From Actinomycetota bacterium (GTDB taxonomy: Bacteria > Actinomycetota > Acidimicrobiia > Acidimicrobiales > Ilumatobacteraceae): a stretch of 64,000 bases of DNA. The stretch spans positions 1-64,000 of the forward strand of contig WLIV01000011.1 of NCBI GenBank assembly GCA_009702045.1. Direction: 5' to 3'. A program made the translations under genes and the position numbers. Below are positions 1-64,000 of this stretch, piece by piece (positions within the stretch are counted from its first letter, which is position 1; the number at the start of each line of letters is the position of its first letter). The notes beneath the pieces are model-generated. The model saw only the letters and a list, made by a program, of their open reading frames with translations. It made no database searches and was not told where the DNA came from.

Positions 1-58
1 ACGCAACAAGGTTGGACGACAACCGAGCGTGGTGACTTGTGGCACCGGGCACACCATC

Positions 59-505
59 TCAGCACGCGTATGAATCGAGCTTTGGCACCGTACGGTCGTA
101 CGCCGACACTGTGCCAGCGAGGTTGACCGCTGTCCTGGTGGCGAACTCCTCGCTACCGGTCTCAGTGCTCACGCAGGTGACCGTTGCGGTGGTGACGGTG
201 ACGGCCTTGTTGGCGCTCACTGTCACGGCGATTGACTTCACCGGGATTTCGACGACCTTGAGGTCTTCGGCGGTGCCGTCGAGCTCGACGACGCCGATGA
301 GGACTGCGACCGAACCGGCCATCGTGCACAGCACGGTCGCGGTTGCTTTGAGGGTGGTGCCCTTCAACGTCGGGGCAACGGCGGTCACGGTGCACCTGTT
401 CTTGCCAGCGGTAACGTTCTGTGCTGCGTCTGCCTCAGTGGTGACGCCGAGAGTGAAGGCCACGAGACCAGCGATCGCTACACCTCGTGGAAGTTGGTAG
501 TTCAC
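59..505 (-). CDS. Small secreted cysteine-pair protein, copy A
   Basis: I do not recognise a named family. The protein is about 148 residues from a GTG start at 505, chosen because a GAGAGGGGGG ribosome site sits just upstream; an in-frame ATG at 520 would lie inside that site. A signal peptide is visible (hydrophobic AIAGLVAFTLGV, cleavage near EADAAQ). The mature part is rich in Thr, Val and Ala with alternating beta-type patterns and four cysteines, suggesting two disulphides in a small extracellular beta-sandwich. The C-terminal tail ending DSYAC is identical to that of copy B at 614-1048. It is probably exported. The function is unknown. Confidence 0.75.
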   Translation of the reverse strand: MNYQLPRGVAIAGLVAFTLGVTTEADAAQNVTAGKNRCTVTAVAPTLKGTTLKATATVLCTMAGSVAVLIGVVELDGTAEDLKVVEIPVKSIAVTVSANKAVTVTTATVTCVSTETGSEEFATRTAVNLAGTVSAYDRTVPKLDSYAC

Positions 506-535
506 TGTCCCCCCTCTCATGTTGAGCTAGACAGA

Positions 536-564
536 AGTATCACACATTGTTCGCTACGCAACAA
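536..564 (-). promoter_or_regulatory. Sigma70-type promoter for copy A
   Basis: On the minus strand TTGTTG (564-559) and GATACT (541-536) are separated by exactly 17 bp, with TG upstream of the -10 as in extended -10 promoters. Transcription would start near 529, leaving a leader of about 24 nt with the G-rich ribosome site. The -35 lies inside the duplicated flank, and an identical TTGTTG occurs at 9-4. Confidence 0.6.
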
Positions 565-613
565 GGTTGGACGACAACCGAGCGTGGTGACTTGTGGCAC
601 CGGGCACAGCAAC

Positions 614-1048
614 TCAGCATGCGTATGAATCGAGCTTTGGCACCGTACGGTCGTACGCCGACACCGTGCCAGCGATGTTCACTGCCGCCTTCGTGGCGAA
701 CTCCTCGTTACCGGTCTCAGTGCTCACGCAGGTGACCGTTGCGGTGGTGATGGTGGCCAGTTTGTTGGCACTCACTGCCACGGCGATCGACTTCACCGGG
801 ATTTCGACCTTGAGGTCTTCGACGGTGCCGTCGAGTTCAACGACGCCCACCAGCACTGCGACCGAACTCGCCGACGTGCACAGCACAGTGGCGGTTGCGG
901 TGAGCAGAGTGCCCTTCAACGTCGGGGCGATAGCGGTCACCGTGCACTTGTTCGTGCCGGCGGTGACCGATGTGGAGGCATGAGCGACCCCGGGAATGGT
1001 GACCACGACCAAGGCAGCGGCGACGAAGGCGTTGCGGATGCGACTCAT
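614..1048 (-). CDS. Small secreted cysteine-pair protein, copy B
   Basis: This 144-residue paralogue of the gene at 59-505 has a clearer signal peptide (MSRIRNAF, then AAALVVVTIPGVAHAS, cleavage after AHA). The four cysteines and the beta-strand-like Val/Thr repeats match copy A. The last 18 residues are identical, while the signal sequences are unrelated in detail. A TATGCT box at 1063-1058 lies only about 10 bp from the ATG, so the transcript may be leaderless. The function is unknown; an extracellular or surface role is inferred from the signal peptide only. Confidence 0.8.
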   Translation of the reverse strand: MSRIRNAFVAAALVVVTIPGVAHASTSVTAGTNKCTVTAIAPTLKGTLLTATATVLCTSASSVAVLVGVVELDGTVEDLKVEIPVKSIAVAVSANKLATITTATVTCVSTETGNEEFATKAAVNIAGTVSAYDRTVPKLDSYAC

Positions 1049-1132
1049 TGCCCACGCAGCATAGCAGCATGAACGCTCGGTGTCGCCGCCTGTGGTGAGT
1101 TGCGCAAAGTCTTGACGAAGAGAACCATTCCG

Positions 1133-2701
1133 TCACTTTGTGTGGTGATCGAGCAGCGAAAGGAACTGTTCGAGATCGAACGGCTTGGAGATGAACCGGT
1201 CGGCACCCAGTTCCTGAGCACGCTGCGTGGCCTGCTCAGTGGCGTCAGCGCTGAGGATGAACACGGGGGTCGCGGCGAGATCGGGGTTGCTGCGGATCGA
1301 GCGCAGGACATCGAACCCCGAGCCATCGGGAAGGTTCAGGTCGAGCAACACCAGCGCCGGTCGGATACTGGAAGCCGCCGCGATGCCGCCAGCGACTGTG
1401 GGTTCGACGTGCAGCCTTCGCCCCGGCAACAACGAAACGATGCTTTCCAACAACGAGGCATTCAGCGGTTCGTCCTCGACGTACAGCACGGTGCGAACGT
1501 TCTCGCCGGCTTCCTGATGCGCGGGGAGGGCGTCGGGCGGGGCCGGCTCGGGGTCGGGTCGCTGTGCCGGTGGCAGATCGACGGTGAACGTGGTGCCCTG
1601 CCCCGGAACGCTCTCCAGCGAGATCGTGCCGTGCATCGCTCGCACGTAGGCGTCGACGATCGCGAGGCCGAGGCCAGTGCCGTGCATACCTTCGGCATTG
1701 TCGAGGCGTTCGAACGGTTGGAAGATCGCGCGCTGGTGGCGAAGCGTGATTCCGGGCCCCTGGTCGGCGACAGTGCATTCAACTCTGCCGCTCACAGCGG
1801 ACGCGCTCACTGTGACGACGTTGCCCGAGCCGCCGTACTTCACTGCGTTGGAGAGTAGGTTCACCAGCACGCCGACGAGTTTGCGGTGGTCGGCAATGAC
1901 CCAGAGATCGGGCACGTTGCGGTCGATGTGCACCTGCTGCTGCTGGGCGACGCCGGCAACCAAGGAGACGGCTTCGGCGACGGCATCGGCCACTGCCACC
2001 GCTTGGAGGCGAGCCTCGATCGTCGCCGAGTCCGCGCGCGCGTAGTCGAGCAAGTCCTGGACCAGGCCGTCCATATGAGTGCTGGCCGCCAGAATGTTGT
2101 TCACCCGGTCGAGGTCGCGAGGCGGTAGGGAACTCGTTCGCAAGAGCTGCGCGAAGCCGGCGATCGTGTTCAGCGGAGTGCGCAACTCGTGCGCCACCCA
2201 CGACATCAGGCGCGTGCGGCGTCGGAGCGATTCCTCGGCATCGTGCAATGCAACTGTGTTGTCAGCCGCATCCGCCGTGAGTTCGGTGATGTCGGACATG
2301 GCAGCGACGGATGCGAACACGACCCCGTCACGTCGCAGCGGGCTGGCGTGGACGCGAACGACGACGAGTTCGCCGTCGGTTCGTCGCAGCCGGGCGACGT
2401 AGTCGTCGCTGGCGCCGCGGTGTCGGGTTGCGATCTGTTCCAACAGCAAGGCGTGGTCGTGCTCGAAGAAGTATTCCAGCACCGAACCGTCGATCATCGC
2501 CTCGGGCGTCGTCTGCAAGAGATCCGCCATCCGCTGGTTGGCGTACAGGGTGATGCCATCGAGGTCGATGACCCACACACCCTGGTGGAGCACGCGTACG
2601 AGGTCGGCGAAATCGATATCTCCACTGCGTGCTGCCGTGCCGCGCTGATCGGCGTCGTCTATCACTGAGTCAAGGGTAGTCGTCCTGGCAACCCCTCGCA
2701 T
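1133..2701 (-). CDS. PAS hybrid sensor histidine kinase with C-terminal receiver
   Basis: A cytoplasmic sensor kinase of 522 residues. In order: a PAS domain (about 30-140), a HisKA dimerisation helix with H-box SWVAHELRTPLN (His171), a complete HATPase (N-box LVNLLSNAVKYG, G1 DQGPGI, G2 GTGLGLAI) and a receiver domain (about 402-522) with acidic pair EDE and phospho-acceptor Asp454 in LLDLNLPDG, plus the conserved Lys of ISKPF. No membrane segment is seen, so the PAS domain probably senses a cytoplasmic signal. The start is taken at ATG 2701; a longer frame to 2749 would overlap the divergent kinase, and GTG 2665 is an alternative. No DNA-binding regulator is encoded alongside. Confidence 0.9.
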   Translation of the reverse strand: MRGVARTTTLDSVIDDADQRGTAARSGDIDFADLVRVLHQGVWVIDLDGITLYANQRMADLLQTTPEAMIDGSVLEYFFEHDHALLLEQIATRHRGASDDYVARLRRTDGELVVVRVHASPLRRDGVVFASVAAMSDITELTADAADNTVALHDAEESLRRRTRLMSWVAHELRTPLNTIAGFAQLLRTSSLPPRDLDRVNNILAASTHMDGLVQDLLDYARADSATIEARLQAVAVADAVAEAVSLVAGVAQQQQVHIDRNVPDLWVIADHRKLVGVLVNLLSNAVKYGGSGNVVTVSASAVSGRVECTVADQGPGITLRHQRAIFQPFERLDNAEGMHGTGLGLAIVDAYVRAMHGTISLESVPGQGTTFTVDLPPAQRPDPEPAPPDALPAHQEAGENVRTVLYVEDEPLNASLLESIVSLLPGRRLHVEPTVAGGIAAASSIRPALVLLDLNLPDGSGFDVLRSIRSNPDLAATPVFILSADATEQATQRAQELGADRFISKPFDLEQFLSLLDHHTK

Positions 2702-2729
2702 TTCCGGCGGCGGGTGGAGGTCTATCCTG

Positions 2730-4580
2730 ATGTCGATGAGCAGCCTCACGCCAGACGCGTCGTCAAGCCCGGCAACGGCTGCCGGGGCCGATCACGCGAT
2801 GGCGCTGCTCACGACATCGGGTCTGCAACTGTTGATCGACAGCGAGTCGATGGCGCAGGCCGTGTACCTCTACCGACCACTGTTCGACGAGACTGGCGAT
2901 CGGATCATTGACCTCGAGATCGTTCTGGTGAACGACGCGGCGCGTGGGGTGCCACTGGCAGATCACATCGTCGCAGGAACGCTGGCTTCAGAGGTCTATG
3001 TCGACTACGAACTGGCGGTCAACGCAGCCGACCTTGTGTGGCGCGGTGAGCGCCCGCTCGCATATCAGATCGAACGGCGCGGGATGCAAGACGGTCGGCA
3101 GCTTGTGGTGCGCTACGAGGTTGCCACGTTCCGCGTCGGCGAGTTCATCGGGCAGGTCTCCACCGACCACACGTCGTCGTCGCAGCTCGAGGCCGCTGAT
3201 ACGCGTTTTCGGCTGATGGCTGATGCCAGTTCGGACGGTCTGCTGTTGCTCAACATCGATCCGGTGACCGACGAAATCCTCGTGTCCTACGCGAACCCGA
3301 CCGCGCTGAGCTTCAATCCGTTGCTGAAGGTTGGTGCTGCGGCTCCTGCGCCGCTGGAGGATTTCATCCGTCCGGCGGTCGCTGAGTTGGAATTCGGGGT
3401 TCCCGTGCGGCGCATCGTGAACCGCGATGTTCTAGCTCGAACGATCTCTGTGGAGGTCACGTTCACGCTGGTCGACGTCGGCCAGGTGATGCTGTCCGGG
3501 CGTGAACTCACTTCCGAGGATCTCGTTCGCGCCGAGCTCGAGCGCAGCGACCGTGTGCTGCAGGCGATCGGAAATGGCTCGTTCGGCACGATCGCAGTGT
3601 TCGAGCCCGCGTTCGACGGTGACGAGCTGCTCGACCTGCAGCTGCTGTGGGTGGCCGCGGGGAATGGGCAGCACCTCACCGGTGGTCCACTCGACATGCA
3701 GGCGGTGTTGGCGCACGCGGATCTGCTGCAGCTGGCGCGAGGAATGCTGGACGCTGGAGAGAAGAAGCGAACCGGTTGGGTGTCGGTCACCACGGGGAGT
3801 GGTGAGGAACGCAGCGTGGAGTTCGCATTGGTGGTTGCTGGCGACCGTTTCGTGCTCGAGTTCCTCGAGCGCACGGAGGAGCTGGCGGTGCGCACCGCGC
3901 TCACCATGGTGACGGCGACCGCTGAGGCTCACCGTTCGTTCCTGTCGCGCGTCAGTCACGAACTGCGTTCGCCATTGAACGTGATCCATGGCTACAGCCA
4001 ACTCCTCGGGCGATCGCGTCTGCCTGGCGTAGCCAATGATCACGTTGACCACATCGAACGCGGCGTAGAACGAATGGTGCAGATCGTGGACGACCTGCTG
4101 CTGCTCGGACAGCTCGACCAGGGGCTCCTGCGCCTCGATGAACAGATGATCGACCTGAACGACATCAGCGCCGAGATTCTGGTGACGGCATCCGAACAGC
4201 CGTGGTGTGTGCCCGGCTGTCTCGTTCCGCTGTCGTCGCCGCGCAACGCAACGGTGCGTACCGACCGTGCTCGTCTGGCAGCGGTCGCGCTCCTCTTGGC
4301 CGAGGCGTCGATACATGCCGACGACGTTGCACAGATCGAGATCGGGCCATTCGTTCGTGGCACTCGCGCCGGTTTGCAACTGGTGGTCGCAGCTGGTGCA
4401 GCGATGATTGATGAGGTCTGGTACCCCTTCGTCGGTAGTCACACGATCCCCGGGGTGGGGATGGGCCTCGCCGTGGCGCGTGGCCTGGCAAACGCGCTCG
4501 GGGTCACTGTCGAGGTGCGACCGTTCATGGGCGCTGCTGATCGTCTGTCGCTGGTGATGATGCTCAACCCCGTCACCTGA
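2730..4580 (+). CDS. PAS sensor kinase-like protein with degenerate ATPase (probable pseudokinase)
   Basis: A 616-residue soluble protein. PAS-like regions occupy about 25-390, followed by a HisKA helix with RVSHELRSPLN (His410). The C-terminal domain occupies the HATPase position, but the N-box Asn is replaced (LLLAEASIH) and the DxGxG box is absent (VAAGAAMIDEVWYPF); only a G2-like GVGMGLAVARGLA remains. ATP binding is therefore doubtful, while dimerisation and phosphoryl acceptance are possible. A GGTGGAGG ribosome site precedes ATG 2730. It is divergent from the hybrid kinase at 1133-2701 with only 28 bp between starts, so the two probably work together. The missing boxes are seen directly; the pseudokinase role is inferred. 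Confidence 0.85.
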   Translation: MSMSSLTPDASSSPATAAGADHAMALLTTSGLQLLIDSESMAQAVYLYRPLFDETGDRIIDLEIVLVNDAARGVPLADHIVAGTLASEVYVDYELAVNAADLVWRGERPLAYQIERRGMQDGRQLVVRYEVATFRVGEFIGQVSTDHTSSSQLEAADTRFRLMADASSDGLLLLNIDPVTDEILVSYANPTALSFNPLLKVGAAAPAPLEDFIRPAVAELEFGVPVRRIVNRDVLARTISVEVTFTLVDVGQVMLSGRELTSEDLVRAELERSDRVLQAIGNGSFGTIAVFEPAFDGDELLDLQLLWVAAGNGQHLTGGPLDMQAVLAHADLLQLARGMLDAGEKKRTGWVSVTTGSGEERSVEFALVVAGDRFVLEFLERTEELAVRTALTMVTATAEAHRSFLSRVSHELRSPLNVIHGYSQLLGRSRLPGVANDHVDHIERGVERMVQIVDDLLLLGQLDQGLLRLDEQMIDLNDISAEILVTASEQPWCVPGCLVPLSSPRNATVRTDRARLAAVALLLAEASIHADDVAQIEIGPFVRGTRAGLQLVVAAGAAMIDEVWYPFVGSHTIPGVGMGLAVARGLANALGVTVEVRPFMGAADRLSLVMMLNPVT

Positions 4581-4612
4581 TCGGCGCAGGCACCGGGGCT
4601 AAGTTCGACAGC

Positions 4613-5131
4613 GTGACAGAACTGGATCGCATCTGGAATGGCTGGCGTTCGCAGTACGTGAATGAATCGGGAGCGCGAATGCCTCACGATGCCGGCAGCG
4701 TGTTCACTCGCATTCTCGCCTCAGGAGTGTCCGATGTGGAGGCCAACATCGTGCATCGCGGTGTGTCGGTCTTTGCGATACTGAACGCCTTCCCGTACAC
4801 ATCGGGGCACCTGATGGTGCTGCCGTATCGCGAGGTCGGCGCGTTGGAAGCGCTTACCGACGATGAGAGCGCCGAACTGTGGCCGATGGTGACGGATGCG
4901 GTTCGTGCTGTGAAGGCGGCCTATGCACCCGGCGGTGTGAACGTTGGTATCAACCTCGGCAAGGCGGCCGGGGGCAGTATCAGCGAGCATCTGCACGTGC
5001 ATGTCGTACCCCGCTGGCAGGGTGACGGCAACTTCATGACGGCAATCGCTGAAGCGCGCACACTGCCCGAACCGTTGTCGTACTCCGCTGCCAAGTTGCG
5101 CGACGCATGGCCCCGTAGCGGGCAAGACTGA
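4613..5131 (+). CDS. HIT family hydrolase, AP4A phosphorylase-like
   Basis: The 172-residue protein has the histidine triad SEHLHVHVVPRW near residue 125, followed by GDGNFM. That extension resembles the mycobacterial AP4A phosphorylase group (Rv2613c type) more than plain HIT hydrolases. The family cleaves or phosphorolyses dinucleoside polyphosphates through a His-AMP intermediate, using the second triad histidine. The start is GTG 4613; no better start was found. It lies 32 bp after the pseudokinase gene and 4 bp before the quinone reductase gene, on the same strand. Confidence 0.88.
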   Translation: MTELDRIWNGWRSQYVNESGARMPHDAGSVFTRILASGVSDVEANIVHRGVSVFAILNAFPYTSGHLMVLPYREVGALEALTDDESAELWPMVTDAVRAVKAAYAPGGVNVGINLGKAAGGSISEHLHVHVVPRWQGDGNFMTAIAEARTLPEPLSYSAAKLRDAWPRSGQD

Positions 5132-5135
5132 GCGT

Positions 5136-6113
5136 ATGCGCGCCGTCGTCCTGCACTCCCATGGTGGTCCCGAGGTCCTCACGATCGAGGAAGTCGCCGA
5201 CCCGATCGCCGGTCCCGACGAAGTCGTGGTGCGTATCGCCGCGACTGCGCTGAATCGCGCCGACCTGTTGCAGCGGATGGGTGCGTACCCCGACCCTCGC
5301 GGCCTATCGCCGGAGATCCCCGGTCTCGAGTTCGCGGGCACGGTGGAGTCGGTCGGTCAACGAGCGCGGATGTGGAAGGTCGGCGACCGGGTGATGGGGA
5401 TCGAGGCGGGCGGCGGGTACGCCCAGCGCATTGCTACCCATGAACGGCAACTGCTGGCGGTGCCGGCGGGTATCGATCTCGTCGATGCCGCCGCCATTCC
5501 GGAAGTGTTCCTCACTGCGTGGGATGCACTGGTGCTACAGGGTGGTCTCACCAGCGGTCGTTGGGCGCTCGTACATGCCGGCGCCAGCGGCGTCGGTACG
5601 GCCGCGATCCAGATCGCGAAGGCCATCGGTGCCCGCGTCGCGGTGACGGTGTCGGCGGGGAAGGCCGCGCTGTGTCATGAGCTGGGCGCCGACCTCGTAC
5701 TTCAACGCTCGCCGCACACCTGGTTGGCCGACGCTGTGGCCGCAGTGCCGGCCGGGTTCGACGTGGTGCTCGATGTGATCGGCGGCGATGAGGTCGATCG
5801 CAACCTGCAGGCAGTCGCGGCGAAGGGCACCATCGTCCAGGTCGGCTTGATGGGCGGCGGTCGCACCTCCGTCAATGTCGGGTTGCTGCTGGCCAAGCGT
5901 GCCCATTGGGTGGGCACGACCTTACGTACTCGTCCGATCGAGGAGAAGGTGACAGTCACCCGCCAGTTCGCCGCCGAGATGCTGCCCTTGTTCGACAGCG
6001 GTGCCCTTCGCCCGGTGATCGACCGACGGTTTCCGCTTGATCAGATCGGTGAGGCCCACCGCGTGATGGAGAGCAACGCCAACGCAGGGAAGATCGTCGT
6101 CACCGTACCGTGA
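5136..6113 (+). CDS. NAD(P)H:quinone oxidoreductase, zinc-free MDR family (PIG3-like)
   Basis: The 325-residue protein has the medium-chain dehydrogenase/reductase layout: an N-terminal GroES-like domain (ALNRADLLQRMG and PEIPGLEFAG) and a Rossmann domain with VHAGASGVGTAAIQIAKAIG near 150. The Cys/His zinc ligands of alcohol dehydrogenases are absent, as in quinone oxidoreductases. The PYPDPRG-like segment and ALNRADL resemble the PIG3/TP53I3 group. It probably reduces quinones with NADPH. It starts 4 bp after the HIT gene and its 3' end overlaps the convergent molybdopterin gene by 14 bp. Confidence 0.88.
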   Translation: MRAVVLHSHGGPEVLTIEEVADPIAGPDEVVVRIAATALNRADLLQRMGAYPDPRGLSPEIPGLEFAGTVESVGQRARMWKVGDRVMGIEAGGGYAQRIATHERQLLAVPAGIDLVDAAAIPEVFLTAWDALVLQGGLTSGRWALVHAGASGVGTAAIQIAKAIGARVAVTVSAGKAALCHELGADLVLQRSPHTWLADAVAAVPAGFDVVLDVIGGDEVDRNLQAVAAKGTIVQVGLMGGGRTSVNVGLLLAKRAHWVGTTLRTRPIEEKVTVTRQFAAEMLPLFDSGALRPVIDRRFPLDQIGEAHRVMESNANAGKIVVTVP

Positions 6114-7617
6114 CGTGAATCGTGTGGTAACCGGTGGCTCCGTCAGGTGCCGGGTCGGCGTGCTCGGCGGTCTGGGTGGCTCCGGTCTTGTCGGTCGCGC
6201 GCACCATGATCTCGTGGTCGCCCGGTGTTGCATCCCACTCGATCATCCACTGACGCCATGAGTCGTCGGTGATGTCGCTGCCGAGGTCGGCAACTCGCCA
6301 CTCGCCGTCATCGACGCGCACCTCTACCTTCTCGATGCCTCGGTGTTGGGCCCAGGCGACGCCGGCGATCGGCTGACGAACGGCAGCCAGATCGTTCCCC
6401 ACGCGCGGGACGTCGATGCGCGACTCAGTCTTCACGGGCGCTTCCTTCGACCATCCACGCGGCACCCAGTAGCCCTGCGGTTTCCATGTGGTGAGTTCGA
6501 TCTTCGACAGCCACTTCGTCGCGCTGACGTAGCCGTACAGTCCCGGCACCACCAGACGTGCCGGGTAACCGTGTTCGAGCGGCAGCGTCTGGCCGTTCAT
6601 ACCGAGCGCGATCATCGCATCGCGCCCGTCAACGGCAACCTTCACCGGGAACCCGCAGGTCCACCCGTCGAGGCTGGTGCTGTACACCTGCTGTGCCTCG
6701 GCCTGCACCCCCGCCTGCTGCAACAGGTCGGCCAACAGCACGCCACGCCACACGGCATTGCCGATGTACTCCCCGCCGACTTCATTGCTGACACAGCACA
6801 GCGTGACGATCCGCTCAAGCTGTGGGAGCGCCAACAACTCGGCGTAGCTGAACGACAGTTCGTGGTCCACCATGCCGGTGATGGTGAGCTTCCACGAGTC
6901 CACATCGATGCGCGGAAACGACAGCGCAGTGTCGATGCGATAGAAGTCGGCGTTGGCGGTGATGTACGGCGTGGCATTGAAGAGCTCTGCGCCGTGCACG
7001 TCGATCCCAGGGTCGGTCAGCTCAGGCAACGGCAGCGCAGCGTCATTGCGAATGGCGCTGACCCGACGGCGTTCGACCACTTGGCCGATGCTGCCGGCAG
7101 TCAGTGCTCCTGCGGCAGTGGCCCCGCCGGCGATGAGAAAGCGACGGCGATCCCAGCCCAACGGTGCCCGCGACTCGTGCGGGTACTCGAGTGCGGGTGG
7201 TCGTTGGCGGACAAGTCGGTAGCACACGGCAGCGCCGATGATCGCGCCGATGATGCTGGGCGTCGCCGCGCCGGCGGACTCGGCCGGCCGGTGCGCGGCA
7301 GCGAATGCACCGATCACTCCGAATGCACCGATACCGACCGCTCCAGCGACGGGACGCTTGGCCGATGCCAGGCCAAGTCCCAGCGCGGCGAGCGCCAGGA
7401 TGGCGATGATGCCGATGCGCAACGCCATCTTGTCGTCGGTGCCGAACGTGCGGATCGCCTGCTCCTTCACCCATCGCGGAGCGCGATCGATGACCTCGCT
7501 GCCGACTGCGTCGATGGGGGAGACGACCTTGGTGATGGCTGCGAGCAGCATGCCGATGCCGACGGCCAAGCCGCCTGCCAGAAGTCCTGCTAGGGAGGCT
7601 GTACGTCGGGGGATCAC
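6100..7617 (-). CDS. Membrane-fused sulfite oxidase-type molybdopterin oxidoreductase
   Basis: A 505-residue protein from GTG 7617. The first 135 residues hold four hydrophobic segments (about 9-28, 67-86, 90-108, 118-136). A Tat-like stretch WDRRRFLIAGG (155-165) follows, then the SUOX molybdopterin domain (about 215-400) with the likely Mo-ligand Cys at 274 or 275 in VTLCCVSNEVGG, and a C-terminal Mo-co dimerisation domain (RPIAGVAWAQHRGIEKVEVRVD). The catalytic part should lie outside the membrane. The substrate cannot be read from the sequence. It stands 9 bp downstream of gltA on the same strand, so it may be cotranscribed. MobA at 46446 would serve only bis-MGD enzymes, so the two are not necessarily linked. 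Confidence 0.88.
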   Translation of the reverse strand: MIPRRTASLAGLLAGGLAVGIGMLLAAITKVVSPIDAVGSEVIDRAPRWVKEQAIRTFGTDDKMALRIGIIAILALAALGLGLASAKRPVAGAVGIGAFGVIGAFAAAHRPAESAGAATPSIIGAIIGAAVCYRLVRQRPPALEYPHESRAPLGWDRRRFLIAGGATAAGALTAGSIGQVVERRRVSAIRNDAALPLPELTDPGIDVHGAELFNATPYITANADFYRIDTALSFPRIDVDSWKLTITGMVDHELSFSYAELLALPQLERIVTLCCVSNEVGGEYIGNAVWRGVLLADLLQQAGVQAEAQQVYSTSLDGWTCGFPVKVAVDGRDAMIALGMNGQTLPLEHGYPARLVVPGLYGYVSATKWLSKIELTTWKPQGYWVPRGWSKEAPVKTESRIDVPRVGNDLAAVRQPIAGVAWAQHRGIEKVEVRVDDGEWRVADLGSDITDDSWRQWMIEWDATPGDHEIMVRATDKTGATQTAEHADPAPDGATGYHTIHVTVR

Positions 7618-7626
7618 CCCGCCAAA

Positions 7627-8895
<1,269 letters not shown>

Positions 8896-8961
8896 GTTGT
8901 TCCCTTCGGCGACACGCGGATACGAAATAGGGGCTTTCTCCCCCGACCTTTGAGACTAGCG

Positions 8962-8980
8962 GTGGCTCTCGCGGAGCCAC
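8962..8980 (-). terminator. Hairpin between the carboxyltransferase gene and gltA
   Basis: GTGGCTC and GAGCCAC form a perfect 7-bp stem with a 5-nt loop, 41 bp after the stop of the upstream minus-strand gene and just before the presumed gltA promoter. There is no U-tract, so terminator activity is only suggested by position. Confidence 0.35.
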
Positions 8981-9020
8981 GCAATCCAGGTGTCGGTTCT
9001 CTCAGCCGTGTGAGCGCTGA

Positions 9021-10364
9021 TCAGAGCGGTGTGTTGTCATGGGGGCGCGGCTGGATGCGCTCGCGCTTGTCGATCAACATCCGCAATGCCTCGCCGATGA
9101 TCTGGCGCGTCTCCGCCGGTTCGACGACGGCATCGACGTAGCCGCGTTCGGCGGCGATGTATGGGTTCAGCAACCGTTGGCTGTAGTCGGCTTCGAATGC
9201 AGCACGTTCCTCAGGTGTGGCTCGGCGCTGCAGGATCGCTGCAGCCTGACCGGCACCCATGACCGCCAGCTCGGCCCATGGCCATGCCAGGCACAGGTCG
9301 TTGCCCATCTTCTTGGAATCCATCACAATGTACGCGCCGCCGTAGCTCTTGCGCAGGATCACGCAGATACGGGGCACGGTGGCTCTGCCGTAGGCGAACA
9401 CGAGCTGGGCACCGTGGCGGATCATGCCGCGCCACTCGAGGTCTTTGCCGGGGTAGAAGCCCGGCGTGTCGACGAGGGTGATGATCGGCAGGTTGAACGC
9501 ATCGCACATGGTGACGAAGCGGGCAGCCTTCTGCGATGCCGGAATGTCGAGCGTGCCGGCGAGCGCGAGCGGCTGATTGGCGACCACACCAACCGGCATG
9601 CCGCCGATGGTGGTGAGCGCCGTGACCACATTGCTGGCCCACCGTGGGCGCAACTCCAACAGATCGCTATCGTCGGCCAATGCCCGAATGACCGACCTGA
9701 CGTCGTAGCTGCCGGTCGACGACGCCGGGATCAGCGTGCCCGCTTCCGGTGTCTGTCGCTCGATTTCGTCGTCGGTGGGCCAGGTGGGTGGCTCCTCGTC
9801 GTTGTGCTGTGGGAAGTACGACAAGATCTGTCCGGCGGTTTCGATCGCCGATTCGAGATCGGCGGCGACGAGCGTGGCTGCACCGCTGTAGCGAGCGTGG
9901 CTCGTCGCTCCGCCCAGTTCGTCGTTGTCCATGACGACTCCGGTGAACTCAGCCACCATCGTCGGTCCGCTGACGAATGCGTACGCGCCTTCGGTCATCA
10001 CGACATGGTCGGCGATGCCCAGGAGCAGCGCTGGGCCAGACACAGCTGGGCCATCGACGATCAGAATGCTGGGAACCACGCCCGAGCAATCGGTCAGCGC
10101 CTTGGCGGCGCGTCCCCAACCATGGAGCGCGGAGAATCCCTCGACGATGTCGGCTCCGCTGGAACGCAGGACTCCGATGAGCGGCAGCCGCTGGGTGACG
10201 GCGGTGACAGCGGCGATCTCCAGCATGGATGACGCCTCACTGGTGAGCGCACCCTTGCGATCGGTGGCATCGACCTCGACCCATACCACGTCGCGCCCCT
10301 CGAACTGCCGGACGTCGGCGCGTACGGATCCGGGGACCTTGCTGCGGAGTGCGATGTCAGCCAT
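9021..10364 (-). CDS. Acyl-CoA carboxylase carboxyltransferase (beta) subunit
   Basis: Carboxyltransferase of the PCCB/AccD family, moving a carboxyl group from biotin to an acyl-CoA. Both crotonase-like halves are present: the N half with SSGADIVEGF and GPALLLGIADHVVM, the C half with DTPGFYPGKDLEWRGMIRHGA, SYGGAYIVMDSKKMG and WPWAELAVMGA. At 447 residues it is about 70-80 shorter than usual at the N-terminus, beginning directly in the first catalytic half. No biotin carboxylase or carrier gene is nearby, so a partner must be encoded elsewhere. The acyl-CoA (acetyl, propionyl or other) cannot be decided. It is upstream of gltA on the same strand. Confidence 0.88.
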   Translation of the reverse strand: MADIALRSKVPGSVRADVRQFEGRDVVWVEVDATDRKGALTSEASSMLEIAAVTAVTQRLPLIGVLRSSGADIVEGFSALHGWGRAAKALTDCSGVVPSILIVDGPAVSGPALLLGIADHVVMTEGAYAFVSGPTMVAEFTGVVMDNDELGGATSHARYSGAATLVAADLESAIETAGQILSYFPQHNDEEPPTWPTDDEIERQTPEAGTLIPASSTGSYDVRSVIRALADDSDLLELRPRWASNVVTALTTIGGMPVGVVANQPLALAGTLDIPASQKAARFVTMCDAFNLPIITLVDTPGFYPGKDLEWRGMIRHGAQLVFAYGRATVPRICVILRKSYGGAYIVMDSKKMGNDLCLAWPWAELAVMGAGQAAAILQRRATPEERAAFEADYSQRLLNPYIAAERGYVDAVVEPAETRQIIGEALRMLIDKRERIQPRPHDNTPL

Positions 10365-10375
10365 CGGGGGAGAGA

Positions 10376-11314
10376 CTAGACAGCGCGGTGGGCTGACACC
10401 GCTTCGGGTCCGATGTGCACGCCGGGTTGCTCAGCGCCCTGTGAGGCGATGACTTCGCGCAGCACTGCCAGCGCGGCGCGGGTGGGAGCGCCAGGGGCAG
10501 GCCGCCGGCGCTGCACCCAGCCCACCACACGACGCGGCAGTTCTGGGACGCCGACCCTCTTGAAGTCCGCCTTCAACCACCGCGGCACCGCGGTCGCCGG
10601 CACGATCGTGGCGCCGAACCCTTCGAACGCCAGCGATGTGAGCAGGCGGACGCCATCGATCTCCACCTGCGCCTGCAACTCGACGCCGGCGTTCCCGGCG
10701 GAGCGGTCGATCATCCGGCGAAGCGCAGTGCCTCGTGGCGGCAACATCAGCGGCTCGACGGCGAGCTCCGCCAGCGTCACCGTGTCGCGTCCGGCCAGGT
10801 GGTGGCTGCCGTGCATCAACAGCACCAGGTCTTCGGAGAACAGCGGTTCGACCTCTACTTCGGGCTCGTCAACCGGCAGGTGCAAGATGGCGGCGTCGAT
10901 GTAGCCGGCGAGCAATCGGGGGAGCAGGTTGGTGGTGTTTCCCTCGTGCACGGTGACATGTACTAACGGGTGCTGCTTCGCCGCCTGAGTGAGCAGCTGC
11001 GGCAGGATCCAGCGGGCCGTGGTGCCGATCACGCCCAGGCGGGTATCGCCGCGCACCTCGTCACCTCGGGATGCCATGTCGGCAGCGATGTCGTCCAGTT
11101 CGTGCAGTACCCGACGGGCGCGCTCGACCACCATGGCGCCATCCTCGGTGAGCGTGCCGCGTTGGCGGTCGACGAGCGTGACGCCTAGTTCCCGTTCCAG
11201 CCGGGCGATGTGCCCGCTGACGTTGGACTGGACGGTGTAGAGCGCCCGTGCGGCAGCGGAGAACGATCCGTGGTCGGCGATTGCCACGAGGCTGTTCAGC
11301 TGCCGGAGGTCCAT
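10376..11314 (-). CDS. LysR-type transcriptional regulator
   Basis: A 312-residue regulator from ATG 11314. The N-terminal winged helix-turn-helix reads MDLRQLNSLVAIADHGSFSA then AAARALYTVQSNVSGHIARL, the canonical LysR pattern, followed by an effector-binding domain (about 90-295) of the periplasmic-binding fold. It lies 11 bp upstream of the carboxyltransferase gene on the same strand, so that gene may be in its operon. The 5' side faces the 6C RNA promoter, and LysR regulators often act on divergent units. The effector is unknown. An upstream frame to 11410 would cross the 6C RNA and is rejected. Confidence 0.92.
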   Translation of the reverse strand: MDLRQLNSLVAIADHGSFSAAARALYTVQSNVSGHIARLERELGVTLVDRQRGTLTEDGAMVVERARRVLHELDDIAADMASRGDEVRGDTRLGVIGTTARWILPQLLTQAAKQHPLVHVTVHEGNTTNLLPRLLAGYIDAAILHLPVDEPEVEVEPLFSEDLVLLMHGSHHLAGRDTVTLAELAVEPLMLPPRGTALRRMIDRSAGNAGVELQAQVEIDGVRLLTSLAFEGFGATIVPATAVPRWLKADFKRVGVPELPRRVVGWVQRRRPAPGAPTRAALAVLREVIASQGAEQPGVHIGPEAVSAHRAV

Positions 11315-11349
11315 CACGAAAAACGATACCAAGTATCCGCGATTACTGC

Positions 11350-11378
11350 TTGAAAGATCACTCGCGCTCGTGCATACT
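11350..11378 (+). promoter_or_regulatory. Sigma70-type promoter of the 6C RNA
   Basis: TTGAAA at 11350-11355 and CATACT at 11373-11378 are spaced by exactly 17 bp. The expected transcription start is about 11385, just before the first 6C hairpin. The promoter lies between the divergent LysR gene and the HAD-acyltransferase gene. Confidence 0.7.
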
Positions 11379-11384
11379 TTCACA

Positions 11385-11500
11385 TGTAATCGAAGCGGAT
11401 CATCCCCCAATGATCCGCTCGACAGAACCCCACAATGTGGCTCCCCCAGCCACAGGGTTCAAGGTTGAGAGGCCCCGGCTCCCCCAGTCGGGGCCTTTCC
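11385..11500 (+). ncRNA. 6C small RNA (actinobacterial C-rich-loop sRNA)
   Basis: Two hairpins with C-rich loops occur in tandem. The first has a perfect 10-bp stem (11394-11403 with 11410-11419) and loop CCCCCA. The second has inner stem TGTGGCT/AGCCACA around CCCCC (11443-11447) and outer stem GAACCC/GGGTTC with a 5-nt bulge. A terminator hairpin, also with a C-rich loop, follows. This is the layout of 6C RNA, a family known from actinobacteria such as Streptomyces and Mycobacterium, thought to act on mRNAs through its C-rich loops. As I recall, the mycobacterial copy also lies beside a HAD hydrolase gene, as here. The loops hold five rather than six consecutive C. The ends are inferred from the promoter and terminator. 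Confidence 0.85.
11470..11500 (+). terminator. Intrinsic terminator of the 6C RNA
   Basis: AGGCCCCG (11470-11477) pairs with CGGGGCCT (11489-11496) around an 11-nt C-rich loop and runs into TTTCCC. The U-tract is short. Some read-through into the HAD-acyltransferase gene starting at 11523 is possible. Confidence 0.7.
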
Positions 11501-11522
11501 CGTTCTCCACTAGGGTTGTGCC

Positions 11523-12962
11523 GTGACCACGGGCGCAGCGTTCTTCGACCTCGACCGAACCCTGTTGGCAGGCGCCTCGGGCGAGGTCTTCGCCAGCGCA
11601 ATGCGTGAGGCCGGTATCGGCGGTGGGCCCTTCCCTGGAGAAAAGACGCTGTTCGCGCTGTTCAACCGCATCGGCGAGACCTTGCCATCGATGTTGCTGG
11701 CTCGCCAGGCCGTGGGGATGGCCAAAGGTCATTCGCAGGCCGCCACCCGCGCTGCGGCGGCCAAGGTGGCACCTCAGCTGGCGGCGATGGTGCAGCCGTT
11801 GGCAGCTCCGTTGTTTGCCGAGCACCGCGCCGCGGGGCGCAAGGTAGTGCTGGCCACGACGACGCCGCACGATCTGGTGCAACCGCTGGCCGAGTTGCTG
11901 GGGATGGACGATGTGGTGGCCACGCGGCACCGAGTGCACGACGATGGCATCTACGACGGCTCGCTCGACGGGCCGTTCGTGTGGAGTGGCGGCAAGCTGG
12001 CTGCCGTGCGCTCGTGGGCGGAGGCCCACGGGGTCGACCTGACGGAGAGCTATGCCTACTCCGACAGTGTGTTCGACACTCCATTGTTGGCGGCCGTGGG
12101 GCACCCGTTCGTCGTCAACCCCGATCCGCGGATGGCGGTGATGGCGGCTGCCCGCCGGTGGCCGGTGATCGACCTTGCTCGTGGAGGCTCAGGTGTGGCG
12201 CGGATTCCGGTGGTGAACCTCGAGATCCAGCGTCTGGCGCTGAGCTGTGTGCACCCAGTGCTGTTCCCGTATGCCAAGTTCCGCATCGAGGGCCTCGAGA
12301 ACTTGCCGACTGAGGGTCCGGCCATCATTGTCGGCAACCACCGCAGCTACTTCGATCCTGTAGCCATCGCAATGGCAATCGCGCGTACGAACCGCACGGT
12401 GCGCTTCCTCGGGAAGAAGGAAGTGTTCGACGCACCCGTGGTCGGCCCGATCGCCGCGGCGATGGGTGGCATTCGTGTCGATCGGGGCACCGGCGACGAA
12501 GGGCCGCTCGCCGCCGCTGCCGAGGCGTTGGCCGCCGGCGATCTGGTGGCGCTGATGCCACAGGGCACGATCCCGCGCGGGAGGGCGTTCTACGACCCGG
12601 TGTTGAAGGGTCGCTGGGGTGCTGCCCGTCTGGCGGCGATGACGAAAGCACCCGTGATCCCGATCGGGCTGTGGGGCACCGAGCAGGTGTGGCCGCGCTC
12701 GGCACGCTTGCCCGCGCTGCTGAACGTGTGGAACCCGCCCACCATCACGGTCACGATCGGCGAGCCGGTGAGCCTGGTGTATCGCCGGGCCGAGACCGAT
12801 ACGAAGCGGATCATGAAGGCGATCATGGCCTTGCTGCCGCCCGAAGCCAGCGAGCGCCGCGAGCCCACCGCTGCGGAGATCGCCCGGGCATTGCCCGCGG
12901 GTGTTGCCGACGTCGATGCCAGCGCCGAGCACGAAGCGACCCGCCGTCCCGGCACCAACTGA
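11523..12962 (+). CDS. HAD-IB hydrolase fused to 1-acylglycerol-3-phosphate acyltransferase
   Basis: A two-domain protein of 479 residues from GTG 11523. Residues 1-215 form a HAD-superfamily IB phosphatase domain with nucleophile motif FFDLDRTL and a late acidic motif near YAYSDSVFD. Residues 245-450 form a PlsC acyltransferase with the catalytic block NHRSYFD (NHx4D), the GGIRVDRG block and the MPQGTIPRG block (usually FPEGTRS). The fusion would join phosphate removal and acyl transfer in phospholipid metabolism, probably at the inner membrane face. It follows the 6C RNA by 23 bp. The glutamate of the usual FPEGT motif is replaced by Gln, which may alter lysophosphatidate binding. Confidence 0.9.
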   Translation: MTTGAAFFDLDRTLLAGASGEVFASAMREAGIGGGPFPGEKTLFALFNRIGETLPSMLLARQAVGMAKGHSQAATRAAAAKVAPQLAAMVQPLAAPLFAEHRAAGRKVVLATTTPHDLVQPLAELLGMDDVVATRHRVHDDGIYDGSLDGPFVWSGGKLAAVRSWAEAHGVDLTESYAYSDSVFDTPLLAAVGHPFVVNPDPRMAVMAAARRWPVIDLARGGSGVARIPVVNLEIQRLALSCVHPVLFPYAKFRIEGLENLPTEGPAIIVGNHRSYFDPVAIAMAIARTNRTVRFLGKKEVFDAPVVGPIAAAMGGIRVDRGTGDEGPLAAAAEALAAGDLVALMPQGTIPRGRAFYDPVLKGRWGAARLAAMTKAPVIPIGLWGTEQVWPRSARLPALLNVWNPPTITVTIGEPVSLVYRRAETDTKRIMKAIMALLPPEASERREPTAAEIARALPAGVADVDASAEHEATRRPGTN

Positions 12963-12965
12963 CCA

Positions 12966-13094
12966 AGTGCGAGTGCCTGCCCGCCGGTGCGAGTGGGTGC
13001 CCGCCGGTGCGAGTGCCTGCGGAGCACCCGAGTGGCAGAGCGCGCCACGGGCGCGTTCACCCACTCGGGCGCGCCCACCCACTCGGGTGGGCGC
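12966..13094. repeat. GC-rich palindromic intergenic element, copy 1
   Basis: This spacer between two convergent genes is built from repeated GCGAGTG and CCGCCGGTGCGAGTG units followed by inverted ACTCGGG units. It shares the string GCACCCGAGTGGCA, followed by a related GCGCG tail, with the element at 61007-61118. It appears to be a dispersed intergenic repeat family of this genome. Confidence 0.6.
13071..13094. terminator. Hairpin between convergent genes
   Basis: GCGCCCACCC and GGGTGGGCGC form a perfect 10-bp stem with an ACTC loop, 8 bp past the stop of the downstream minus-strand gene. It could end transcription from both sides, but it has no U-tract. Confidence 0.45.
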
Positions 13095-13101
13095 CGACAG
13101 G

Positions 13102-13887
13102 TCAGGCGCGTTTCGGCGGTCGCGGCACGAAGGGACTGGTGCGGGCGACGTACTCCACGTAGCCGGTGCGGCGCTTCACCAGGCTCTTCTCCAGCAACGT
13201 CACGCCACTGACCCGCCGCAGGAAGAGCGTCATCACCGCCGCGCCGATGAAGCCCCAGCGGCCGATCGGTACCTCGGCCGCGACCAGTGCGATACCCCAC
13301 CACACACATGCGTCACCGAAGTAGTTCGGGTGGCGGGTGTACTTCCACAGACCCTTGTTCATCACGGTGCCGGCATTTGCCGGGTTCTTCTTGAACCGAG
13401 CCAACTGTGCATCACCGACGGCCTCGAAGAACAGACCGACGAGCCACACCGCGACGCCGACCCATGCGAGCGCACCGAGTGACGGGGTGGTGCGCAGTTG
13501 ACCCAGCTGCACGGGCAGCGACACGAGGAACATCAGGGTGCCCTGCAGGGTGAACACGGTGACCAGGCTGATCAGCCCGAAGCGCGGGCCCCAGTGTTTG
13601 CGCATCGCTTTGTAGCGGTAGTCCTCGCCGTTGCCGTGGTTGCGCCAGAACAGGTAGCCGCCGAGTCGCAGTCCCCACAGAGAGGTCATCGCCACCAGCA
13701 GGTTCTGGCGTGCAGAGAGGCCGTCGACGCTGAGGCGTACGGCCCATGCAACGGCGACGAAGCCGAGGCCCCACACGACATCGACGATCGAAGCGTTCTT
13801 CACGATCAGGCTGATCACCCAGGTGGCGAACATCAGCGCAGCGATGGTGAGCGCGGCAACTGCGAGAGGGTTGGTGGTGGCGAGCAT
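13102..13887 (-). CDS. DUF1295 family membrane protein (steroid 5-alpha-reductase-like)
   Basis: A 261-residue integral membrane protein with about six hydrophobic segments. The C-terminal part carries the family signature: RHPNYFGDACVWWGIAL near 185 and LLEKSLVKRRTGYVEYVART near 235. DUF1295 proteins are related to steroid 5-alpha-reductases and isoprenylcysteine methyltransferases and are thought to reduce or modify lipid substrates using NADPH. The substrate is unknown. Its stop lies 7 bp before the acyltransferase gene start would be read on the same strand in reverse order, that is, the acyltransferase gene (13895-14869) is immediately upstream, consistent with a lipid operon. Confidence 0.88.
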   Translation of the reverse strand: MLATTNPLAVAALTIAALMFATWVISLIVKNASIVDVVWGLGFVAVAWAVRLSVDGLSARQNLLVAMTSLWGLRLGGYLFWRNHGNGEDYRYKAMRKHWGPRFGLISLVTVFTLQGTLMFLVSLPVQLGQLRTTPSLGALAWVGVAVWLVGLFFEAVGDAQLARFKKNPANAGTVMNKGLWKYTRHPNYFGDACVWWGIALVAAEVPIGRWGFIGAAVMTLFLRRVSGVTLLEKSLVKRRTGYVEYVARTSPFVPRPPKRA

Positions 13888-13894
13888 CGATCTC

Positions 13895-14869
13895 CTATGA
13901 GGCGAGCAATAGGTGGACGGCAGCGTCGGCCAGTAGCCACTGGTCGTCGAGCCAGGCGGTGAAACCGTCGCCGGAGGGAACCTGTTCCCGGGCGATGCGG
14001 ATTGCGTGGAACCTCACTGGCCGGGGACGACGCGAAAGGTGGCGCAGAATGCCGCCGAAGGTGTCGAGGCCATCGAAGCCGACATGCCAGGCGATCACCA
14101 CATCGGCGGTGGGGCACCCCTCCAGCAGCGCAGCGGCGCCAGACGGTCGTGGAGGCAGCAGGTGCTGCAACTCGCCGAGCTTCGCGGCTCGTGCAGGGTC
14201 GCGTTCGCCGATCTTGGTGATCGCCCGCTCGCGTTTGTGGCCGGCGGCGCGGGTGCCCTCAGGGAAGATGATTGCAACCTCGTCGGCCTGCAGCCCGGCG
14301 GCGAGTTCGCGCAGCGCAGCCAGCTCAGCGGACGAGTCATCGGCGCCGCGGTCGAGGAAGTGGTTCGGCAGGCGGTTGCCGACGATGTCGAGACACGGGT
14401 CGACCAGCAGTTCACGTTTCAGCACGTAACGAGGGTTCATCCGTGCCTGCGAAGTGACGACCCAAGCGCTGACCAGCGAATCGGCGAGGCTCGCGTGGCG
14501 GCACAGCATGATTGTCGGACCGGGGGAGAGCGCGCTCGCGTCGGCGGCCTCGATGGCGATGCCGGTGGTGGCGCGCAACGCACTCATCAACCGCGCGGCC
14601 CACCAGCGTTGGAGCGCGTACTGAGAGCGGCTGGCATGTGCGCGCCCGACGCACCAGAGGCCGAACGCAGCGATGACACCGCAGACCTCGAGCCACGCCC
14701 AACACACGCCGAAGGCGAGCAGCCGAACGGTGGGGAGCCGCGTGCGCCCGCGGACCAGATCAGCCGCGCCTGCGACCACGAACCAGACCGGGATGGTGGC
14801 GGTGAGAATGGCCGCCGCCAGGAACAGCACAGGGATGGAGACGATCCGCCGTCGGAGCGTGCCAGGCAT
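13895..14869 (-). CDS. Lysophospholipid acyltransferase family protein (PlsC-like)
   Basis: A 324-residue protein with two N-terminal hydrophobic segments (about 10-35 and 45-75). The catalytic block is CRHASLADS (Hx4D) near 144, and the FPEGTRA block is intact near 218. The family transfers acyl groups to lysophospholipids at the membrane. It starts 3 bp after the stop of the LLM oxidoreductase gene and ends 7 bp before the DUF1295 gene, so the three are probably one minus-strand transcript. The acceptor is unknown. Confidence 0.88.
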   Translation of the reverse strand: MPGTLRRRIVSIPVLFLAAAILTATIPVWFVVAGAADLVRGRTRLPTVRLLAFGVCWAWLEVCGVIAAFGLWCVGRAHASRSQYALQRWWAARLMSALRATTGIAIEAADASALSPGPTIMLCRHASLADSLVSAWVVTSQARMNPRYVLKRELLVDPCLDIVGNRLPNHFLDRGADDSSAELAALRELAAGLQADEVAIIFPEGTRAAGHKRERAITKIGERDPARAAKLGELQHLLPPRPSGAAALLEGCPTADVVIAWHVGFDGLDTFGGILRHLSRRPRPVRFHAIRIAREQVPSGDGFTAWLDDQWLLADAAVHLLLAS

Positions 14870-14872
14870 GGG

Positions 14873-15739
14873 TCAGCCGTTGAACTCGGCGACGAGTGGG
14901 GCGTATGCGTCCATCGCCTGCAGCGCCGCGCTGCGGTCGAGCGGGGGGAGCCACAGGGCCACGAACTCAGTGCCGATCGATGCCAGGTGGTGCAAATGGG
15001 CAGCGTCTGCCTTGGCCCCCAGGACACCCAGTCCGATGGTGGACGGGTCGCGACCGGCTTCGGTCGCTGCGTGCTGGAGGGCGGTCCACTTTTCGTCGAC
15101 CGGGAAGCGTCCCTCGATCGGCATCCAGTAGTCGCCGTATTCGACGATGTGCTGGAAGTGCAGCGGGGTCGGCGATGCTCCGATCACGATCGGTGGGTGT
15201 GGTTGCTGCACTGGCTTGGGCCAGCTCCAGCTCTTCTCGAAGTTCACGAACTCGCCGTGGAACTCGGCTTCGTCCTTTGTCCAGAGTTCCTTGCAGGCGA
15301 GGACCTTCTCGCGCACCATCTTGCGGCGGCGCTTGATATCGGCCGGAGAGATACCGTGCGACTCCATCTCCTCGTGGTTCCACCCGTAGCCGACCCCAAA
15401 CTTCAGGCGGCCGTTGGAGATGACGTCGAGCGACGCAACCTCCTTGGCCAGCCAGATCGGGTCGCGTTGGGCGACGAGCGTGATGCCGGTGCCTAACTTC
15501 AACGTGGTGGTGACGGCAGCGACCGCCGTCAGCGCGATGAACTGGTCGTGCGTTCGCCAGTATTCCGGGGAGAGCGGCGGTGCGCCGACGCGCCCGCCCC
15601 ACGGTGTGCGACGCGACACCGGGATGTGGCTGTGCTCGGGAAACCAGAGCGAGTCGAAGCCACGCGCTTCGGTCTCGCGGCCGAGTTCGATGGGCTGGAT
15701 ACCTTGGTCTGTGGGGAAGATGATCAGCCCGATACGCAT
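14873..15739 (-). CDS. LLM class F420-dependent oxidoreductase
   Basis: A luciferase-like TIM-barrel oxidoreductase of 288 residues from ATG 15739. It starts MRIGLIIFPTDQGI and has the FDSLWFPEHSHIP block, KLGTGITLVAQRDPIWLAKE and RLKFGVGYGWNHEEMESHGI, all typical of actinobacterial F420H2-dependent enzymes. The substrate is unknown. It heads a probable operon with the acyltransferase and DUF1295 genes. The same frame stays open far upstream (to 16936) across other genes, so the longer reading is rejected in favour of the family-typical start. Confidence 0.9.
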   Translation of the reverse strand: MRIGLIIFPTDQGIQPIELGRETEARGFDSLWFPEHSHIPVSRRTPWGGRVGAPPLSPEYWRTHDQFIALTAVAAVTTTLKLGTGITLVAQRDPIWLAKEVASLDVISNGRLKFGVGYGWNHEEMESHGISPADIKRRRKMVREKVLACKELWTKDEAEFHGEFVNFEKSWSWPKPVQQPHPPIVIGASPTPLHFQHIVEYGDYWMPIEGRFPVDEKWTALQHAATEAGRDPSTIGLGVLGAKADAAHLHHLASIGTEFVALWLPPLDRSAALQAMDAYAPLVAEFNG

Positions 15740-15816
15740 ACCTTGGAGGTTAACCCCGTGCCTTCTGCCGCCATTCCCTTCCGTCTGTGTCGCGGTGCTG
15801 ACCACGAGCCGTCGTC

Positions 15817-16062
15817 GTGCGCGGCAAGGTGCATGGTGTGTGGTTCCGCGACTCGTGTCGGCGGATGGCGATCGACCAGGGCGTCGCCGGATGGGTGCGC
15901 AACCGAATGGACGGCACCGTCGAAGCGGTGTTCGAAGGCCCGATCGAGGCAGTCGCCCGTTGTGTGTCGTGGTGTCGTGCGGGGCCACCACGGGCCGAGG
16001 TGGATGGCATCGATGTGCGCGAGGATCCTGCCGAGGGGACCTCGGGCTTCTCGATCTGGTGA
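15817..16062 (+). CDS. acyP: Acylphosphatase
   Basis: This small cytosolic enzyme hydrolyses acyl phosphates. The 81-residue protein contains the phosphate-binding block GKVHGVWFRDS with the catalytic Arg and the second motif GWVRNRMDGTVEAVFEG with the catalytic Asn. The frame is closed by a TGA at 15799-15801, so GTG 15817 is the only likely start. This makes the protein about 10 residues shorter than usual at the N-terminus. No clear ribosome site is seen. It stands alone between two minus-strand genes. Confidence 0.88.
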   Translation: MRGKVHGVWFRDSCRRMAIDQGVAGWVRNRMDGTVEAVFEGPIEAVARCVSWCRAGPPRAEVDGIDVREDPAEGTSGFSIW

Positions 16063-16065
16063 GGG

Positions 16066-16716
16066 TCAGGCGGTGAACGCTGGGCCGTCGAAGCGGTCGA
16101 CGGTCGTGAACGAGTCGACCGGCTTGCGGCTCAACTTCGTCGGCTGGTGCACCGGCACGCCGAGGAAGATCACGGCTGCGAGCGCGTGGCCTTCGGGCAG
16201 GCCGAGTGCCGGCGCGGCGGCGGGTTCGGCCCGCGAGAGGAACGTGGTCATCACGCCACCCAGGCCGTGCGCTCGAGCCGACAGCAACAGGTTCCAGCAG
16301 AACGGGTAGATGCTGGCGCCTGCCGTGACCGGCGGGCGATCGAGGTTTCCGTCCATCAGCGCGATGTGGTGCAGATCGGCCGCGACTGCCAGCACCACCG
16401 GGATGTCCTCGATGGTCTCCACGAGCGCGTTGGGCACGACCTTCGGCGGTGCATCGATCGACTTTCCGAACGCAAACGCGGTCGCTCCCGTCGCGTTCGC
16501 GCCGAGGTACTCGTGCCAGATCGGCAGCATCAGGTCGGCCATCGTGCGTCGTATGGCGAGATCCTTGACGACCGCCACACGCCACGGCTGGCGGTTGCCG
16601 CCGCTGGGAGCGAAGCGTGCATCGTCGAGCACCGCGGTGACAGTGGCGTCGTCGACGGGGTCGGTAGTGAAGGCGCGAACGGAACCATTGGTGCGGATCG
16701 CGGTGGAGATGTCCAT
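16066..16716 (-). CDS. Nitroreductase family protein
   Basis: An FMN-dependent nitroreductase-fold protein of 216 residues from ATG 16716 (MDISTAIRTNGSVRAF). The FAPSGGNRQPWRV block near 35-47 is the usual FMN contact. The tail (AVIFLGVPVHQPTKL) is the family C-terminal strand. The substrate is unknown. It faces the acylphosphatase gene tail to tail with 3 bp between stops. The 167 bp upstream (16717-16883) hold no gene, only a GACCACG/CGTGGTC palindrome at 16754-16773 that might be an operator. Confidence 0.85.
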   Translation of the reverse strand: MDISTAIRTNGSVRAFTTDPVDDATVTAVLDDARFAPSGGNRQPWRVAVVKDLAIRRTMADLMLPIWHEYLGANATGATAFAFGKSIDAPPKVVPNALVETIEDIPVVLAVAADLHHIALMDGNLDRPPVTAGASIYPFCWNLLLSARAHGLGGVMTTFLSRAEPAAAPALGLPEGHALAAVIFLGVPVHQPTKLSRKPVDSFTTVDRFDGPAFTA

Positions 16717-16883
16717 CGGCCCACGATGCCACACAGTGCCCCGGTCGCACCGTGACCACGACCGCCCGTGGTCGAGATGTGACAAGAACGAGGTTGGTGG
16801 GCCAGATGTAGCTCACACCCCACTGGCCATGAGCACGACCAGGAGGTTTATGAAGGCTCCAGCCATCCCATGAGCTCGCCGCC

Positions 16884-17138
16884 TCACTTGCGTCGCATCT
16901 CGATTGCGCCGTACAGCACGATGCCGAGCCCGGCAACGATCGTCACCGCGCCCGCAGTCCGATCGCCGTTGGCGGTATCACGGCACTGCTCGTAGCCGGT
17001 GTCGCGGTCACCGCAGCCGATCTCCTGCATTCCTCCGTTGCACGCCAACAACCCGCCCAGCAACAAGATCGCGCCACCCACCCATGAGAGCACACGTCCA
17101 CGTCGCCGCCGATCCTGATTCGATGTCATCACGATCAC
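16884..17138 (-). CDS. Small two-span membrane protein
   Basis: I do not recognise a family. The 84-residue product has a basic N-terminus (QDRRRRGR), two hydrophobic segments (about 18-33 and 60-79) and a short intervening loop with three cysteines and acidic residues (IGCGDRDTGYEQC). With the positive-inside rule both ends would be cytoplasmic and the cysteine loop outside. The start could be GTG 17138 or ATG 17129. It lies 118 bp downstream of acn on the same strand. Confidence 0.6.
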   Translation of the reverse strand: MIVMTSNQDRRRRGRVLSWVGGAILLLGGLLACNGGMQEIGCGDRDTGYEQCRDTANGDRTAGAVTIVAGLGIVLYGAIEMRRK

Positions 17139-17256
17139 CCAACGCGATCGTGCGCCGCTTCACGCTGGAACTCAACACCGAAAACGTGCAAGTCGGCGCG
17201 GAGGCAGGCCGTGAGCCCGGTTCAACGCCGACTCGGACGGAACGTTCGGATCAGCG

Positions 17257-19539
17257 TCAGGCGTTGCCTTCGGCGACCTTCTTGCGTACGACGTTGAGCG
17301 CCGAGCCGGCCTTGAACCACTCGATCTGCTCGGGGCTGAACGTGTGCACACCCTCGAACTCGACCGTGCTGCCGTCGGGCTTCACGATTTGGCAGCGCAC
17401 GTTCTTGCCGGGCACCGGGGGAAGGTCGAGCACATTGATGCGGTCGTCCTCGCCGATGAGGTCGTAGGTGGCCGGGTCGGCGAAGGTGAGCGGCACAAGT
17501 CCCTGCTTCTTCAGGTTCGTTTCGTGAATGCGGGCGAAGCTGCGGGTGATGATCACCACGCCGCCGCGGAAGCGGGGCTCCATGGCGGCGTGCTCACGCG
17601 ACGAACCCTCGCCGTAGTTGCGGTCGCCGATGGCCACCCAGCGCACGTTGGCCTCGCTGTACTTCTTGGCCAGGTTCGGGTAGGTGTCGTCGGTGCCACC
17701 GAGGGCGTCCTTGCCGATGCCCACCGGGTACGCACTGCCGTCGGCCTTGGCGTAGGCATTGACCGCACCGAGGAACAGGTTGCCGGAGATGTTCTCCAGG
17801 TGGCCGCGGTAGGTGAGCCACTTGCCTGCCGCCGAGATGTGGTCGGTGGTGCACTTGCCCTGGGCCTTCATCAGCACCGGCAGGCCGAGGTAGTCGTTGC
17901 CATCCCACGCGGTGAAGGGAGCAAGCAGTTGCAGGCGATCGCTGGTGGGCGACACGACGACATCGACGCCCGAACCGTCCGCCGGGGGAGCGGTGAACGT
18001 GTTCTGGCCGGGGTCGTAGCCCTTGGCCGGCAGCACTTCGCCGACCGGTGCATCCAGCTTGACCTGGCTGCCATCGGGGGCGGTGATCGTGTCGGTGGTG
18101 GGGTCGAAGTCGAGGTTGCCAGCGAGCGCCAGCGCCACGACCGTGTCGGGTGACGTCACGAACGACAGCGTGTTCGCCGAACCGTCGTTGCGCTTGGGGA
18201 AGTTACGGTTGAACGAGTTGACGATCGTGTTCGGCTTGTCGATCGCCGCGGCCGGGCGGTCCCACTGGCCGATGCACGGACCGCAGGCGTTGGCCAGCAC
18301 CGTGGCGCCGATGGACTCGAGATCGGCGATCAGACCGTCGCGCTCGATGGTGGCACGGGTCTGCTCGCTGCCGGGCGACACCAACAGTGGTGTCTTCACC
18401 TTCAAGCCGCGAGCTGCGGCCTGGCGGGCGATCGAGGCGGCGCGGGTGATGTCCTCATACGAACTGTTCGTGCAGCTACCGATGAGCGTGGCGCTGATCT
18501 CTAGTGGCCAGTCGTTGGCGCGGGCCTCGGCGCCGACAGCGGCGCCGACGCGGTTGGCGCGGTCGGGCGAGTGCGGGCCGTTGATCAGCGGCTTCAGCGC
18601 ATCGAGGTCGATCTCGATCACCTGGTCGTACTGGGCGCCCTCGTCGGGTCGCAGGTCGGCGGCGACCTTGTCGGCAGCTGCGGCGATGGCTGCGCGGCCG
18701 GTGGCCTTCAGGTAGTCGGCCAGGTTCTGGTCGTAGCCGAACACGCTGCAGGTGGCGCCGATCTCTGCGCCCATGTTGCAGATCGTGGCCTTGCCGGTGG
18801 CCGAGATGCGGTCGGCGCCGGGGCCGAAGTACTCGACGATTGCGCCAGTACCGCCCTCGACGGTGAGCACGCGGGCGACCTCGAGGATGATGTCCTTCGG
18901 TGCCGTCCAACCGTTCAAGTTTCCGGTCAAACGTACGCCGATGACCTTGGGGAACTTGACGTTGAATGGGAAGCCAGTCATCACGTCGACTGCGTCGGCG
19001 CCACCTACGCCGATGGCCACCATGCCCATGCCGCCAGCGTTGGGGGTGTGGCTGTCGGTGCCGATCATCATGCCGCCGGGGAAGGCGTAGTTCTCGAGGA
19101 CGACCTGGTGGATGATGCCGCTGTTCGGGCCCCAGAAGCCGATGCCGTACTTGGCGCTGACGGTGCGCAGGAAGTCGTACACCTCACGGTTGGTGTCGAT
19201 GGCTACGCCGAGGTCGATCTTGGCCCCAACCTTGGCCGAAATGAGGTGGTCGCAGTGCACAGTGCTGGGCACGAGCGTGGTGGGCAGCCCGGCGGTCATG
19301 AACTGCAGGAGCGCCATCTGCGCCGTCGCGTCCTGCATTGCCACCCGGTCGGGGCGAAAGTCGTTGTACGTGCCGCCGCGCTCGATCGGCTCGTTGGGGT
19401 CGTAGAGGTGGTTGAGGAGGATCTTCTCCGTGAGGGTCAGCGGGCGCCCGAAGCGCTCGCGGCCGGCGGCGACCCGAGCGGGGAGTGTGGCGTACACACC
19501 TTCGACCAGTTCGATCGGCGTTCCTGCAGAGACGGTCAT
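17257..19539 (-). CDS. acn: Aconitate hydratase, mitochondrial-type
   Basis: Interconverts citrate and isocitrate using a [4Fe-4S] cluster. The 760-residue length and the N-terminal block ([19 protein letters not shown]) match the mitochondrial-type AcnA group rather than the longer IRP-type. Cluster cysteines are visible in [11 protein letters not shown] and [12 protein letters not shown], and the swivel domain has the [19 protein letters not shown] block. ATG 19539 is preceded by AAGGGG; the open frame to 19698 would overlap the divergent regulator. Together with gltA, 8.4 kb away, it gives the first two TCA steps. Regulation by the divergent GntR protein is likely. Confidence 0.97.
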
Positions 19540-19564
19540 GGAAGTTTCCCCTTGATCGGCGACG

Positions 19565-19590
19565 AGATGTAGACAAGCATAATACAAGTT
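19565..19590. promoter_or_regulatory. Divergent acn/gntR promoter-operator
   Basis: This A+T-rich stretch in an otherwise GC-rich region holds TATTAT reading toward acn (minus strand) and CATAAT reading toward gntR (plus strand), overlapping each other. ACAAG occurs twice as a direct repeat (GACAAG at 19572-19577 and TACAAG at 19583-19588) across the -10 boxes. A regulator bound here could block both genes. Confidence 0.5.
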
Positions 19591-19626
19591 CATGAGGTTG
19601 CCAAAGAAAGGAACGTCGGTCGCCCG

Positions 19627-20358
19627 ATGCGCACGATCCGCTACCAGGAGATAGCTCACACGTTGCGGGGACGGCTCTCTGAGCAGGGCCCCGGCCATGT
19701 GCTGCCCAGCGAGAGCGAACTGTCGGCGGAGTTCGGGGTCAGCCGTGTGACGGTGCGCCGAGCGTTGGAGATGCTGCGCGACGACGGGGTGGTGGAGTCA
19801 CGTCAGGGGTTCGGTTGGTACGTGGCGATGGCGCCGTTGCAGCAGCGGCTCGGACAGCTGGACACCATCGAGAACCAGTTGGCTGTCGGCGGGATCCGTC
19901 CTGAGCGGCAGATCCTCGAGTTCGCGTTCGTCCCTGCGCCACCGCACATCGCCGAGCGCCTGCATTGCGCGCAGGTGCTGCGCGTGAAGCGTCGCAACCT
20001 CGCCGACGGCGCACCGTTCGCCGTGGTCACGGTGTGGTGCCCGGCCGAACTGGGCCAACACCTGTCTCGGCGCGAGGTCGAGCGGCGTCCGTTCTACGAA
20101 CTGCTCGGTGTGCAGTTGCGCGGCGCCACCCAGACCATCGGCGCGGCAGCAGCCACCGAGCACGACGCCCGACTGCTGGAGGTGCCCGTCGGCAGCCCGG
20201 TGCTGCGCTGTGAGCGGCTGACGACCACAGTGACCGGCGAGCCCGTGCTCTTGTCCGAGCACATCTTCCCTGCGCACCGCACCGAGTTCGTGGTGGAGCT
20301 TCCCCAGGCAGCGCCCTCGCTCGTGCCGAGCGGGCTGCGCCTCGTCGATCAGGTGTGA
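19627..20358 (+). CDS. GntR family regulator with UTRA ligand domain (HutC type)
   Basis: The 243-residue protein starts with a GntR winged helix ([46 protein letters not shown], about 1-70), followed by a UTRA effector domain (80-240; [31 protein letters not shown]). HutC-type GntR proteins are usually repressors released by a small metabolite. Being divergent from acn with overlapping promoters, it is a good candidate for controlling aconitase, perhaps in response to a TCA intermediate. In mycobacteria and corynebacteria, acn is instead linked to a TetR regulator. Confidence 0.9.
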
Positions 20359-20365
20359 ACCACGC

Positions 20366-21016
20366 TCACCACGTATCCCAGTGCAGGATCGGCTCGAGCG
20401 GCAGGCGTGCGGCGGGCTTGAAGTCGGTGCCCACGGTGTAGGCGATGGGGAACATGCCGACCTGGCTGAACCCTGCCGGGATACCCAGCAGTTCGGCCGA
20501 CTGCGCGTCGCCGCCCTTGGCCAGGTGCACGGTGGTCCAGGCGGTGCCGAGCCCGCGCTCGCGTGCGGCCAGCAGGAAGCTCCACACGGCGGGAAGGATG
20601 CTGCCCCACACGCCAGCAGCAGCCCACAGCGGCAGCCGGTCGAGGTCGGCGGCGATGCACGGCACCATGATGATCGGCGCCCGTTGGAAGTGCTCGGCGA
20701 GGTAGTTGGCGGAGGAGTACACCTGCTCGATTCGGCGGTCACCCTCCTCGCCGCTGGCGGCCAGCGCCGATGCGGCGACACTGCTGCTGTAGCCCGCCCA
20801 GTTGGCGCGGTAGATATCGGCGAGCGCCATCTTCTTGGCCGGGTCGGTGACCATCAGCCATTGCCAACCCTGCGAGTTGCTACCGCTGGGTGCCTGCAAT
20901 GCGATTTGGAGGCACTCCTCGATCACCTCGCGCTCGACCGGCCGGTCGAAGTCGAGGCGCTTGCGCACGGCGCGGGTGGTGGTGAGGACTTCGTCGGCGG
21001 AGAGGTGTAAGTGCAT
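20366..21016 (-). CDS. Nitroreductase family protein
   Basis: A 216-residue nitroreductase-fold protein from ATG 21016 (MHLHLSADEVLTTTRAVRKR). The FMN block is LQAPSGSNSQGWQWLMV near 40-56. It has an internal insert with YLAEHFQRAPIIMVPC and the C-terminal MFPIAYTVGTDFKPA. A similar enzyme is encoded at 35358. It is divergent from a crotonase gene with 56 bp between starts, as an analogous pair recurs at 34522-36059. The substrate is unknown. Confidence 0.86.
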   Translation of the reverse strand: MHLHLSADEVLTTTRAVRKRLDFDRPVEREVIEECLQIALQAPSGSNSQGWQWLMVTDPAKKMALADIYRANWAGYSSSVAASALAASGEEGDRRIEQVYSSANYLAEHFQRAPIIMVPCIAADLDRLPLWAAAGVWGSILPAVWSFLLAARERGLGTAWTTVHLAKGGDAQSAELLGIPAGFSQVGMFPIAYTVGTDFKPAARLPLEPILHWDTW

Positions 21017-21072
21017 GCCGAGAGTGTGCCACGACACATGCAGGCTGCGCTGCGCCTGACACACTCACGGTC

Positions 21073-21897
21073 ATGACTGCGATCAACATCGGCGACCGGG
21101 TATCGATCACGCTCACGGACGGCGTGGCCGACGTTCGTATGACGAGGCCCGACAAGCGCAACGCACTCGATGGTGCGATGTTCGTCTCGCTCGCCGAAGC
21201 CGGTGAACGTCTCAAGACGATGGCCGGCGTGCGCGTTGCAGTGCTCTCCGGTGAGGGCGCGTCGTTCTGCGCGGGTCTCGACTTCGCCACCATGGCCGCG
21301 CTGGCCACTGGCGTGGACAGTGATGGACGCGACAACCCTGGTCTGTTGCAGGAGAGCGGCATCACGCACCTCGGGCAACAGGTTGCGTGGGTGTGGCAAG
21401 AGGTGCCAGTGCCGGTCATTGCCGCAGTGCACGGACACGCGATCGGTGGTGGCATTCAGGTCGCCCTCGGGGCCGACATCCGCATCGTGCACCCGGATAC
21501 CAAACTCAGCGTTCGTGAGGTGCACTGGGGGTTGGTGCCCGATATGACCGGCACAATGATGCTCTCGCGGTTGGTACGTGCCGACGTGGCCAAGGAACTC
21601 GTGATCACCGCCCGCATGTTCGACGGCCGTGAGGCGTTCGCTCTGGGCATTGCCACCAAGTTGTCGGACACCCCGCTCGACGATGCGTTGGTCATGGCCC
21701 GCGAGATCGCCGGACGCAGCCCGGATGCAGTTCGTGGTGCGAAGGCCTTGCTGAACGGACTGTTCAATGCCGGTGCGGCCGAGCAGTTCGCTGAGGAACG
21801 ACGTGTGATCCGCTCGATTATCGGCAAGCCGAACCAGGCCGAAGCGGTCGCGAGCAACTTTGAGAACCGTCCCGCCCACTTCATCGACCCGGTCTGA
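21073..21897 (+). CDS. Enoyl-CoA hydratase/isomerase family protein (crotonase)
   Basis: The 274-residue crotonase-fold protein has the CoA-binding block RPDKRNALDGAMF, the oxyanion block CAGLDF near 70, and HAIGGGIQVALGADIRIV near 125. The position of the first catalytic Glu of hydratases lies in VREVHWGLVPDMTGT. Known members act on enoyl-CoA esters in fatty acid or amino acid breakdown. The exact reaction is undecided. The stop is 10 bp before the start of the methyltransferase gene, so the two are probably cotranscribed. Confidence 0.88.
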   Translation: MTAINIGDRVSITLTDGVADVRMTRPDKRNALDGAMFVSLAEAGERLKTMAGVRVAVLSGEGASFCAGLDFATMAALATGVDSDGRDNPGLLQESGITHLGQQVAWVWQEVPVPVIAAVHGHAIGGGIQVALGADIRIVHPDTKLSVREVHWGLVPDMTGTMMLSRLVRADVAKELVITARMFDGREAFALGIATKLSDTPLDDALVMAREIAGRSPDAVRGAKALLNGLFNAGAAEQFAEERRVIRSIIGKPNQAEAVASNFENRPAHFIDPV

Positions 21898-21907
21898 GGA
21901 GCTCGCC

Positions 21908-22978
21908 GTGACGACGATCGACGACAATGCGCTGAAGCTGTTCTCGTTCCAGGTCTTCTCCAAGCTGGAGGGTGCGGTCACGGCAGGGATGATTCATCTG
22001 GGTGACCAGCTGGGCCTCTATGTCGCGTTGGCCGACGCTGCCGCACCGATCACCACCCACGAGCTCGCGGAACGGACGGCGCTCGATGAACGCTGGGTTC
22101 GCGAGTGGGCGCACAATCAGGCGGCGGCGAAGTTGATCACCGTCGACGAGGGCCGGTTCGGGCTGACGCCGGAAGCCGCTGCGGTGCTGGCCTCACCGGA
22201 ACACCCGGCCTACGGGATGGGCATGTTCCACCGTCTGCCGCAGACGATGCGCGCGCTGGAGGATGTGCGCGAGAGCTTCCGCACCGGCATCGGCCACGAC
22301 TACGACAGCCACGGACCGCAGGGCGCAGTGGGTATCGAGCGCAACTTCGAACCGTGGAGCAACGCCAACCTGCTCCCCGTGGTGTTGCCCGCGATCGATG
22401 GCCTCGTTGAGCGGATGCGATCCGGTGCGTCGGTCGCCGATATCGGGTGTGGGGCGGGCAGCGCTGTGTTGCTCATGGCGGCAGCGTTTCCGCATTCGCA
22501 GTTCCGCGGCTACGACATCTCGCAGTACGCGCTTGCTCGCGCGGCACTGAAGCTCGAGGAGAGCGGTCTGCACAACGCCGAGTTCCACGACCCGCGCCAG
22601 GTGCCGCTGCCCGATGACCAGACGCTGAACTTCATCACCACGTTCGACTGCATTCACGACATGACCCACCCGTCGGAAATGATGAAGGCCATTCGTCGGG
22701 CGATCGCACCTGATGGCGTGTGGCTGCTGGTCGACATCAAGGCACTCGACACGTTCGAGGAGAATGCTCGCAAGAACCCGATGGCGCCGCTGATGTACGG
22801 CATCAGCGTGCTCTCGTGTATGTCGTCCGCGCTCAGCGAGGAGGGTGGCGAAGGTCTCGGCACATTGGGGCTGTCGGAGAACAAGGCCCGCGCAATGACG
22901 CAGGCCGCCGGCTTCACCCGCTTTGAGAAGCTGCCGATCGACCATGCGGTCAATGCGTTCTACATGGTGCGGCCCTGA
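21908..22978 (+). CDS. SAM-dependent methyltransferase with N-terminal winged helix
   Basis: A 356-residue protein from GTG 21908, preceded by GAGGAG. Residues 15-95 form a winged-helix dimerisation domain (LGLYVALADAAAPITTHELA, TALDERWVREW), and residues 165-290 form a class I methyltransferase with SAM motif VADIGCGAGSAVLLMA and post-motif FRGYDIS. The layout resembles Rv2258c-type proteins of mycobacteria. The acceptor is unknown. An ATG-initiated frame from 21860 would overlap the crotonase gene by 38 bp and lacks a comparable ribosome site. Confidence 0.87.
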   Translation: MTTIDDNALKLFSFQVFSKLEGAVTAGMIHLGDQLGLYVALADAAAPITTHELAERTALDERWVREWAHNQAAAKLITVDEGRFGLTPEAAAVLASPEHPAYGMGMFHRLPQTMRALEDVRESFRTGIGHDYDSHGPQGAVGIERNFEPWSNANLLPVVLPAIDGLVERMRSGASVADIGCGAGSAVLLMAAAFPHSQFRGYDISQYALARAALKLEESGLHNAEFHDPRQVPLPDDQTLNFITTFDCIHDMTHPSEMMKAIRRAIAPDGVWLLVDIKALDTFEENARKNPMAPLMYGISVLSCMSSALSEEGGEGLGTLGLSENKARAMTQAAGFTRFEKLPIDHAVNAFYMVRP

Positions 22979-22998
22979 CCCGCACCTGACCGAGTGGG

Positions 22999-24030
22999 TC
23001 AGCTGGCGTTGAGGTGCTCGAACTTGCGCTCGGCGAACAACCACTGACCGCCGACCCGCACGTAGCGGTCGTGGTACACGCCAAGGATGGTCTCAGGTTC
23101 GCTCTTCTTGCGGCGCAGTGTCTCGTGGATGATGACTCGTCCCGTGCCGGTGCCGGCGGCTTCATCCACCTCGAACACGGTGTTGGGTGCGAGCTGCACT
23201 GCGTAATCAAGGTCTTTGAAAATGCGCGCGAGGCTGGTGCGGATCTTGTCGCGCCCCTGGAGTGGTTTGCCGATGTTCCACAGGCCATCCTCGATGAAAC
23301 ACGCGGCGCAATCACCGGGATCGAGCCGCACGGCGCTGTCGCACCAGCGCGCAATCAGGCGGCGCAGGGCCGCCTCGGTCGCGGGGGAGGGTGCGCTGGT
23401 GAGGCCTGCTCGCGGTGTGTCGCTGCCGCGCAGATCTTCGGGTTCGAGGCCGACCTCCCACGCCGCCAGGGTGCGGACGTGCTCGATGAACTGGTCGCGG
23501 CTCATCATCCCGCTGTGTGCCGCGAACTGAACGGCAAGGCCGTCGACCACCGAGGTGAGACGGATGGCCGCCGCTGCCGGATCGACACACACGAACTCGC
23601 CGGCGTCGACGCCGTTGCGGATGACGCGCTCGACGAGCGACGCCGACTGGTGGTCGAGTTCCTGGCTGATTGTGCGCATCATCGGGTTCCGGAGGGCTTC
23701 GCCCCAGCCGTCGATCCACAACATCCACTCGACGTCGTCGCTTCCTTCGGGCACGTAGTTTTGGATGACCCGGTCGAGTTGGGCGACGGATGTGGGAGCG
23801 GCCTCCACCTCGGCCTCCATCTCGGCGACGTCCTTGCGCGCGTAGTGGGCAAACGCCTCGGCGAGGAGATGTTCCTTCGACTCGAAGTGGTAGTGGATGA
23901 GACTGCTCGACACCTCCAGTCGCTTGGCGACGTCGGCAATGCGAGTTGCCGCGAAACCTCGTTCAATGACCACTTCGCACGTGGTCTCTAGAATCTCGGC
24001 ACGGCGTTGGGCGACGGTGGGCTTCTTCAC
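22999..24030 (-). CDS. TetR regulator fused to a SnoaL-like domain
   Basis: A single unbroken frame of 343 residues from GTG 24030. Residues 1-195 are a TetR-type repressor: a helix-turn-helix (CEVVIERGFAATRIADVAKR, then SSSLIHYHFESKEHLLAEAF) and a ligand-binding helix bundle. A proline-rich linker leads to residues 218-343, a SnoaL/NTF2-like alpha-beta barrel (ALRRLIARWCDSAVRLD, GRDKIRTSLARIF, YVRVGGQWLFAERKFEH). SnoaL-like domains bind or convert small hydrophobic molecules, so the fusion may be an extra ligand sensor or an enzyme tied to its regulator. It is last in a minus-strand operon after the copper lipoprotein gene (56 bp gap). An upstream ATG at 24111 would overlap that gene. Confidence 0.86.
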   Translation of the reverse strand: MKKPTVAQRRAEILETTCEVVIERGFAATRIADVAKRLEVSSSLIHYHFESKEHLLAEAFAHYARKDVAEMEAEVEAAPTSVAQLDRVIQNYVPEGSDDVEWMLWIDGWGEALRNPMMRTISQELDHQSASLVERVIRNGVDAGEFVCVDPAAAAIRLTSVVDGLAVQFAAHSGMMSRDQFIEHVRTLAAWEVGLEPEDLRGSDTPRAGLTSAPSPATEAALRRLIARWCDSAVRLDPGDCAACFIEDGLWNIGKPLQGRDKIRTSLARIFKDLDYAVQLAPNTVFEVDEAAGTGTGRVIIHETLRRKKSEPETILGVYHDRYVRVGGQWLFAERKFEHLNAS

Positions 24031-24085
24031 TTCCGCGCACGATACTGCGATGAGGTGCCCGACAAGCGGAGTGCCGACGATGGAC

Positions 24086-25645
24086 TCACTTCTCGACGCG
24101 GAATGCTCCACGCATTACTGGGTGGATGCGGCAGAAATAGGTGTAGGTGCCCGGCGCGAGTGTGCTGGGAATCGTCCAGGTCGTGCGCCCAGCGGTGGGC
24201 TGACCGCCGTGGCCCAACTGGCCCGAGTCGAAGATGACCGGCCCGTCGGCCAACGGGTAGGCGATACCCGTGCTCTTGTTGCACGGCGCCTTGCAGGCAG
24301 TGATCGTGTGCCATTGACCATTGCCGATATCGGCGTCGAGGTTGTCGTAGGTGATCGTCTGACCTTGGCGCACGGTGGGCACCGACTTGGAGAAGTTCAT
24401 ATCACCCTGGCCGTACAGCCAGTCCTGGATCTGGATCGTGGAGGCCGCGGGTGAACTGGGAAGCGCAGTGAGGTCGAGGTACGACGTATCGGCGTCGCCG
24501 CCATGATGATCGTTCTCGGGCAGGTGACCGTGCGTGAGCATGCCGGGTGTGTCGACGGTGGTGAGGAACGGATCGTCGGCCGGTCCGCCCGGCTCGCCCA
24601 TCCACACGACCATGATGCCCATCGACTCGTACCAGGAAGCGGATGCAGAGTCGTACGTCGCGGTGGTCGACAGTACGTCGCCCTTCTTCACCGCGACATG
24701 CCAGTCCGGTGTGGTTGCCGTCATCGCCACGTCCCACGACACCGCTCCGGCCGGCTCGTAATACTTGGCATCGGATTTGAACAGATGTGCAGTGGTGCCG
24801 GCGCGGCTGGCGTACAAGTCGGTGTGCAGCCCGCCCGGGTGGAGGTGGCCAGCAGTGGCGATGAGCGTGCCATCCTGATCGACCGTCCACAGGTTCCTCG
24901 GCGTGTCGCTCCCGTAAGGCTGGTTGGCCTGATCCGGGAAGGTGTACGTGGTGCCGTCTCCGTCGCCTCGCAGCACGTCGAACACCGGGTAGCCCATACC
25001 GTTCTGCACATCCATCCACACGGGGTGCGCAGCCAACATTCCGGTCGCCTCGGGCGCCGAGTCGGCGATCACGTCGATCTCGTAGGTGACCCACACCTGG
25101 GTGTTGTCGGGTGTGAGGTTGTGCAACATGTAGTTCAGCGCCCAGTGGTCGCCGGCGTCGTAGCGGTACCCGTAGGGCGACGGGAGGACGAGGTTCGTCT
25201 TCTCCTCGCCGGCAGCGAAGAACCGCTGCGGCAGCCCTGAGGTGGAATCACGATTGCTGAGGTTGAGCCACACACCGTGGTGCAGGTGCACGACGTCGAC
25301 ACGCGGCACGGTGCCGTCGGCGTACTCGAGGTTGGGCCGGAAACCGACGATCCATCCGCTGACGTCGGGCTGCGGGATGGTGGTGAGCGTGTCGATGTTG
25401 TTCTGCCCGGGCTGGATGGCGAACGGCCCGGCCTTGAACTTCAGCGTGACGGCCCCCGGCCGAGTGGGCAGATCAGCGATCGTGGTGTCGGTGGACAGTT
25501 CGACCGTGGACTGCGGGTTCTGGCTGGTGGGTGCCGCCGTCGTGTCGACCAACTGCGTGTCGGATGATGCGTCGCTCGTGGAGCACGCTGCGGCGATGAG
25601 TGCGCCAGCGACGATGGCGACGGCAGCGACCGTGCGCGCCTTCAT
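24086..25645 (-). CDS. Nod19-like copper lipoprotein with C-terminal cupredoxin domain
   Basis: A 519-residue exported lipoprotein with signal peptide MKARTVAAVAIVAGALIAA and lipobox cysteine at about residue 21 (AAAC). The large middle part (about 60-400) has histidine-rich motifs VVHLHHGVWLN and TAGHLHPGGLH, matching the stress up-regulated Nod19 family, which is related to copper-type PHM/DBH-like folds. The C-terminal 110 residues form a cupredoxin with likely type 1 copper ligands: WHTITAC and YFCRIHPVMRG (His, Cys, His, Met). It should sit on the outer face of the membrane and may be a copper oxidase or monooxygenase. The start ATG overlaps the stop of the upstream gene by 4 bp. Confidence 0.82.
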   Translation of the reverse strand: MKARTVAAVAIVAGALIAAACSTSDASSDTQLVDTTAAPTSQNPQSTVELSTDTTIADLPTRPGAVTLKFKAGPFAIQPGQNNIDTLTTIPQPDVSGWIVGFRPNLEYADGTVPRVDVVHLHHGVWLNLSNRDSTSGLPQRFFAAGEEKTNLVLPSPYGYRYDAGDHWALNYMLHNLTPDNTQVWVTYEIDVIADSAPEATGMLAAHPVWMDVQNGMGYPVFDVLRGDGDGTTYTFPDQANQPYGSDTPRNLWTVDQDGTLIATAGHLHPGGLHTDLYASRAGTTAHLFKSDAKYYEPAGAVSWDVAMTATTPDWHVAVKKGDVLSTTATYDSASASWYESMGIMVVWMGEPGGPADDPFLTTVDTPGMLTHGHLPENDHHGGDADTSYLDLTALPSSPAASTIQIQDWLYGQGDMNFSKSVPTVRQGQTITYDNLDADIGNGQWHTITACKAPCNKSTGIAYPLADGPVIFDSGQLGHGGQPTAGRTTWTIPSTLAPGTYTYFCRIHPVMRGAFRVEK

Positions 25646-26748
25646 GCGCTGAACCCATCGAGCAGGCCGGTGAGGCCTGTGGGGTGCGGTCCGATGCAGA
25701 GTTGTTCGAGGATGCCCATACCGTGTTCGAGAGTACCGTCAGCGCGGACGAGTACCGCGTCACACATGGTCTGAACGTGGACGTTCTCTCGCGTCAACGG
25801 CTGCGCTACGGGTACATCCAACTGCTCACCGACAGTCAGCGATTCCCCGTGCCAGGTGCCGTGTGCGAACTTCGAATGCCCGTAGCCGACACCGCACATG
25901 TGAAAGTCGATGCGGGGGGTCAGCGTGACGGTGTGCACGGAGCCATCCCAGTCGACGAGGTCGTACTCGAAGTGTTCGGCCCAACGGGTGCCGGGCCGCC
26001 ATTGCACGCGCCATTCGACCGAGCGCATCAGACTGCCGTCACCGCCCACGGGTGCAAGCGCGCCGGTCTCGTGCCACCGGCGACCATCGCCGTACTCATT
26101 GACGTCGAAGTGGGTGGAGCACGAGGGGAAGTTCACCGGGGCCCAGAGCCAGAAGAACTGCGGTACCTGCACGGGCGCCCCACTGGGAGCGGCCTCGCCG
26201 ACGGGCCGGATTCCCCACGAGCGATCGCGGGTGCCCCAGACCTGATCGGGCTCCACGATGTGGCGTTCGCCGTCGATCTCGATCCAGCCGCTCCAGGCCC
26301 CGAACTGCGTGAGGCGGGTGTAGTCGAAGAATGTGCGCAGCCCGACCCGTTCGAAGAAGTGCGGTTCTTCGATCGCCGCCGACCGGCCATCGAAGACCAG
26401 CTCCGCGCGCAACCCGTGTTCGGGCGCGTCGACGCTGACCCGCAGCGTCTGCAACGGCTGCACAATCGCGATCGCGATCGGCCCGAGCGTGGTGGCGTCG
26501 CGCGGGTCGAGGGGCGCTCGCTGGGTGTGGAACACGCTGTGTTGGCGGCCACCGACGACGGCGCAGAATGAGGCGTCGGCGACGTGCCGGTTCGGGTAGA
26601 GCCCCATCGCGACAGCGAAGAACAGGCCTCCGTCGCGCGCGTAGCCGTTGAAGAAGTAGCGGTCGTAGTGGTTGAGGTCGCCGGTCGCGCTGTGGGCGAT
26701 CGGCACCGTGGCCTGATGGATCGGGTAGTCGTCGAAGCTCGTGAGCAC
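25642..26748 (-). CDS. Uncharacterised protein, CrtC/AttH lipocalin-like
   Basis: A 368-residue protein without a signal peptide. I know of similar proteins in actinobacteria but no proven function. The pattern of beta strands, NHYDRYFFNGYARDGGLFFAVAMG at the start, a central GAWSGWIEIDGE with WGTRDRSWGIRP, and late HETGALAP resembles the hydroxyneurosporene hydratase (CrtC)/AttH lipocalin fold, known to act on long lipid chains. The start is uncertain: GTG 26748 is taken, GTG 26787 is an alternative. It is the first gene of a minus-strand operon with the copper lipoprotein and the TetR-SnoaL fusion, coupled by a 4-bp overlap. Confidence 0.72.
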   Translation of the reverse strand: MLTSFDDYPIHQATVPIAHSATGDLNHYDRYFFNGYARDGGLFFAVAMGLYPNRHVADASFCAVVGGRQHSVFHTQRAPLDPRDATTLGPIAIAIVQPLQTLRVSVDAPEHGLRAELVFDGRSAAIEEPHFFERVGLRTFFDYTRLTQFGAWSGWIEIDGERHIVEPDQVWGTRDRSWGIRPVGEAAPSGAPVQVPQFFWLWAPVNFPSCSTHFDVNEYGDGRRWHETGALAPVGGDGSLMRSVEWRVQWRPGTRWAEHFEYDLVDWDGSVHTVTLTPRIDFHMCGVGYGHSKFAHGTWHGESLTVGEQLDVPVAQPLTRENVHVQTMCDAVLVRADGTLEHGMGILEQLCIGPHPTGLTGLLDGFSA

Positions 26749-26811
26749 GTCGGGAACGGTAGGCCATCCGGCAGTTGGTCTCGTCACCGTGCCGCGCCGT
26801 AGCCTGCGGGC

Positions 26812-27759
26812 ATGAATCGACTCACGGCGTTTCCACGCCGGGTGCGCCGCGATGGCTTCACACCCACCGAGTTCCTCTCCATCTGCATCGGGGCGTTGTT
26901 CCTGCTCAGCATCATCGTGGTGAGCGGCGGTGTGGTGCGGCTCACCGGTTCCGGTCTGGGATGTACTGATTGGCCGAACTGCAACTCGGCTCAGCTCGTC
27001 AGCGTCTCCAACGCTCATTCGGCGATTGAACAGATCAACCGATTCTTCACGTTCGTCGTGTGTATCGGCGTGGCGTTGGCGGCCATCGCCGCGTGGTACC
27101 GCCGGCCGCGTCGGCGCGACCTGCTGGGTCTGTCGCTGGTGATGCTGATCGGCGTGCCGTTCCAGGGTGTCGTTGGCGCGATCGTTGTCTGGACCAAGGT
27201 CAACCCGGTGGCGGTGCAGTTCCACATGGTGTTGTCGTTGGTGCTCATCTGGGCAGCGGTCGTCATGATCGTACGTTCCCGTCAGGTCGATACGGGCGCT
27301 CGCTCGCTGAGCGTGGCGGCTGCTGTGCGCCGCCGGGTGCAACTGCTCGCAGGATGGACGGTGCTCGCGCTGTTGGCCGGTTCCGTGGTGACCGGCACTG
27401 GTCCGCACGCAGGTGACGACGAGGCCAAGCGCTTCTTCGGTACCGCCGCCGACATCGATGGCCATGCGTTGCAGTGGGTCACGCGGGTGCACAGCGCGAT
27501 TGTCTGGGTGACGGTGCTCGTGGCACTCAGCCTGCTGTGGATGCTCCGCAAGGTAGCCCACGACCGCGAGGTGCTCGACGCGCCGTTGACGGCGTGGTTG
27601 ATCACGGCGCTGGTGCAAGGAGCGATCGGCTACGTCCAGTACGCCGCCGGTCTTCCGGTCGCGCTGGTCGCCGTTCACCTGGCCGGCGCCGCAACCCTCA
27701 CCGGTTGCACCGCATGGCTGTGGTGCAGCACCACGTCCGTCGTTGCCGACGAACCCTGA
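26812..27759 (+). CDS. ctaA: Heme A synthase (COX15/CtaA)
   Basis: Oxidises the C8 methyl of heme O to give heme A for aa3-type cytochrome oxidase. The 315-residue membrane protein has eight hydrophobic segments and the family motifs: GGVVRLTGSGLGCTDWP near 45, HSAIEQINR (heme-ligand His), VQFHMVLSL, a second-half VTGTGPHAGDD and HALQWVTRVHSAIVW, and VHLAGAATL. The two-half symmetry with paired histidines is as in the family. No ctaB, cox or cta partner is in the window. It is divergent from the CrtC-like gene with about 63 bp between starts. Confidence 0.95.
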   Translation: MNRLTAFPRRVRRDGFTPTEFLSICIGALFLLSIIVVSGGVVRLTGSGLGCTDWPNCNSAQLVSVSNAHSAIEQINRFFTFVVCIGVALAAIAAWYRRPRRRDLLGLSLVMLIGVPFQGVVGAIVVWTKVNPVAVQFHMVLSLVLIWAAVVMIVRSRQVDTGARSLSVAAAVRRRVQLLAGWTVLALLAGSVVTGTGPHAGDDEAKRFFGTAADIDGHALQWVTRVHSAIVWVTVLVALSLLWMLRKVAHDREVLDAPLTAWLITALVQGAIGYVQYAAGLPVALVAVHLAGAATLTGCTAWLWCSTTSVVADEP

Positions 27760-27763
27760 CCCC

Positions 27764-27811
27764 GTTTCACCCCGCCCCGGTTTCACCCCGCCCCGGTTTC
27801 ACCCCGCCCCG
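27764..27811. repeat. Three tandem copies of a 16-bp unit
   Basis: The unit GTTTCACCCCGCCCCG occurs three times in exact head-to-tail order immediately after the ctaA stop. It sits between two convergent genes. It has no self-complementary stem, so it is not a normal terminator. The copy number may vary between strains. Confidence 0.85.
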
Positions 27812-27871
27812 GTCGCACACACATCACGGGTGCCCGTGGCCGACGTGGGACACGAACGGGTAGCGAGATGG

Positions 27872-28564
27872 TCAGTCGAGCCCGAGTACCGCGTCGTAAA
27901 GGTGCTGGCAGTCGTTCGTCGCCAGCACCGTGGGGCCATGGGGGCCAACGCGCACGGTGGTGATGCTGGTGTTCTCGATCGTGAACACCATTGAGCGATG
28001 TATGCCCAGTAGGTGGGCGAGGTACGCGTTGATCGTGCCTCCGTGCGAGACGACAGCGATCGTCTGCCCGGTATGTTGCGTCGCGACGGCGTCGATCACC
28101 CCGGCCACCCGGCTGCGGAACGCGTCGTCACCTTCACAGCCGGGGATTCCGTCCCAGCGTCCCGTGCGGTTCCACGCCACCCACTCCGGGTCCTTGATCG
28201 AGGCTCGGCGACGGAACTCGCCATGGCCCCAGTCGCCCAGGCGGATCTCTTCGAGGTCGCGAAACACGGCGACATCGAGCCCGCGCTCGGCGGCCAGTGG
28301 GGCCGCAGTCTGTATGGCCCGGCTGAGCTGCGAGCTGTAGACGGCGTGGATGGTTTTGGTGCGCAGCCGATCCGCCAGGAGAGCCGCCTGTTCGACACCG
28401 ACAGCGTGCAGCGGCGGGTCGAGTGACTCGGGTGACCCCGGAACCACGTCGGCCGAGCGGCCGTGGCGGATGAGCAGCATTTCGCACTCGTCGGGCTCTG
28501 GGGAGCGCAGCAGGGGCTGCGGAACGGTCTGGGTGCCCTGTTCAGGCTGGTTGGTGTGGCTCAC
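27872..28564 (-). CDS. Histidine phosphatase family protein
   Basis: A phosphoglycerate-mutase-like phosphatase of 230 residues from GTG 28564. The catalytic motif LLIRHGRS is near 30-37, with later YSSQLSRAIQTAAPLA and VVSHGGTINAYLAHLLG (second His). The 28 residues before the RHG motif are Gln/Pro rich and unusual; an internal ATG at 28480 would give the normal short N-terminus. A 4-bp GTGA overlap with the upstream permease gene supports the GTG start. A paralogue lies at 42813. The substrate is unknown; the last gene of the minus-strand liv transcript. Confidence 0.88.
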   Translation of the reverse strand: MSHTNQPEQGTQTVPQPLLRSPEPDECEMLLIRHGRSADVVPGSPESLDPPLHAVGVEQAALLADRLRTKTIHAVYSSQLSRAIQTAAPLAAERGLDVAVFRDLEEIRLGDWGHGEFRRRASIKDPEWVAWNRTGRWDGIPGCEGDDAFRSRVAGVIDAVATQHTGQTIAVVSHGGTINAYLAHLLGIHRSMVFTIENTSITTVRVGPHGPTVLATNDCQHLYDAVLGLD

Positions 28565-29388
28565 GCCGCCACGGTAGCGGTGGGCTCGGCACCGCCCGAT
28601 GCACCGCGAGCGGTGACCACCAGCCCGATGAGCACCATCGCGATGCCTGCCCAGCCGGCGACACGGATGCCCTCGTGCACGACTACCGCACCGAGCACGG
28701 CGGCGGTCAACGGTTCGAGCAGTGTCAGTGTGATGACGGTGGGTGCGTGGAGATACCGCAGGGCGAATCCGTACAACGTGTATGCCCCACCGACCGTGAT
28801 GGCCCCGAGGTAGATCGTGACCCACCAACCGTTCCCGTGCAGCACCCAGCCGGGGTGGTGGGCCAGCAGCAGGGGAGTGAGCAGCACTGCCCCGCCGCAG
28901 AACATCGCTGCCATGCCTGCGGTGCTGTGCTCGCCTGCGTCGATGAGCGACTTGCCGACGGTGGCGAACGTCGCCCAACCCAAACCGGCGCACACGGCGA
29001 GCGCGATGCCGGTGTGGTCGATGGCGTCGGACCGCCCGGCAAGGCCGAGCAGCGCGACCCCAGCCACGCTGATGCCGGTGCCTGTCAGCCACGTGCGGGC
29101 TGGCGCGCGACGGTGCCGGAGAGCGGCGAGCACTCCCGCCAGCACCGGGCCCGAGCCGATGGTCGCGACGGTGCCGACAGCGACACCGGTGCGACCGACA
29201 GCGAGGAAGTAGCAAAGTTGGAAGACCGCCACTCCCAGTGCTCCCACGAGCGTGATCGATTGGCGCCACGGCGCGAACACGCCCCGTCCCTGCCGTCGGG
29301 CGACGGCCAACAGTGTGATGCCACCGACGAGGAGACGCAGCGCACCGACCGAATAGGCGTCGGCTCCCTCAGGAGCGTTGACCAACAC
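28561..29388 (-). CDS. EamA/DMT family permease (5' end uncertain)
   Basis: A drug/metabolite transporter of about 275 residues with nine visible hydrophobic segments in the two-fold EamA arrangement (GRTGVAVGTVATIGSGPV in the first half, GGAYTLYGFALRYL in the second). From GTG 29388 the first segment is cut in half. In-frame codons upstream (encoding RRSAVLAVLTAAALFGTSGT) clearly supply the missing part, but no ATG, GTG or TTG precedes them before the livF stop; CTG at 29466 is the best candidate. The true start may therefore be non-standard and the protein near 301 residues. The exported or imported molecule is unknown. Confidence 0.82.
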   Translation of the reverse strand: MLVNAPEGADAYSVGALRLLVGGITLLAVARRQGRGVFAPWRQSITLVGALGVAVFQLCYFLAVGRTGVAVGTVATIGSGPVLAGVLAALRHRRAPARTWLTGTGISVAGVALLGLAGRSDAIDHTGIALAVCAGLGWATFATVGKSLIDAGEHSTAGMAAMFCGGAVLLTPLLLAHHPGWVLHGNGWWVTIYLGAITVGGAYTLYGFALRYLHAPTVITLTLLEPLTAAVLGAVVVHEGIRVAGWAGIAMVLIGLVVTARGASGGAEPTATVAA

Positions 29389-29485
29389 CGTGCCGGAGGT
29401 ACCGAACAGCGCGGCCGCGGTGAGGACGGCCAGAACGGCTGACCGGCGGTGGGTGTTCGAGTTCAGTGGGGGACGCCCGAACGGA

Positions 29486-30202
29486 TCAGGCGCCGCCGAG
29501 GTACGCGGCCTGCACAGCCGGGTCGGTGAGCAGCTTGCTGGCTTCGTCGGTCTTCACCACGAGGCCGGTCTCGAGCACATAGGCGCGGTGGGCGCGGCGG
29601 AGTGCCTGCGCGGCGTTCTGCTCGACCAACAGCACCGTGGTGCCTTGGCGATTGATCTCGGTGATGATGTCGAAGATCTGCGTGATGAGCATCGGGGCGA
29701 GGCCCATCGAGGGCTCGTCGAGCAGCAGCACTCGCGGACGACTCATCAACGCGCGGCCGATGGTGAGCATCTGCTGCTCGCCACCGGACATCGAGCCACC
29801 GGCCTGCGACTTGCGCTCGGCAAGACGCGGGAACAGTTCGAAGACCCGCTCGAGGTCGGACTTGTAGGCCGCGCTCTTGCGGTCTTTCCGCGTCCAACAA
29901 CCCATGTCGAGGTTCTCGAGCACGCTCATGCCCGGGAAGATGCCGCGACCCTCAGGTGCCTGGCAAATGCCGAGTTCAGTGCGCTTGTGGGCGGGCATCT
30001 TGGTGATGTCCTGGCCATCGAACGTGATGGTGCCCTTAGCGACCGGACGCAGGCCCGACACCGTCTTCAAGGTGGTGCTCTTGCCGGCGCCGTTGGCGCC
30101 GATGAGCGTGACGATCTCGCCCTCACCAACGGTGAACGAGATGCCTTTGATGGCCTCGATGCGGCCGTAGAACACGTGCAGGTCGTTGACCTCAAGCAGC
30201 AT
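29486..30202 (-). CDS. livF: Branched-chain amino acid ABC transporter ATPase LivF
   Basis: One of two ATPases of the Liv transporter (238 residues, ATG 30202). Walker A is GANGAGKST, the LivF-typical CQAPEGRGIFPGMSVLENL follows, the signature is SGGEQQMLTIGRAL and Walker B is VLLLDEPSMGL. It lies on the cytoplasmic face and energises uptake with LivG. The start overlaps the end of livG by 11 bp. The C-terminus AYLGGA is the family ending. Confidence 0.96.
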   Translation of the reverse strand: MLLEVNDLHVFYGRIEAIKGISFTVGEGEIVTLIGANGAGKSTTLKTVSGLRPVAKGTITFDGQDITKMPAHKRTELGICQAPEGRGIFPGMSVLENLDMGCWTRKDRKSAAYKSDLERVFELFPRLAERKSQAGGSMSGGEQQMLTIGRALMSRPRVLLLDEPSMGLAPMLITQIFDIITEINRQGTTVLLVEQNAAQALRRAHRAYVLETGLVVKTDEASKLLTDPAVQAAYLGGA

Positions 30203-30948
30203 CGGACGGCTCCCCCAGGTAGGCGGCGATGACGGCCGGATTGGCACGAACTTCGGTCGGCGTGCCCTCGGCGATCTTGCGGCCGAAGTCGAGCACGATG
30301 ATGCGATCGGTGACACCCATGACCAGGCTCATGTCGTGCTCGATCAGCAGCACGGTGTACCCCTGATCGCGGATCGTGCGGATCAGACCCATCAGCTCGA
30401 TCTTCTCGGCCGGGTTGAAACCGGCGGCTGGTTCGTCGAGACACAACAGCTTGGGACCGGTGGCGAGCGCACGGGCGATCTCCAAGCGACGCTGATAGCC
30501 GTACGGCAGGTTCTTGGCCGCATCGGCCGCTCGGTCGGCGATCCCCATGAACGTCAGCAGTTCCATTGCTCGCTCGGTGTGGGCCTTCTCCTCGCGACGC
30601 TGTCGCGGGAGGCGGAACATCGCGCCGAGCACGCTGGTGCGGGCGTGGGCGTCGCAGCCGACGATTACGTTCTCAAGAGCAGTCATCTCCGGGAAGAGGC
30701 GGATGTTCTGGAACGTGCGAGCGATACCCAGTCGGGTGATCTTGTGCCGGTCGAGTTTGGCCAGCTTCTTTCCGTCGAAGCGAACCTCGCCCTTGGTGGC
30801 TTGGTAGACACCGGTCATCACGTTGAAACACGTGGTCTTCCCGGCACCGTTCGGGCCGATCAAGCCCAGGATCTCACCCTTGCGGATGTCGAAGCTGACT
30901 TCGCCCAGTGCGACCAGGCCGCCGAACTGCATCGTGACGTTGTCGATC

Positions 30949-30968
<20 letters not shown>
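30192..30968 (-). CDS. livG: Branched-chain amino acid ABC transporter ATPase LivG
   Basis: The second ATPase of the Liv system (258 residues). Start ATG 30968 has AAGGAGG nine bases upstream; an earlier in-frame ATG at 31007 lacks this. Walker A is GPNGAGKTT, the LivG-typical [21 protein letters not shown] follows, and Walker B is [13 protein letters not shown], with signature [16 protein letters not shown]. It overlaps the livM end by 20 bp. Confidence 0.96.
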
Positions 30969-32135
<1,167 letters not shown>

Positions 32136-32139
<4 letters not shown>

Positions 32140-33113
32140 GCCTTGCTCCTTCCCATTGACTCGCCCAGCAGACCGGTGGGCCTGAGCATCAGGACGAGCA
32201 CGAGGACCACGAACGCCGTCACCGAACCCATCTTCTGGTTGGACTCGAACAGGCTGGTTCCCCAGTTTTCGATGACGCCCAGCATCAGGCCGCCCAGCAG
32301 GGCGCCCTTGATGTTGCCGATACCGCCGAGGACGGCAGCAGTGAAGGCCTTCACACCGAGTTCAAAGCCCAGTGAGTAGCGGGCGGAACCGTTGTAGATC
32401 TCGAAGAAGAACGCTGCGCCACCGGCCATCACGCCGCCGACGAGGAAGGTGATGAGAATGATGCGGTCGACGTTGACGCCCATCAGGCGGGCTGTTTCCA
32501 TGTCTTGCGCGACGGCCCGGATGCCGCGGCCAACCTTGCTGCGGTTCACGAACAGCACGAGGATCACCATCATGATCAGCGAGCCGATGACGACGAGTAC
32601 GTAGTCGTTACGCACATCGGCATTGAAGATCGAGAACAGGCGACGCTTCTTGAACACGCGGGCTAGGGCGTAGTCCTGGCGCTGCTTGGTGCCCCACTCG
32701 CCGACCGCTTCGGACATCGCGAAGCTGGCGCCGATGGCGGAGATGAGGAACACCAGGCGGGGTGCATTGCGTTTGCGCAGTGGCCGATAGGCGACGCGCT
32801 CCAGCACGACGGCGGACGCGCCGCCGATGATGATCGACATCACCAGACACAACGCCAACACACCCACCAACGTGAAACCCGTCTTGTACGGATCGTCGCC
32901 GTTGGAGAGTCGGTCGGGTATACCCAGCATGTCGATCGCGAAGAACGAGCCGAACGCCGAGAACATGAAGACCTCGGAGTTGGCGAAGTTGATCAAGCGA
33001 AGGACGCCGTACACGAGCGTGTACCCCAGCGCGATCAATGCATAGATCGAGCCGAGCACCAGTCCATTGACGGTGGAGGGCCAGAACAGGTTGACGAAGG
33101 AATTGAAATCCAC
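32136..33113 (-). CDS. livH: Branched-chain amino acid ABC transporter permease LivH
   Basis: The partner permease (325 residues). The N-terminal [20 protein letters not shown] and [13 protein letters not shown] are the LivH signature, with the EAA-like loop [20 protein letters not shown] and [15 protein letters not shown] near the end. An insertion after residue 120 ([18 protein letters not shown]) is basic and probably a loop. It lies 108 bp downstream of livK, separated by a strong hairpin. Confidence 0.95.
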
Positions 33114-33170
33114 GCATCCCCCCCGGGATCCGAAGGCCGGTTCACGTTGAAGTGGACCGGGTATGAATAA

Positions 33171-33199
33171 GGGGGTCGGGGCACAGGGCCCCGACCCCC
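33171..33199 (-). terminator. Strong hairpin between livK and livH
   Basis: A perfect 12-bp stem (33171-33182 with 33188-33199) around a 5-nt loop stands 22 bp after the livK stop. It would stabilise the livK mRNA and reduce read-through into livHMGF, a common way to make more binding protein than permease. Only TTATTC follows, not a true U-tract, so partial termination is likely. Confidence 0.7.
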
Positions 33200-33220
33200 T
33201 CGTTCATGGAATGGACTGGA

Positions 33221-34384
33221 TCAGCCGATCAGGCCCTTGGCAATGATCTTGCCGCCCTCGACGACGCTGTAGTACACAGCGTTACCGACCGGCTCGCCGG
33301 TCGCATCGAACTTGATCTGCTTGGTGATACCAGGCTGGTCGTAGGCCGACACGAAGGCGGCCAGGTCGGCGCGGGTGACCTTGCCGGCAGCGATGCCTGC
33401 GAGGAGCACCTTGGCGCAGTCGTAGGCCTCCGGCGAGTACAGAGCCGGGTCCTTCTTGAACTTGGCGTTGAACGCAGCCTGGAAGTCGGCGTTCACGTCG
33501 GCCGGGGCGCCAGTGGCGGTGAGGTACGCACCGTCAGCGGCAGAACCGGCGTTGTCGACGAATGCCTGATCCAGCGAGCCATCGCCCGAGACGAACGTGG
33601 CGGTGAGGCCGGCGTCACGAATCTGCTTGACCAGCTTGGCAGCCTCGGCGTAGTAACCACCGTAGAAGATGGTGTCGACGCCGGCATCCTTCATCTTGGT
33701 GATGGCGGCCGAGAAGTCGGCAGCCTTCGGGTCGATCTGGGCATCGGCGACATCGAGGGCGCCGAGACCGCTGCGGACCGAGTCGGCAAGGCCCTTGCCG
33801 TAGTCGGAAGCATCATCGATGACGCCGACCTTGGTGCCCTTGACGGTGTCCTTGATGAGGGTGACGACACCAGGAGCCTGCTTGTCGTCGTTCGCCAGGA
33901 TGCGGTGGAACATCTTCCAGCCGTTGGTCGACAGCTTGGCGTTGGTGGCGCCAGGCGTGATCATCGGCAGGCCAGCGGCCTCGAACTTCGGCATGGTTGC
34001 CTTGCTCTCGCCCGAGAAGCCCGGTCCGATGAGGCCGATGATGGCTGCGTCGTTGACGATCTTGTCAGCGAGCGGGGTGGCCTGAGCCGGATCGCCCTGC
34101 GAGTCGAACGACGTGTCGAACGCGACCTGGCAGTTCGGGTTGGCGGCATTGAACTCGTCGATGGCGATCTGTGCGCCATTGATCATGTTCGTGCCGAGCG
34201 CACCGTTGTCGCCGGAGAGCGCACCGATGAACCCGATCTTGACGCCGCTGCAGGTGGCGCCTCCGCCGCCGCCAGCGGCAGTGGTGGTGGCCGGGTCGGC
34301 CTTCTTGTCGTCGCCGCAGGCCGCAACCAAGATGGCTGCGGTTGCGAGCAATGCGCCCAAACGGCGCACTGTGGTTTTCTGCAT
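33221..34384 (-). CDS. livK: Branched-chain amino acid ABC transporter binding lipoprotein LivK
   Basis: The substrate-binding lipoprotein of the Liv system (387 residues). ATG 34384 follows AGGGGGAG. The signal peptide MQKTTVRRLGALLATAAILV ends in lipobox AACG, followed by a Gly/Thr/Ala-rich linker. The type I periplasmic-binding fold runs from VKIGFIGALSGDNG to the end, with DTSFDSQGDPAQA, GPGFSGESKATMPKFE and GVIDDASDYGKGLAD. It binds the ligand outside the membrane and delivers it to LivH-LivM. Ligand specificity (branched-chain amino acids, other amino acids or amides) cannot be read from sequence. Confidence 0.95.
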   Translation of the reverse strand: MQKTTVRRLGALLATAAILVAACGDDKKADPATTTAAGGGGGATCSGVKIGFIGALSGDNGALGTNMINGAQIAIDEFNAANPNCQVAFDTSFDSQGDPAQATPLADKIVNDAAIIGLIGPGFSGESKATMPKFEAAGLPMITPGATNAKLSTNGWKMFHRILANDDKQAPGVVTLIKDTVKGTKVGVIDDASDYGKGLADSVRSGLGALDVADAQIDPKAADFSAAITKMKDAGVDTIFYGGYYAEAAKLVKQIRDAGLTATFVSGDGSLDQAFVDNAGSAADGAYLTATGAPADVNADFQAAFNAKFKKDPALYSPEAYDCAKVLLAGIAAGKVTRADLAAFVSAYDQPGITKQIKFDATGEPVGNAVYYSVVEGGKIIAKGLIG

Positions 34385-34445
34385 GTGTTTTCTCCCCCTA
34401 GGAGTCGGGGACGCCGAATGCGGCCCCGTGGTATGCGAGGTTCGC

Positions 34446-34475
34446 AGTCTAGGCACCTATACCGAGGGGTAACAA
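34446..34475 (-). promoter_or_regulatory. Promoter of the liv operon
   Basis: On the minus strand TTGTTA (34475-34470) and TAGACT (34451-34446) are separated by 18 bp. Transcription would start near 34439, giving a leader of about 55 nt before livK. Confidence 0.6.
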
Positions 34476-34521
34476 GTATGCGGTCCGGGTTGTGGGTGAC
34501 CCCACGGCTACGGTTTCGGAC

Positions 34522-35358
34522 ATGACGAGTACTGCCTCCGACAACCCGGCGCAGAGCGGCGACGAGGTGCTCTACGCCGTTGGCGAGCACATCGCCACGA
34601 TCACGCTCAATGCACCGCAGCGGATGAACACGATCTCCGGTCTGATGCTCGACCAACTGGCCGAGCGGCTCCTCCAGGCCGACCGTGACCGCGATGTGCG
34701 AGTGATCGTGCTCACAGGGGCCGGCCGGGTGTTCTGTGCGGGGCTCGACATGGCTGCGCAGATGGGCGCCTCGAAGGGTTCGCTGGGTGGACTCAGTGGT
34801 GAAGGCGGGATGAACGGCGAACTCGACCTGCGCACCACACCACCCACGGTCCTGCACAACCTCGACACACCGGTCATCTGCGCCCTGAATGGCGGCGCTG
34901 CGGGCTATGGCCTCGACATCGCCCTCGGGTGCGACATCCGCATCGCCTGCGCCTCGGCAAAGCTGAACCCCGGCTTCGCCAAGCGCGGCATCCTGCCCGA
35001 GAGTGGCGGCACGTGGCTACTGCCGCGGATGGTCGGCTACGCCAGGGCAGCCGAGATTGCCTTCACCGGCCGCATGCTCAGCGCGACGCAGGCCGAGCAG
35101 CTAGGGCTCGTCAACCATGTCGTTGCCGACGATGCGTTCACCGATGCTGTTCGCGACCTGGCGTTGGAAATCGCTGCCAATGCGCCGCTGGCCGTGCGGG
35201 CGATCAAGCGAATGATGCGCGCTGCCGAGACCGAGACGTTCGATCAGAACGTGCACCACGTGTTCCTGCAGCTGCTGCCGCTGCTGCGCACTGACGACTT
35301 CCGCGAGGCCGTCACGGCCTACATGGAGAAGCGTCCGCCCACGTTCACGGGTCAGTGA
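34522..35358 (+). CDS. Enoyl-CoA hydratase/isomerase family protein (crotonase)
   Basis: A crotonase-fold protein of 278 residues from ATG 34522; GTG 34492 is a possible earlier start. Motifs: NAPQRMNTISGLM, oxyanion block CAGLDMAAQMG, GGAAGYGLDIALGCDIRIAC and LNPGFAKRGILPESGGTWLLPR. The acidic residue of ILPESG is at the position of the hydratase glutamate, so hydratase activity is plausible. Its stop overlaps the start of the nitroreductase gene (TGATG), so the two are made together. It is divergent from livK. Confidence 0.89.
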   Translation: MTSTASDNPAQSGDEVLYAVGEHIATITLNAPQRMNTISGLMLDQLAERLLQADRDRDVRVIVLTGAGRVFCAGLDMAAQMGASKGSLGGLSGEGGMNGELDLRTTPPTVLHNLDTPVICALNGGAAGYGLDIALGCDIRIACASAKLNPGFAKRGILPESGGTWLLPRMVGYARAAEIAFTGRMLSATQAEQLGLVNHVVADDAFTDAVRDLALEIAANAPLAVRAIKRMMRAAETETFDQNVHHVFLQLLPLLRTDDFREAVTAYMEKRPPTFTGQ

Positions 35359-36059
35359 TGCCAGCAACTGAGAAGGGCGCGCCGGTGAACGAACTGCTGG
35401 AAGCGCTGGCTACTACTCGCACGATTCGCCGCTACACGGACGACCCGGTCGAGCAGCACGACCTTGGTCGGATCTTGTGGCACGCGACGCGTGCCCCCAG
35501 TGGCAGCAACCGCCAACGCGTGCGGTATGTCGTGCTGCGCAACAGCGAGCCTGCGTTACAGGCCAGGGCCGCGCTCGGTCGTTCGGCCCGCGCTGCGTGG
35601 CAGCACAAGGAGGTTGCCGACGGCTATGGCGCAGGCAGCGGGGCTGCGGCAGATTCGCCCAAATCGCGCATGGCGGCCACGATGCAGCACTATGTCGAAC
35701 ACTTCCACGAGGCGCCGGTCATCGTGTTGGTGTGCCTGCTGCGGTACCGCGACGCAAATCCCTACGAGGGAGCGTCGGTCTATCCGGCGGTGCAGAACCT
35801 GTTGTTGGCCGCACGGGGTCTCGGCTACGGCGGAGCGGTCACGATGTGGCAGTTGCCGGTCGAGCAGGAACTTCGTGAGATCCTGGCCATCCCGGACGAG
35901 GCTGCGCTGTCCGCGTGCATCACGTTGGGCCGCCCCGCCGGTCAGCACGGCCCAGTGCGTCGTCGGCCGCTGCGCGACGTCGTGTTCGACGGCCAGTGGG
36001 GCGAGACCGCCGAGTGGGCCGTCGACCCACCCGGTACGCAGTTCACGGCATGGAAGTGA
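35358..36059 (+). CDS. Nitroreductase family protein
   Basis: A 233-residue nitroreductase-fold protein. The FMN block is RAPSGSNRQRVRYVVL near 45-60; the family AVQNLLLAARGLGYGG is near 150. The start ATG 35358 shares a base with the crotonase stop; GTG 35388 after AAGGGCG is an alternative. It pairs with a crotonase gene, as the related enzyme at 20366 does. The substrate is unknown. Confidence 0.87.
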   Translation: MPATEKGAPVNELLEALATTRTIRRYTDDPVEQHDLGRILWHATRAPSGSNRQRVRYVVLRNSEPALQARAALGRSARAAWQHKEVADGYGAGSGAAADSPKSRMAATMQHYVEHFHEAPVIVLVCLLRYRDANPYEGASVYPAVQNLLLAARGLGYGGAVTMWQLPVEQELREILAIPDEAALSACITLGRPAGQHGPVRRRPLRDVVFDGQWGETAEWAVDPPGTQFTAWK

Positions 36060-36622
36060 CCCACGACCCATTCTCGGTGCTGGGCGTGCCGGCGATGTCC
36101 GATGCCGCCACGCTGGGTGCCGCCCGGCGACGGTTGGCCCGCGAACTGCACCCTGACGTCGGCGGCGATGCTGCGGCGATGCAAGCGGTGAACGTGGCCT
36201 ACGACGAGGCGCTACGCCTTCTCGCCGAGCCGCCACCGGCTGAACCTGCCGAGCCTGAACCGGCTCCAGTGAGGGAGCCGCAGGCGAGCACGCATCGACG
36301 TGGTCCGGCGCGCAACGTTCAGCACGACAACCCGTCGTTCACCATTGCGGTGCTGCCCGCCGAAGCATTCGAGGCGCTGCTCATCGTGACGTCATGGATC
36401 GGCGAGGTGCTGGTCGACGATCCGCCGTACGTCTTGGAAGTGTTCTTGCACGAACCGGCGCCGTGCTGGTGTCGGCTGGATCTCGTGCCGGACGCGGGCG
36501 CCACCACCATCAGCCTCACCGTTGCGGCGGTGGAGGAGGACGGCGTGGGGATACTGCCGCCGCCCGATATCGACCTGGTGCGCGACACGTGGGTCGCCGG
36601 GCTCAATGAGCCGCTTTGGTGA
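36050..36622 (+). CDS. J-domain protein (DnaJ-like)
   Basis: A 190-residue protein. The N-terminal 60 residues form a J domain (DPFSVLGVPAMSDAATLGAA and the essential HPD in ELHPDVGG), which stimulates Hsp70 ATPase. A Pro/Glu/Ala-rich linker (PPPAEPAEPEPAP) leads to a C-terminal domain of about 100 residues (PSFTIAVLPAEAFEALLIV, then VEEDGVGILPPPDIDLVRDT) that I do not recognise. No zinc fingers or client domain of classical DnaJ are present. The start overlaps the nitroreductase end by 10 bp; the 3' end overlaps sua5 by 20 bp in convergent orientation. Confidence 0.8.
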   Translation: MEVTHDPFSVLGVPAMSDAATLGAARRRLARELHPDVGGDAAAMQAVNVAYDEALRLLAEPPPAEPAEPEPAPVREPQASTHRRGPARNVQHDNPSFTIAVLPAEAFEALLIVTSWIGEVLVDDPPYVLEVFLHEPAPCWCRLDLVPDAGATTISLTVAAVEEDGVGILPPPDIDLVRDTWVAGLNEPLW

Positions 36623-37502
36623 GCCGATCGCGTATGGCGTGTCCGAGCCCGCCGGATGGTGGCATCACCGCGATGATCACCGCGGCACCCATGTCGTCGG
36701 CACGTCGCAGGTCGGCGTAGAGCGATCGGGCGTACTCCACGAGGTTGTCGGTGCGATCGATCACCACAGCGTCTGCGAGCTGGGCGGCACGACTGAGCGC
36801 AGCAGCCGAACTGTCCACCAACAGCACTCTGGCTGATGGCGCGTAGTGCGAGGCGAGCATGCCGGCGGCGCGGCTGGGCCCGCTGGGTGCAGCAATGCGA
36901 CCATCGAGCAGCGCAGCGACCTGCTCGGACGGGATGCCACCAGGACGCAGGATCTGTGGGGGATCCACCGTGCAGTCGACGATGGTGCTCTCGACGCCCA
37001 CTGGGCAGTGGCCGCCGTCCAGCACGTAGTCGACCAACGTGCCCAGATCCTGGTGCACATGCTCGGCGGTCGTGGGGCTGACCTTCCCGAACAGGTTCGC
37101 TGAGGGTGCCGCGAGGCCGCCCCCGAAACGGGTGAGCAGTTCGGTGGTGAGCGGGTGGGCGGGGACGCGCACGCCAACTGTCGGACGGCCGCCGGTGACC
37201 AGATCGAGCACATGTGCGGCCTTGGGCAGTAACAGTGTGAGCGGGCCGGGCCAGCACGTCTCGGCCAGCACCGCCGCCGCAGGAGGTACCTCGGTGGCCC
37301 ACTCAGTGAGTTGTTCCGCGTCGGCGATGTGCACGATCAGCGGGTGATCAGGCGGCCGACCCTTGGCCGCGAACACGCGGCGCACGGCGTCTGGGTTCGA
37401 TGCATCGGCAGCCAGGCCGTAGACCGTCTCGGTAGGTATGCCCACCAGGCCACCGGAGCGGAGGATCTCCAACGCCCGGTCGACGGACGTGCCGATGGTC
37501 AT
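36603..37502 (-). CDS. L-threonylcarbamoyladenylate synthase (Sua5/YrdC)
   Basis: Makes threonylcarbamoyl-AMP for the universal t6A37 tRNA modification. The N-terminal YrdC domain shows the ATP-binding block GGLVGIPTETVYGLAADA and KGRPPDHPLIVHI. The 299-residue length and the C-terminal segment (AAGMLASHYAPSARVLLVDS onward) mark the two-domain Sua5 form, rather than the short YrdC form. The C-terminal domain is thought to close over the active site. The start is ATG 37502. It is downstream of the alpha/beta hydrolase gene on the same strand. Confidence 0.93.
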   Translation of the reverse strand: MTIGTSVDRALEILRSGGLVGIPTETVYGLAADASNPDAVRRVFAAKGRPPDHPLIVHIADAEQLTEWATEVPPAAAVLAETCWPGPLTLLLPKAAHVLDLVTGGRPTVGVRVPAHPLTTELLTRFGGGLAAPSANLFGKVSPTTAEHVHQDLGTLVDYVLDGGHCPVGVESTIVDCTVDPPQILRPGGIPSEQVAALLDGRIAAPSGPSRAAGMLASHYAPSARVLLVDSSAAALSRAAQLADAVVIDRTDNLVEYARSLYADLRRADDMGAAVIIAVMPPSGGLGHAIRDRLTKAAH

Positions 37503-37514
37503 GAGCGGCCGATC

Positions 37515-37577
37515 TTCATGCAGGGCCGCACTTCATGCAGGGCCGGACTCATGCAGGGCCGGACTCATGCAGGGAGG
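37515..37577. repeat. Tandem 16-17 bp repeat spanning a gene end
   Basis: TTCATGCAGGGCCG-type units occur at 37515, 37532 and 37549, with a partial fourth at 37565. The fourth unit contains the stop codon and last codons (Leu-Pro-Ala-stop) of the hydrolase gene. The array seems to have grown from the gene end and now forms the leader of sua5. Confidence 0.85.
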
Positions 37578-38251
37578 GCGTCGAGGAACTCGAGTGCAGC
37601 GTCGATGAACCCGAAGGCCTCCGGTGTGGCGAAGTGGTCGACGTTGCGCAGCACCTTCAGCGTGGCCTGGGGGAGTGCGGCGACCAAAGGGTCGCCGGGG
37701 CCGGCGAAGTCCTTGTCGCCGATGACGACGAGTGTCGGGCAAGTGACGGTGCCGAGCATTGTCGGGGTGATCGGCTCGGTAGCAGTGCAGCGCAGCAGCG
37801 CGGCGAGTGCCTCGGGATCGTTGCCATCGGAGCGCGCGTAGTTTCCGAACACGTGAGCCATGGTGTCGTCTTCGGGAGCGGTGCCCTCGACTCCGGCGAT
37901 CATCCGCCGTGAGTTCTCCGCGTCACGTTCGAGCACGTTGCGGCCCACACCAGCCAGCACGATCTTGCGAAACCGATGCGGGTGCTGTGCGGCCAGACGC
38001 AGCAGCGTCATCGCCCCGAGCGAGAAGCCCACGGCATCAACCGGCTCGTCGGGCAAGGCCTCGAGCACTCGCGCACCCAGGTCGGCGTATGCCTCGGGCT
38101 CGTGTGGTTTCGGCGCAGCGCCGTGACCCAGCAGATCGATTCCGATGACCGAGCGCCCGGCGTCGCTGAGTAGTTCGGTGAACCCGCTGCGCTGCCATGT
38201 GGCCGCGAACGATCCACCCCATCCGTGTACGAGAACGACCGGTGTACCCAC
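37565..38251 (-). CDS. Alpha/beta hydrolase
   Basis: A 228-residue alpha/beta hydrolase. The oxyanion motif VLVHGWGGSF lies at the very N-terminus, the nucleophile elbow is GFSLGA near 94, and a catalytic Asp and His are suggested by VVIGDKDFAGP and RNVDHFATPE. The start is uncertain: GTG 38251 is taken because the frame further upstream overlaps guaB1 on the other strand; TTG 38260 is an alternative. The substrate is unknown. It is followed by sua5 after a 62-bp spacer made of tandem repeats. Confidence 0.82.
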   Translation of the reverse strand: MGTPVVLVHGWGGSFAATWQRSGFTELLSDAGRSVIGIDLLGHGAAPKPHEPEAYADLGARVLEALPDEPVDAVGFSLGAMTLLRLAAQHPHRFRKIVLAGVGRNVLERDAENSRRMIAGVEGTAPEDDTMAHVFGNYARSDGNDPEALAALLRCTATEPITPTMLGTVTCPTLVVIGDKDFAGPGDPLVAALPQATLKVLRNVDHFATPEAFGFIDAALEFLDALPA

Positions 38252-38279
38252 GTCCTTCAACCTAGCCGGGTGGCGGTAG

Positions 38280-39766
<1,487 letters not shown>

Positions 39767-39767
<1 letters not shown>

Positions 39768-40432
39768 TGCCCGGCTCTGTGAGCAACGTCGTCGCCATCG
39801 ACGGTCCCGCGGGGGCGGGCAAGAGCACGATCGGTAAGGCCTTGGCGGCCAAGCTGGGCCTTGAGTACCTCGACACTGGAGCGATGTATCGGGCCGTCAC
39901 CTTTTTGGCGATGCAACGCGGTCTCGACCTCGCCAACCTCGCGCTGATTGGTGAGCTGGCGCGTACGGTGACGCTCGAGGTCGGTACCCGCGGTGTGTTC
40001 GTGGACGGGCTCGACGCAACGTCCGCCATCCGCACCCCGGAAGTCACGGCTGCCGTCAGTCAGGTGGCGGCGAACAGCGAGGTTCGTGCCGAGATGCGTG
40101 CGCGCCAGCGGGCGTGGGCGGCCACGCGTGGCGGGGGAGTGATCGAGGGTCGCGACATTGGTTCGGTGGTGTTCCCGGATGCACAGCTGAAGCTGTATCT
40201 CACCGCTTCGCCACGCACTCGCGCTGAGCGTCGAGTGGCCGAGGCCGGTGGCGATGTCGACGAGATCGAGCGATCCATCGCCGCTCGCGATCACCACGAC
40301 AGCAGCCGCAGTGACAGTCCGCTCGTAATGCCCGACGGGTCGATCGTGGTAGACACAACAGGTATGGGCGTCGAGGCGGTGCTCGCATACATCGAGGGAC
40401 TGATGACCAGCGAGAAAGCGGAGCAGCGATGA
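39767..40432 (+). CDS. cmk: Cytidylate kinase
   Basis: Phosphorylates CMP and dCMP. The 221-residue protein has P-loop DGPAGAGKST at 12-21, the CMP-binding segment LEYLDTGAMYRAVTF, GRDIGSVVFPDAQLKLYLTA and the lid RRVAEAGGD. ATG 39767 overlaps the guaB1 stop (TAATG); a longer frame to 39656 would overlap guaB1 and is rejected. Its stop overlaps the next gene by 4 bp. Confidence 0.96.
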
Positions 40433-41112
40433 CGAGGGTCTCCACCAAGCTGGCCGGCACCAGCTTCCCCGACAAGGTGGCGTACCACACCGTCCGCGGG
40501 ATCGTCACCGTGTTCTGCCGGCTGTGGTGCCGCATGCAGATCGAGGGTCGCGAGCACTTCCCCAAGGAAGGCCCGTTTATCCTCGCCCCGACGCACCGCA
40601 GCATCATCGACACGCCGGTGTCATCTGGTGTGTACACCAAGCGCATGCGGTTCATGGGCGCCGACAAGTGGTGGAGCAACAAGTACTTCGGCAAGCTGCT
40701 CACTGCGCTCGGTGGGTTCCCGGTCAGCCGGGGCAGCGCCGACCGCGAGGCGCTGAAGCGCTGTCTCGCGGTGATCGAGGGCGGCGAGCCACTGGTGATG
40801 TTCCCTGAGGGCGAACGCAAGAGCGGCACGGTCGTGCAACCACTGTTCGAGGGCGCTGCGTACATCTCAATGAAGACCGGTGCACCGATCATCCCGGTGG
40901 GTATCGGCGGCAGCGAACGGGTGATGCCCAAGGGTGCCAAGTTCATCTTCCCGCGCAAGATGTACGTCATGGTCGGTAAGCCGATGTCGGTGCCCGTGGT
41001 CGAGGGGCAGAGCGCCAAGGAACAGCGTGAGGCCTCGCGCCAGCTCACCGCCGACCTGCACGCCGAACTCCAGCGCCTGTTCGACGTCGCCCAGTCCCGC
41101 GCCGGCTACTGA
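40429..41112 (+). CDS. plsC: 1-acyl-sn-glycerol-3-phosphate acyltransferase
   Basis: A 227-residue PlsC-type acyltransferase making phosphatidate from lysophosphatidate. The catalytic block is THRSIIDTP (Hx4D) near 50, followed by GGFPVSRGSADREAL, FPEGERKSGTV (FPEGxR) and GAPIIPVGIGG. There is no long membrane span; an N-terminal amphipathic region is likely. The cmk-plsC arrangement is common in actinobacteria. The gene symbol is by family only. The 4-bp ATGA overlap implies coupling to cmk. Confidence 0.9.
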   Translation: MTRVSTKLAGTSFPDKVAYHTVRGIVTVFCRLWCRMQIEGREHFPKEGPFILAPTHRSIIDTPVSSGVYTKRMRFMGADKWWSNKYFGKLLTALGGFPVSRGSADREALKRCLAVIEGGEPLVMFPEGERKSGTVVQPLFEGAAYISMKTGAPIIPVGIGGSERVMPKGAKFIFPRKMYVMVGKPMSVPVVEGQSAKEQREASRQLTADLHAELQRLFDVAQSRAGY

Positions 41113-41131
41113 CGGTCTGCGCATCGGTTTC

Positions 41132-41201
41132 TGGGAAGGAATCTTCCCAAACGGGTTTCTGGGCAGGTCTGGTCCCGGAAACCGGAACCAGGACTTCCCA
41201 G
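41132..41201. terminator. Cluster of inverted repeats after plsC
   Basis: TGGGAAG/CTTCCCA (41132-41138 with 41143-41149, loop GAAT) is followed by a second hairpin at 41169-41191 (CTGGT and CCGG arms, one mismatch, loop AAA). A further CTTCCCAG at 41194-41201 can compete for pairing. They probably end the guaB1-cmk-plsC transcript. No U-tract is seen. Confidence 0.5.
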
Positions 41202-41253
41202 AGCGGGCCGGCGGAGCTTGCGGACCGGCCGCGGCGGGCGCATGATGCGCACC

Positions 41254-41445
41254 ATGACGGAGTGCAGGATCTGCGGGATCGAGGTGCGCGAGGGCGACGA
41301 CGCCATCGAGGCGGACGGCCATGTCTTGCACGCGGGGTGCGCGGATGCGCACGTCGACTCACCGCGTCGTCACATCGGCTCGTGGGCCCAGATGGGTGCA
41401 CGCGGCCAGATGTCGATGGGTGCCGTCCAGCGCGGCGAACTCTGA
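41254..41445 (+). CDS. Small putative zinc-binding protein
   Basis: A 63-residue protein from ATG 41254 (41242 and 41245 are in-frame alternatives). CRIC, then HVLHAGC, forms a CxxC...HxxC pattern like a treble-clef zinc ribbon. The tail is Gly/Met-rich (SWAQMGARGQMSMGAVQRG). No clear ribosome site was found. The rest of the 435-bp interval 41113-41547 holds only inverted and direct repeats. The function is unknown; the coding call rests on the metal-ligand pattern. Confidence 0.5.
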   Translation: MTECRICGIEVREGDDAIEADGHVLHAGCADAHVDSPRRHIGSWAQMGARGQMSMGAVQRGEL

Positions 41446-41549
41446 ACTCGGCACTGCTGCGTCGTCGTCGGAAGCTGAGCCAATGTTGGCGGTTAGACGG
41501 GGCAGGGCCACGTGTGAACGCCGAAGCTGCGCGCGGCGAACTCTGAACT
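41431..41549. repeat. 18-bp direct repeat flanking an intergenic gap
   Basis: CGCGGCGAACTCTGAACT occurs at 41431-41448 and again at 41532-41549. The first copy contains the stop of the small zinc protein gene, and the second overlaps the last base of the stop of the convergent aminopeptidase gene. This could be the footprint of a small duplication or insertion. Confidence 0.8.
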
Positions 41550-42816
41550 AGGCGCCGGCGAACCAACTGGCAAGGCCATCGGCCAGCCACACCGGGTCGT
41601 GCGTGCCGCACAGCTCGCGAGCGCTGTGCATGCTCAACTGCGGTACGCCGACATCGACGGTGGCGATGCCAAGGCGGGTAGCGGTGATCGGGCCGATGGT
41701 GCTGCCGCAGGGCATGTTGTTGCGGCTGACGAACACCTGCCACGGCACACCGGCCGCAGCGAAGACCCGCTGCGCGAGCGCCGCGGTGACTGCCGAGGTG
41801 GCGTAACGCTGGTTGTGGTTCAGCTTGATCGCCGGGCCCTGGTTCACCATCGGACGGTGGCCAGGGTCGTGGCGTTCGGGGTAGTTCGGGTGCACGCTGT
41901 GCGCGTTGTCGCACGAGAAGCAAGTGCTCGACGCGAGCTGCGCCAGGTACTGCCCACGGTCGGCGCCGAACGCCAGCGCTAGCCGTTCCAGCGTGTTTTC
42001 TAGGAGCGGCCCGGCAGCGCCAGTGGTGCTCTCGGAACCGACCTCCTCGTGGTCGAACAAGGCGATGACCGCGGTGGCGTCGTCGGTGGGGGAAGCGGTG
42101 CAGATGGCCGCAGTGGCCGCCCAGCACGACACCTGGTTGTCCAGCCGACCCGAGGCCAGCAGATCGCCGGTGGGGCCAAGCACCGCCGCCGTCGTGAGGT
42201 CGTACAGACAAAGGTCCCAAGCGGCGACGTCTGCCGCACCAACGCCCGCCCGTTCCGCGAGCCATTCGCGGAACTCGCCGTCGCGTGACGTGCCGACACC
42301 CCACACCGGGGTGAGGTGCTGCTGCTTGTCGAGGACCACGCCCTTCTCGTTGACGTCGCGGTCGAGGTGGATCGCCAACTGCGGCACACGTGCAATGGGC
42401 GTATCGACCCGTACGAGCGAGGTGGAGCCATCGGCCAGTACGACGTGACCGGCGATGCCGAGGTCGCGGTCGAGCCACGAGTTCAACAACGCGCCGCCGT
42501 ACACCTCCACAGCGAGTTGCTTCCAGCCGGCAACGCCGAGGTCGGGTCGCGGCTTGACGTGCAGTCCCGGCGAGTCGGTGTGTGCGCCGACGATGCGCAA
42601 TGGCGAGGCGGGCCGAGCGTTCGCGCCGCGGCTCCAGGCAACCAGCGCCCCGCCGCGCACGACGTACCCGCGTGCGGGAAGGTCGATCCATGCAGCGGTC
42701 TCGTCGACGGCGGCAAACCCTGCGGACTGCAATCTGGCGACTGTGGCTGCGACCGCATGCCACGGCGACGGCGAGCCATCGAGATAGTCGATGAGGTCGT
42801 GTAGCTGCGCGTTCAT
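41548..42816 (-). CDS. apeB: M18 family aminopeptidase
   Basis: A dinuclear-zinc aminopeptidase of 422 residues, expected to remove N-terminal acidic or neutral residues. Metal ligands are visible: IVGAHTDSPGL (His-Asp), FDHEEVGSES (Glu-Glu) and SCDNAHSVHPNYPERHD. GPAIKLNHNQRYAT is a further M18 signature. It forms large cytosolic oligomers in known members. The ATG overlaps the stop of the upstream phosphatase gene by 4 bp, so both are cotranscribed. Confidence 0.93.
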   Translation of the reverse strand: MNAQLHDLIDYLDGSPSPWHAVAATVARLQSAGFAAVDETAAWIDLPARGYVVRGGALVAWSRGANARPASPLRIVGAHTDSPGLHVKPRPDLGVAGWKQLAVEVYGGALLNSWLDRDLGIAGHVVLADGSTSLVRVDTPIARVPQLAIHLDRDVNEKGVVLDKQQHLTPVWGVGTSRDGEFREWLAERAGVGAADVAAWDLCLYDLTTAAVLGPTGDLLASGRLDNQVSCWAATAAICTASPTDDATAVIALFDHEEVGSESTTGAAGPLLENTLERLALAFGADRGQYLAQLASSTCFSCDNAHSVHPNYPERHDPGHRPMVNQGPAIKLNHNQRYATSAVTAALAQRVFAAAGVPWQVFVSRNNMPCGSTIGPITATRLGIATVDVGVPQLSMHSARELCGTHDPVWLADGLASWFAGA

Positions 42817-43436
42817 CCCTGCTGCACCAGACCCATCGGCAGACCCGTCCCACGCAGGTGCGATGTCTCGTTCATGGTGACGACGTTACGGTGCCCGCGG
42901 CGTGAGGCGGCGACGCGGTTGATGCTGGTGTAGTTGGGATAGAAGAGCGATTGTTTCAGTCCCAGCCCGAGAATGTGGGCGAGGTACATGTTGATCACGC
43001 CGCCGTGACACGTCACGGCGATGCGCTGACCCGGGTGCACGTCGATCAACCCCTCGACAGCAGTGACGACGCGGCGTTGGAACTGCTCGAGCGACTCTTC
43101 GCCGAAGGAGTACTCACCGCTGAGCATTGCTCTCCAGCGCGGATCGTTGGTTGCCTTCAGTTCTTCGATGGGCACGTACTCACTGGAGTTGCGATCGGAC
43201 TCGGCGACGTCGTCGACCACCGTGATCGGCAGTCCCTTGGCCTCGGCGAGCGGCACAGCCGTCTGGTGCGCCCGTCGCAACGGGCTGCTGTAGATCGCAT
43301 CGATCGGTTCGGAGTCCAGATATCGGGCCAGGTGGCGTGCCTGTTCGAGACCGGCAGGTGCGAGCTCGGGGTCGGCGATTCCCTCGCTCAACTCCCGTCG
43401 TACTGGTAGACCATGACGTATCAACATCAACTCCAT
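42813..43436 (-). CDS. Histidine phosphatase family protein
   Basis: A 207-residue phosphoglycerate-mutase-like phosphatase from ATG 43436 (MELMLIRHGLPV). Catalytic RHG near 7-9, YSSPLRRAHQTAVPLA, the acid-donor region ESDRNSSEYVP and second His in VTCHGGVINMYLAHILGLG are intact. It is related to the protein at 27872-28564. It is divergent from pyk with only 19 bp between start codons. The substrate is unknown. Confidence 0.9.
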   Translation of the reverse strand: MELMLIRHGLPVRRELSEGIADPELAPAGLEQARHLARYLDSEPIDAIYSSPLRRAHQTAVPLAEAKGLPITVVDDVAESDRNSSEYVPIEELKATNDPRWRAMLSGEYSFGEESLEQFQRRVVTAVEGLIDVHPGQRIAVTCHGGVINMYLAHILGLGLKQSLFYPNYTSINRVAASRRGHRNVVTMNETSHLRGTGLPMGLVQQG

Positions 43437-43455
43437 GCCGACTAGATAAGCAGCT

Positions 43456-44904
43456 ATGACCGCGTATACCGAGACCCGCACGAAGATTGTCGCCACTCTG
43501 GGACCGGCCAGCCAGTCACCCGAGGTGCTCGACGAGTTGCTGCTCGCCGGAACCGACGTGGTGCGCTTGAACCTCAGCCACGGGTCGCTGGACGAACACC
43601 TCGGTCACTTGCGCGATGTGCGTGCCTCGGCGGAACGCACCGGCAGGGTGTGTGCGGTCTTGGCAGATCTGCCCGGCCCGAAGGTGCGCTCCGGTGCATT
43701 CCCGCACGGTGGTTGCGAGCTGGTCGGTGGCGCCATCGTTCAGCTCACCCCGGCCGAGGGGGCATCGACGGGTGAGTTGATCACGGTCGATTACCCGACG
43801 TTGCTCGACGATCTACAACCGGGCGATCGAGTGGTGCTCGGCGACGGTGCGATCAGCCTGCGGGTGGATGCCGTCGACGCCGAACGGGCGACCTGCCAAG
43901 TGCTCACCGGCGGCTTCGTGCAGGGTCGCCCCGGCGTGCATCTGCCATCCGAGCGGCTGCGTCTCACGACACCCACCGAGGAAGACCTGCGCCTTGGCGC
44001 CGCAATGGCCGAGGCTGGCGTCGACTTCCTCGCGGTGTCGTTCGTGCGTGCGGCGCACGATCTGCGCGTCGTGCGCGAAGCGATCCTGCCGCACACCACA
44101 CGACTGGTGGCCAAGATCGAGACGATGCCCGCGGTGCAGGCGCTGGAGGAGATCACCGCCGAGGCCGACGCCGTGATGGTGGCCCGCGGCGACCTCGGAA
44201 TCGAATGTCCGCTCGAGGATGTGCCGCACCTGCAGAAACGGATCATCCGACACTGTGTGGAGGTCGGGGTTCCCGTCATCACCGCCACCCAGATGATGGA
44301 GAGCATGATCACCTCGCCGTCGCCGACACGTGCCGAGGTCAGCGACATCGCCAACGCGGTCTTCGACGGAACGGACGCGCTGATGCTGTCGGCCGAGACT
44401 GCTGTCGGTCTCGACCCTCCGGCCGTGGTGCGCACGATGAACCGCATTGCCGCTCGTGCCGAGCGAGAGGCGAGCTATGCCCAATGGGCATCACGTCTGG
44501 GCCGCATTCAACGCGATCAATGGCCAGACGGGCCCGACCGCATCACGATGGCCATCACGCATGCGGCCGGAATGGCAGCAGTCGATGCTGGGGCCACTGC
44601 GATCCTGTGCTGCACGCGTACGGGCCGCACCGCTCGCGCGATGGCCAGGTTTCGCCCGGTGCCGCTTTTGATCGGCCTGTCGCCGGATCCTGTCACCGTG
44701 CGCACGATGGCCCTGAGTTGGGGTGTGCGGTCGTTGGAGGTGGGCACCTACCACTCCACCGATGAATTGGTGTGGTACGCCGTGGAACGGGCCGTACAGG
44801 CAGGTCTGATCGGATCGGGCGACACAGTGTTGGTACTGGCCGGCGCCCCCGATCGGCCCAGTGGCGCCAGCACCGATGTGCTGCGTATCGTGCGCGTCGC
44901 ATGA
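43456..44904 (+). CDS. pyk: Pyruvate kinase
   Basis: Converts phosphoenolpyruvate and ADP to pyruvate and ATP, the last glycolytic step. The 482-residue protein shows KIVATLGPAS, RLNLSHG, the B domain, MVARGDLGIE, and the ITATQMMESMITSPSPTRAE block with downstream NAVFDGTDALMLSAETAVG. The C-terminal effector domain (about 355-480) is present. The start ATG is only 8 nt downstream of an AT-rich box (TAGATA, 43443-43448), so the mRNA may be leaderless. Its stop overlaps the next gene by 4 bp. Confidence 0.97.
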   Translation: MTAYTETRTKIVATLGPASQSPEVLDELLLAGTDVVRLNLSHGSLDEHLGHLRDVRASAERTGRVCAVLADLPGPKVRSGAFPHGGCELVGGAIVQLTPAEGASTGELITVDYPTLLDDLQPGDRVVLGDGAISLRVDAVDAERATCQVLTGGFVQGRPGVHLPSERLRLTTPTEEDLRLGAAMAEAGVDFLAVSFVRAAHDLRVVREAILPHTTRLVAKIETMPAVQALEEITAEADAVMVARGDLGIECPLEDVPHLQKRIIRHCVEVGVPVITATQMMESMITSPSPTRAEVSDIANAVFDGTDALMLSAETAVGLDPPAVVRTMNRIAARAEREASYAQWASRLGRIQRDQWPDGPDRITMAITHAAGMAAVDAGATAILCCTRTGRTARAMARFRPVPLLIGLSPDPVTVRTMALSWGVRSLEVGTYHSTDELVWYAVERAVQAGLIGSGDTVLVLAGAPDRPSGASTDVLRIVRVA

Positions 44905-45692
44905 CGCGCCACCCGCAGGGCTACGCCGCACCGATCCACGCCGAAGAAGCAGGAGATCCGCAACACCCACTGATCGCGCTCGTCCATGGGGCGATGGATC
45001 GCTCGGCCGGCATGTTGCGGCTGAGCCGCCGCCTCGACCACGACCTGCGCGTGTTGCGGTACGACCGCCGCGGCTACGGACGGTCGGTGCCGCACCCCGG
45101 CCCGTTCGATATGGCTGCGCAGGTGGGCGATCTGGTGGCGCTCCTGGCCGGTCGACCAGCTGTGGTCATCGGCCATTCCTACGGTGGGAACGTGGCGCTC
45201 GCGGCAGCGGCACGGCACCCCGAGTTGGTGCGCGGTGTCGCGATCTACGAGACCCCATTGTCGTGGGAGCCGTGGTGGTCGGGAGCCAGCACCGGTGCTC
45301 TGGCCGTTGAACGCGCCACGGACCCGGCGGAGGCCGCCGAAGATTTCATGCGACGGGTCATCGGTGACGAACGCTGGGAAGGGCTGCCCGAGCGAACTCG
45401 AGCGATTCGGCGTACCGAAGGACTCGCAATGGTGTCGGAACTCGCCGACCTGCGTTCGCAACGACCGTGGGACCCTGGCGAGATCAACGTGCCGGTCTGG
45501 CTGGGGTACGGCTCGGATGCACTACCGCAGCATCGCAGGGGGATGCCGTACGCCGCATCGCTGATCGCCGGTGCTCACCTCGTGGAACTGGAGGGGTGTG
45601 GCCACATGGCGCCGAACACTCATCCGGAGATGTTCCGCCACCTATTGGTCGATCCCCTCCTTGATGAGCTGGGGCTACTGAGGGTTGGTTGA
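44901..45692 (+). CDS. Alpha/beta hydrolase
   Basis: A 263-residue alpha/beta hydrolase. Motifs: ALVHGAMDRSAGM (oxyanion), YDRRGYGRS, nucleophile elbow GHSYGGNVALAA and a C-terminal GCGHMAPNTHPE with the catalytic His. The order and spacing match esterase/lipase or epoxide-hydrolase-like enzymes. ATG 44901 overlaps the pyk stop (ATGA), so it is translated with pyruvate kinase. The substrate is unknown. Confidence 0.87.
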   Translation: MTRHPQGYAAPIHAEEAGDPQHPLIALVHGAMDRSAGMLRLSRRLDHDLRVLRYDRRGYGRSVPHPGPFDMAAQVGDLVALLAGRPAVVIGHSYGGNVALAAAARHPELVRGVAIYETPLSWEPWWSGASTGALAVERATDPAEAAEDFMRRVIGDERWEGLPERTRAIRRTEGLAMVSELADLRSQRPWDPGEINVPVWLGYGSDALPQHRRGMPYAASLIAGAHLVELEGCGHMAPNTHPEMFRHLLVDPLLDELGLLRVG

Positions 45693-45696
45693 CCGA

Positions 45697-45978
45697 TCAG
45701 CCGTCGAGACCGGGCACTTGAATGGTCTTACCGAAGAAGGTGCAGGAAACGCCGCTCTTGTCGCCAGCCTCGATCTTGGCCTTCTCGCGGTCGGCACAGT
45801 CCTGCAGGCTGGCGCGCTGGCTGTAGACGGCCGCCGCCAAGCCGAGCATCACCACGATCACGATGACCTTGGTGACCACGGTCTTGATCAGCCACGCCGA
45901 CAGGATGCTGATCAGGACGAAACCACCAGCAATGGCGATGGCGGCAGTCTTCGCGGTTTCCAGGCTGAGTCCGAACAT
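45697..45978 (-). CDS. Small membrane protein
   Basis: I do not recognise a family. The 93-residue product has two hydrophobic segments (about 10-30 and 33-50) followed by a polar tail with two cysteines (DCADREKAKIEAGDKSGVSC). The tail should be on one side of the membrane, perhaps disulphide-bonded if outside. ATG 45978 is 30 bp from the divergent DUF3151 gene. The stop is 4 bp after the convergent hydrolase stop. Confidence 0.65.
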   Translation of the reverse strand: MFGLSLETAKTAAIAIAGGFVLISILSAWLIKTVVTKVIVIVVMLGLAAAVYSQRASLQDCADREKAKIEAGDKSGVSCTFFGKTIQVPGLDG

Positions 45979-46008
45979 GATGGGAACCCTAGGTCGTAGG
46001 GTGGCACT

Positions 46009-46443
46009 GTGAGTGACCACCCCGTTCCCTTTTCGCCGCAAGGCCCGCCGCGCACGGTCTTGCCGGAGGAGTCCGCCGAGGTGCGCCACGCCTTGGCCCA
46101 GCTTCGCGACCTGACCGAACTTGAGAGCAAGCGCGCTGCTGCGGCAGTCGTGGCTGCGAATCCTCGCTCGCTGCTGGCCTGGTGTGCGCTCGGCGACCAC
46201 GCCACCGACACGGTCGAGCGCTACGCGGCGTACCGCGTTGGCTACCACCGCGGTCTCGATACGTTGCGCGCCAGCGGGTGGCGCGGGTCGGGCTATGTGC
46301 GTTGGGCCGATGAGCCCAACCGCGGCTTCCTCGGGTGTCTGCGCGGACTGAAGGCGATGGCCGAGGTGATCGGCGAGACCGACGAGGTCGAGCGCATCGG
46401 GGTGTTCCTCTTCCAACTCGATCCCACTGGTAGCGCCGCCTGA
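46009..46443 (+). CDS. DUF3151 domain protein
   Basis: A 144-residue actinobacterial protein of unknown function from GTG 46009. The family core is visible: LPEESAEVRHALAQL, PRSLLAWCALGDHA, YAAYRVGYHRGLDTLRASGW and PNRGFLGCLRGLKAMAEVIG. It is helical and cytosolic, reminiscent of a tetratricopeptide-like fold. It is followed 2 bp later by mobA, suggesting cotranscription. Confidence 0.88.
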   Translation: MSDHPVPFSPQGPPRTVLPEESAEVRHALAQLRDLTELESKRAAAAVVAANPRSLLAWCALGDHATDTVERYAAYRVGYHRGLDTLRASGWRGSGYVRWADEPNRGFLGCLRGLKAMAEVIGETDEVERIGVFLFQLDPTGSAA

Positions 46444-46445
46444 AC

Positions 46446-47009
46446 ATGATGAGCGTGCCGGTCGGTGCCGTGTTGTGCGGTGGGGCCAGTCGCCGGATGG
46501 GTCGCGACAAGGCGTTCGTCGAGTATGACGGCATCGCCATGGCGGTGCGCGTGGCGGCCTCCTTGAGCGCCGCTGGCTGTGGCACGGTGGTTGCGATCGG
46601 GGGCGACGCCGGAGCACTGAACGCAGCGGGCCTGATGTGTGTCGAGGACGAGTTCCCCGGCGAAGGGCCGCTGGGAGGAGTGATCACTGCCTTGCGTCAC
46701 TTCCCGGATGCCCCGGCCGTGATGGTTGTGGCCTGCGACCTTCCGCTGCTCGCGCCCGCCACCATCCGCACAGTGCTTGCGAGCTTGAATGGCGCCGACC
46801 AGGAAGTGATGGTGGCGATGGCCCACACTGGCCGCGCTGAACCGATGTGTGCCGCGTGGCGACCAACGGCCGTGGCTGCGCTGGTGTCAGCGATGAGCGC
46901 AGGCGAGCGCCGGCTCCACGTGGCCGCCGAACTCGTCGGCGCGGTCCATTCAGCTGTTCCGATAGGCGATCTGACGAATGTCAACACGCCCAGCGACCTG
47001 CCCCAGTAG
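46446..47009 (+). CDS. mobA: Molybdenum cofactor guanylyltransferase (MobA-like)
   Basis: Transfers GMP from GTP to molybdopterin to form the guanine dinucleotide cofactor. The 187-residue protein has the nucleotidyltransferase start VLCGGASRRMGRDKAF, a central GEGPLGGVITALRH and VVACDLPLL with the metal-binding Asp. The end DLTNVNTPSDL is the family closing motif. ATG 46446 or 46449 may be the start. It may supply bis-MGD enzymes elsewhere. Confidence 0.9.
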   Translation: MMSVPVGAVLCGGASRRMGRDKAFVEYDGIAMAVRVAASLSAAGCGTVVAIGGDAGALNAAGLMCVEDEFPGEGPLGGVITALRHFPDAPAVMVVACDLPLLAPATIRTVLASLNGADQEVMVAMAHTGRAEPMCAAWRPTAVAALVSAMSAGERRLHVAAELVGAVHSAVPIGDLTNVNTPSDLPQ

Positions 47010-47020
47010 CGTTCACGCTC

Positions 47021-47344
47021 ATGCCGATCCCCGAAGTCAACGTTGACGAGTTGGAAGCGGCCCTCGCCGCGGGCGCTCGCCTCCTGGATGTCCGTGAGAC
47101 GGACGAATATGTGGCGGGCCATGTGGGCAGCGCTGTCCACATCGCGCTTTCAACGGTGCCGCAGCAGGTCGACGCCTTCCGTGGCGATGGTCCTGCCTAC
47201 GTCATCTGTAAGAGCGGTGGACGCAGCTTGAAGGCGTGCGAGTTCCTGGCCGAACAGGGCCTGGAAGTGATCAATGTTGCCGGCGGCACCATGCAGTGGG
47301 TCGCCAGTGGTCGCCCTGTGGTGACGGGCAGCGCCCCGGAGTGA
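47021..47344 (+). CDS. Rhodanese-like sulfurtransferase
   Basis: A single-domain rhodanese of 107 residues from ATG 47021. LLDVRETDEYVAGHVGSAVH and the active-site loop VICKSGGRS with catalytic Cys are intact. Such proteins carry persulfide sulfur. It follows mobA by 11 bp and overlaps rnd by 4 bp; the mobA neighbourhood could hint at sulfur supply for molybdopterin, but that is only a guess. Confidence 0.91.
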   Translation: MPIPEVNVDELEAALAAGARLLDVRETDEYVAGHVGSAVHIALSTVPQQVDAFRGDGPAYVICKSGGRSLKACEFLAEQGLEVINVAGGTMQWVASGRPVVTGSAPE

Positions 47345-48498
47345 CGTATCGCTGGATCACGACGGACGTTGATCTCGTCGCTCATGTCGAGCGATTGCTG
47401 CAACAACAGCGCTATGCGCTCGATACCGAGTTCCATCGTGAACGGACGTACTTTCCGAAGTTGGCATTGCTGCAGATCGCGGATGCAGAGCAGATCGTGC
47501 TCATCGATCCGCTGGCCTGCGACCTCTCACCCCTGAAGGCCTTGTTCGAGAGCGACGTGCTGGCCGTGCTGCACGCCGCTCAACAAGACCTCGATGTGCT
47601 CACGCATGCGTGCGGTGCCGTTCCTCGCCGATTGTACGACACCCAGTTGGCGGCAGGCTTCCTGGGCTACAGCACGCCCTCCTTGGTGTCGCTGTTGCAG
47701 GCCGAGTTGAAGGTGCCGATGGCCAAGGGTGATCGACTCACCGACTGGCTGCGTCGCCCGCTCAGCAATGAACAGTGCGACTACGCAGCCAGCGATGTCG
47801 CTCATTTGCTGCTGTTGCACGACACGATCGAGGCCCAACTCGCCGCCGAAGGCCGCTCGGAATGGGCCAGCGCGGCCTGTGAGGAACTGCGTGTGAAGCC
47901 GGTCAGCGGTGTCGATCCCGGTATGGCGTGGTCGCGCCTGAAGGATGTGCGCGTGCTGAAGGCCAAAGCTCGCGGCGTGGCGCAGGCCGTCGCCGAATGG
48001 CGCGAGCGCCGGGCAATGTCGCTGGACTCTCCGGTGCGACAGGTGCTTCCGGATCTGGCGGTGCTGGGTATTGCCCAGAAGCAGCCGCGCACGATCGCAG
48101 ATCTGGCGCAGTGCCGTGGAGTCGATGACCGGCACACGCGGGGCACGATCGGCAAGGAACTGCTCACCGCCGTGGAGACCGGTCTGGCTGCGGAGGTCAC
48201 CATGCCCGCAGCCGAGGGTGAAGAGTTGGAACGACACATGCGTCCGGCCGTGGCGCTGGTGTCGGCGTGGGTCGGCGAGGTCGCTCGTAAACAGCGTGTC
48301 GACGCTGCCCTGTTGGCCACACGCACTGACCTCGTCTCGTTCCTGCGTGGCGACGAGACGTCGCGCCTGGCTCACGGGTGGCGCAACGAGTTCCTCGGCG
48401 ATGGCATCCGTCGTCTCGTCGAAGGGCGCTCGGCGCTGACGTTCGATGGTCGCGGCGGACTGCGTCTGGTCGACGTGACTCCCGAACCTGCTGCGTAG
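47341..48498 (+). CDS. rnd: Ribonuclease D
   Basis: A 3'-5' exoribonuclease that trims tRNA and other stable RNA ends. The 385-residue protein from GTG 47341 has the DEDDy exonuclease motifs ALDTEFHRERTYFP, HAAQQDLDVL and DYAASDVAHLLLL, and an HRDC domain (about 205-285; RRAMSLDSPVRQVLPD). The C-terminal portion is a second, weaker helical domain as in many actinobacterial homologues. GTG overlaps the rhodanese stop (GTGA). Confidence 0.94.
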   Translation: MTYRWITTDVDLVAHVERLLQQQRYALDTEFHRERTYFPKLALLQIADAEQIVLIDPLACDLSPLKALFESDVLAVLHAAQQDLDVLTHACGAVPRRLYDTQLAAGFLGYSTPSLVSLLQAELKVPMAKGDRLTDWLRRPLSNEQCDYAASDVAHLLLLHDTIEAQLAAEGRSEWASAACEELRVKPVSGVDPGMAWSRLKDVRVLKAKARGVAQAVAEWRERRAMSLDSPVRQVLPDLAVLGIAQKQPRTIADLAQCRGVDDRHTRGTIGKELLTAVETGLAAEVTMPAAEGEELERHMRPAVALVSAWVGEVARKQRVDAALLATRTDLVSFLRGDETSRLAHGWRNEFLGDGIRRLVEGRSALTFDGRGGLRLVDVTPEPAA

Positions 48499-48502
48499 CA
48501 GT

Positions 48503-48517
48503 GGCCGATCGTCGGCC
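48503..48517. terminator. Short hairpin between convergent rnd and parA-like genes
   Basis: GGCCGA and TCGGCC form a 6-bp stem with a 3-nt loop in the 30-bp space between two convergent stops. It may serve both genes; the short stem and lack of a U-tract make this tentative. Confidence 0.35.
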
Positions 48518-48528
48518 TGGCCCGCTGC

Positions 48529-49287
48529 TCAGTCCTTGAGCAGTCGGTGCAACTTGGCCCACAACTTGTCGAACACCTCGGAGACTTCGGCGCTGCGCGC
48601 ACCGTAGCCGTGGATCGGGGTGCGCTCGCCGAGCGCCTGGTTGACGATGACCCGCTGGGGAATCACCGGTTGCCAGACGGCCTTCTTGCCGACAATGCGC
48701 GTGAGCTCCTCGTAGCGGCGGTCGGCCTCGGCGCTCACTGCGGGCACTCGGTTGACGATCACGCCGGCGAGTTCTAGGTCGGGGTTCTGGGCATCCCACA
48801 CATCGTCGATCAGGTCGGCGACGCCGGTGATGCCGCGCAGGCTGAGCTCGGAGGGTTCCACCACGATCACCGCGTGGTCGGCGGCGGTGAGGCCAGCGGC
48901 GGTGAGCGCGCCGAGCGACGGCGGGCAGTCGATGAGTACCGCGTCGAAGTCGTCCGCCACCTCGTGCAAGGCGGTACGGAGGCGCGTAGGGCTGCCGCCA
49001 TGATCTCTGGACAACAACCGCGGCGACGACGGCAACAGCCAGACGCCGTCGCCCCAATCTGTGGGGACGAGCGCCTTCGAGGCGGGGAGTCGGCCCAACA
49101 CTTCGGCGAGGGAGTCCTCCACCTCGCGGGGGTCGACACCGAGTACCCAGCTGCTGGAGCCCTGGGGGTCGAGGTCGACCACGAGTACCCGTTGCCCAGC
49201 GGTGGCGGCGGCGGAGGCGAGACCAAGGGTGACGGTGGTCTTGCCGACACCACCCTTCTGGTTGAGAACAGCGACAATGCGAGCCAT
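48529..49287 (-). CDS. ParA/Soj family ATPase (orphan)
   Basis: A 252-residue P-loop ATPase from ATG 49287 (MARIVAVLNQKGGVGKTT). The deviant Walker A KGGVGKTT, Walker A' VVDLDPQGSSS and Walker B VLIDCPPSLG are intact. ParA-like proteins position DNA or protein complexes by ATP-dependent binding to the nucleoid. No parB or parS is nearby, and no scpAB, so the cargo is unknown. The longer frame to 49326 has no better start. Confidence 0.9.
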   Translation of the reverse strand: MARIVAVLNQKGGVGKTTVTLGLASAAATAGQRVLVVDLDPQGSSSWVLGVDPREVEDSLAEVLGRLPASKALVPTDWGDGVWLLPSSPRLLSRDHGGSPTRLRTALHEVADDFDAVLIDCPPSLGALTAAGLTAADHAVIVVEPSELSLRGITGVADLIDDVWDAQNPDLELAGVIVNRVPAVSAEADRRYEELTRIVGKKAVWQPVIPQRVIVNQALGERTPIHGYGARSAEVSEVFDKLWAKLHRLLKD

Positions 49288-49388
49288 GAGCCCATGCTGG
49301 CACGCGCGCAGAGCGGTGCCGCTCATTTCTGATACTGAGCCGATAGACTGAGCAGCAATGTCAACTCTCTAGGTTCGGGAGCCCTACC

Positions 49389-49574
49389 GTGAAGAAGGGT
49401 CGTCACCGTCGCTTCGAAGAAGCGCGGAAACTCAAGCAGGCCGGTCCCAGTGCATTTGATCTGGGTCTCGGCGGCAGCGATCAGCGTCACAACACCGAAG
49501 ATGACCAGTACGCCGCGTTGGCGGAAAAGTACGGGGTCACTTTCGACGAAGACGACGACGAGTCCGACGACTGA
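49389..49574 (+). CDS. Small acidic-tailed conserved-looking protein
   Basis: I do not recognise a function. The 61-residue product from GTG 49389 has a very basic head (MKKGRHRRFEEARKLKQ) and a very acidic tail (TFDEDDDESDD). The strong charge split suggests an RNA- or ribosome-associated role, but this is only inference. A TAGACT box at 49344-49349 may be its -10. It is 50 bp upstream of typA and could be cotranscribed with it. Confidence 0.6.
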   Translation: MKKGRHRRFEEARKLKQAGPSAFDLGLGGSDQRHNTEDDQYAALAEKYGVTFDEDDDESDD

Positions 49575-49624
49575 CCCTTCCCTGCGTGGCAACCAGCCTG
49601 GCGACTAGAGAAGAACCCGGCTCC

Positions 49625-51472
49625 ATGTCCTCGCAGAACAATATTCCCATCCGTAACGTCGCATTGGTCGCTCACGTCGACCACGGTAAGACCACCTTGG
49701 TCGATGCCCTGTTGCGGGCCACCGGCACGTTTGCCGCCCACCAGGCGGTCGTCGACCGAGTCATGGACTCCAACGACCAGGAACGCGAGCGCGGCATCAC
49801 GATTCTTGCCAAGGCTGCGTCGATTACCTGGAAGGGTGTCAAGATCAACCTGGTCGACACCCCTGGCCACGCCGACTTCGGTGGGGAGGTCGAGCGTGCG
49901 CTCACGATGGTGGACGGCGTGCTGCTCTTGGTTGATGCAGCCGAGGGTCCCCTTCCGCAGACGCGGTACGTGTTGCAGAAGGCACTCGCCCGCAACCTGC
50001 CGGCGATCGTCGTCATCAACAAGGTCGACCGCCATGACGCCCGTGCTGAGGAGGTGCTCGACGAGGTGTACCAGCTGTTCATCGACCTCGACGCCGGCGA
50101 CGAGCACATCGACTTTGAGATCATCTCGGCCATCGCCCGTGACGGTAAGGCGATGCGTGGCATCGGCTACCCGGGCGAGGACGCCGACCTCGGCCCGCTG
50201 CTCGACACCATTATCGAGGCCATTCCGTGCCCGGTAGGTGACGCCGACGCCCCGTTGCAGGCGATGGTTACCCAGCTGGATGCCAGCGAGTACCTCGGCC
50301 GCCTGGCCATCGGGCGCGTGGTGAACGGCGTCATGCGTCGTGGCGAGACCGTCGCCCTGTTGGAAGAAGAGTTCGCCGAGGGGCAGCCGCCGCTGAAGCG
50401 TCGTCTGGCCCAGCTGATGGCATTCGAAGGTGTGTCCCGTAACGAAGTCCAAGAGCTCAGCGCCGGCGACCTGTTCGTCGTGGCCGGCTTCCCTGAGGTC
50501 GAGATCGGTGACACCATCGCCTCGGCCGAGTCGCCTGTCGCACTGCCCCGCCTCGTGGTCGACGAGCCGGTGCTGCGGATGACGTTCGGCGTGAACACCT
50601 CGCCGCTGGCCGGTAAGGACGGCAAGTTCCTCACCAGCCGTCACTTGGTCGACCGGCTGAAGAAGGAACTGCTCGGCAACGTCTCGATCAAGCTGTTCGA
50701 GACCGGTTCGCCCGACATTATCGAGGTTGCCGGTCGTGGCGAGTTGCAGCTCGCCGTGCTCATCGAAAGCATGCGCCGAGAGGGGTACGAGCTGCAGGTC
50801 AGCCGCCCCGAGGTCATCACCAAGGAAGTCAATGGCAAGAAGTTCGAGCCGCAAGAGCGCGGTGTGTGCGACGTGCCCGACGAGCATGTGGGCACCGTCA
50901 CGCAGGAACTGGCACCGCGTAAGGGTCGGGTCACCGACCTGCGCGGAGGCGACGCTGGTCGCACCATCGTCACCTTCGAGTGCCCCAGCCGTGGCCTGAT
51001 CGGCTTCCGTTCGCTGCTGATGACCGCCACTCGTGGCACCGCACTGCTGCACCAGCACCACTTGGGCTGGATGCCGTGGGCCGGGGAGATGCCCGACAAC
51101 CGTGGCGGCGCGATGGTGTCCGACCGCATGGGCGTCACCACCGGATATGCACTCGACAAGCTGCAGCTCAGCGGTGGCTTCTTCGTCAACCCCGGCGAGC
51201 AGGTCTACGAAGGCATGGTCGTGGGCGAGTGCGCACGTGACGACGAGATGGTCGTCAACTGCGTGCGCGCCAAGGAGAAGAACAACATCCGCACGCACAG
51301 CCACGACGACGCGGTGAAGCTGCCGGCACCGAAGATCCACAGCCTGGAGACGGCGATCGAGTGGATCGCCGACGACGAACTGGTGGAAGTCACGCCGAAG
51401 GCGATCCGCATCCGCAAGCGTTACTTGGTCTTGGAAGACCGCCGTAAGTCGAACAAAAAGGGCAAGTCCTGA
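49625..51472 (+). CDS. typA: Ribosome-associated GTPase TypA/BipA
   Basis: A translational GTPase of 615 residues from ATG 49625 (MSSQNNIPIRN). G1 AHVDHGKTTLVDALL, G2 with RERGITI, G3 DTPGHADFGGEVERA, G4 NKVDRHDAR and the later EF-G-like domains (III and V; GRGELQLAVLIESMRREGYE) are present. The C-terminal domain unique to BipA is seen (KKGKS end). It binds ribosomes and aids assembly under stress. The ORF from 49586 is rejected because the ATG is preceded by GAGAAG and matches the family start. Confidence 0.96.
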   Translation: MSSQNNIPIRNVALVAHVDHGKTTLVDALLRATGTFAAHQAVVDRVMDSNDQERERGITILAKAASITWKGVKINLVDTPGHADFGGEVERALTMVDGVLLLVDAAEGPLPQTRYVLQKALARNLPAIVVINKVDRHDARAEEVLDEVYQLFIDLDAGDEHIDFEIISAIARDGKAMRGIGYPGEDADLGPLLDTIIEAIPCPVGDADAPLQAMVTQLDASEYLGRLAIGRVVNGVMRRGETVALLEEEFAEGQPPLKRRLAQLMAFEGVSRNEVQELSAGDLFVVAGFPEVEIGDTIASAESPVALPRLVVDEPVLRMTFGVNTSPLAGKDGKFLTSRHLVDRLKKELLGNVSIKLFETGSPDIIEVAGRGELQLAVLIESMRREGYELQVSRPEVITKEVNGKKFEPQERGVCDVPDEHVGTVTQELAPRKGRVTDLRGGDAGRTIVTFECPSRGLIGFRSLLMTATRGTALLHQHHLGWMPWAGEMPDNRGGAMVSDRMGVTTGYALDKLQLSGGFFVNPGEQVYEGMVVGECARDDEMVVNCVRAKEKNNIRTHSHDDAVKLPAPKIHSLETAIEWIADDELVEVTPKAIRIRKRYLVLEDRRKSNKKGKS

Positions 51473-51497
51473 TCTGAGTCGTTGCTGACCGTCGCTC

Positions 51498-51530
51498 GAT
51501 CCTCGATCCCCTCAGAGGGCGTCGAGGATC
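51498..51530. terminator. Long stem between typA and the convergent lipase gene
   Basis: GATCCTCGA (51498-51506) pairs with TCGAGGATC (51522-51530), and the inner CCCTC/GAGGG can also pair. It is 26 bp past the typA stop and overlaps the 3' end of the lipase gene. It can act in both directions. Confidence 0.55.
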
Positions 51531-52423
51531 GCGGCGGTCACGACCGCGAACACGTTCGGGTCCCAGGTGAGCGCGTGCTCCCAGGGCAGGCCAAACGGTT
51601 CGGCGAAGTAGATGCTGTGCACGTCTGGGAACAGGTGCACCGCTCGCGGCTGCACCACCTCGGGGGGAAGCCCCTCGGCCATCGCGCTGGCACGTGTGAC
51701 GAGACCGTCATGCGGCCAGGCCCGTGTGTCGCCACCAGCGAGGTGGAAGTGGTCGCCGGCGATGATCGTGACCGGAATACCGTCGAGCACACCGGCCTGC
51801 CGGGCATTCCACCCGTCGGGGCCGCACAGGTGGCGAGTGGTCACCTCTGTGGCCGCGCCATCGGGCGTGCTGCTGACGAGCAGCAGGAAATCGTCGATGA
51901 TCGCATTGGTGCTCGGGTCGGCGCTGACGGTGGAGCGCAGCAGGTCGCCGGCGGCGATGTCGGCGGCATACGAGCCGGTCCACGGTGTGCCCAATGTGAT
52001 GAGTGACGTCACCTGCAGCGGGTGGCCGGCGTCGCGTAACACTCTGATCGCCGCGCGACAGAACAGGCCGCCCATCGAGTGGGCGACGAGGTCGACTGCG
52101 GTCATTCCGTCGGTGCGCGCGAGATGGGCGAGGAACGCTGCGAGGTGCTGACCAGCGACGTCGATCGTGCCGACGGAATTGACGGTGAGTTCCTCGGGCA
52201 ACACCTCGGGCGGCTCGGTGTAGCCCTGGAAGTCGAGGTCTTCGTCGGCGAGCCCACGGCCGGCCCGCGCCGGTGACGTGTACACCGCAAAGCCCGCGGC
52301 GAGCAATGCCCCACGCAGACCGCTATCGGTGCTGCCGGCTGGCTGGCCTCCGCCGCAAGCGCGTGTGGGTGTGGTGAACGGGCTGTTGGCCGCACCACCG
52401 GAGACGATGACGACGGCGCGCAT
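51512..52423 (-). CDS. Lipase-like alpha/beta hydrolase
   Basis: A 303-residue alpha/beta hydrolase of the lipase/triacylglycerol group. VVIVSGGAANSPF is at the start, nucleophile elbow AHSMGGLFCRAAI near 115 and a downstream TLGTPWTGSY typical of lipases and PGAP1-like proteins. There is no signal peptide, so a cytosolic place is likely. The start ATG is 1 nt after the stop of the gene at 52425, indicating one operon. The substrate is unknown. Confidence 0.84.
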   Translation of the reverse strand: MRAVVIVSGGAANSPFTTPTRACGGGQPAGSTDSGLRGALLAAGFAVYTSPARAGRGLADEDLDFQGYTEPPEVLPEELTVNSVGTIDVAGQHLAAFLAHLARTDGMTAVDLVAHSMGGLFCRAAIRVLRDAGHPLQVTSLITLGTPWTGSYAADIAAGDLLRSTVSADPSTNAIIDDFLLLVSSTPDGAATEVTTRHLCGPDGWNARQAGVLDGIPVTIIAGDHFHLAGGDTRAWPHDGLVTRASAMAEGLPPEVVQPRAVHLFPDVHSIYFAEPFGLPWEHALTWDPNVFAVVTAAILDAL

Positions 52424-52424
52424 G

Positions 52425-53138
52425 TCAGCGCTTCACGGATGGGTGGGGGAGCGGTGTCCACTTCGGGCGTTCGAGCAACGTGACGAGTTGCTCGTAGGGC
52501 TCCTGGCCGACCATCTCGATGATCTCATCGCGCAGGTACTGGTAGGCGGGTTTGGCCCCGCTGAACGCGAGGTGGTCGTCGGTGCACCACCAGTGGAACT
52601 CGTGACCGCCTGCGCCCCAGTCGCGGCGTTTCCACTCGCGCAGGGTGGATGTGACGTAGCCGTGTTCGTCGGTGTGCTCCTCCAGACGCAGTGGCAACTG
52701 CCAGCACACGTCGGGTTTCCAGTCCATCGGTCGTTCGCCAGCCTCTGTAGCGGCGATGTGGAATGCGCACCCCTCGCCGCCGGCGAATCCCGGTCGGTTC
52801 AGGAAGATGCAGGCATCGTCGACGAGGCGAGTGGTGGTGACCCCATCCTCCACGCCGAAGATGCCGCCGGTGGCGCCCTCTTTCTTGAACTGCCAATGGC
52901 GCTTCTTCAGCCGGGCTGACGAGGTGACGACGGTTTGGATATCCGCATCGTCGATGAAGTGTGCGCCGTAGCTGCAGCACCCCTGGTTCATGTGCGCGGC
53001 GTCGTCGTCGAGGATGCCTTTGCAGCCGGATCCGTAGATGCAGTTCCACCCGCTGCGCAGGAAGGTCGCGTCGAACACCCAGGTGCGGCGGGTGTGCTCG
53101 TCCTCGAAACTGATCCACTCGTGGAGGTCGATGGGCAT
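52425..53138 (-). CDS. Cysteine-rich conserved hypothetical protein
   Basis: I do not recognise a function. The 237-residue product has at least eight cysteines in clustered positions (CIYGSGCKG, QGCCSYG, then single CIFL, GCAFH, VCWQL and WWC), a pattern like iron-sulphur or zinc-chelating proteins such as the YkgJ-like group. The C-terminal half is Trp/His-rich. An ATG at 53213 lies within the alaS start codon, so ATG 53138 is taken as the true start. It is next to alaS, divergent, and followed by the lipase gene. Confidence 0.68.
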   Translation of the reverse strand: MPIDLHEWISFEDEHTRRTWVFDATFLRSGWNCIYGSGCKGILDDDAAHMNQGCCSYGAHFIDDADIQTVVTSSARLKKRHWQFKKEGATGGIFGVEDGVTTTRLVDDACIFLNRPGFAGGEGCAFHIAATEAGERPMDWKPDVCWQLPLRLEEHTDEHGYVTSTLREWKRRDWGAGGHEFHWWCTDDHLAFSGAKPAYQYLRDEIIEMVGQEPYEQLVTLLERPKWTPLPHPSVKR

Positions 53139-53211
53139 GTCGGTGGGCACGAGGTTCGACCATACCAATACAAGGTCGGCAAGAGACCCGCTTGGGTAGG
53201 CTTGGTCCTTC

Positions 53212-55818
53212 ATGGGTACGCCACCGCAGACCGCCGATCAGCTTCGTTCCGCCTTCCTCGACTACTTCGCCGCGAAGGCACACGCAGTCGTCCCCTCGGC
53301 GAGCCTGATTCCACACGACCCCACTGTGCTGTTCACGGTTGCGGGCATGGTGCCGTTCAAGCCCTACTTCGTCGGCGACGAAGCGCCGCCCTACAGCCGT
53401 GCGGTCAGCAGTCAGAAGTGCGCCCGCGCAGGCGGCAAGCACAACGACCTCGACGATGTCGGTCGCACCAAGCGCCACCTCGTGTTCTTCGAGATGCTGG
53501 GCAACTTCAGTTTCGGCGACTACTTCAAGAACGAGATCATCCCCTGGAGTTGGGAGCTCACCACCGAGACATTCGGCCTCGACGGCGACCGTCTGTGGAT
53601 CACGGTGCACGAGAGCGACGACGAGGCAGAGGCGATCTGGCACGAGCAGGTTGGCGTGCCGATGAACCGCATCCAGCGGTTGGGCGACAAGGACAACTTC
53701 TGGCAGATGGGCGACACCGGCCCGTGCGGTCCGTGTAGCGAGATCCACATCGACCGTGGCCCGTCGTTCGGTCCCGAAGGCGGGCCGTTGCACGATCAGC
53801 GCGGCGACCGCTACATGGAGTTCTGGAACCTCGTGTTCATGCAGTACAACCAGGCGGCCGATGGCAGCCGCACGTTGCTGCCCAAGCCGTCCATCGACAC
53901 GGGCCTCGGCCTGGAGCGCATGCTGTGTCTGCTCCAGGGTGTCGACGCGGTGTGGGAGACCTCGTTGATGCAGCCGTTGGTCGATCAAGCCTGCAGCCTC
54001 ACCGGTCGCAGCTACCGCGCCGGCGACTACGACGACCGTGACAGCTTCTCGATGCGCGTGCTCGCCGAGCACGCCCGCTCGGCAGCGATGCTGGTCAGCG
54101 ACGGCGTATTCCCCAGCAATGAGAACCGTGGCTACGTGCTGCGGCGCATCATCCGCCGGGCTGTGCGCTACGCGTACCTGCTGGGTACCGAGAAGTTGGT
54201 CATGCCCACGTTGGTGAACACCGCGATCGATGTCATGGGCAACGCCTATCCCGACGTCGCCGCGAACCGAGACTTCATCACCGGCGTGCTCACGCGTGAG
54301 GAAGAGCGCTTCCGTCAGACGTTGAAGACCGGACTCAGCATCCTCGAGGACGAACTCACCACGCACACCGAACAACTGCCCGGCGGCACAGCGTTCCTGC
54401 TGCACGACACGTACGGCTTCCCGCTGGAACTCACCGAGGAGATCGCCGGCGAGCGCGGCGTCAAGGTGGACAATGCTGGCTTCCAGGCCGAGATGCAATC
54501 GCAGCGACAGCGGGCCAAGGCGGGCCGCAAGGGTGCGGTCGACGGCGCTTCGCTCGATGGCTACCGCGAGGTCGTCGAGCAGCACGGAATCACGACGTTC
54601 GTGGGCTATGCCGACGACACCGCCGAAGCCACTGTGCTCGCCGTGCTGCCGGGGGAGCCCGATACGGACACGGTGGAGGTCTTCCTCAACTGCACCCCCT
54701 TCTACGCCGAGAGCGGCGGCCAGGTGGGTGACACCGGCACCATCCGCACCGCGGGCGGTGTGGCCGAGGTACTTGACACCACGTTCGCTCTGCCCGGTCT
54801 TCGTCGACACACCGTGCGTATCGTCAACGGCGAGATTCTCGTCGGCGATACCGCCACAGCGGCGATTGATGTCGAGCGCCGAAATGCCATTCGCCGGAAC
54901 CATACGGGTACGCACATCCTGCATCACGCGCTGCGCAAGGTGCTGGGTGAGCACGTCAAACAGGCCGGTTCGCTGGTCGGTCCCGATCGTCTGCGCTTCG
55001 ACTTCAGTCATTACGCAGCGCTCTCTCACGATGAAGTAGCCGAGATCGAGCGCATCGCCAACGCCGAGACATTGGCCAACTCGCCAGCGCGAGCGTTCGA
55101 GACCACGAAGGACGAAGCCACCGGGCTCGGAGCCATCGCGTTCTTCGGCGACAAGTACGGCGATGTCGTGCGTGTGCTCGAGGTCGGCAACTCGATCGAA
55201 CTCTGTGGTGGCACGCATGTGCAGGCCGCTGGCGACATTGGCCTCATCAAGGTCGTCAGCGAATCCAGCGTCGGTAGCAACCTGCGCCGTCTTGAGGCCG
55301 TCACGGGCGCGAATTCCGTCACGCTGTTGCAGCGCGACGAGGCACTCATTGCCGACACCGCTCGCCTGGTGGGCATCGCCGCCGACGACCTGCTCGTGGG
55401 TGTGCAGCGGCGAATGGACGAGATCAAGTCACTGCAGGACGAGGTCAAGGCGCTGCGCGCCAAGTTGGCCAGCGGTCAGGCAGGCGAGTTGGCAGCGAAC
55501 GCCACGGACGGTCTGGTGGTCACCCGCATCGACGGTCTGTCGCCCGGCGATCTGCGTGAACTCGCAATCGCCGTTCGCCAGCAGGCAGGTGTGCAGATCG
55601 TGGTGCTCGGGGGGATCAGCGACACCGGTGGTGTGTCCCTGGTGGCCGCGGTCACGCCGGCAAGTGGTCGCGTCGCCGGCGATCTCATCAAGGACGCGGC
55701 CAAGGTCGTGGGCGGTGGCGGTGGTGGCAAAGGCGATATCGCCACGGCCGGCGGGAAGAACGCCGAAGGACTCGACGAAGCCCTGCGTATCGCCGCTGCC
55801 GCGGCGACCCTCCAGTAG
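53212..55818 (+). CDS. alaS: Alanyl-tRNA synthetase
   Basis: Charges tRNA-Ala. The 868-residue protein has the class II catalytic core (VPSASLIPHDPTVLFTVAGM, GKHNDLDDVGRTKRHLVFFE, DTGLGLERM), the editing domain with zinc ligands (RNHTGTHILHHALRKVLG and ELCGGTHVQAAGD) and the C-terminal DHHA1 domain ending GGGGGKGDIATAGGK. All expected parts are intact. TAGGCT at 53197-53202 lies 9 bp before ATG, so the mRNA may be nearly leaderless. It is divergent from the Cys-rich gene and leads a long operon-like row. Confidence 0.97.
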   Translation: MGTPPQTADQLRSAFLDYFAAKAHAVVPSASLIPHDPTVLFTVAGMVPFKPYFVGDEAPPYSRAVSSQKCARAGGKHNDLDDVGRTKRHLVFFEMLGNFSFGDYFKNEIIPWSWELTTETFGLDGDRLWITVHESDDEAEAIWHEQVGVPMNRIQRLGDKDNFWQMGDTGPCGPCSEIHIDRGPSFGPEGGPLHDQRGDRYMEFWNLVFMQYNQAADGSRTLLPKPSIDTGLGLERMLCLLQGVDAVWETSLMQPLVDQACSLTGRSYRAGDYDDRDSFSMRVLAEHARSAAMLVSDGVFPSNENRGYVLRRIIRRAVRYAYLLGTEKLVMPTLVNTAIDVMGNAYPDVAANRDFITGVLTREEERFRQTLKTGLSILEDELTTHTEQLPGGTAFLLHDTYGFPLELTEEIAGERGVKVDNAGFQAEMQSQRQRAKAGRKGAVDGASLDGYREVVEQHGITTFVGYADDTAEATVLAVLPGEPDTDTVEVFLNCTPFYAESGGQVGDTGTIRTAGGVAEVLDTTFALPGLRRHTVRIVNGEILVGDTATAAIDVERRNAIRRNHTGTHILHHALRKVLGEHVKQAGSLVGPDRLRFDFSHYAALSHDEVAEIERIANAETLANSPARAFETTKDEATGLGAIAFFGDKYGDVVRVLEVGNSIELCGGTHVQAAGDIGLIKVVSESSVGSNLRRLEAVTGANSVTLLQRDEALIADTARLVGIAADDLLVGVQRRMDEIKSLQDEVKALRAKLASGQAGELAANATDGLVVTRIDGLSPGDLRELAIAVRQQAGVQIVVLGGISDTGGVSLVAAVTPASGRVAGDLIKDAAKVVGGGGGGKGDIATAGGKNAEGLDEALRIAAAAATLQ

Positions 55819-55829
55819 GAGTTCACCAC

Positions 55830-56267
55830 ATGCGTGCGCTCGGCATCGACCTCGGCTCCAAGCGCATCGGTATTGCGGTCAGCGACCGCTCTGGCACCAT
55901 CGCGTCACCGCTGTTGGTGCTGCAACGTTCGGGCTCCACCCGTCGCGATCACGAAGCAATCCGGGCTCTCGCCGTTGAGGAGGAGGCCGAGATGCTGGTC
56001 GTGGGGCTGCCGTTGAACATGAACGGGTCGTCCGGGCCAGCGGCGCAGGCTGCCATCAAAGAGGCTGAGGCGTTGGCTACGGTGGTGGGCGTGCCGGTCA
56101 TTACCTTCGACGAGCGCCGCACGACGGTGACCGCCGACCGTGCGCTGATGGAGGCGAACATCAGCGCCCGCGATCGCCGCAAGTACGTCGACAAGGTGGC
56201 CGCCGCGATCCTGCTGCAGCACTGGCTCGACTCTCGGGCCTCCGGTTCGGGTGTCCCGGGTCGATGA
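55830..56267 (+). CDS. ruvX: RuvX/YqgF Holliday junction resolvase-like protein
   Basis: An RNase H-fold nuclease of 145 residues. IDLGSKRIGIAVSD carries the first catalytic Asp, VVGLPLNMNGSSG and the ending ANISARDRRKYVDKVAA carry the others. The family acts in pre-16S rRNA 5' processing and may cleave Holliday-like structures. It starts 11 bp after alaS and overlaps mltG by 4 bp, the usual actinobacterial arrangement. Confidence 0.94.
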   Translation: MRALGIDLGSKRIGIAVSDRSGTIASPLLVLQRSGSTRRDHEAIRALAVEEEAEMLVVGLPLNMNGSSGPAAQAAIKEAEALATVVGVPVITFDERRTTVTADRALMEANISARDRRKYVDKVAAAILLQHWLDSRASGSGVPGR

Positions 56268-57430
56268 CCTACATCGACGACCGGGAGTGGCACCACGACC
56301 CGTGGGACGACCCGGACGACACCGACGGTGTGGCCGTCGAGTCCACACGCACCCAACGGATCCACGTCAAGTGGATCGTGTGGGGGATGGCGTATCTCGC
56401 GCTCGCCGGTCTGGTGGTCGCCGGTCTGGTGGGCCTCTGGTACACGGGGCAGGTGAACCCGAAGGGAGATCCGGGTGATCCGATCACGTTCACGGTGAAC
56501 GCCGACGACACCGTGAAGACCGTCACCGAGCGACTGCACGCCGAGCACCTGATTACCAGCGTCGGTGTCTTCCAGTGGTACATCGACCACCACGGGGGCC
56601 TGAAGTTGACCCCCGGCTATTTTGAGCTGCGACCGGCCGACCACATGGGCAACATCATGCGGACGCTGAGCACGCCGCCCTCGGAGACCTTCAGCAAGGT
56701 CACCTTCCCGGAGGGCTACACCTACGAGAAGATGGCATTGCGCTTGCAGGACAAAGTGCCACGACTGCAGGGCGTCGACTTCAACATCGCTGCCAGCGAC
56801 GGTGTGATCCGCTCGAAGTACCTGCCTCAGAGTGTGAACGGCCTCGAGGGTTTGCTGTTTCCCGACACCTACCAAGTGTCGAACGGCGAGTCGGCGGCAC
56901 AGGTCGTCGCGCGCATGGTGAAGCTGATGGAGCGCGTCGGCGACCAAGAGAACATCGACCAGGGTGCAGCTGCGCTCGGCCTCACGCCGTATCAGATCTT
57001 CGTTGTCGCGAGCATCGTCGAGCGCGAGGCGAAGATTCCCGAAGATCGCCCCAAGATCGCTCGCGTGATCTACAACCGCCTCGCCGCCGGTATGCCACTG
57101 CAGGTGGACGCGACGTTGTACTACCGCCAGGACGGCACACTTGCGTTCAGCGATCTGAAGGCCATCGACACGCCGTACAACACCTACCTGCACCTCGGGC
57201 TGCCCCCCACACCGATTGCCAATCCCGGTCGTGCCAGCATTCACGCGGCGCTGAACCCGGCAGCCAATCCGTCGCTGGGCGATCCATTGTGTGTCGGTCT
57301 CCCGGCCACGCAGTGCCACTATCTGTTCTATGTGCTCGCTGACGAGGACGGCCACCACGTGTTCGCCGCCACCGTCCAGCAGCACGAAGCGAACGTGCAA
57401 GCCGCCCGCGACAAGGGCCTGTTGGGGTGA
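56264..57430 (+). CDS. mltG: Endolytic murein transglycosylase MltG
   Basis: Cleaves nascent peptidoglycan strands and so sets their length. The 388-residue protein has a short acidic cytosolic tail, one membrane span (about 36-60) and an external YceG domain. The catalytic Glu is in SIVEREAKIPEDRP, followed by RVIYNRLAAGMPLQVDATLYY and LHLGLPPTPIANPGR. It overlaps ruvX by 4 bp and precedes aroE, as in mycobacteria. Confidence 0.95.
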   Translation: MTYIDDREWHHDPWDDPDDTDGVAVESTRTQRIHVKWIVWGMAYLALAGLVVAGLVGLWYTGQVNPKGDPGDPITFTVNADDTVKTVTERLHAEHLITSVGVFQWYIDHHGGLKLTPGYFELRPADHMGNIMRTLSTPPSETFSKVTFPEGYTYEKMALRLQDKVPRLQGVDFNIAASDGVIRSKYLPQSVNGLEGLLFPDTYQVSNGESAAQVVARMVKLMERVGDQENIDQGAAALGLTPYQIFVVASIVEREAKIPEDRPKIARVIYNRLAAGMPLQVDATLYYRQDGTLAFSDLKAIDTPYNTYLHLGLPPTPIANPGRASIHAALNPAANPSLGDPLCVGLPATQCHYLFYVLADEDGHHVFAATVQQHEANVQAARDKGLLG

Positions 57431-57437
57431 GGTGCCT

Positions 57438-58283
57438 GTGTCCGACCGACCACTGATCACCGGAGCGACTCGTGTCGCTGCCGTCATCGGCAGCCCTGTG
57501 CGCCACAGCCTGTCGCCCGCGCTGCACAACGCTGCGTTCGCGCAACTTGGTATCGACTGGGTGTACACCGCGTTCGAGGTGGCACCGGGTTCGGCAGCAG
57601 GGGCATTGGCCGCGATGCGCGTCCTCGGGCTTGGCGGTCTGTCGGTCACGATGCCGCACAAGGAGGCAGTGGCGGCCGCAGTGGATTCACTCGACCCAGC
57701 GGCGTCGGCGCTCCGCAGCGTGAACACGGTGGCCCCGCAGGCCGACGGCTCGCTGAAGGGCTACAGCACCGACGGGGCCGGTTTCGTCGCCTCGCTCGCC
57801 GCTCGCGGCGTCGCAGTGGCGGGCCGCACGGTGTGCCTGCTCGGCGCCGGTGCTGCGGCTCGTTCCATCGCCGATGCGCTGGCACGAGCGGGTGCCGCTC
57901 GCATCGCAGTACTCAACCGAACCTTCTCGACGGCACAGGACACCGTTCGACTTGCCGGCGACGTGGGCGTGCACGGCACTGCCGCCGATGTCGGCACGGC
58001 TGATCTCGTCGTCAACGCCACGTCCATCGGTATGGGGAGCGACGAGCTTCCCTGCGACGTGTCGTTGCTCCGGCCGCAGCAAGTCGTGGCCGACGTCGTC
58101 TACCACCCACGCCAGACAGCGCTCTTGCGGGCTGCCCTTGCTGTGGGAGCCACGACAGTGGATGGTCTGGGCATGTTGGTGCATCAGGCGGCGCTGCAAC
58201 AGCAGGTCTGGCACGGCGCGCTGCCGGATGTTGCTGCGATGGAGGCCGCCGCGGAGCGGGAACTCGCCGCACGTCGGCAGTAG
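57438..58283 (+). CDS. aroE: Shikimate dehydrogenase
   Basis: Reduces 3-dehydroshikimate to shikimate with NADPH. The 281-residue protein has [17 protein letters not shown] (substrate pocket), MPHKEAV with catalytic Lys, VNTV and the cofactor-binding [18 protein letters not shown], followed by NRT (NADPH specificity). Start GTG 57438 is chosen because GTGAGG lies five bases upstream; GTG 57432 is also possible. It is close behind mltG. Confidence 0.95.
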
Positions 58284-58293
58284 CCTGCGCGGG

Positions 58294-59469
58294 ATGCTTC
58301 GTTACCTCACCGCCGGCGAATCCCACGGCCAAGCGCTCGTGGTCATCATGGAGGGCCTCCCCGCTGGGCTGGAGATCACCGTCGAGGAGATCCAGGCCGA
58401 GATGGCTCGCCGTCGCTTGGGCTACGGCCGCGGCCCGCGTCAGAAGTTCGAGCAGGATGAGATCACGCTCGTCGGCGGCGTCAGACATGGGCGCACGCTC
58501 GGCTCGCCGGTAGCGATCGAGATCAAGAACAGCGAGTGGTTCCGCAGCGACAAGTGGCACGAAGAGATGTCGCCTGCACCCGGAGTCACCAAGGATCCGC
58601 TCACCTCGGTGCGTCCTGGTCACGCCGACCTTGTGGGTATGCAGAAGTATGGGTTCACCGACGCACGCGACGTACTTGAGCGCGCGAGCGCCCGGGAAAC
58701 TGCGGCCCGCGTCGCCGCCGGAGCGGTCGCCAAGAAGTTGCTGTCGCACCTCGGTGTGTCGGTGATCTCGCACGTTGTCCAGATGGGTGCTGCCAAGGTC
58801 GTTGGCGGCGCACGCCCGACTCCCGCGGATCTCGCTGCGGTCGATGCCGACGAGGTGCGCTGTTTCGATGCGGTGGCCTCAGCGGCGATGATCGAGGAGG
58901 TGCGCACAGCGGGCAAGGACGGAGACTCGCTCGGCGGCGTGGTGGAGGTGCTCGGCTACGGCGTGCCCGTGGGTCTGGGCAGCCACGTGCACTGGGATCG
59001 CAAGATCGATGCCGCGCTCGCTCAGGCCGTGATGAGTATCCAGGCGATCAAGGGTGTCGAGATCGGCGACGGCTTCGAAGTAGCCGGTCGTCGCGGCAGC
59101 GTTGCTCACGACGCAATCGTGTGGGATGCCACGCTCAACAATGGCAGGGGCGACTACCGGCGCACGAGCGCGCTGGCCGGTGGCACCGAGGGCGGGATCA
59201 CTACCGGTGAACTGCTCGTGGTCCGCGCGGCAATGAAACCGTTGGCCACTCTGAACCGGCCTACGCTGCCCACAGTCGACGTGGTCACCAAGGAGTCCAC
59301 GGTGAGCTTCAAAGAGCGCACCGATGTGACTGCCGTACCCGCCGCCGGCGTGGTCGCCGAGACGATGGTGGCGCTCGTGTTGGCCACCGAGGCACAGCGT
59401 AAGTTCGGCGGCGACAGTCTCTCCGAGTTCGTGCGCAACGCGGAATCCTTCCGCGCCACGCTGCCGTGA
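58294..59469 (+). CDS. aroC: Chorismate synthase
   Basis: Converts EPSP to chorismate, using reduced FMN. The 391-residue protein from ATG 58294 begins [20 protein letters not shown], with [32 protein letters not shown] and [17 protein letters not shown], the conserved chorismate synthase blocks. The C-terminal [16 protein letters not shown] is also present. It starts 10 bp after aroE and overlaps aroK by 4 bp (GTGA). Confidence 0.97.
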
Positions 59470-59975
59470 TCAAGCCCGACCAGCACGTTGTCCTGGTGGG
59501 GATGACGGGTGTCGGCAAATCGACCGTCGCGCGGGTGCTGGCTGTCCGGTTGGGTCGTGCAGTGTGGGACAGCGATCAGGTGATCGAGGGGCGCACGGGG
59601 CGCAGTGTGCGCGACATCTTCGCCGAGGACGGCGAGCCTGAGTTCCGGAGGCTGGAGAGTGAAGCGCTGGCGGATGCGTTGGCGTATCCGACCCCGTTGG
59701 TGATCGCTACCGGTGGTGGGATGGTGGTGGCCGAAGCGAATCGTGCAGCGATGCGGGCCGCTGGTGCGCGTGTCGTGTGGCTGTGCGCCGATCCGGCCAC
59801 GCTGGCCGAGCGAGTGCAGCCCGGCGGACACCGTCCACTGCTCGACGCTGATCCAGCCGGTACGTTGCATCTCATGTTCAAGGCTCGTGAACCGCTGTAC
59901 CGAGAGGTCGCCGACGCGATCGTGCTCGTCGACAACCGGTCTGTCAACGATGTCGTCGAGGCGGTGCTGCGATGA
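59466..59975 (+). CDS. aroK: Shikimate kinase
   Basis: Phosphorylates shikimate with ATP. The 169-residue protein from GTG 59466 has P-loop [18 protein letters not shown] with the Asp pair, [19 protein letters not shown] and the lid QPGGHRPLL. All active-site residues appear intact. GTGA overlaps with both aroC (upstream) and aroB (downstream) imply tight coupling. Confidence 0.96.
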
Positions 59976-60994
59976 TCACCGTGCACGTGCCGCTCGGCGA
60001 TCGAAGCTACGACGTGCTGGTCGGCCACGGCGCGCGACGAGAGTTGGCAGCCCTGCTGCCCGCCACAGCCAAGCGAGCGGCCATCGTCACCCAGGCGGGT
60101 ATCCCGTTGCAGGTCGAGCTGGGGATCCCATCTGAAACGTTCGTCATCGGTGATGGCGAGCGTTACAAATCGATGGCGACGATCGAGACCCTGTGCCGCG
60201 GATTCGCAGGCATGGGCCTCACCCGCAACGATGTGGTCGTCGGTGTCGGCGGAGGCATGGTCACCGACGTCGCCGGTTTCGCCGCCTCAGCGTGGCATCG
60301 GGGGATCCCCGTCGTGCACGTCAGCACCACGTTGCTCGGCATGGTCGACGCAGCCATCGGCGGTAAGACCGGCGTGAACCTGGAGGCCATCGACGGTGTC
60401 GGTGGCAAGAACCTGGTCGGTGCCTACTGGCAGCCCAGCGGTGTCATCTGCGATCTCGACGCGCTGTCCACGCTGTCCCCGCGTGAGCTGCGCTGCGGCC
60501 GCGGCGAGATGGCCAAGTACCACTTCCTCACGGGCGACGACCTGCTGTCGATGGCGGAGCCCGAACGTATTGCCCGGTGTGTGCAGATCAAGGCCGAGGT
60601 GGTGGCCGGCGACGAGCGCGAAGGTGGTCGCCGGGCGCTGCTCAACTACGGGCACACGCTGGCGCATGCGCTGGAGATCGAGACCGAGTACGAGATCGCG
60701 CACGGCGAGGCGGTCGGCGTCGGTCTGATCTACGCCGCCCACTTGGCGCGCCGGCTCGGGCGGATCAACGATGCTCGGGTGCAGCAGCACTACGACGTTG
60801 TCGAGGGCGCCTACGAACTCGACGGCTCGCTGCCCGGCGGCTTGCACCCGCAGCAACTCGTGCGGCTGATGGGTCTCGACAAGAAGGTGCTCGATGGTGG
60901 TCTGACGTTCGTGCTCGACAGTGATCGCGGCGTGGAAGTGGTCAAGGGTGTCTCGCCCGAGGCTGCTCTCGCCGCCCTCGCCGACATGGGCTAA
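59972..60994 (+). CDS. aroB: 3-dehydroquinate synthase
   Basis: Cyclises DAHP to 3-dehydroquinate with NAD and a metal. The 340-residue protein has the NAD block GVGGGMVTDVAGFAASAWHR, STTLLGMVDAAIGGKTGVNL, and metal ligands in KNLVGAYWQP, NYGHTLAHALEIET and HGEAVGVGLIYAA. It overlaps aroK by 4 bp. The palindromic repeat at 61007-61118 lies just behind it. Confidence 0.96.
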   Translation: MITVHVPLGDRSYDVLVGHGARRELAALLPATAKRAAIVTQAGIPLQVELGIPSETFVIGDGERYKSMATIETLCRGFAGMGLTRNDVVVGVGGGMVTDVAGFAASAWHRGIPVVHVSTTLLGMVDAAIGGKTGVNLEAIDGVGGKNLVGAYWQPSGVICDLDALSTLSPRELRCGRGEMAKYHFLTGDDLLSMAEPERIARCVQIKAEVVAGDEREGGRRALLNYGHTLAHALEIETEYEIAHGEAVGVGLIYAAHLARRLGRINDARVQQHYDVVEGAYELDGSLPGGLHPQQLVRLMGLDKKVLDGGLTFVLDSDRGVEVVKGVSPEAALAALADMG

Positions 60995-61006
60995 CCCATG
61001 CATGGG

Positions 61007-61118
61007 CGAGTGCCAGCGCTCCGGCCCGAGTGGCAGCCGCACCCGAGTGGCACACGCGCGACGGGGGTGCGGCTGCCACTCGGGTGCGCACGTGGCACTC
61101 GCACTGGCGCTGTGGCAC
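61007..61118. repeat. Large palindromic intergenic element, copy 2
   Basis: A perfect 20-bp inverted repeat (61025-61044 with 61065-61084, 20-nt loop) is enclosed by a second, bulged pair of arms (GCGAGTGCCAGCGC at 61007-61020 and GCGCTGTGGCACTCGC downstream). GTGGCACTCGCAC is directly repeated in the right arm. It can form a long cruciform or RNA hairpin and shares GCACCCGAGTGGCA with copy 1 at 12966-13094. It separates aroB from a GNAT gene. Confidence 0.8.
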
Positions 61119-61140
61119 TCGCACCGGGGAGGGTGGGGGG

Positions 61141-61701
61141 ATGACACCCGAGGTGCGAACTGATCGGTTGTTGTTGCGTGGGTGGCGCGAGACGGACAAG
61201 CTGCCGTACTCGATCCTCAATGCCGATCCCGAGGTCATGCGGCACTTTCCATCGATGCTCTCTGCGCAGCAGAGTGACGAGATGGTCGACCGCATGGCGC
61301 GGGCGTGGGCGACGCATGGCTTCGGCTTGTGGGCTGTCGAGCGGCTGGATACGCACGCGTTCATCGGCTTCGTCGGGCTGTCACGTCCGTCGTGGGCGTC
61401 CACGCCGTGTGTCGAGATTGGTTGGCGGTTGGCACACCAACATTGGGGGAATGGTTTCGCCCCCGAGGCGGCTCGTGCGGCGCTGGCGTTCGGCTTCGAC
61501 CACGTGGTGTTACCCGACTATGAGATCGTCAGCTTCACCACGACGCGCAACGTGAAATCACAGCGCGTGATGCAGAAGATCGGGATGCGGAACGACCCAG
61601 AGCGTGAGTTCGATCACCCGTTGCTGCCGCAATGGGACGAGCGACGCCACGTGCTCTATTGCATTGATCGGCCCACATGGTGGGCGAGCGTGGCACGATA
61701 G
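61141..61701 (+). CDS. GNAT family N-acetyltransferase (RimJ/RimL-like)
   Basis: A 186-residue acetyltransferase from ATG 61141 after a GGGGAGGGTGGGGGG ribosome site. [18 protein letters not shown] is the RimJ/RimL-type start, [20 protein letters not shown] the acetyl-CoA loop (usually Q/RxxGxG/A), and [20 protein letters not shown] the family strand-helix. The acceptor is unknown. It interrupts the aro genes between aroB and aroQ, directly after the palindromic repeat, so it may be a late insertion. Confidence 0.9.
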
Positions 61702-61705
61702 ACCC

Positions 61706-62143
61706 GTGGCCATCATCGCCCTTCTCCACGGACCCAACCTGAATCTGCTCGGACAACGCGAGCCGCACATCTACGGAAGTGCGACCCTCGCCGACTACGA
61801 GGCTGCGGTCACCGCCGCGGCCGCCCAGTTTGGGCACACGGTGCAGGCGTTCCAGACCAACCACGAGGGTGCGCTCGTCGACGCCATCCAGGCCGCCCGC
61901 GGGGTTGCTGCGGCCATCATCATCAACCCCGGGGCCTTCACTCACTACGCGTGGGCGATCCACGATGCGTTGGCGTCCTTCGCCGGGCCGATCATGGAAG
62001 TGCACATCTCCAACCCGAACGCCCGCGAACCGTGGCGGCACACCAGCGTGGTTGCTCCCGTCGCCACTGGCTCGATCATGGGGCTGGGTATGCACGGCTA
62101 CGAACTGGCGGTGCGGGCGATCGCCAAGCAGCTGGGCGCGTGA
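61706..62143 (+). CDS. aroQ: 3-dehydroquinate dehydratase, type II
   Basis: Dehydrates 3-dehydroquinate to 3-dehydroshikimate. The 145-residue dodecameric-type enzyme from GTG 61706 has [18 protein letters not shown] (with the catalytic Arg and Tyr), [30 protein letters not shown] and [19 protein letters not shown] with catalytic His. It is 4 bp after the GNAT gene and overlaps the peptidase gene by 4 bp (GTGA). Confidence 0.96.
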
Positions 62144-63237
62144 GCCACATCCAGCGGATCGACAGGGTCCGCCAGCGGCTCGGCGATGTCGATGCGCTGT
62201 TGGTCAGCGACCTCACCAACATCCGTTGGCTCACCGGGTTCACCGGCTCGAGCGGTTGGGTGCTAGTCGACGCCAGCGGGCTGACACTCGTGACGGACGG
62301 CCGCTACGGCGACCAAGCGGCCCGGCAGATGCGCGACGCAGGAGTGGTGGGCGAGGTGCTGGTCGGCCGCACCGCGTCGGCCACCCTGGCCCATGTGTGC
62401 GACCGCACTGCGGGGCGATCCACCGTCGGGTTCGAGGCGGCGCACGTCAGCTTCCAGCAGCACGCCAGTTGGGCGAAGGAGTTCTCTGCGTCGCTGGTGC
62501 CCACGGTGGGTGTCGTCGAGAGCGAACGACGGATCAAGGACGACGGCGAGATCGAGCTGATGGCACGAGCCTGTGCAATCGCCGATCAGGCACTCGCCGA
62601 CGTTGCGCCCCGGCTTGCCGACGGCCTGACAGAGGAGCAGGTGCGCAACCTGCTGGAGATCCGAATGCGCGAGTTGGGCGCCACCGGTCCCAGCTACGAC
62701 ACGATTGTCGCGACCGGCACGGTCAATGCGGCGCTGCCGCACCATCGTCCCACCGCCACTCCGATTGCCGAGGGTGACACGGTGATCATCGACGTGGGGG
62801 CCTTGGTGGGTGGCTATCACAGCGATATGACGCGAACGTTCGTCATCGGCGAGCCCTCCTCGTTGCAGCGCGAACTGTATGAGCTGGTGTTGGCTGCGCA
62901 GGTCGCCGGTGTGGCGGCAGTGAGGCCGGGCGTCACCGGCAAAGAGATCGACGGTGTATGCCGCGGGATCATCGCCGATGCCGGCTACGGCGAGTGGTTC
63001 ACTCACGGAACGGGGCACGGTGTGGGCCTGTTGATCCATGAGGATCCCTACGCGAATGCCACCAGTGAGGCCACTTTGCAGGTCGGCAACGTAGTGACCG
63101 TGGAGCCTGGCGTCTATCGTGAAGGCTTCGGCGGTATCCGTGTCGAAGATCTGGTGGTCGTCACCAGTGCTGGATGCCTCGTTCTGACTGCATCTCCGAA
63201 GGATTCACCGTGCCCGCCATCACCACCAACGACCTGA
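62140..63237 (+). CDS. M24 family Xaa-Pro peptidase
   Basis: An aminopeptidase P-like enzyme of 365 residues from GTG 62140, with an N-terminal creatinase-like domain (about 1-120) and a pita-bread metallopeptidase domain. Metal ligands: [18 protein letters not shown] (two Asp), [15 protein letters not shown] (His), VEPGVYREG (Glu) and GGIRVEDLV (Glu). It removes residues N-terminal to proline. The 3' end overlaps efp by 28 bp and its last residues ([12 protein letters not shown]) are atypical. The pepP/pepQ-efp order is usual in actinobacteria. Confidence 0.93.
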
Positions 63238-63773
63238 AGAACGGCATCACGCTCGAACTCGAGAACGGCCTGTTCCAGGTTGTCGAGTTCCAGCATGTCA
63301 AGCCCGGCAAGGGCGGTGCGTTCGTGCGCAGCAAGCTGCGTAACCTGAAGAACGGTGCGGTGATCGACCGCACGTTCAACGCCGGTATCCGCGTCGAGCA
63401 GGCGATGCTCGACAAGCGCGACATGCAGTTCCTGTATCGCGACGGTGATCAGTATGTGTTCATGGACCAGGAGTCGTACGACCAGGAACACGTCGCGCCC
63501 GCCGCACTCGGCGATGCCGCCGACTACATGGTCGAGAACTCGGTCGCCGTCATCGCGTTCTACAAGGGTGAGATCGTCACGGTGGAGATTCCGGCCTCGG
63601 TGGAACTCGTCATCGCCGAAACGGAGCCTGGTATCCAGGGAGATCGCGTCAGCGGTGCCCGCAAGCCGGCCACCCTGCAGACCGGCAAGGTCGTGTCCGT
63701 GCCCCTGTTCATCAACACTGGTGACAAGGTGAAGATCGACACCCGCACCGGCGATTACATGACGCGAGTCTGA
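63210..63773 (+). CDS. efp: Elongation factor P
   Basis: Relieves ribosome stalling at polyproline stretches. The 187-residue protein from GTG 63210 (after GAAGGA) has the three OB/KOW parts: [19 protein letters not shown], the domain-I tip loop VKPGKGGAFVRSKLRNL, and the C-terminal GDRVSGARKPATLQTGKV and FINTGDKVKIDTRTGDYMTR. The tip Lys lies in KPGKGG. No lysine- or arginine-modifying enzyme gene is visible nearby. The longer frame from 63174 is inside the M24 gene. Confidence 0.96.
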   Translation: MPAITTNDLKNGITLELENGLFQVVEFQHVKPGKGGAFVRSKLRNLKNGAVIDRTFNAGIRVEQAMLDKRDMQFLYRDGDQYVFMDQESYDQEHVAPAALGDAADYMVENSVAVIAFYKGEIVTVEIPASVELVIAETEPGIQGDRVSGARKPATLQTGKVVSVPLFINTGDKVKIDTRTGDYMTRV

Positions 63774-63778
63774 CCACC

Positions 63779-64000
63779 ATGAGTCGCCGAGGTTCCGGCA
63801 GCTCACGGCCAGCGAGCGGGATGCCTGACGAGCGCACCGATGCGCGCGAACGGGCCCTGATTCTGCTCTATGAGTCCGAGTCGAAAGCCGTCCCACCCAG
63901 CGAGGTGCTGGCCACTCAGATCTCGCCTGCAGACGAGATGACGACGCTGTTGGTGAAGGGTGTCGAGGCCAATCAACCGGCGCTCGACGCTGCCATCGCC
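63779..64000 (+). CDS. nusB: Transcription antitermination factor NusB (3' truncated by window)
   Basis: The first 74 codons of a gene that continues beyond the window. ATG 63779 lies 5 bp after efp. A basic, Ser/Arg/Gly-rich N-terminus (SRRGSGSSRPASG) is followed by DARERALILLYESESKAV, the NusB helix 1 pattern (ARexALqlLYexE), and LVKGVEANQPALDAAIA. NusB binds the boxA RNA in rRNA antitermination. The efp-nusB order supports the call. The part beyond 64000 is not seen. Confidence 0.85.
   Translation, partial: MSRRGSGSSRPASGMPDERTDARERALILLYESESKAVPPSEVLATQISPADEMTTLLVKGVEANQPALDAAIA

Follow-up and report, generated by a model that had tools for sequence, protein, structure and literature searches.

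In the OxyR-OxyS and GcvA-GcvB pairs, a LysR-type regulator controls a nearby small RNA (sRNA) gene. A similar arrangement, with a LysR-type protein governing an sRNA gene close to the one that encodes it, is reported for VtlR-AbcR1 of Agrobacterium (PMC7486931), and the rhizobial RNA NfeR1 (ar14) is described as having three hairpins with identical, redundant motifs and as being activated by the LysR-type protein LsrB (PMC10746234). The actinobacterial 6C RNA, near which the Ms1 RNA is placed (PMC6582537), is described as having two hairpins whose loops typically carry six C each (PMC4046766); for its M. abscessus form, B11, either C-loop is reported to be enough for repression of a target whose 5' UTR carries six G (PMC10470900).

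The locus set beside these systems here lies in a window (the whole stretch of DNA analysed) of 64,000 nucleotides. An earlier note, made from the sequence alone, had described in it a free-standing "6C-type" sRNA gene of an Acidimicrobiia-like genome. Its coordinates and description of the RNA hold, and its placement of the genome is supported by the named relatives, which include Ilumatobacteraceae, Acidimicrobiaceae and Acidimicrobiales; it had left out the divergent LysR gene, the stable neighbour of the sRNA.

The C-loop sRNA gene and its conservation

The predicted sRNA gene spans about 115-119 nt of the forward strand (11385-11503, both ends being predictions), and its fold has an MFE of -65.1 kcal/mol (z = -8.33), a value as low being found in 0 of 200 dinucleotide shuffles. 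Direct reading and the fold agree with the note on hairpin 1 (11390-11422) and hairpin 2 (11425-11460), each with a CCCCC loop (11404-11408 and 11443-11447). Hairpin 3 (11467-11503) consists of a stem at 11467-11499 followed by a short T-rich tail, and the role of terminator assigned to it stands; the description of its loop as C-rich was too loose, since it is exactly CCCCC (11481-11485), and all three loops thus hold the five consecutive C that the note reported. The promoter it had read, TTGAAA-17-CATACT, is likewise present upstream on the same strand (11350-11378), with the -35 box at 11350-11355, a 17-bp spacer and the -10 box at 11373-11378. The shortness of the T-tail counts against a free sRNA; the gene's own promoter and terminator, together with the comparison of relatives, support a complete, free-standing gene. 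In the window, the 330 nt that extend rightward from the LysR start contain three hairpins with loops of at least five C, a number that 0 of 100 shuffles of this stretch reach.

A DNA search of 61 relatives recovered the sRNA at E ≤ 1.1e-6 in 29 genomes (L001-L029, the window's own included), all of the same family. Three of 30 loci were dropped before alignments A1 and A3 were made (L008, with a run of N; L019, at a contig end; and L030, with only terminator-like similarity), and the covariance model R1 was built from 27 of the 29. On the window, itself one of the training rows, R1 matches 11384-11501 with 126.2 bits. The columns of the GGTTGAG that links hairpins 2 and 3 and begins the terminator stem (11463-11469, forward strand) are invariant in all 27 rows of A1. 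Searched against whole genomes, R1 finds the sRNA in 20 of 25 of the same family, with one match per genome, the window's own genome included; in the five others the match to LysR is truncated at a contig end (G002, G006) or missing at E ≤ 1e-40 (G007, G009, G023).

Alignment A3 comprises the 27 rows of R1 plus L052 and L070. Over these 29 rows, 92.3% of cells are paired and 31 of 40 base pairs show two-sided changes; none of the pair measures was reached in any of 500 shuffles, and versions slid out of register fall to 34-55% paired. Base pairs were counted in A3 and A4, which are fitted to the model, because a MAFFT alignment misaligned hairpin 2 (19 pairs predicted, none of them in that hairpin); both alignments consequently lean towards the structure, and the slid controls are the guard against this. 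A wider named set consists of the best 80 of 223 loci matched by the LysR protein, from Ilumatobacteraceae, Acidimicrobiaceae, acIV and related metagenome-assembled genomes (MAGs). R1 matches 78 of the 80 at E ≤ 6e-9, with the RNA divergent from LysR; 14 of the 78 share sequence with training rows of R1 and 64 do not. In A4, which holds 71 distinct rows from the named loci, 92.6% of cells pair and two-sided changes occur at 36 of 40 pairs, distributed as 13/13 in hairpin 1, 13/13 in the two helices of hairpin 2 and 10/14 in hairpin 3. Judged by this covariation, the three-hairpin C-loop RNA is real, conserved and structured.

The loops behave differently from the stems. Loop 1 carries a run of five C in 51 of 78 rows and of six C in the other 27, and the run is at least five in 64 of 78 rows for loop 2 and in 57 of 78 for loop 3. 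Stems drift while loops stay, and the C-loops are therefore likely, on this pattern of sequence change, to be the active parts of the sRNA. Pairing in A4 is highest in the terminator stem (98.5% of cells), and no other C-loop hairpin was found in L077, as might hold if the element were structural alone, a terminator or something repeat-like that regulates nothing; given a conserved promoter, three hairpins, a C5 or C6 loop 1 in 78 of 78 rows and a single match in each of the 20 genomes that have one, we consider this reading extremely improbable.

The two named loci without an R1 match, L250 and L254, differ from each other. L254 has loops of C8 and C7 despite lacking the match; L250 keeps the dyad described below and a C6 loop 1, with a run of C11 in the terminator's place, about 100-200 nt to the right of the LysR start. 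Its sRNA appears degraded, and this could reflect decay or an assembly fault. In another relative (G012; L012 1648-1724), the terminator hairpin and its flank are tandemly repeated directly after the sRNA, and a run of N follows. MAG records named Ferrithrix thermotolerans DSM 19514 and Bifidobacterium breve (L195, L198, L201) carry a locus of Ilumatobacteraceae type, and at least the Bifidobacterium name on such a record looks wrong.

The divergent LysR gene, the shared control region and the downstream gene

The LysR-type regulator (10379-11314, reverse strand; Pfam PF00126 and PF03466) is encoded divergently from the sRNA and, across the genomes compared, it and not the HAD-acyltransferase is the constant partner of the RNA. 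At E ≤ 1e-40, 51 of the 61 relatives have exactly one match to it. By sequence its best solved relatives are OxyR proteins, a Rubisco operon regulator, CatM and BenM. The protein contains no cysteine, which makes thiol sensing of the OxyR type unlikely.

Between the two genes lies a dyad, GATACCAAGTATC (11325-11337), a putative LysR-type binding site located 12 bp before the -35 box of the sRNA promoter and 10 bp before the lysR start codon; its pattern is GATA-N5-TATC or close to it. Forty-nine genomes (the 51 with a LysR match minus G002 and G006) were read outward from the LysR start, and in 44 of them the dyad stands 12 bp (34 genomes) or 11 bp (10 genomes) from the -35 box picked by script, the degenerate dyad of G059 being counted among the 44. 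It was recognised by eye in three more, G051, G052 and G057, the -35 box of G052 being TAGACA. Two of the 49, G038 and G050, retain LysR with both the dyad and the RNA missing. In the named set, which overlaps the 49 genomes (15 of the 80 loci are identical to one of them over the first 150 nt), the script pattern detects the dyad in 78 of 80 loci, and TTG follows at +12 in 77 of these 78. The distance from dyad to lysR start is 10 bp in 59 of the 78 and 12-45 bp in the other 19. The dyad is fixed relative to the -35 box while its distance from lysR varies, and it is thus tied more tightly to the RNA promoter; given the 10-bp spacing to lysR in 59 of the 78 loci, it could instead serve lysR autoregulation alone. 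This candidate site, at a fixed distance from the sRNA promoter, is centred near -54 relative to the predicted RNA start, a usual place for a LysR-type recognition site. A dyad-like stretch also occurs without a C-loop RNA in L269 (G280).

In many members of the family the -10 region sits inside a conserved TCACGTGCATACTTTCACATG with a TCACGTG/TCACATG direct repeat, the form in the window (11370-11385) being GCTCGTGCATACTTTCACATG. Such conserved surroundings exceed the needs of a plain promoter, and they perhaps contain the site of a second regulator.

On the far side of lysR and on the same strand, an acyl-CoA carboxyltransferase gene (9024-10364, reverse strand; identified by Pfam) adjoins it, and is found there in 79 of the 80 named loci; a citrate synthase gene (7630-8895, reverse strand) occurs in 67 of the 80 within the flank examined. 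Their tight retention beside lysR is suggestive of a LysR regulon.

Behind the sRNA, the fusion of HAD and acyltransferase that the note had read there is borne out by Pfam (HAD-IB PF12710 and acyltransferase PF01553; 11523-12959, forward strand). It is a frequent neighbour, not a constant one. The RNA lies upstream of this gene and is co-directional with it, here and in 50 of the 80 named loci (a set in which contig ends truncate some members). This placement would suit an RNA that forms an attenuator or 5' leader of the HAD-acyltransferase transcript in place of a free sRNA. We regard such a reading as very unlikely: a strong terminator hairpin ends the RNA, and the RNA persists beside LysR in four genomes without a full-length match to the HAD-acyltransferase (G017, G019, G020 and G026) and in G021, where the gene is about 2.3 kb away and the sRNA stays with LysR. 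The downstream gene tested in another order, moreover, is WhiB.

Relation to 6C RNA and to other Rfam families

Part of the designation "6C-type" stands, in that the RNA is built like 6C of hairpins with C-loops; membership does not, the scores of the 6C model RF01066 remaining below its cut-off of 47 bits and the hairpins numbering three and not two. No RF01066 match was obtained in 11300-11600 even at E ≤ 10, or in the 61 relatives under strict filters. The lack of a covariance match over threshold is one of the two signs that the note had named as refuting its claim, yet comparison of relatives shows the RNA itself to be real. Under laxer filters, 40 relatives yielded 12 weak matches, none over the cut-off; the best of these coincides with the C-loop sRNA of G015 (32.3 bits, E 0.016) and another with that of G051 (24.4 bits), and the other ten lie elsewhere. 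Across 296 genomes of the phylum searched with strict filters, RF01066 detected 6C in 29 genomes at E ≤ 0.001, 16 of them over the cut-off, and all 29 lie outside the class. In number of hairpins and length of C-run, the three C5 hairpins of the window depart from the two hairpins and six C of 6C, and members of the order have mostly one to three hairpins with loops of C5-C8 as counted by script.

The neighbourhoods were compared at 25 6C loci, from 30 matches. In 20 of the 25 an HAD-IB gene is encoded opposite to the RNA, in five none was found, and none of the 25 has a LysR match; here LysR is divergent and the HAD-acyltransferase is co-directional with the RNA. The note had taken proximity to an HAD gene as a link to 6C, and this fails, the gene beside our sRNA being a different paralogue, on the other relative strand and missing next to the RNA in several genomes. 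The HAD fusion of the window shows 35.6% identity to the 6C-side HAD (E 1e-29, blastp), whereas a closer HAD-IB of Acidimicrobiia shows 38-41% (E about 1e-50, tblastn; the E-values come from different searches) and stands elsewhere, away from the sRNA. One gene of the 6C HAD-IB neighbourhood we take to be the one named Ssd. In four stretches around the closer HAD-IB gene (L304-L307) we found no Ssd match and no C-loop array, the only C-run hairpins being single ones of C5 in L304 and C6 in L305, with none in L306 or L307. HAD synteny was consequently rejected as evidence for 6C (different paralogue and strand, inconstant beside the sRNA), as was 6C membership itself: RF01066 gave no match over its cut-off in the window, the 61 relatives or the 40 searched more laxly, and the neighbourhoods differ.

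Common ancestry is a separate question. R1 matches 6C at 18 of the 25 6C loci with 17-33 bits, and these are the top 18 matches of that search; RF01066 and R1 thus detect each other's loci weakly, so that the RNAs look alike. The cross-detection by R1 is weak evidence because antisense and merely terminator-like hairpins score alike, at 14-28 bits (28.1 for the antisense of L017 and 25.7 for L030). The sRNA could be a diverged true homologue of 6C, descended from the same ancestral gene with one hairpin gained, and besides these matches, including the two of RF01066 on the sRNAs of G015 and G051, the loops of up to C8 in relatives at order level speak for such descent. We think it unlikely: every RF01066 score is below the cut-off and the window has no match at E ≤ 10, the range of 17-33 bits is unspecific, LysR has no match at any of the 25 6C loci, at 20 of which HAD-IB lies opposite, and the Acidimicrobiia HAD closer to the 6C-side HAD is found elsewhere with neither Ssd nor a C-loop array in the four stretches read. 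The two RNAs share a similar architecture and might be distantly related.

No family of Rfam 15 reached its cut-off on the window. Its best match was RF02344, the ar14 family, over the full length with 28 bits, below the cut-off of 58.8, and with E 0.0013 in a search of 301 nt, a value that would not stand at genome scale. When 18 related loci were scanned with all of Rfam at E ≤ 1, neither RF01066 nor any other family matched the sRNA, and the single match returned was CcsR1 in L058, inside the HAD gene. The widespread C-loop sRNA hence appears to be undescribed in Rfam; among the literature matches listed we found no prior description of this sRNA, and none joining 6C RNA with Acidimicrobiia. 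By these tests the sRNA falls outside 6C and constitutes a new family among C-loop RNAs, one partnered with LysR.

Reach, proposed function and comparison with known systems

R1 is blind to much of the order, giving 0 of 16 in a whole-genome search of other families and weak matches only at extracted loci, and claims at this level therefore rest on sequence reading and a scan for C-loop hairpins. The scan covered the 330 nt beside LysR in 73 genomes (the 49 and 24 more), and found at least one such hairpin in 69, at least two in 50 and three in 20; shuffling leads to an expectation of 5.1 genomes with at least one and 0.3 with at least two. Loops in the other families are mostly C6-C8, with some C5. 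No C-loop hairpin was detected by the scan in L015, L075, L120 or L269 (4 of 73), and the scan misses some, since C6 loops are visible by eye in L015. In other orders, LysR relatives of 35-41% identity, which are candidate orthologues, gave 36 matches, of which 12 were read; a single C-loop hairpin stands beside eight of the 12 (L292-L296, L299, L300 and L303; 1.3 expected) and none beside four. At L294, the sole one of these loci checked by Pfam, the next gene is WhiB (PF02467), and L292 is similar by eye; in these orders the C-loop element may belong to a whiB leader or precede it. As read from these loci, the LysR/sRNA pair occurs throughout the order, and further orders of the class have it in reduced form.

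As to function, we consider it probable that the RNA is a trans-acting, base-pairing sRNA controlled by the divergent LysR-type regulator. The LysR protein would bind the GATA-N5-TATC dyad, centred near -54 relative to the predicted start, and would switch the sRNA on or off in response to a small metabolite, probably one of acyl-CoA or citrate metabolism, a guess drawn from the carboxyltransferase and citrate synthase neighbours of LysR. With its exposed C-loops the sRNA would then base-pair, in a redundant manner, to G-rich ribosome-binding regions in a number of mRNAs and so block translation, as has been reported for mycobacterial B11 (6C) and rhizobial NfeR1.

Repeated loops can also serve another end, CsrB sequestering a protein through its GGA loops. 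By analogy, the repeated C-loops might titrate a C-binding RNA-binding protein, and up to three near-identical loops per RNA, kept identical while the stems change, are compatible with this. The idea seems improbable to us: the script counts just one or two C-loop hairpins in 49 of the 73 genomes of the order, there is no candidate protein, and the C-loop RNAs described by others pair with G-rich mRNAs (PMC10470900, PMC10746234).

For the favoured base-pairing sRNA, candidate targets were sought in the window's own genome and at the starts of neighbour genes. In that genome TGGGGGA-N2-11-RTG has 113 occurrences and its reversed form has 51, the latter being a control weakened by coding bias. 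Thirty of the 113 places were extracted; a filter for open frames left 11 rows (10 distinct starts), and three were examined. The best candidate, L163, has TTGGGGGAA before its ATG; it is not conserved, with relatives in only 9 of 41 genomes, its own included. At about 1500-1520 of L163 (G000:C8:27182-27197), the gene for a 468-aa protein has the ribosome-binding region CATTGGGGGA, which gives a 10-base match to the complement of the loop-1 region of the sRNA, and the gene is a possible species-specific target. Before the starts of neighbour genes (placed by alignment, some approximately), a run of G5 occurs in 0/79 carboxyltransferase, 0/67 citrate synthase and 0/50 HAD-acyltransferase genes, and G4 in 0/79, 21/67 and 9/50, respectively; G5 precedes the lysR start in 3 of the 80 named loci. 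No conserved target emerged from this limited search of own-genome candidates and neighbour gene starts.

A broader reading, which we find plausible though a shade short of probable, sees in these loci a module of the whole class Acidimicrobiia. LysR would keep a divergent C-loop RNA with its dyad and promoter, the gene beyond the RNA being exchanged (WhiB in other orders, HAD-acyltransferase or others here), and the RNA would have grown from one C6 hairpin to three as an independent actinobacterial counterpart of rhizobial LsrB-NfeR1. Some carriers of the sRNA are acIV lineages, which are abundant in fresh water. With a concrete regulator, a putative binding site, an RNA and a loop seed, the role of an actinobacterial C-loop RNA becomes testable in a simple two-gene module.

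Among the known systems, 6C/B11 shares with the sRNA its C-run loops on G+C-rich hairpins, the last of them terminator-like, and its free-standing intergenic position in actinobacteria; 6C has two hairpins, the second terminator-like, in an HAD-IB/Ssd neighbourhood, whereas the sRNA described here has three and a LysR neighbour. The VtlR-AbcR1, OxyR-OxyS and GcvA-GcvB pairs resemble the locus in having a LysR-type gene near an sRNA gene, control being proposed here; we know of no structural kinship between their RNAs and the C-loop sRNA, and unlike OxyR the present regulator lacks cysteine and so would be no thiol sensor of that type. The closest working analogue of the sRNA is the rhizobial NfeR1. 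The alphaproteobacterial family (RF02344) is of similar size (a 123-position Rfam model) and, as described, has a C-rich motif in each of three hairpins whose stems differ in sequence, with transcription activated by the LysR-type LsrB (PMC10746234); the three identical CCCCC loops of the window correspond to these repeated motifs. NfeR1 differs in its loop motif, CCUCCUCCC in place of CCCCC, and in phylum, and the LysR gene is here the immediate divergent neighbour of the RNA. The locus suggests that C-loop sRNAs came under the control of LysR-type proteins on more than one occasion.
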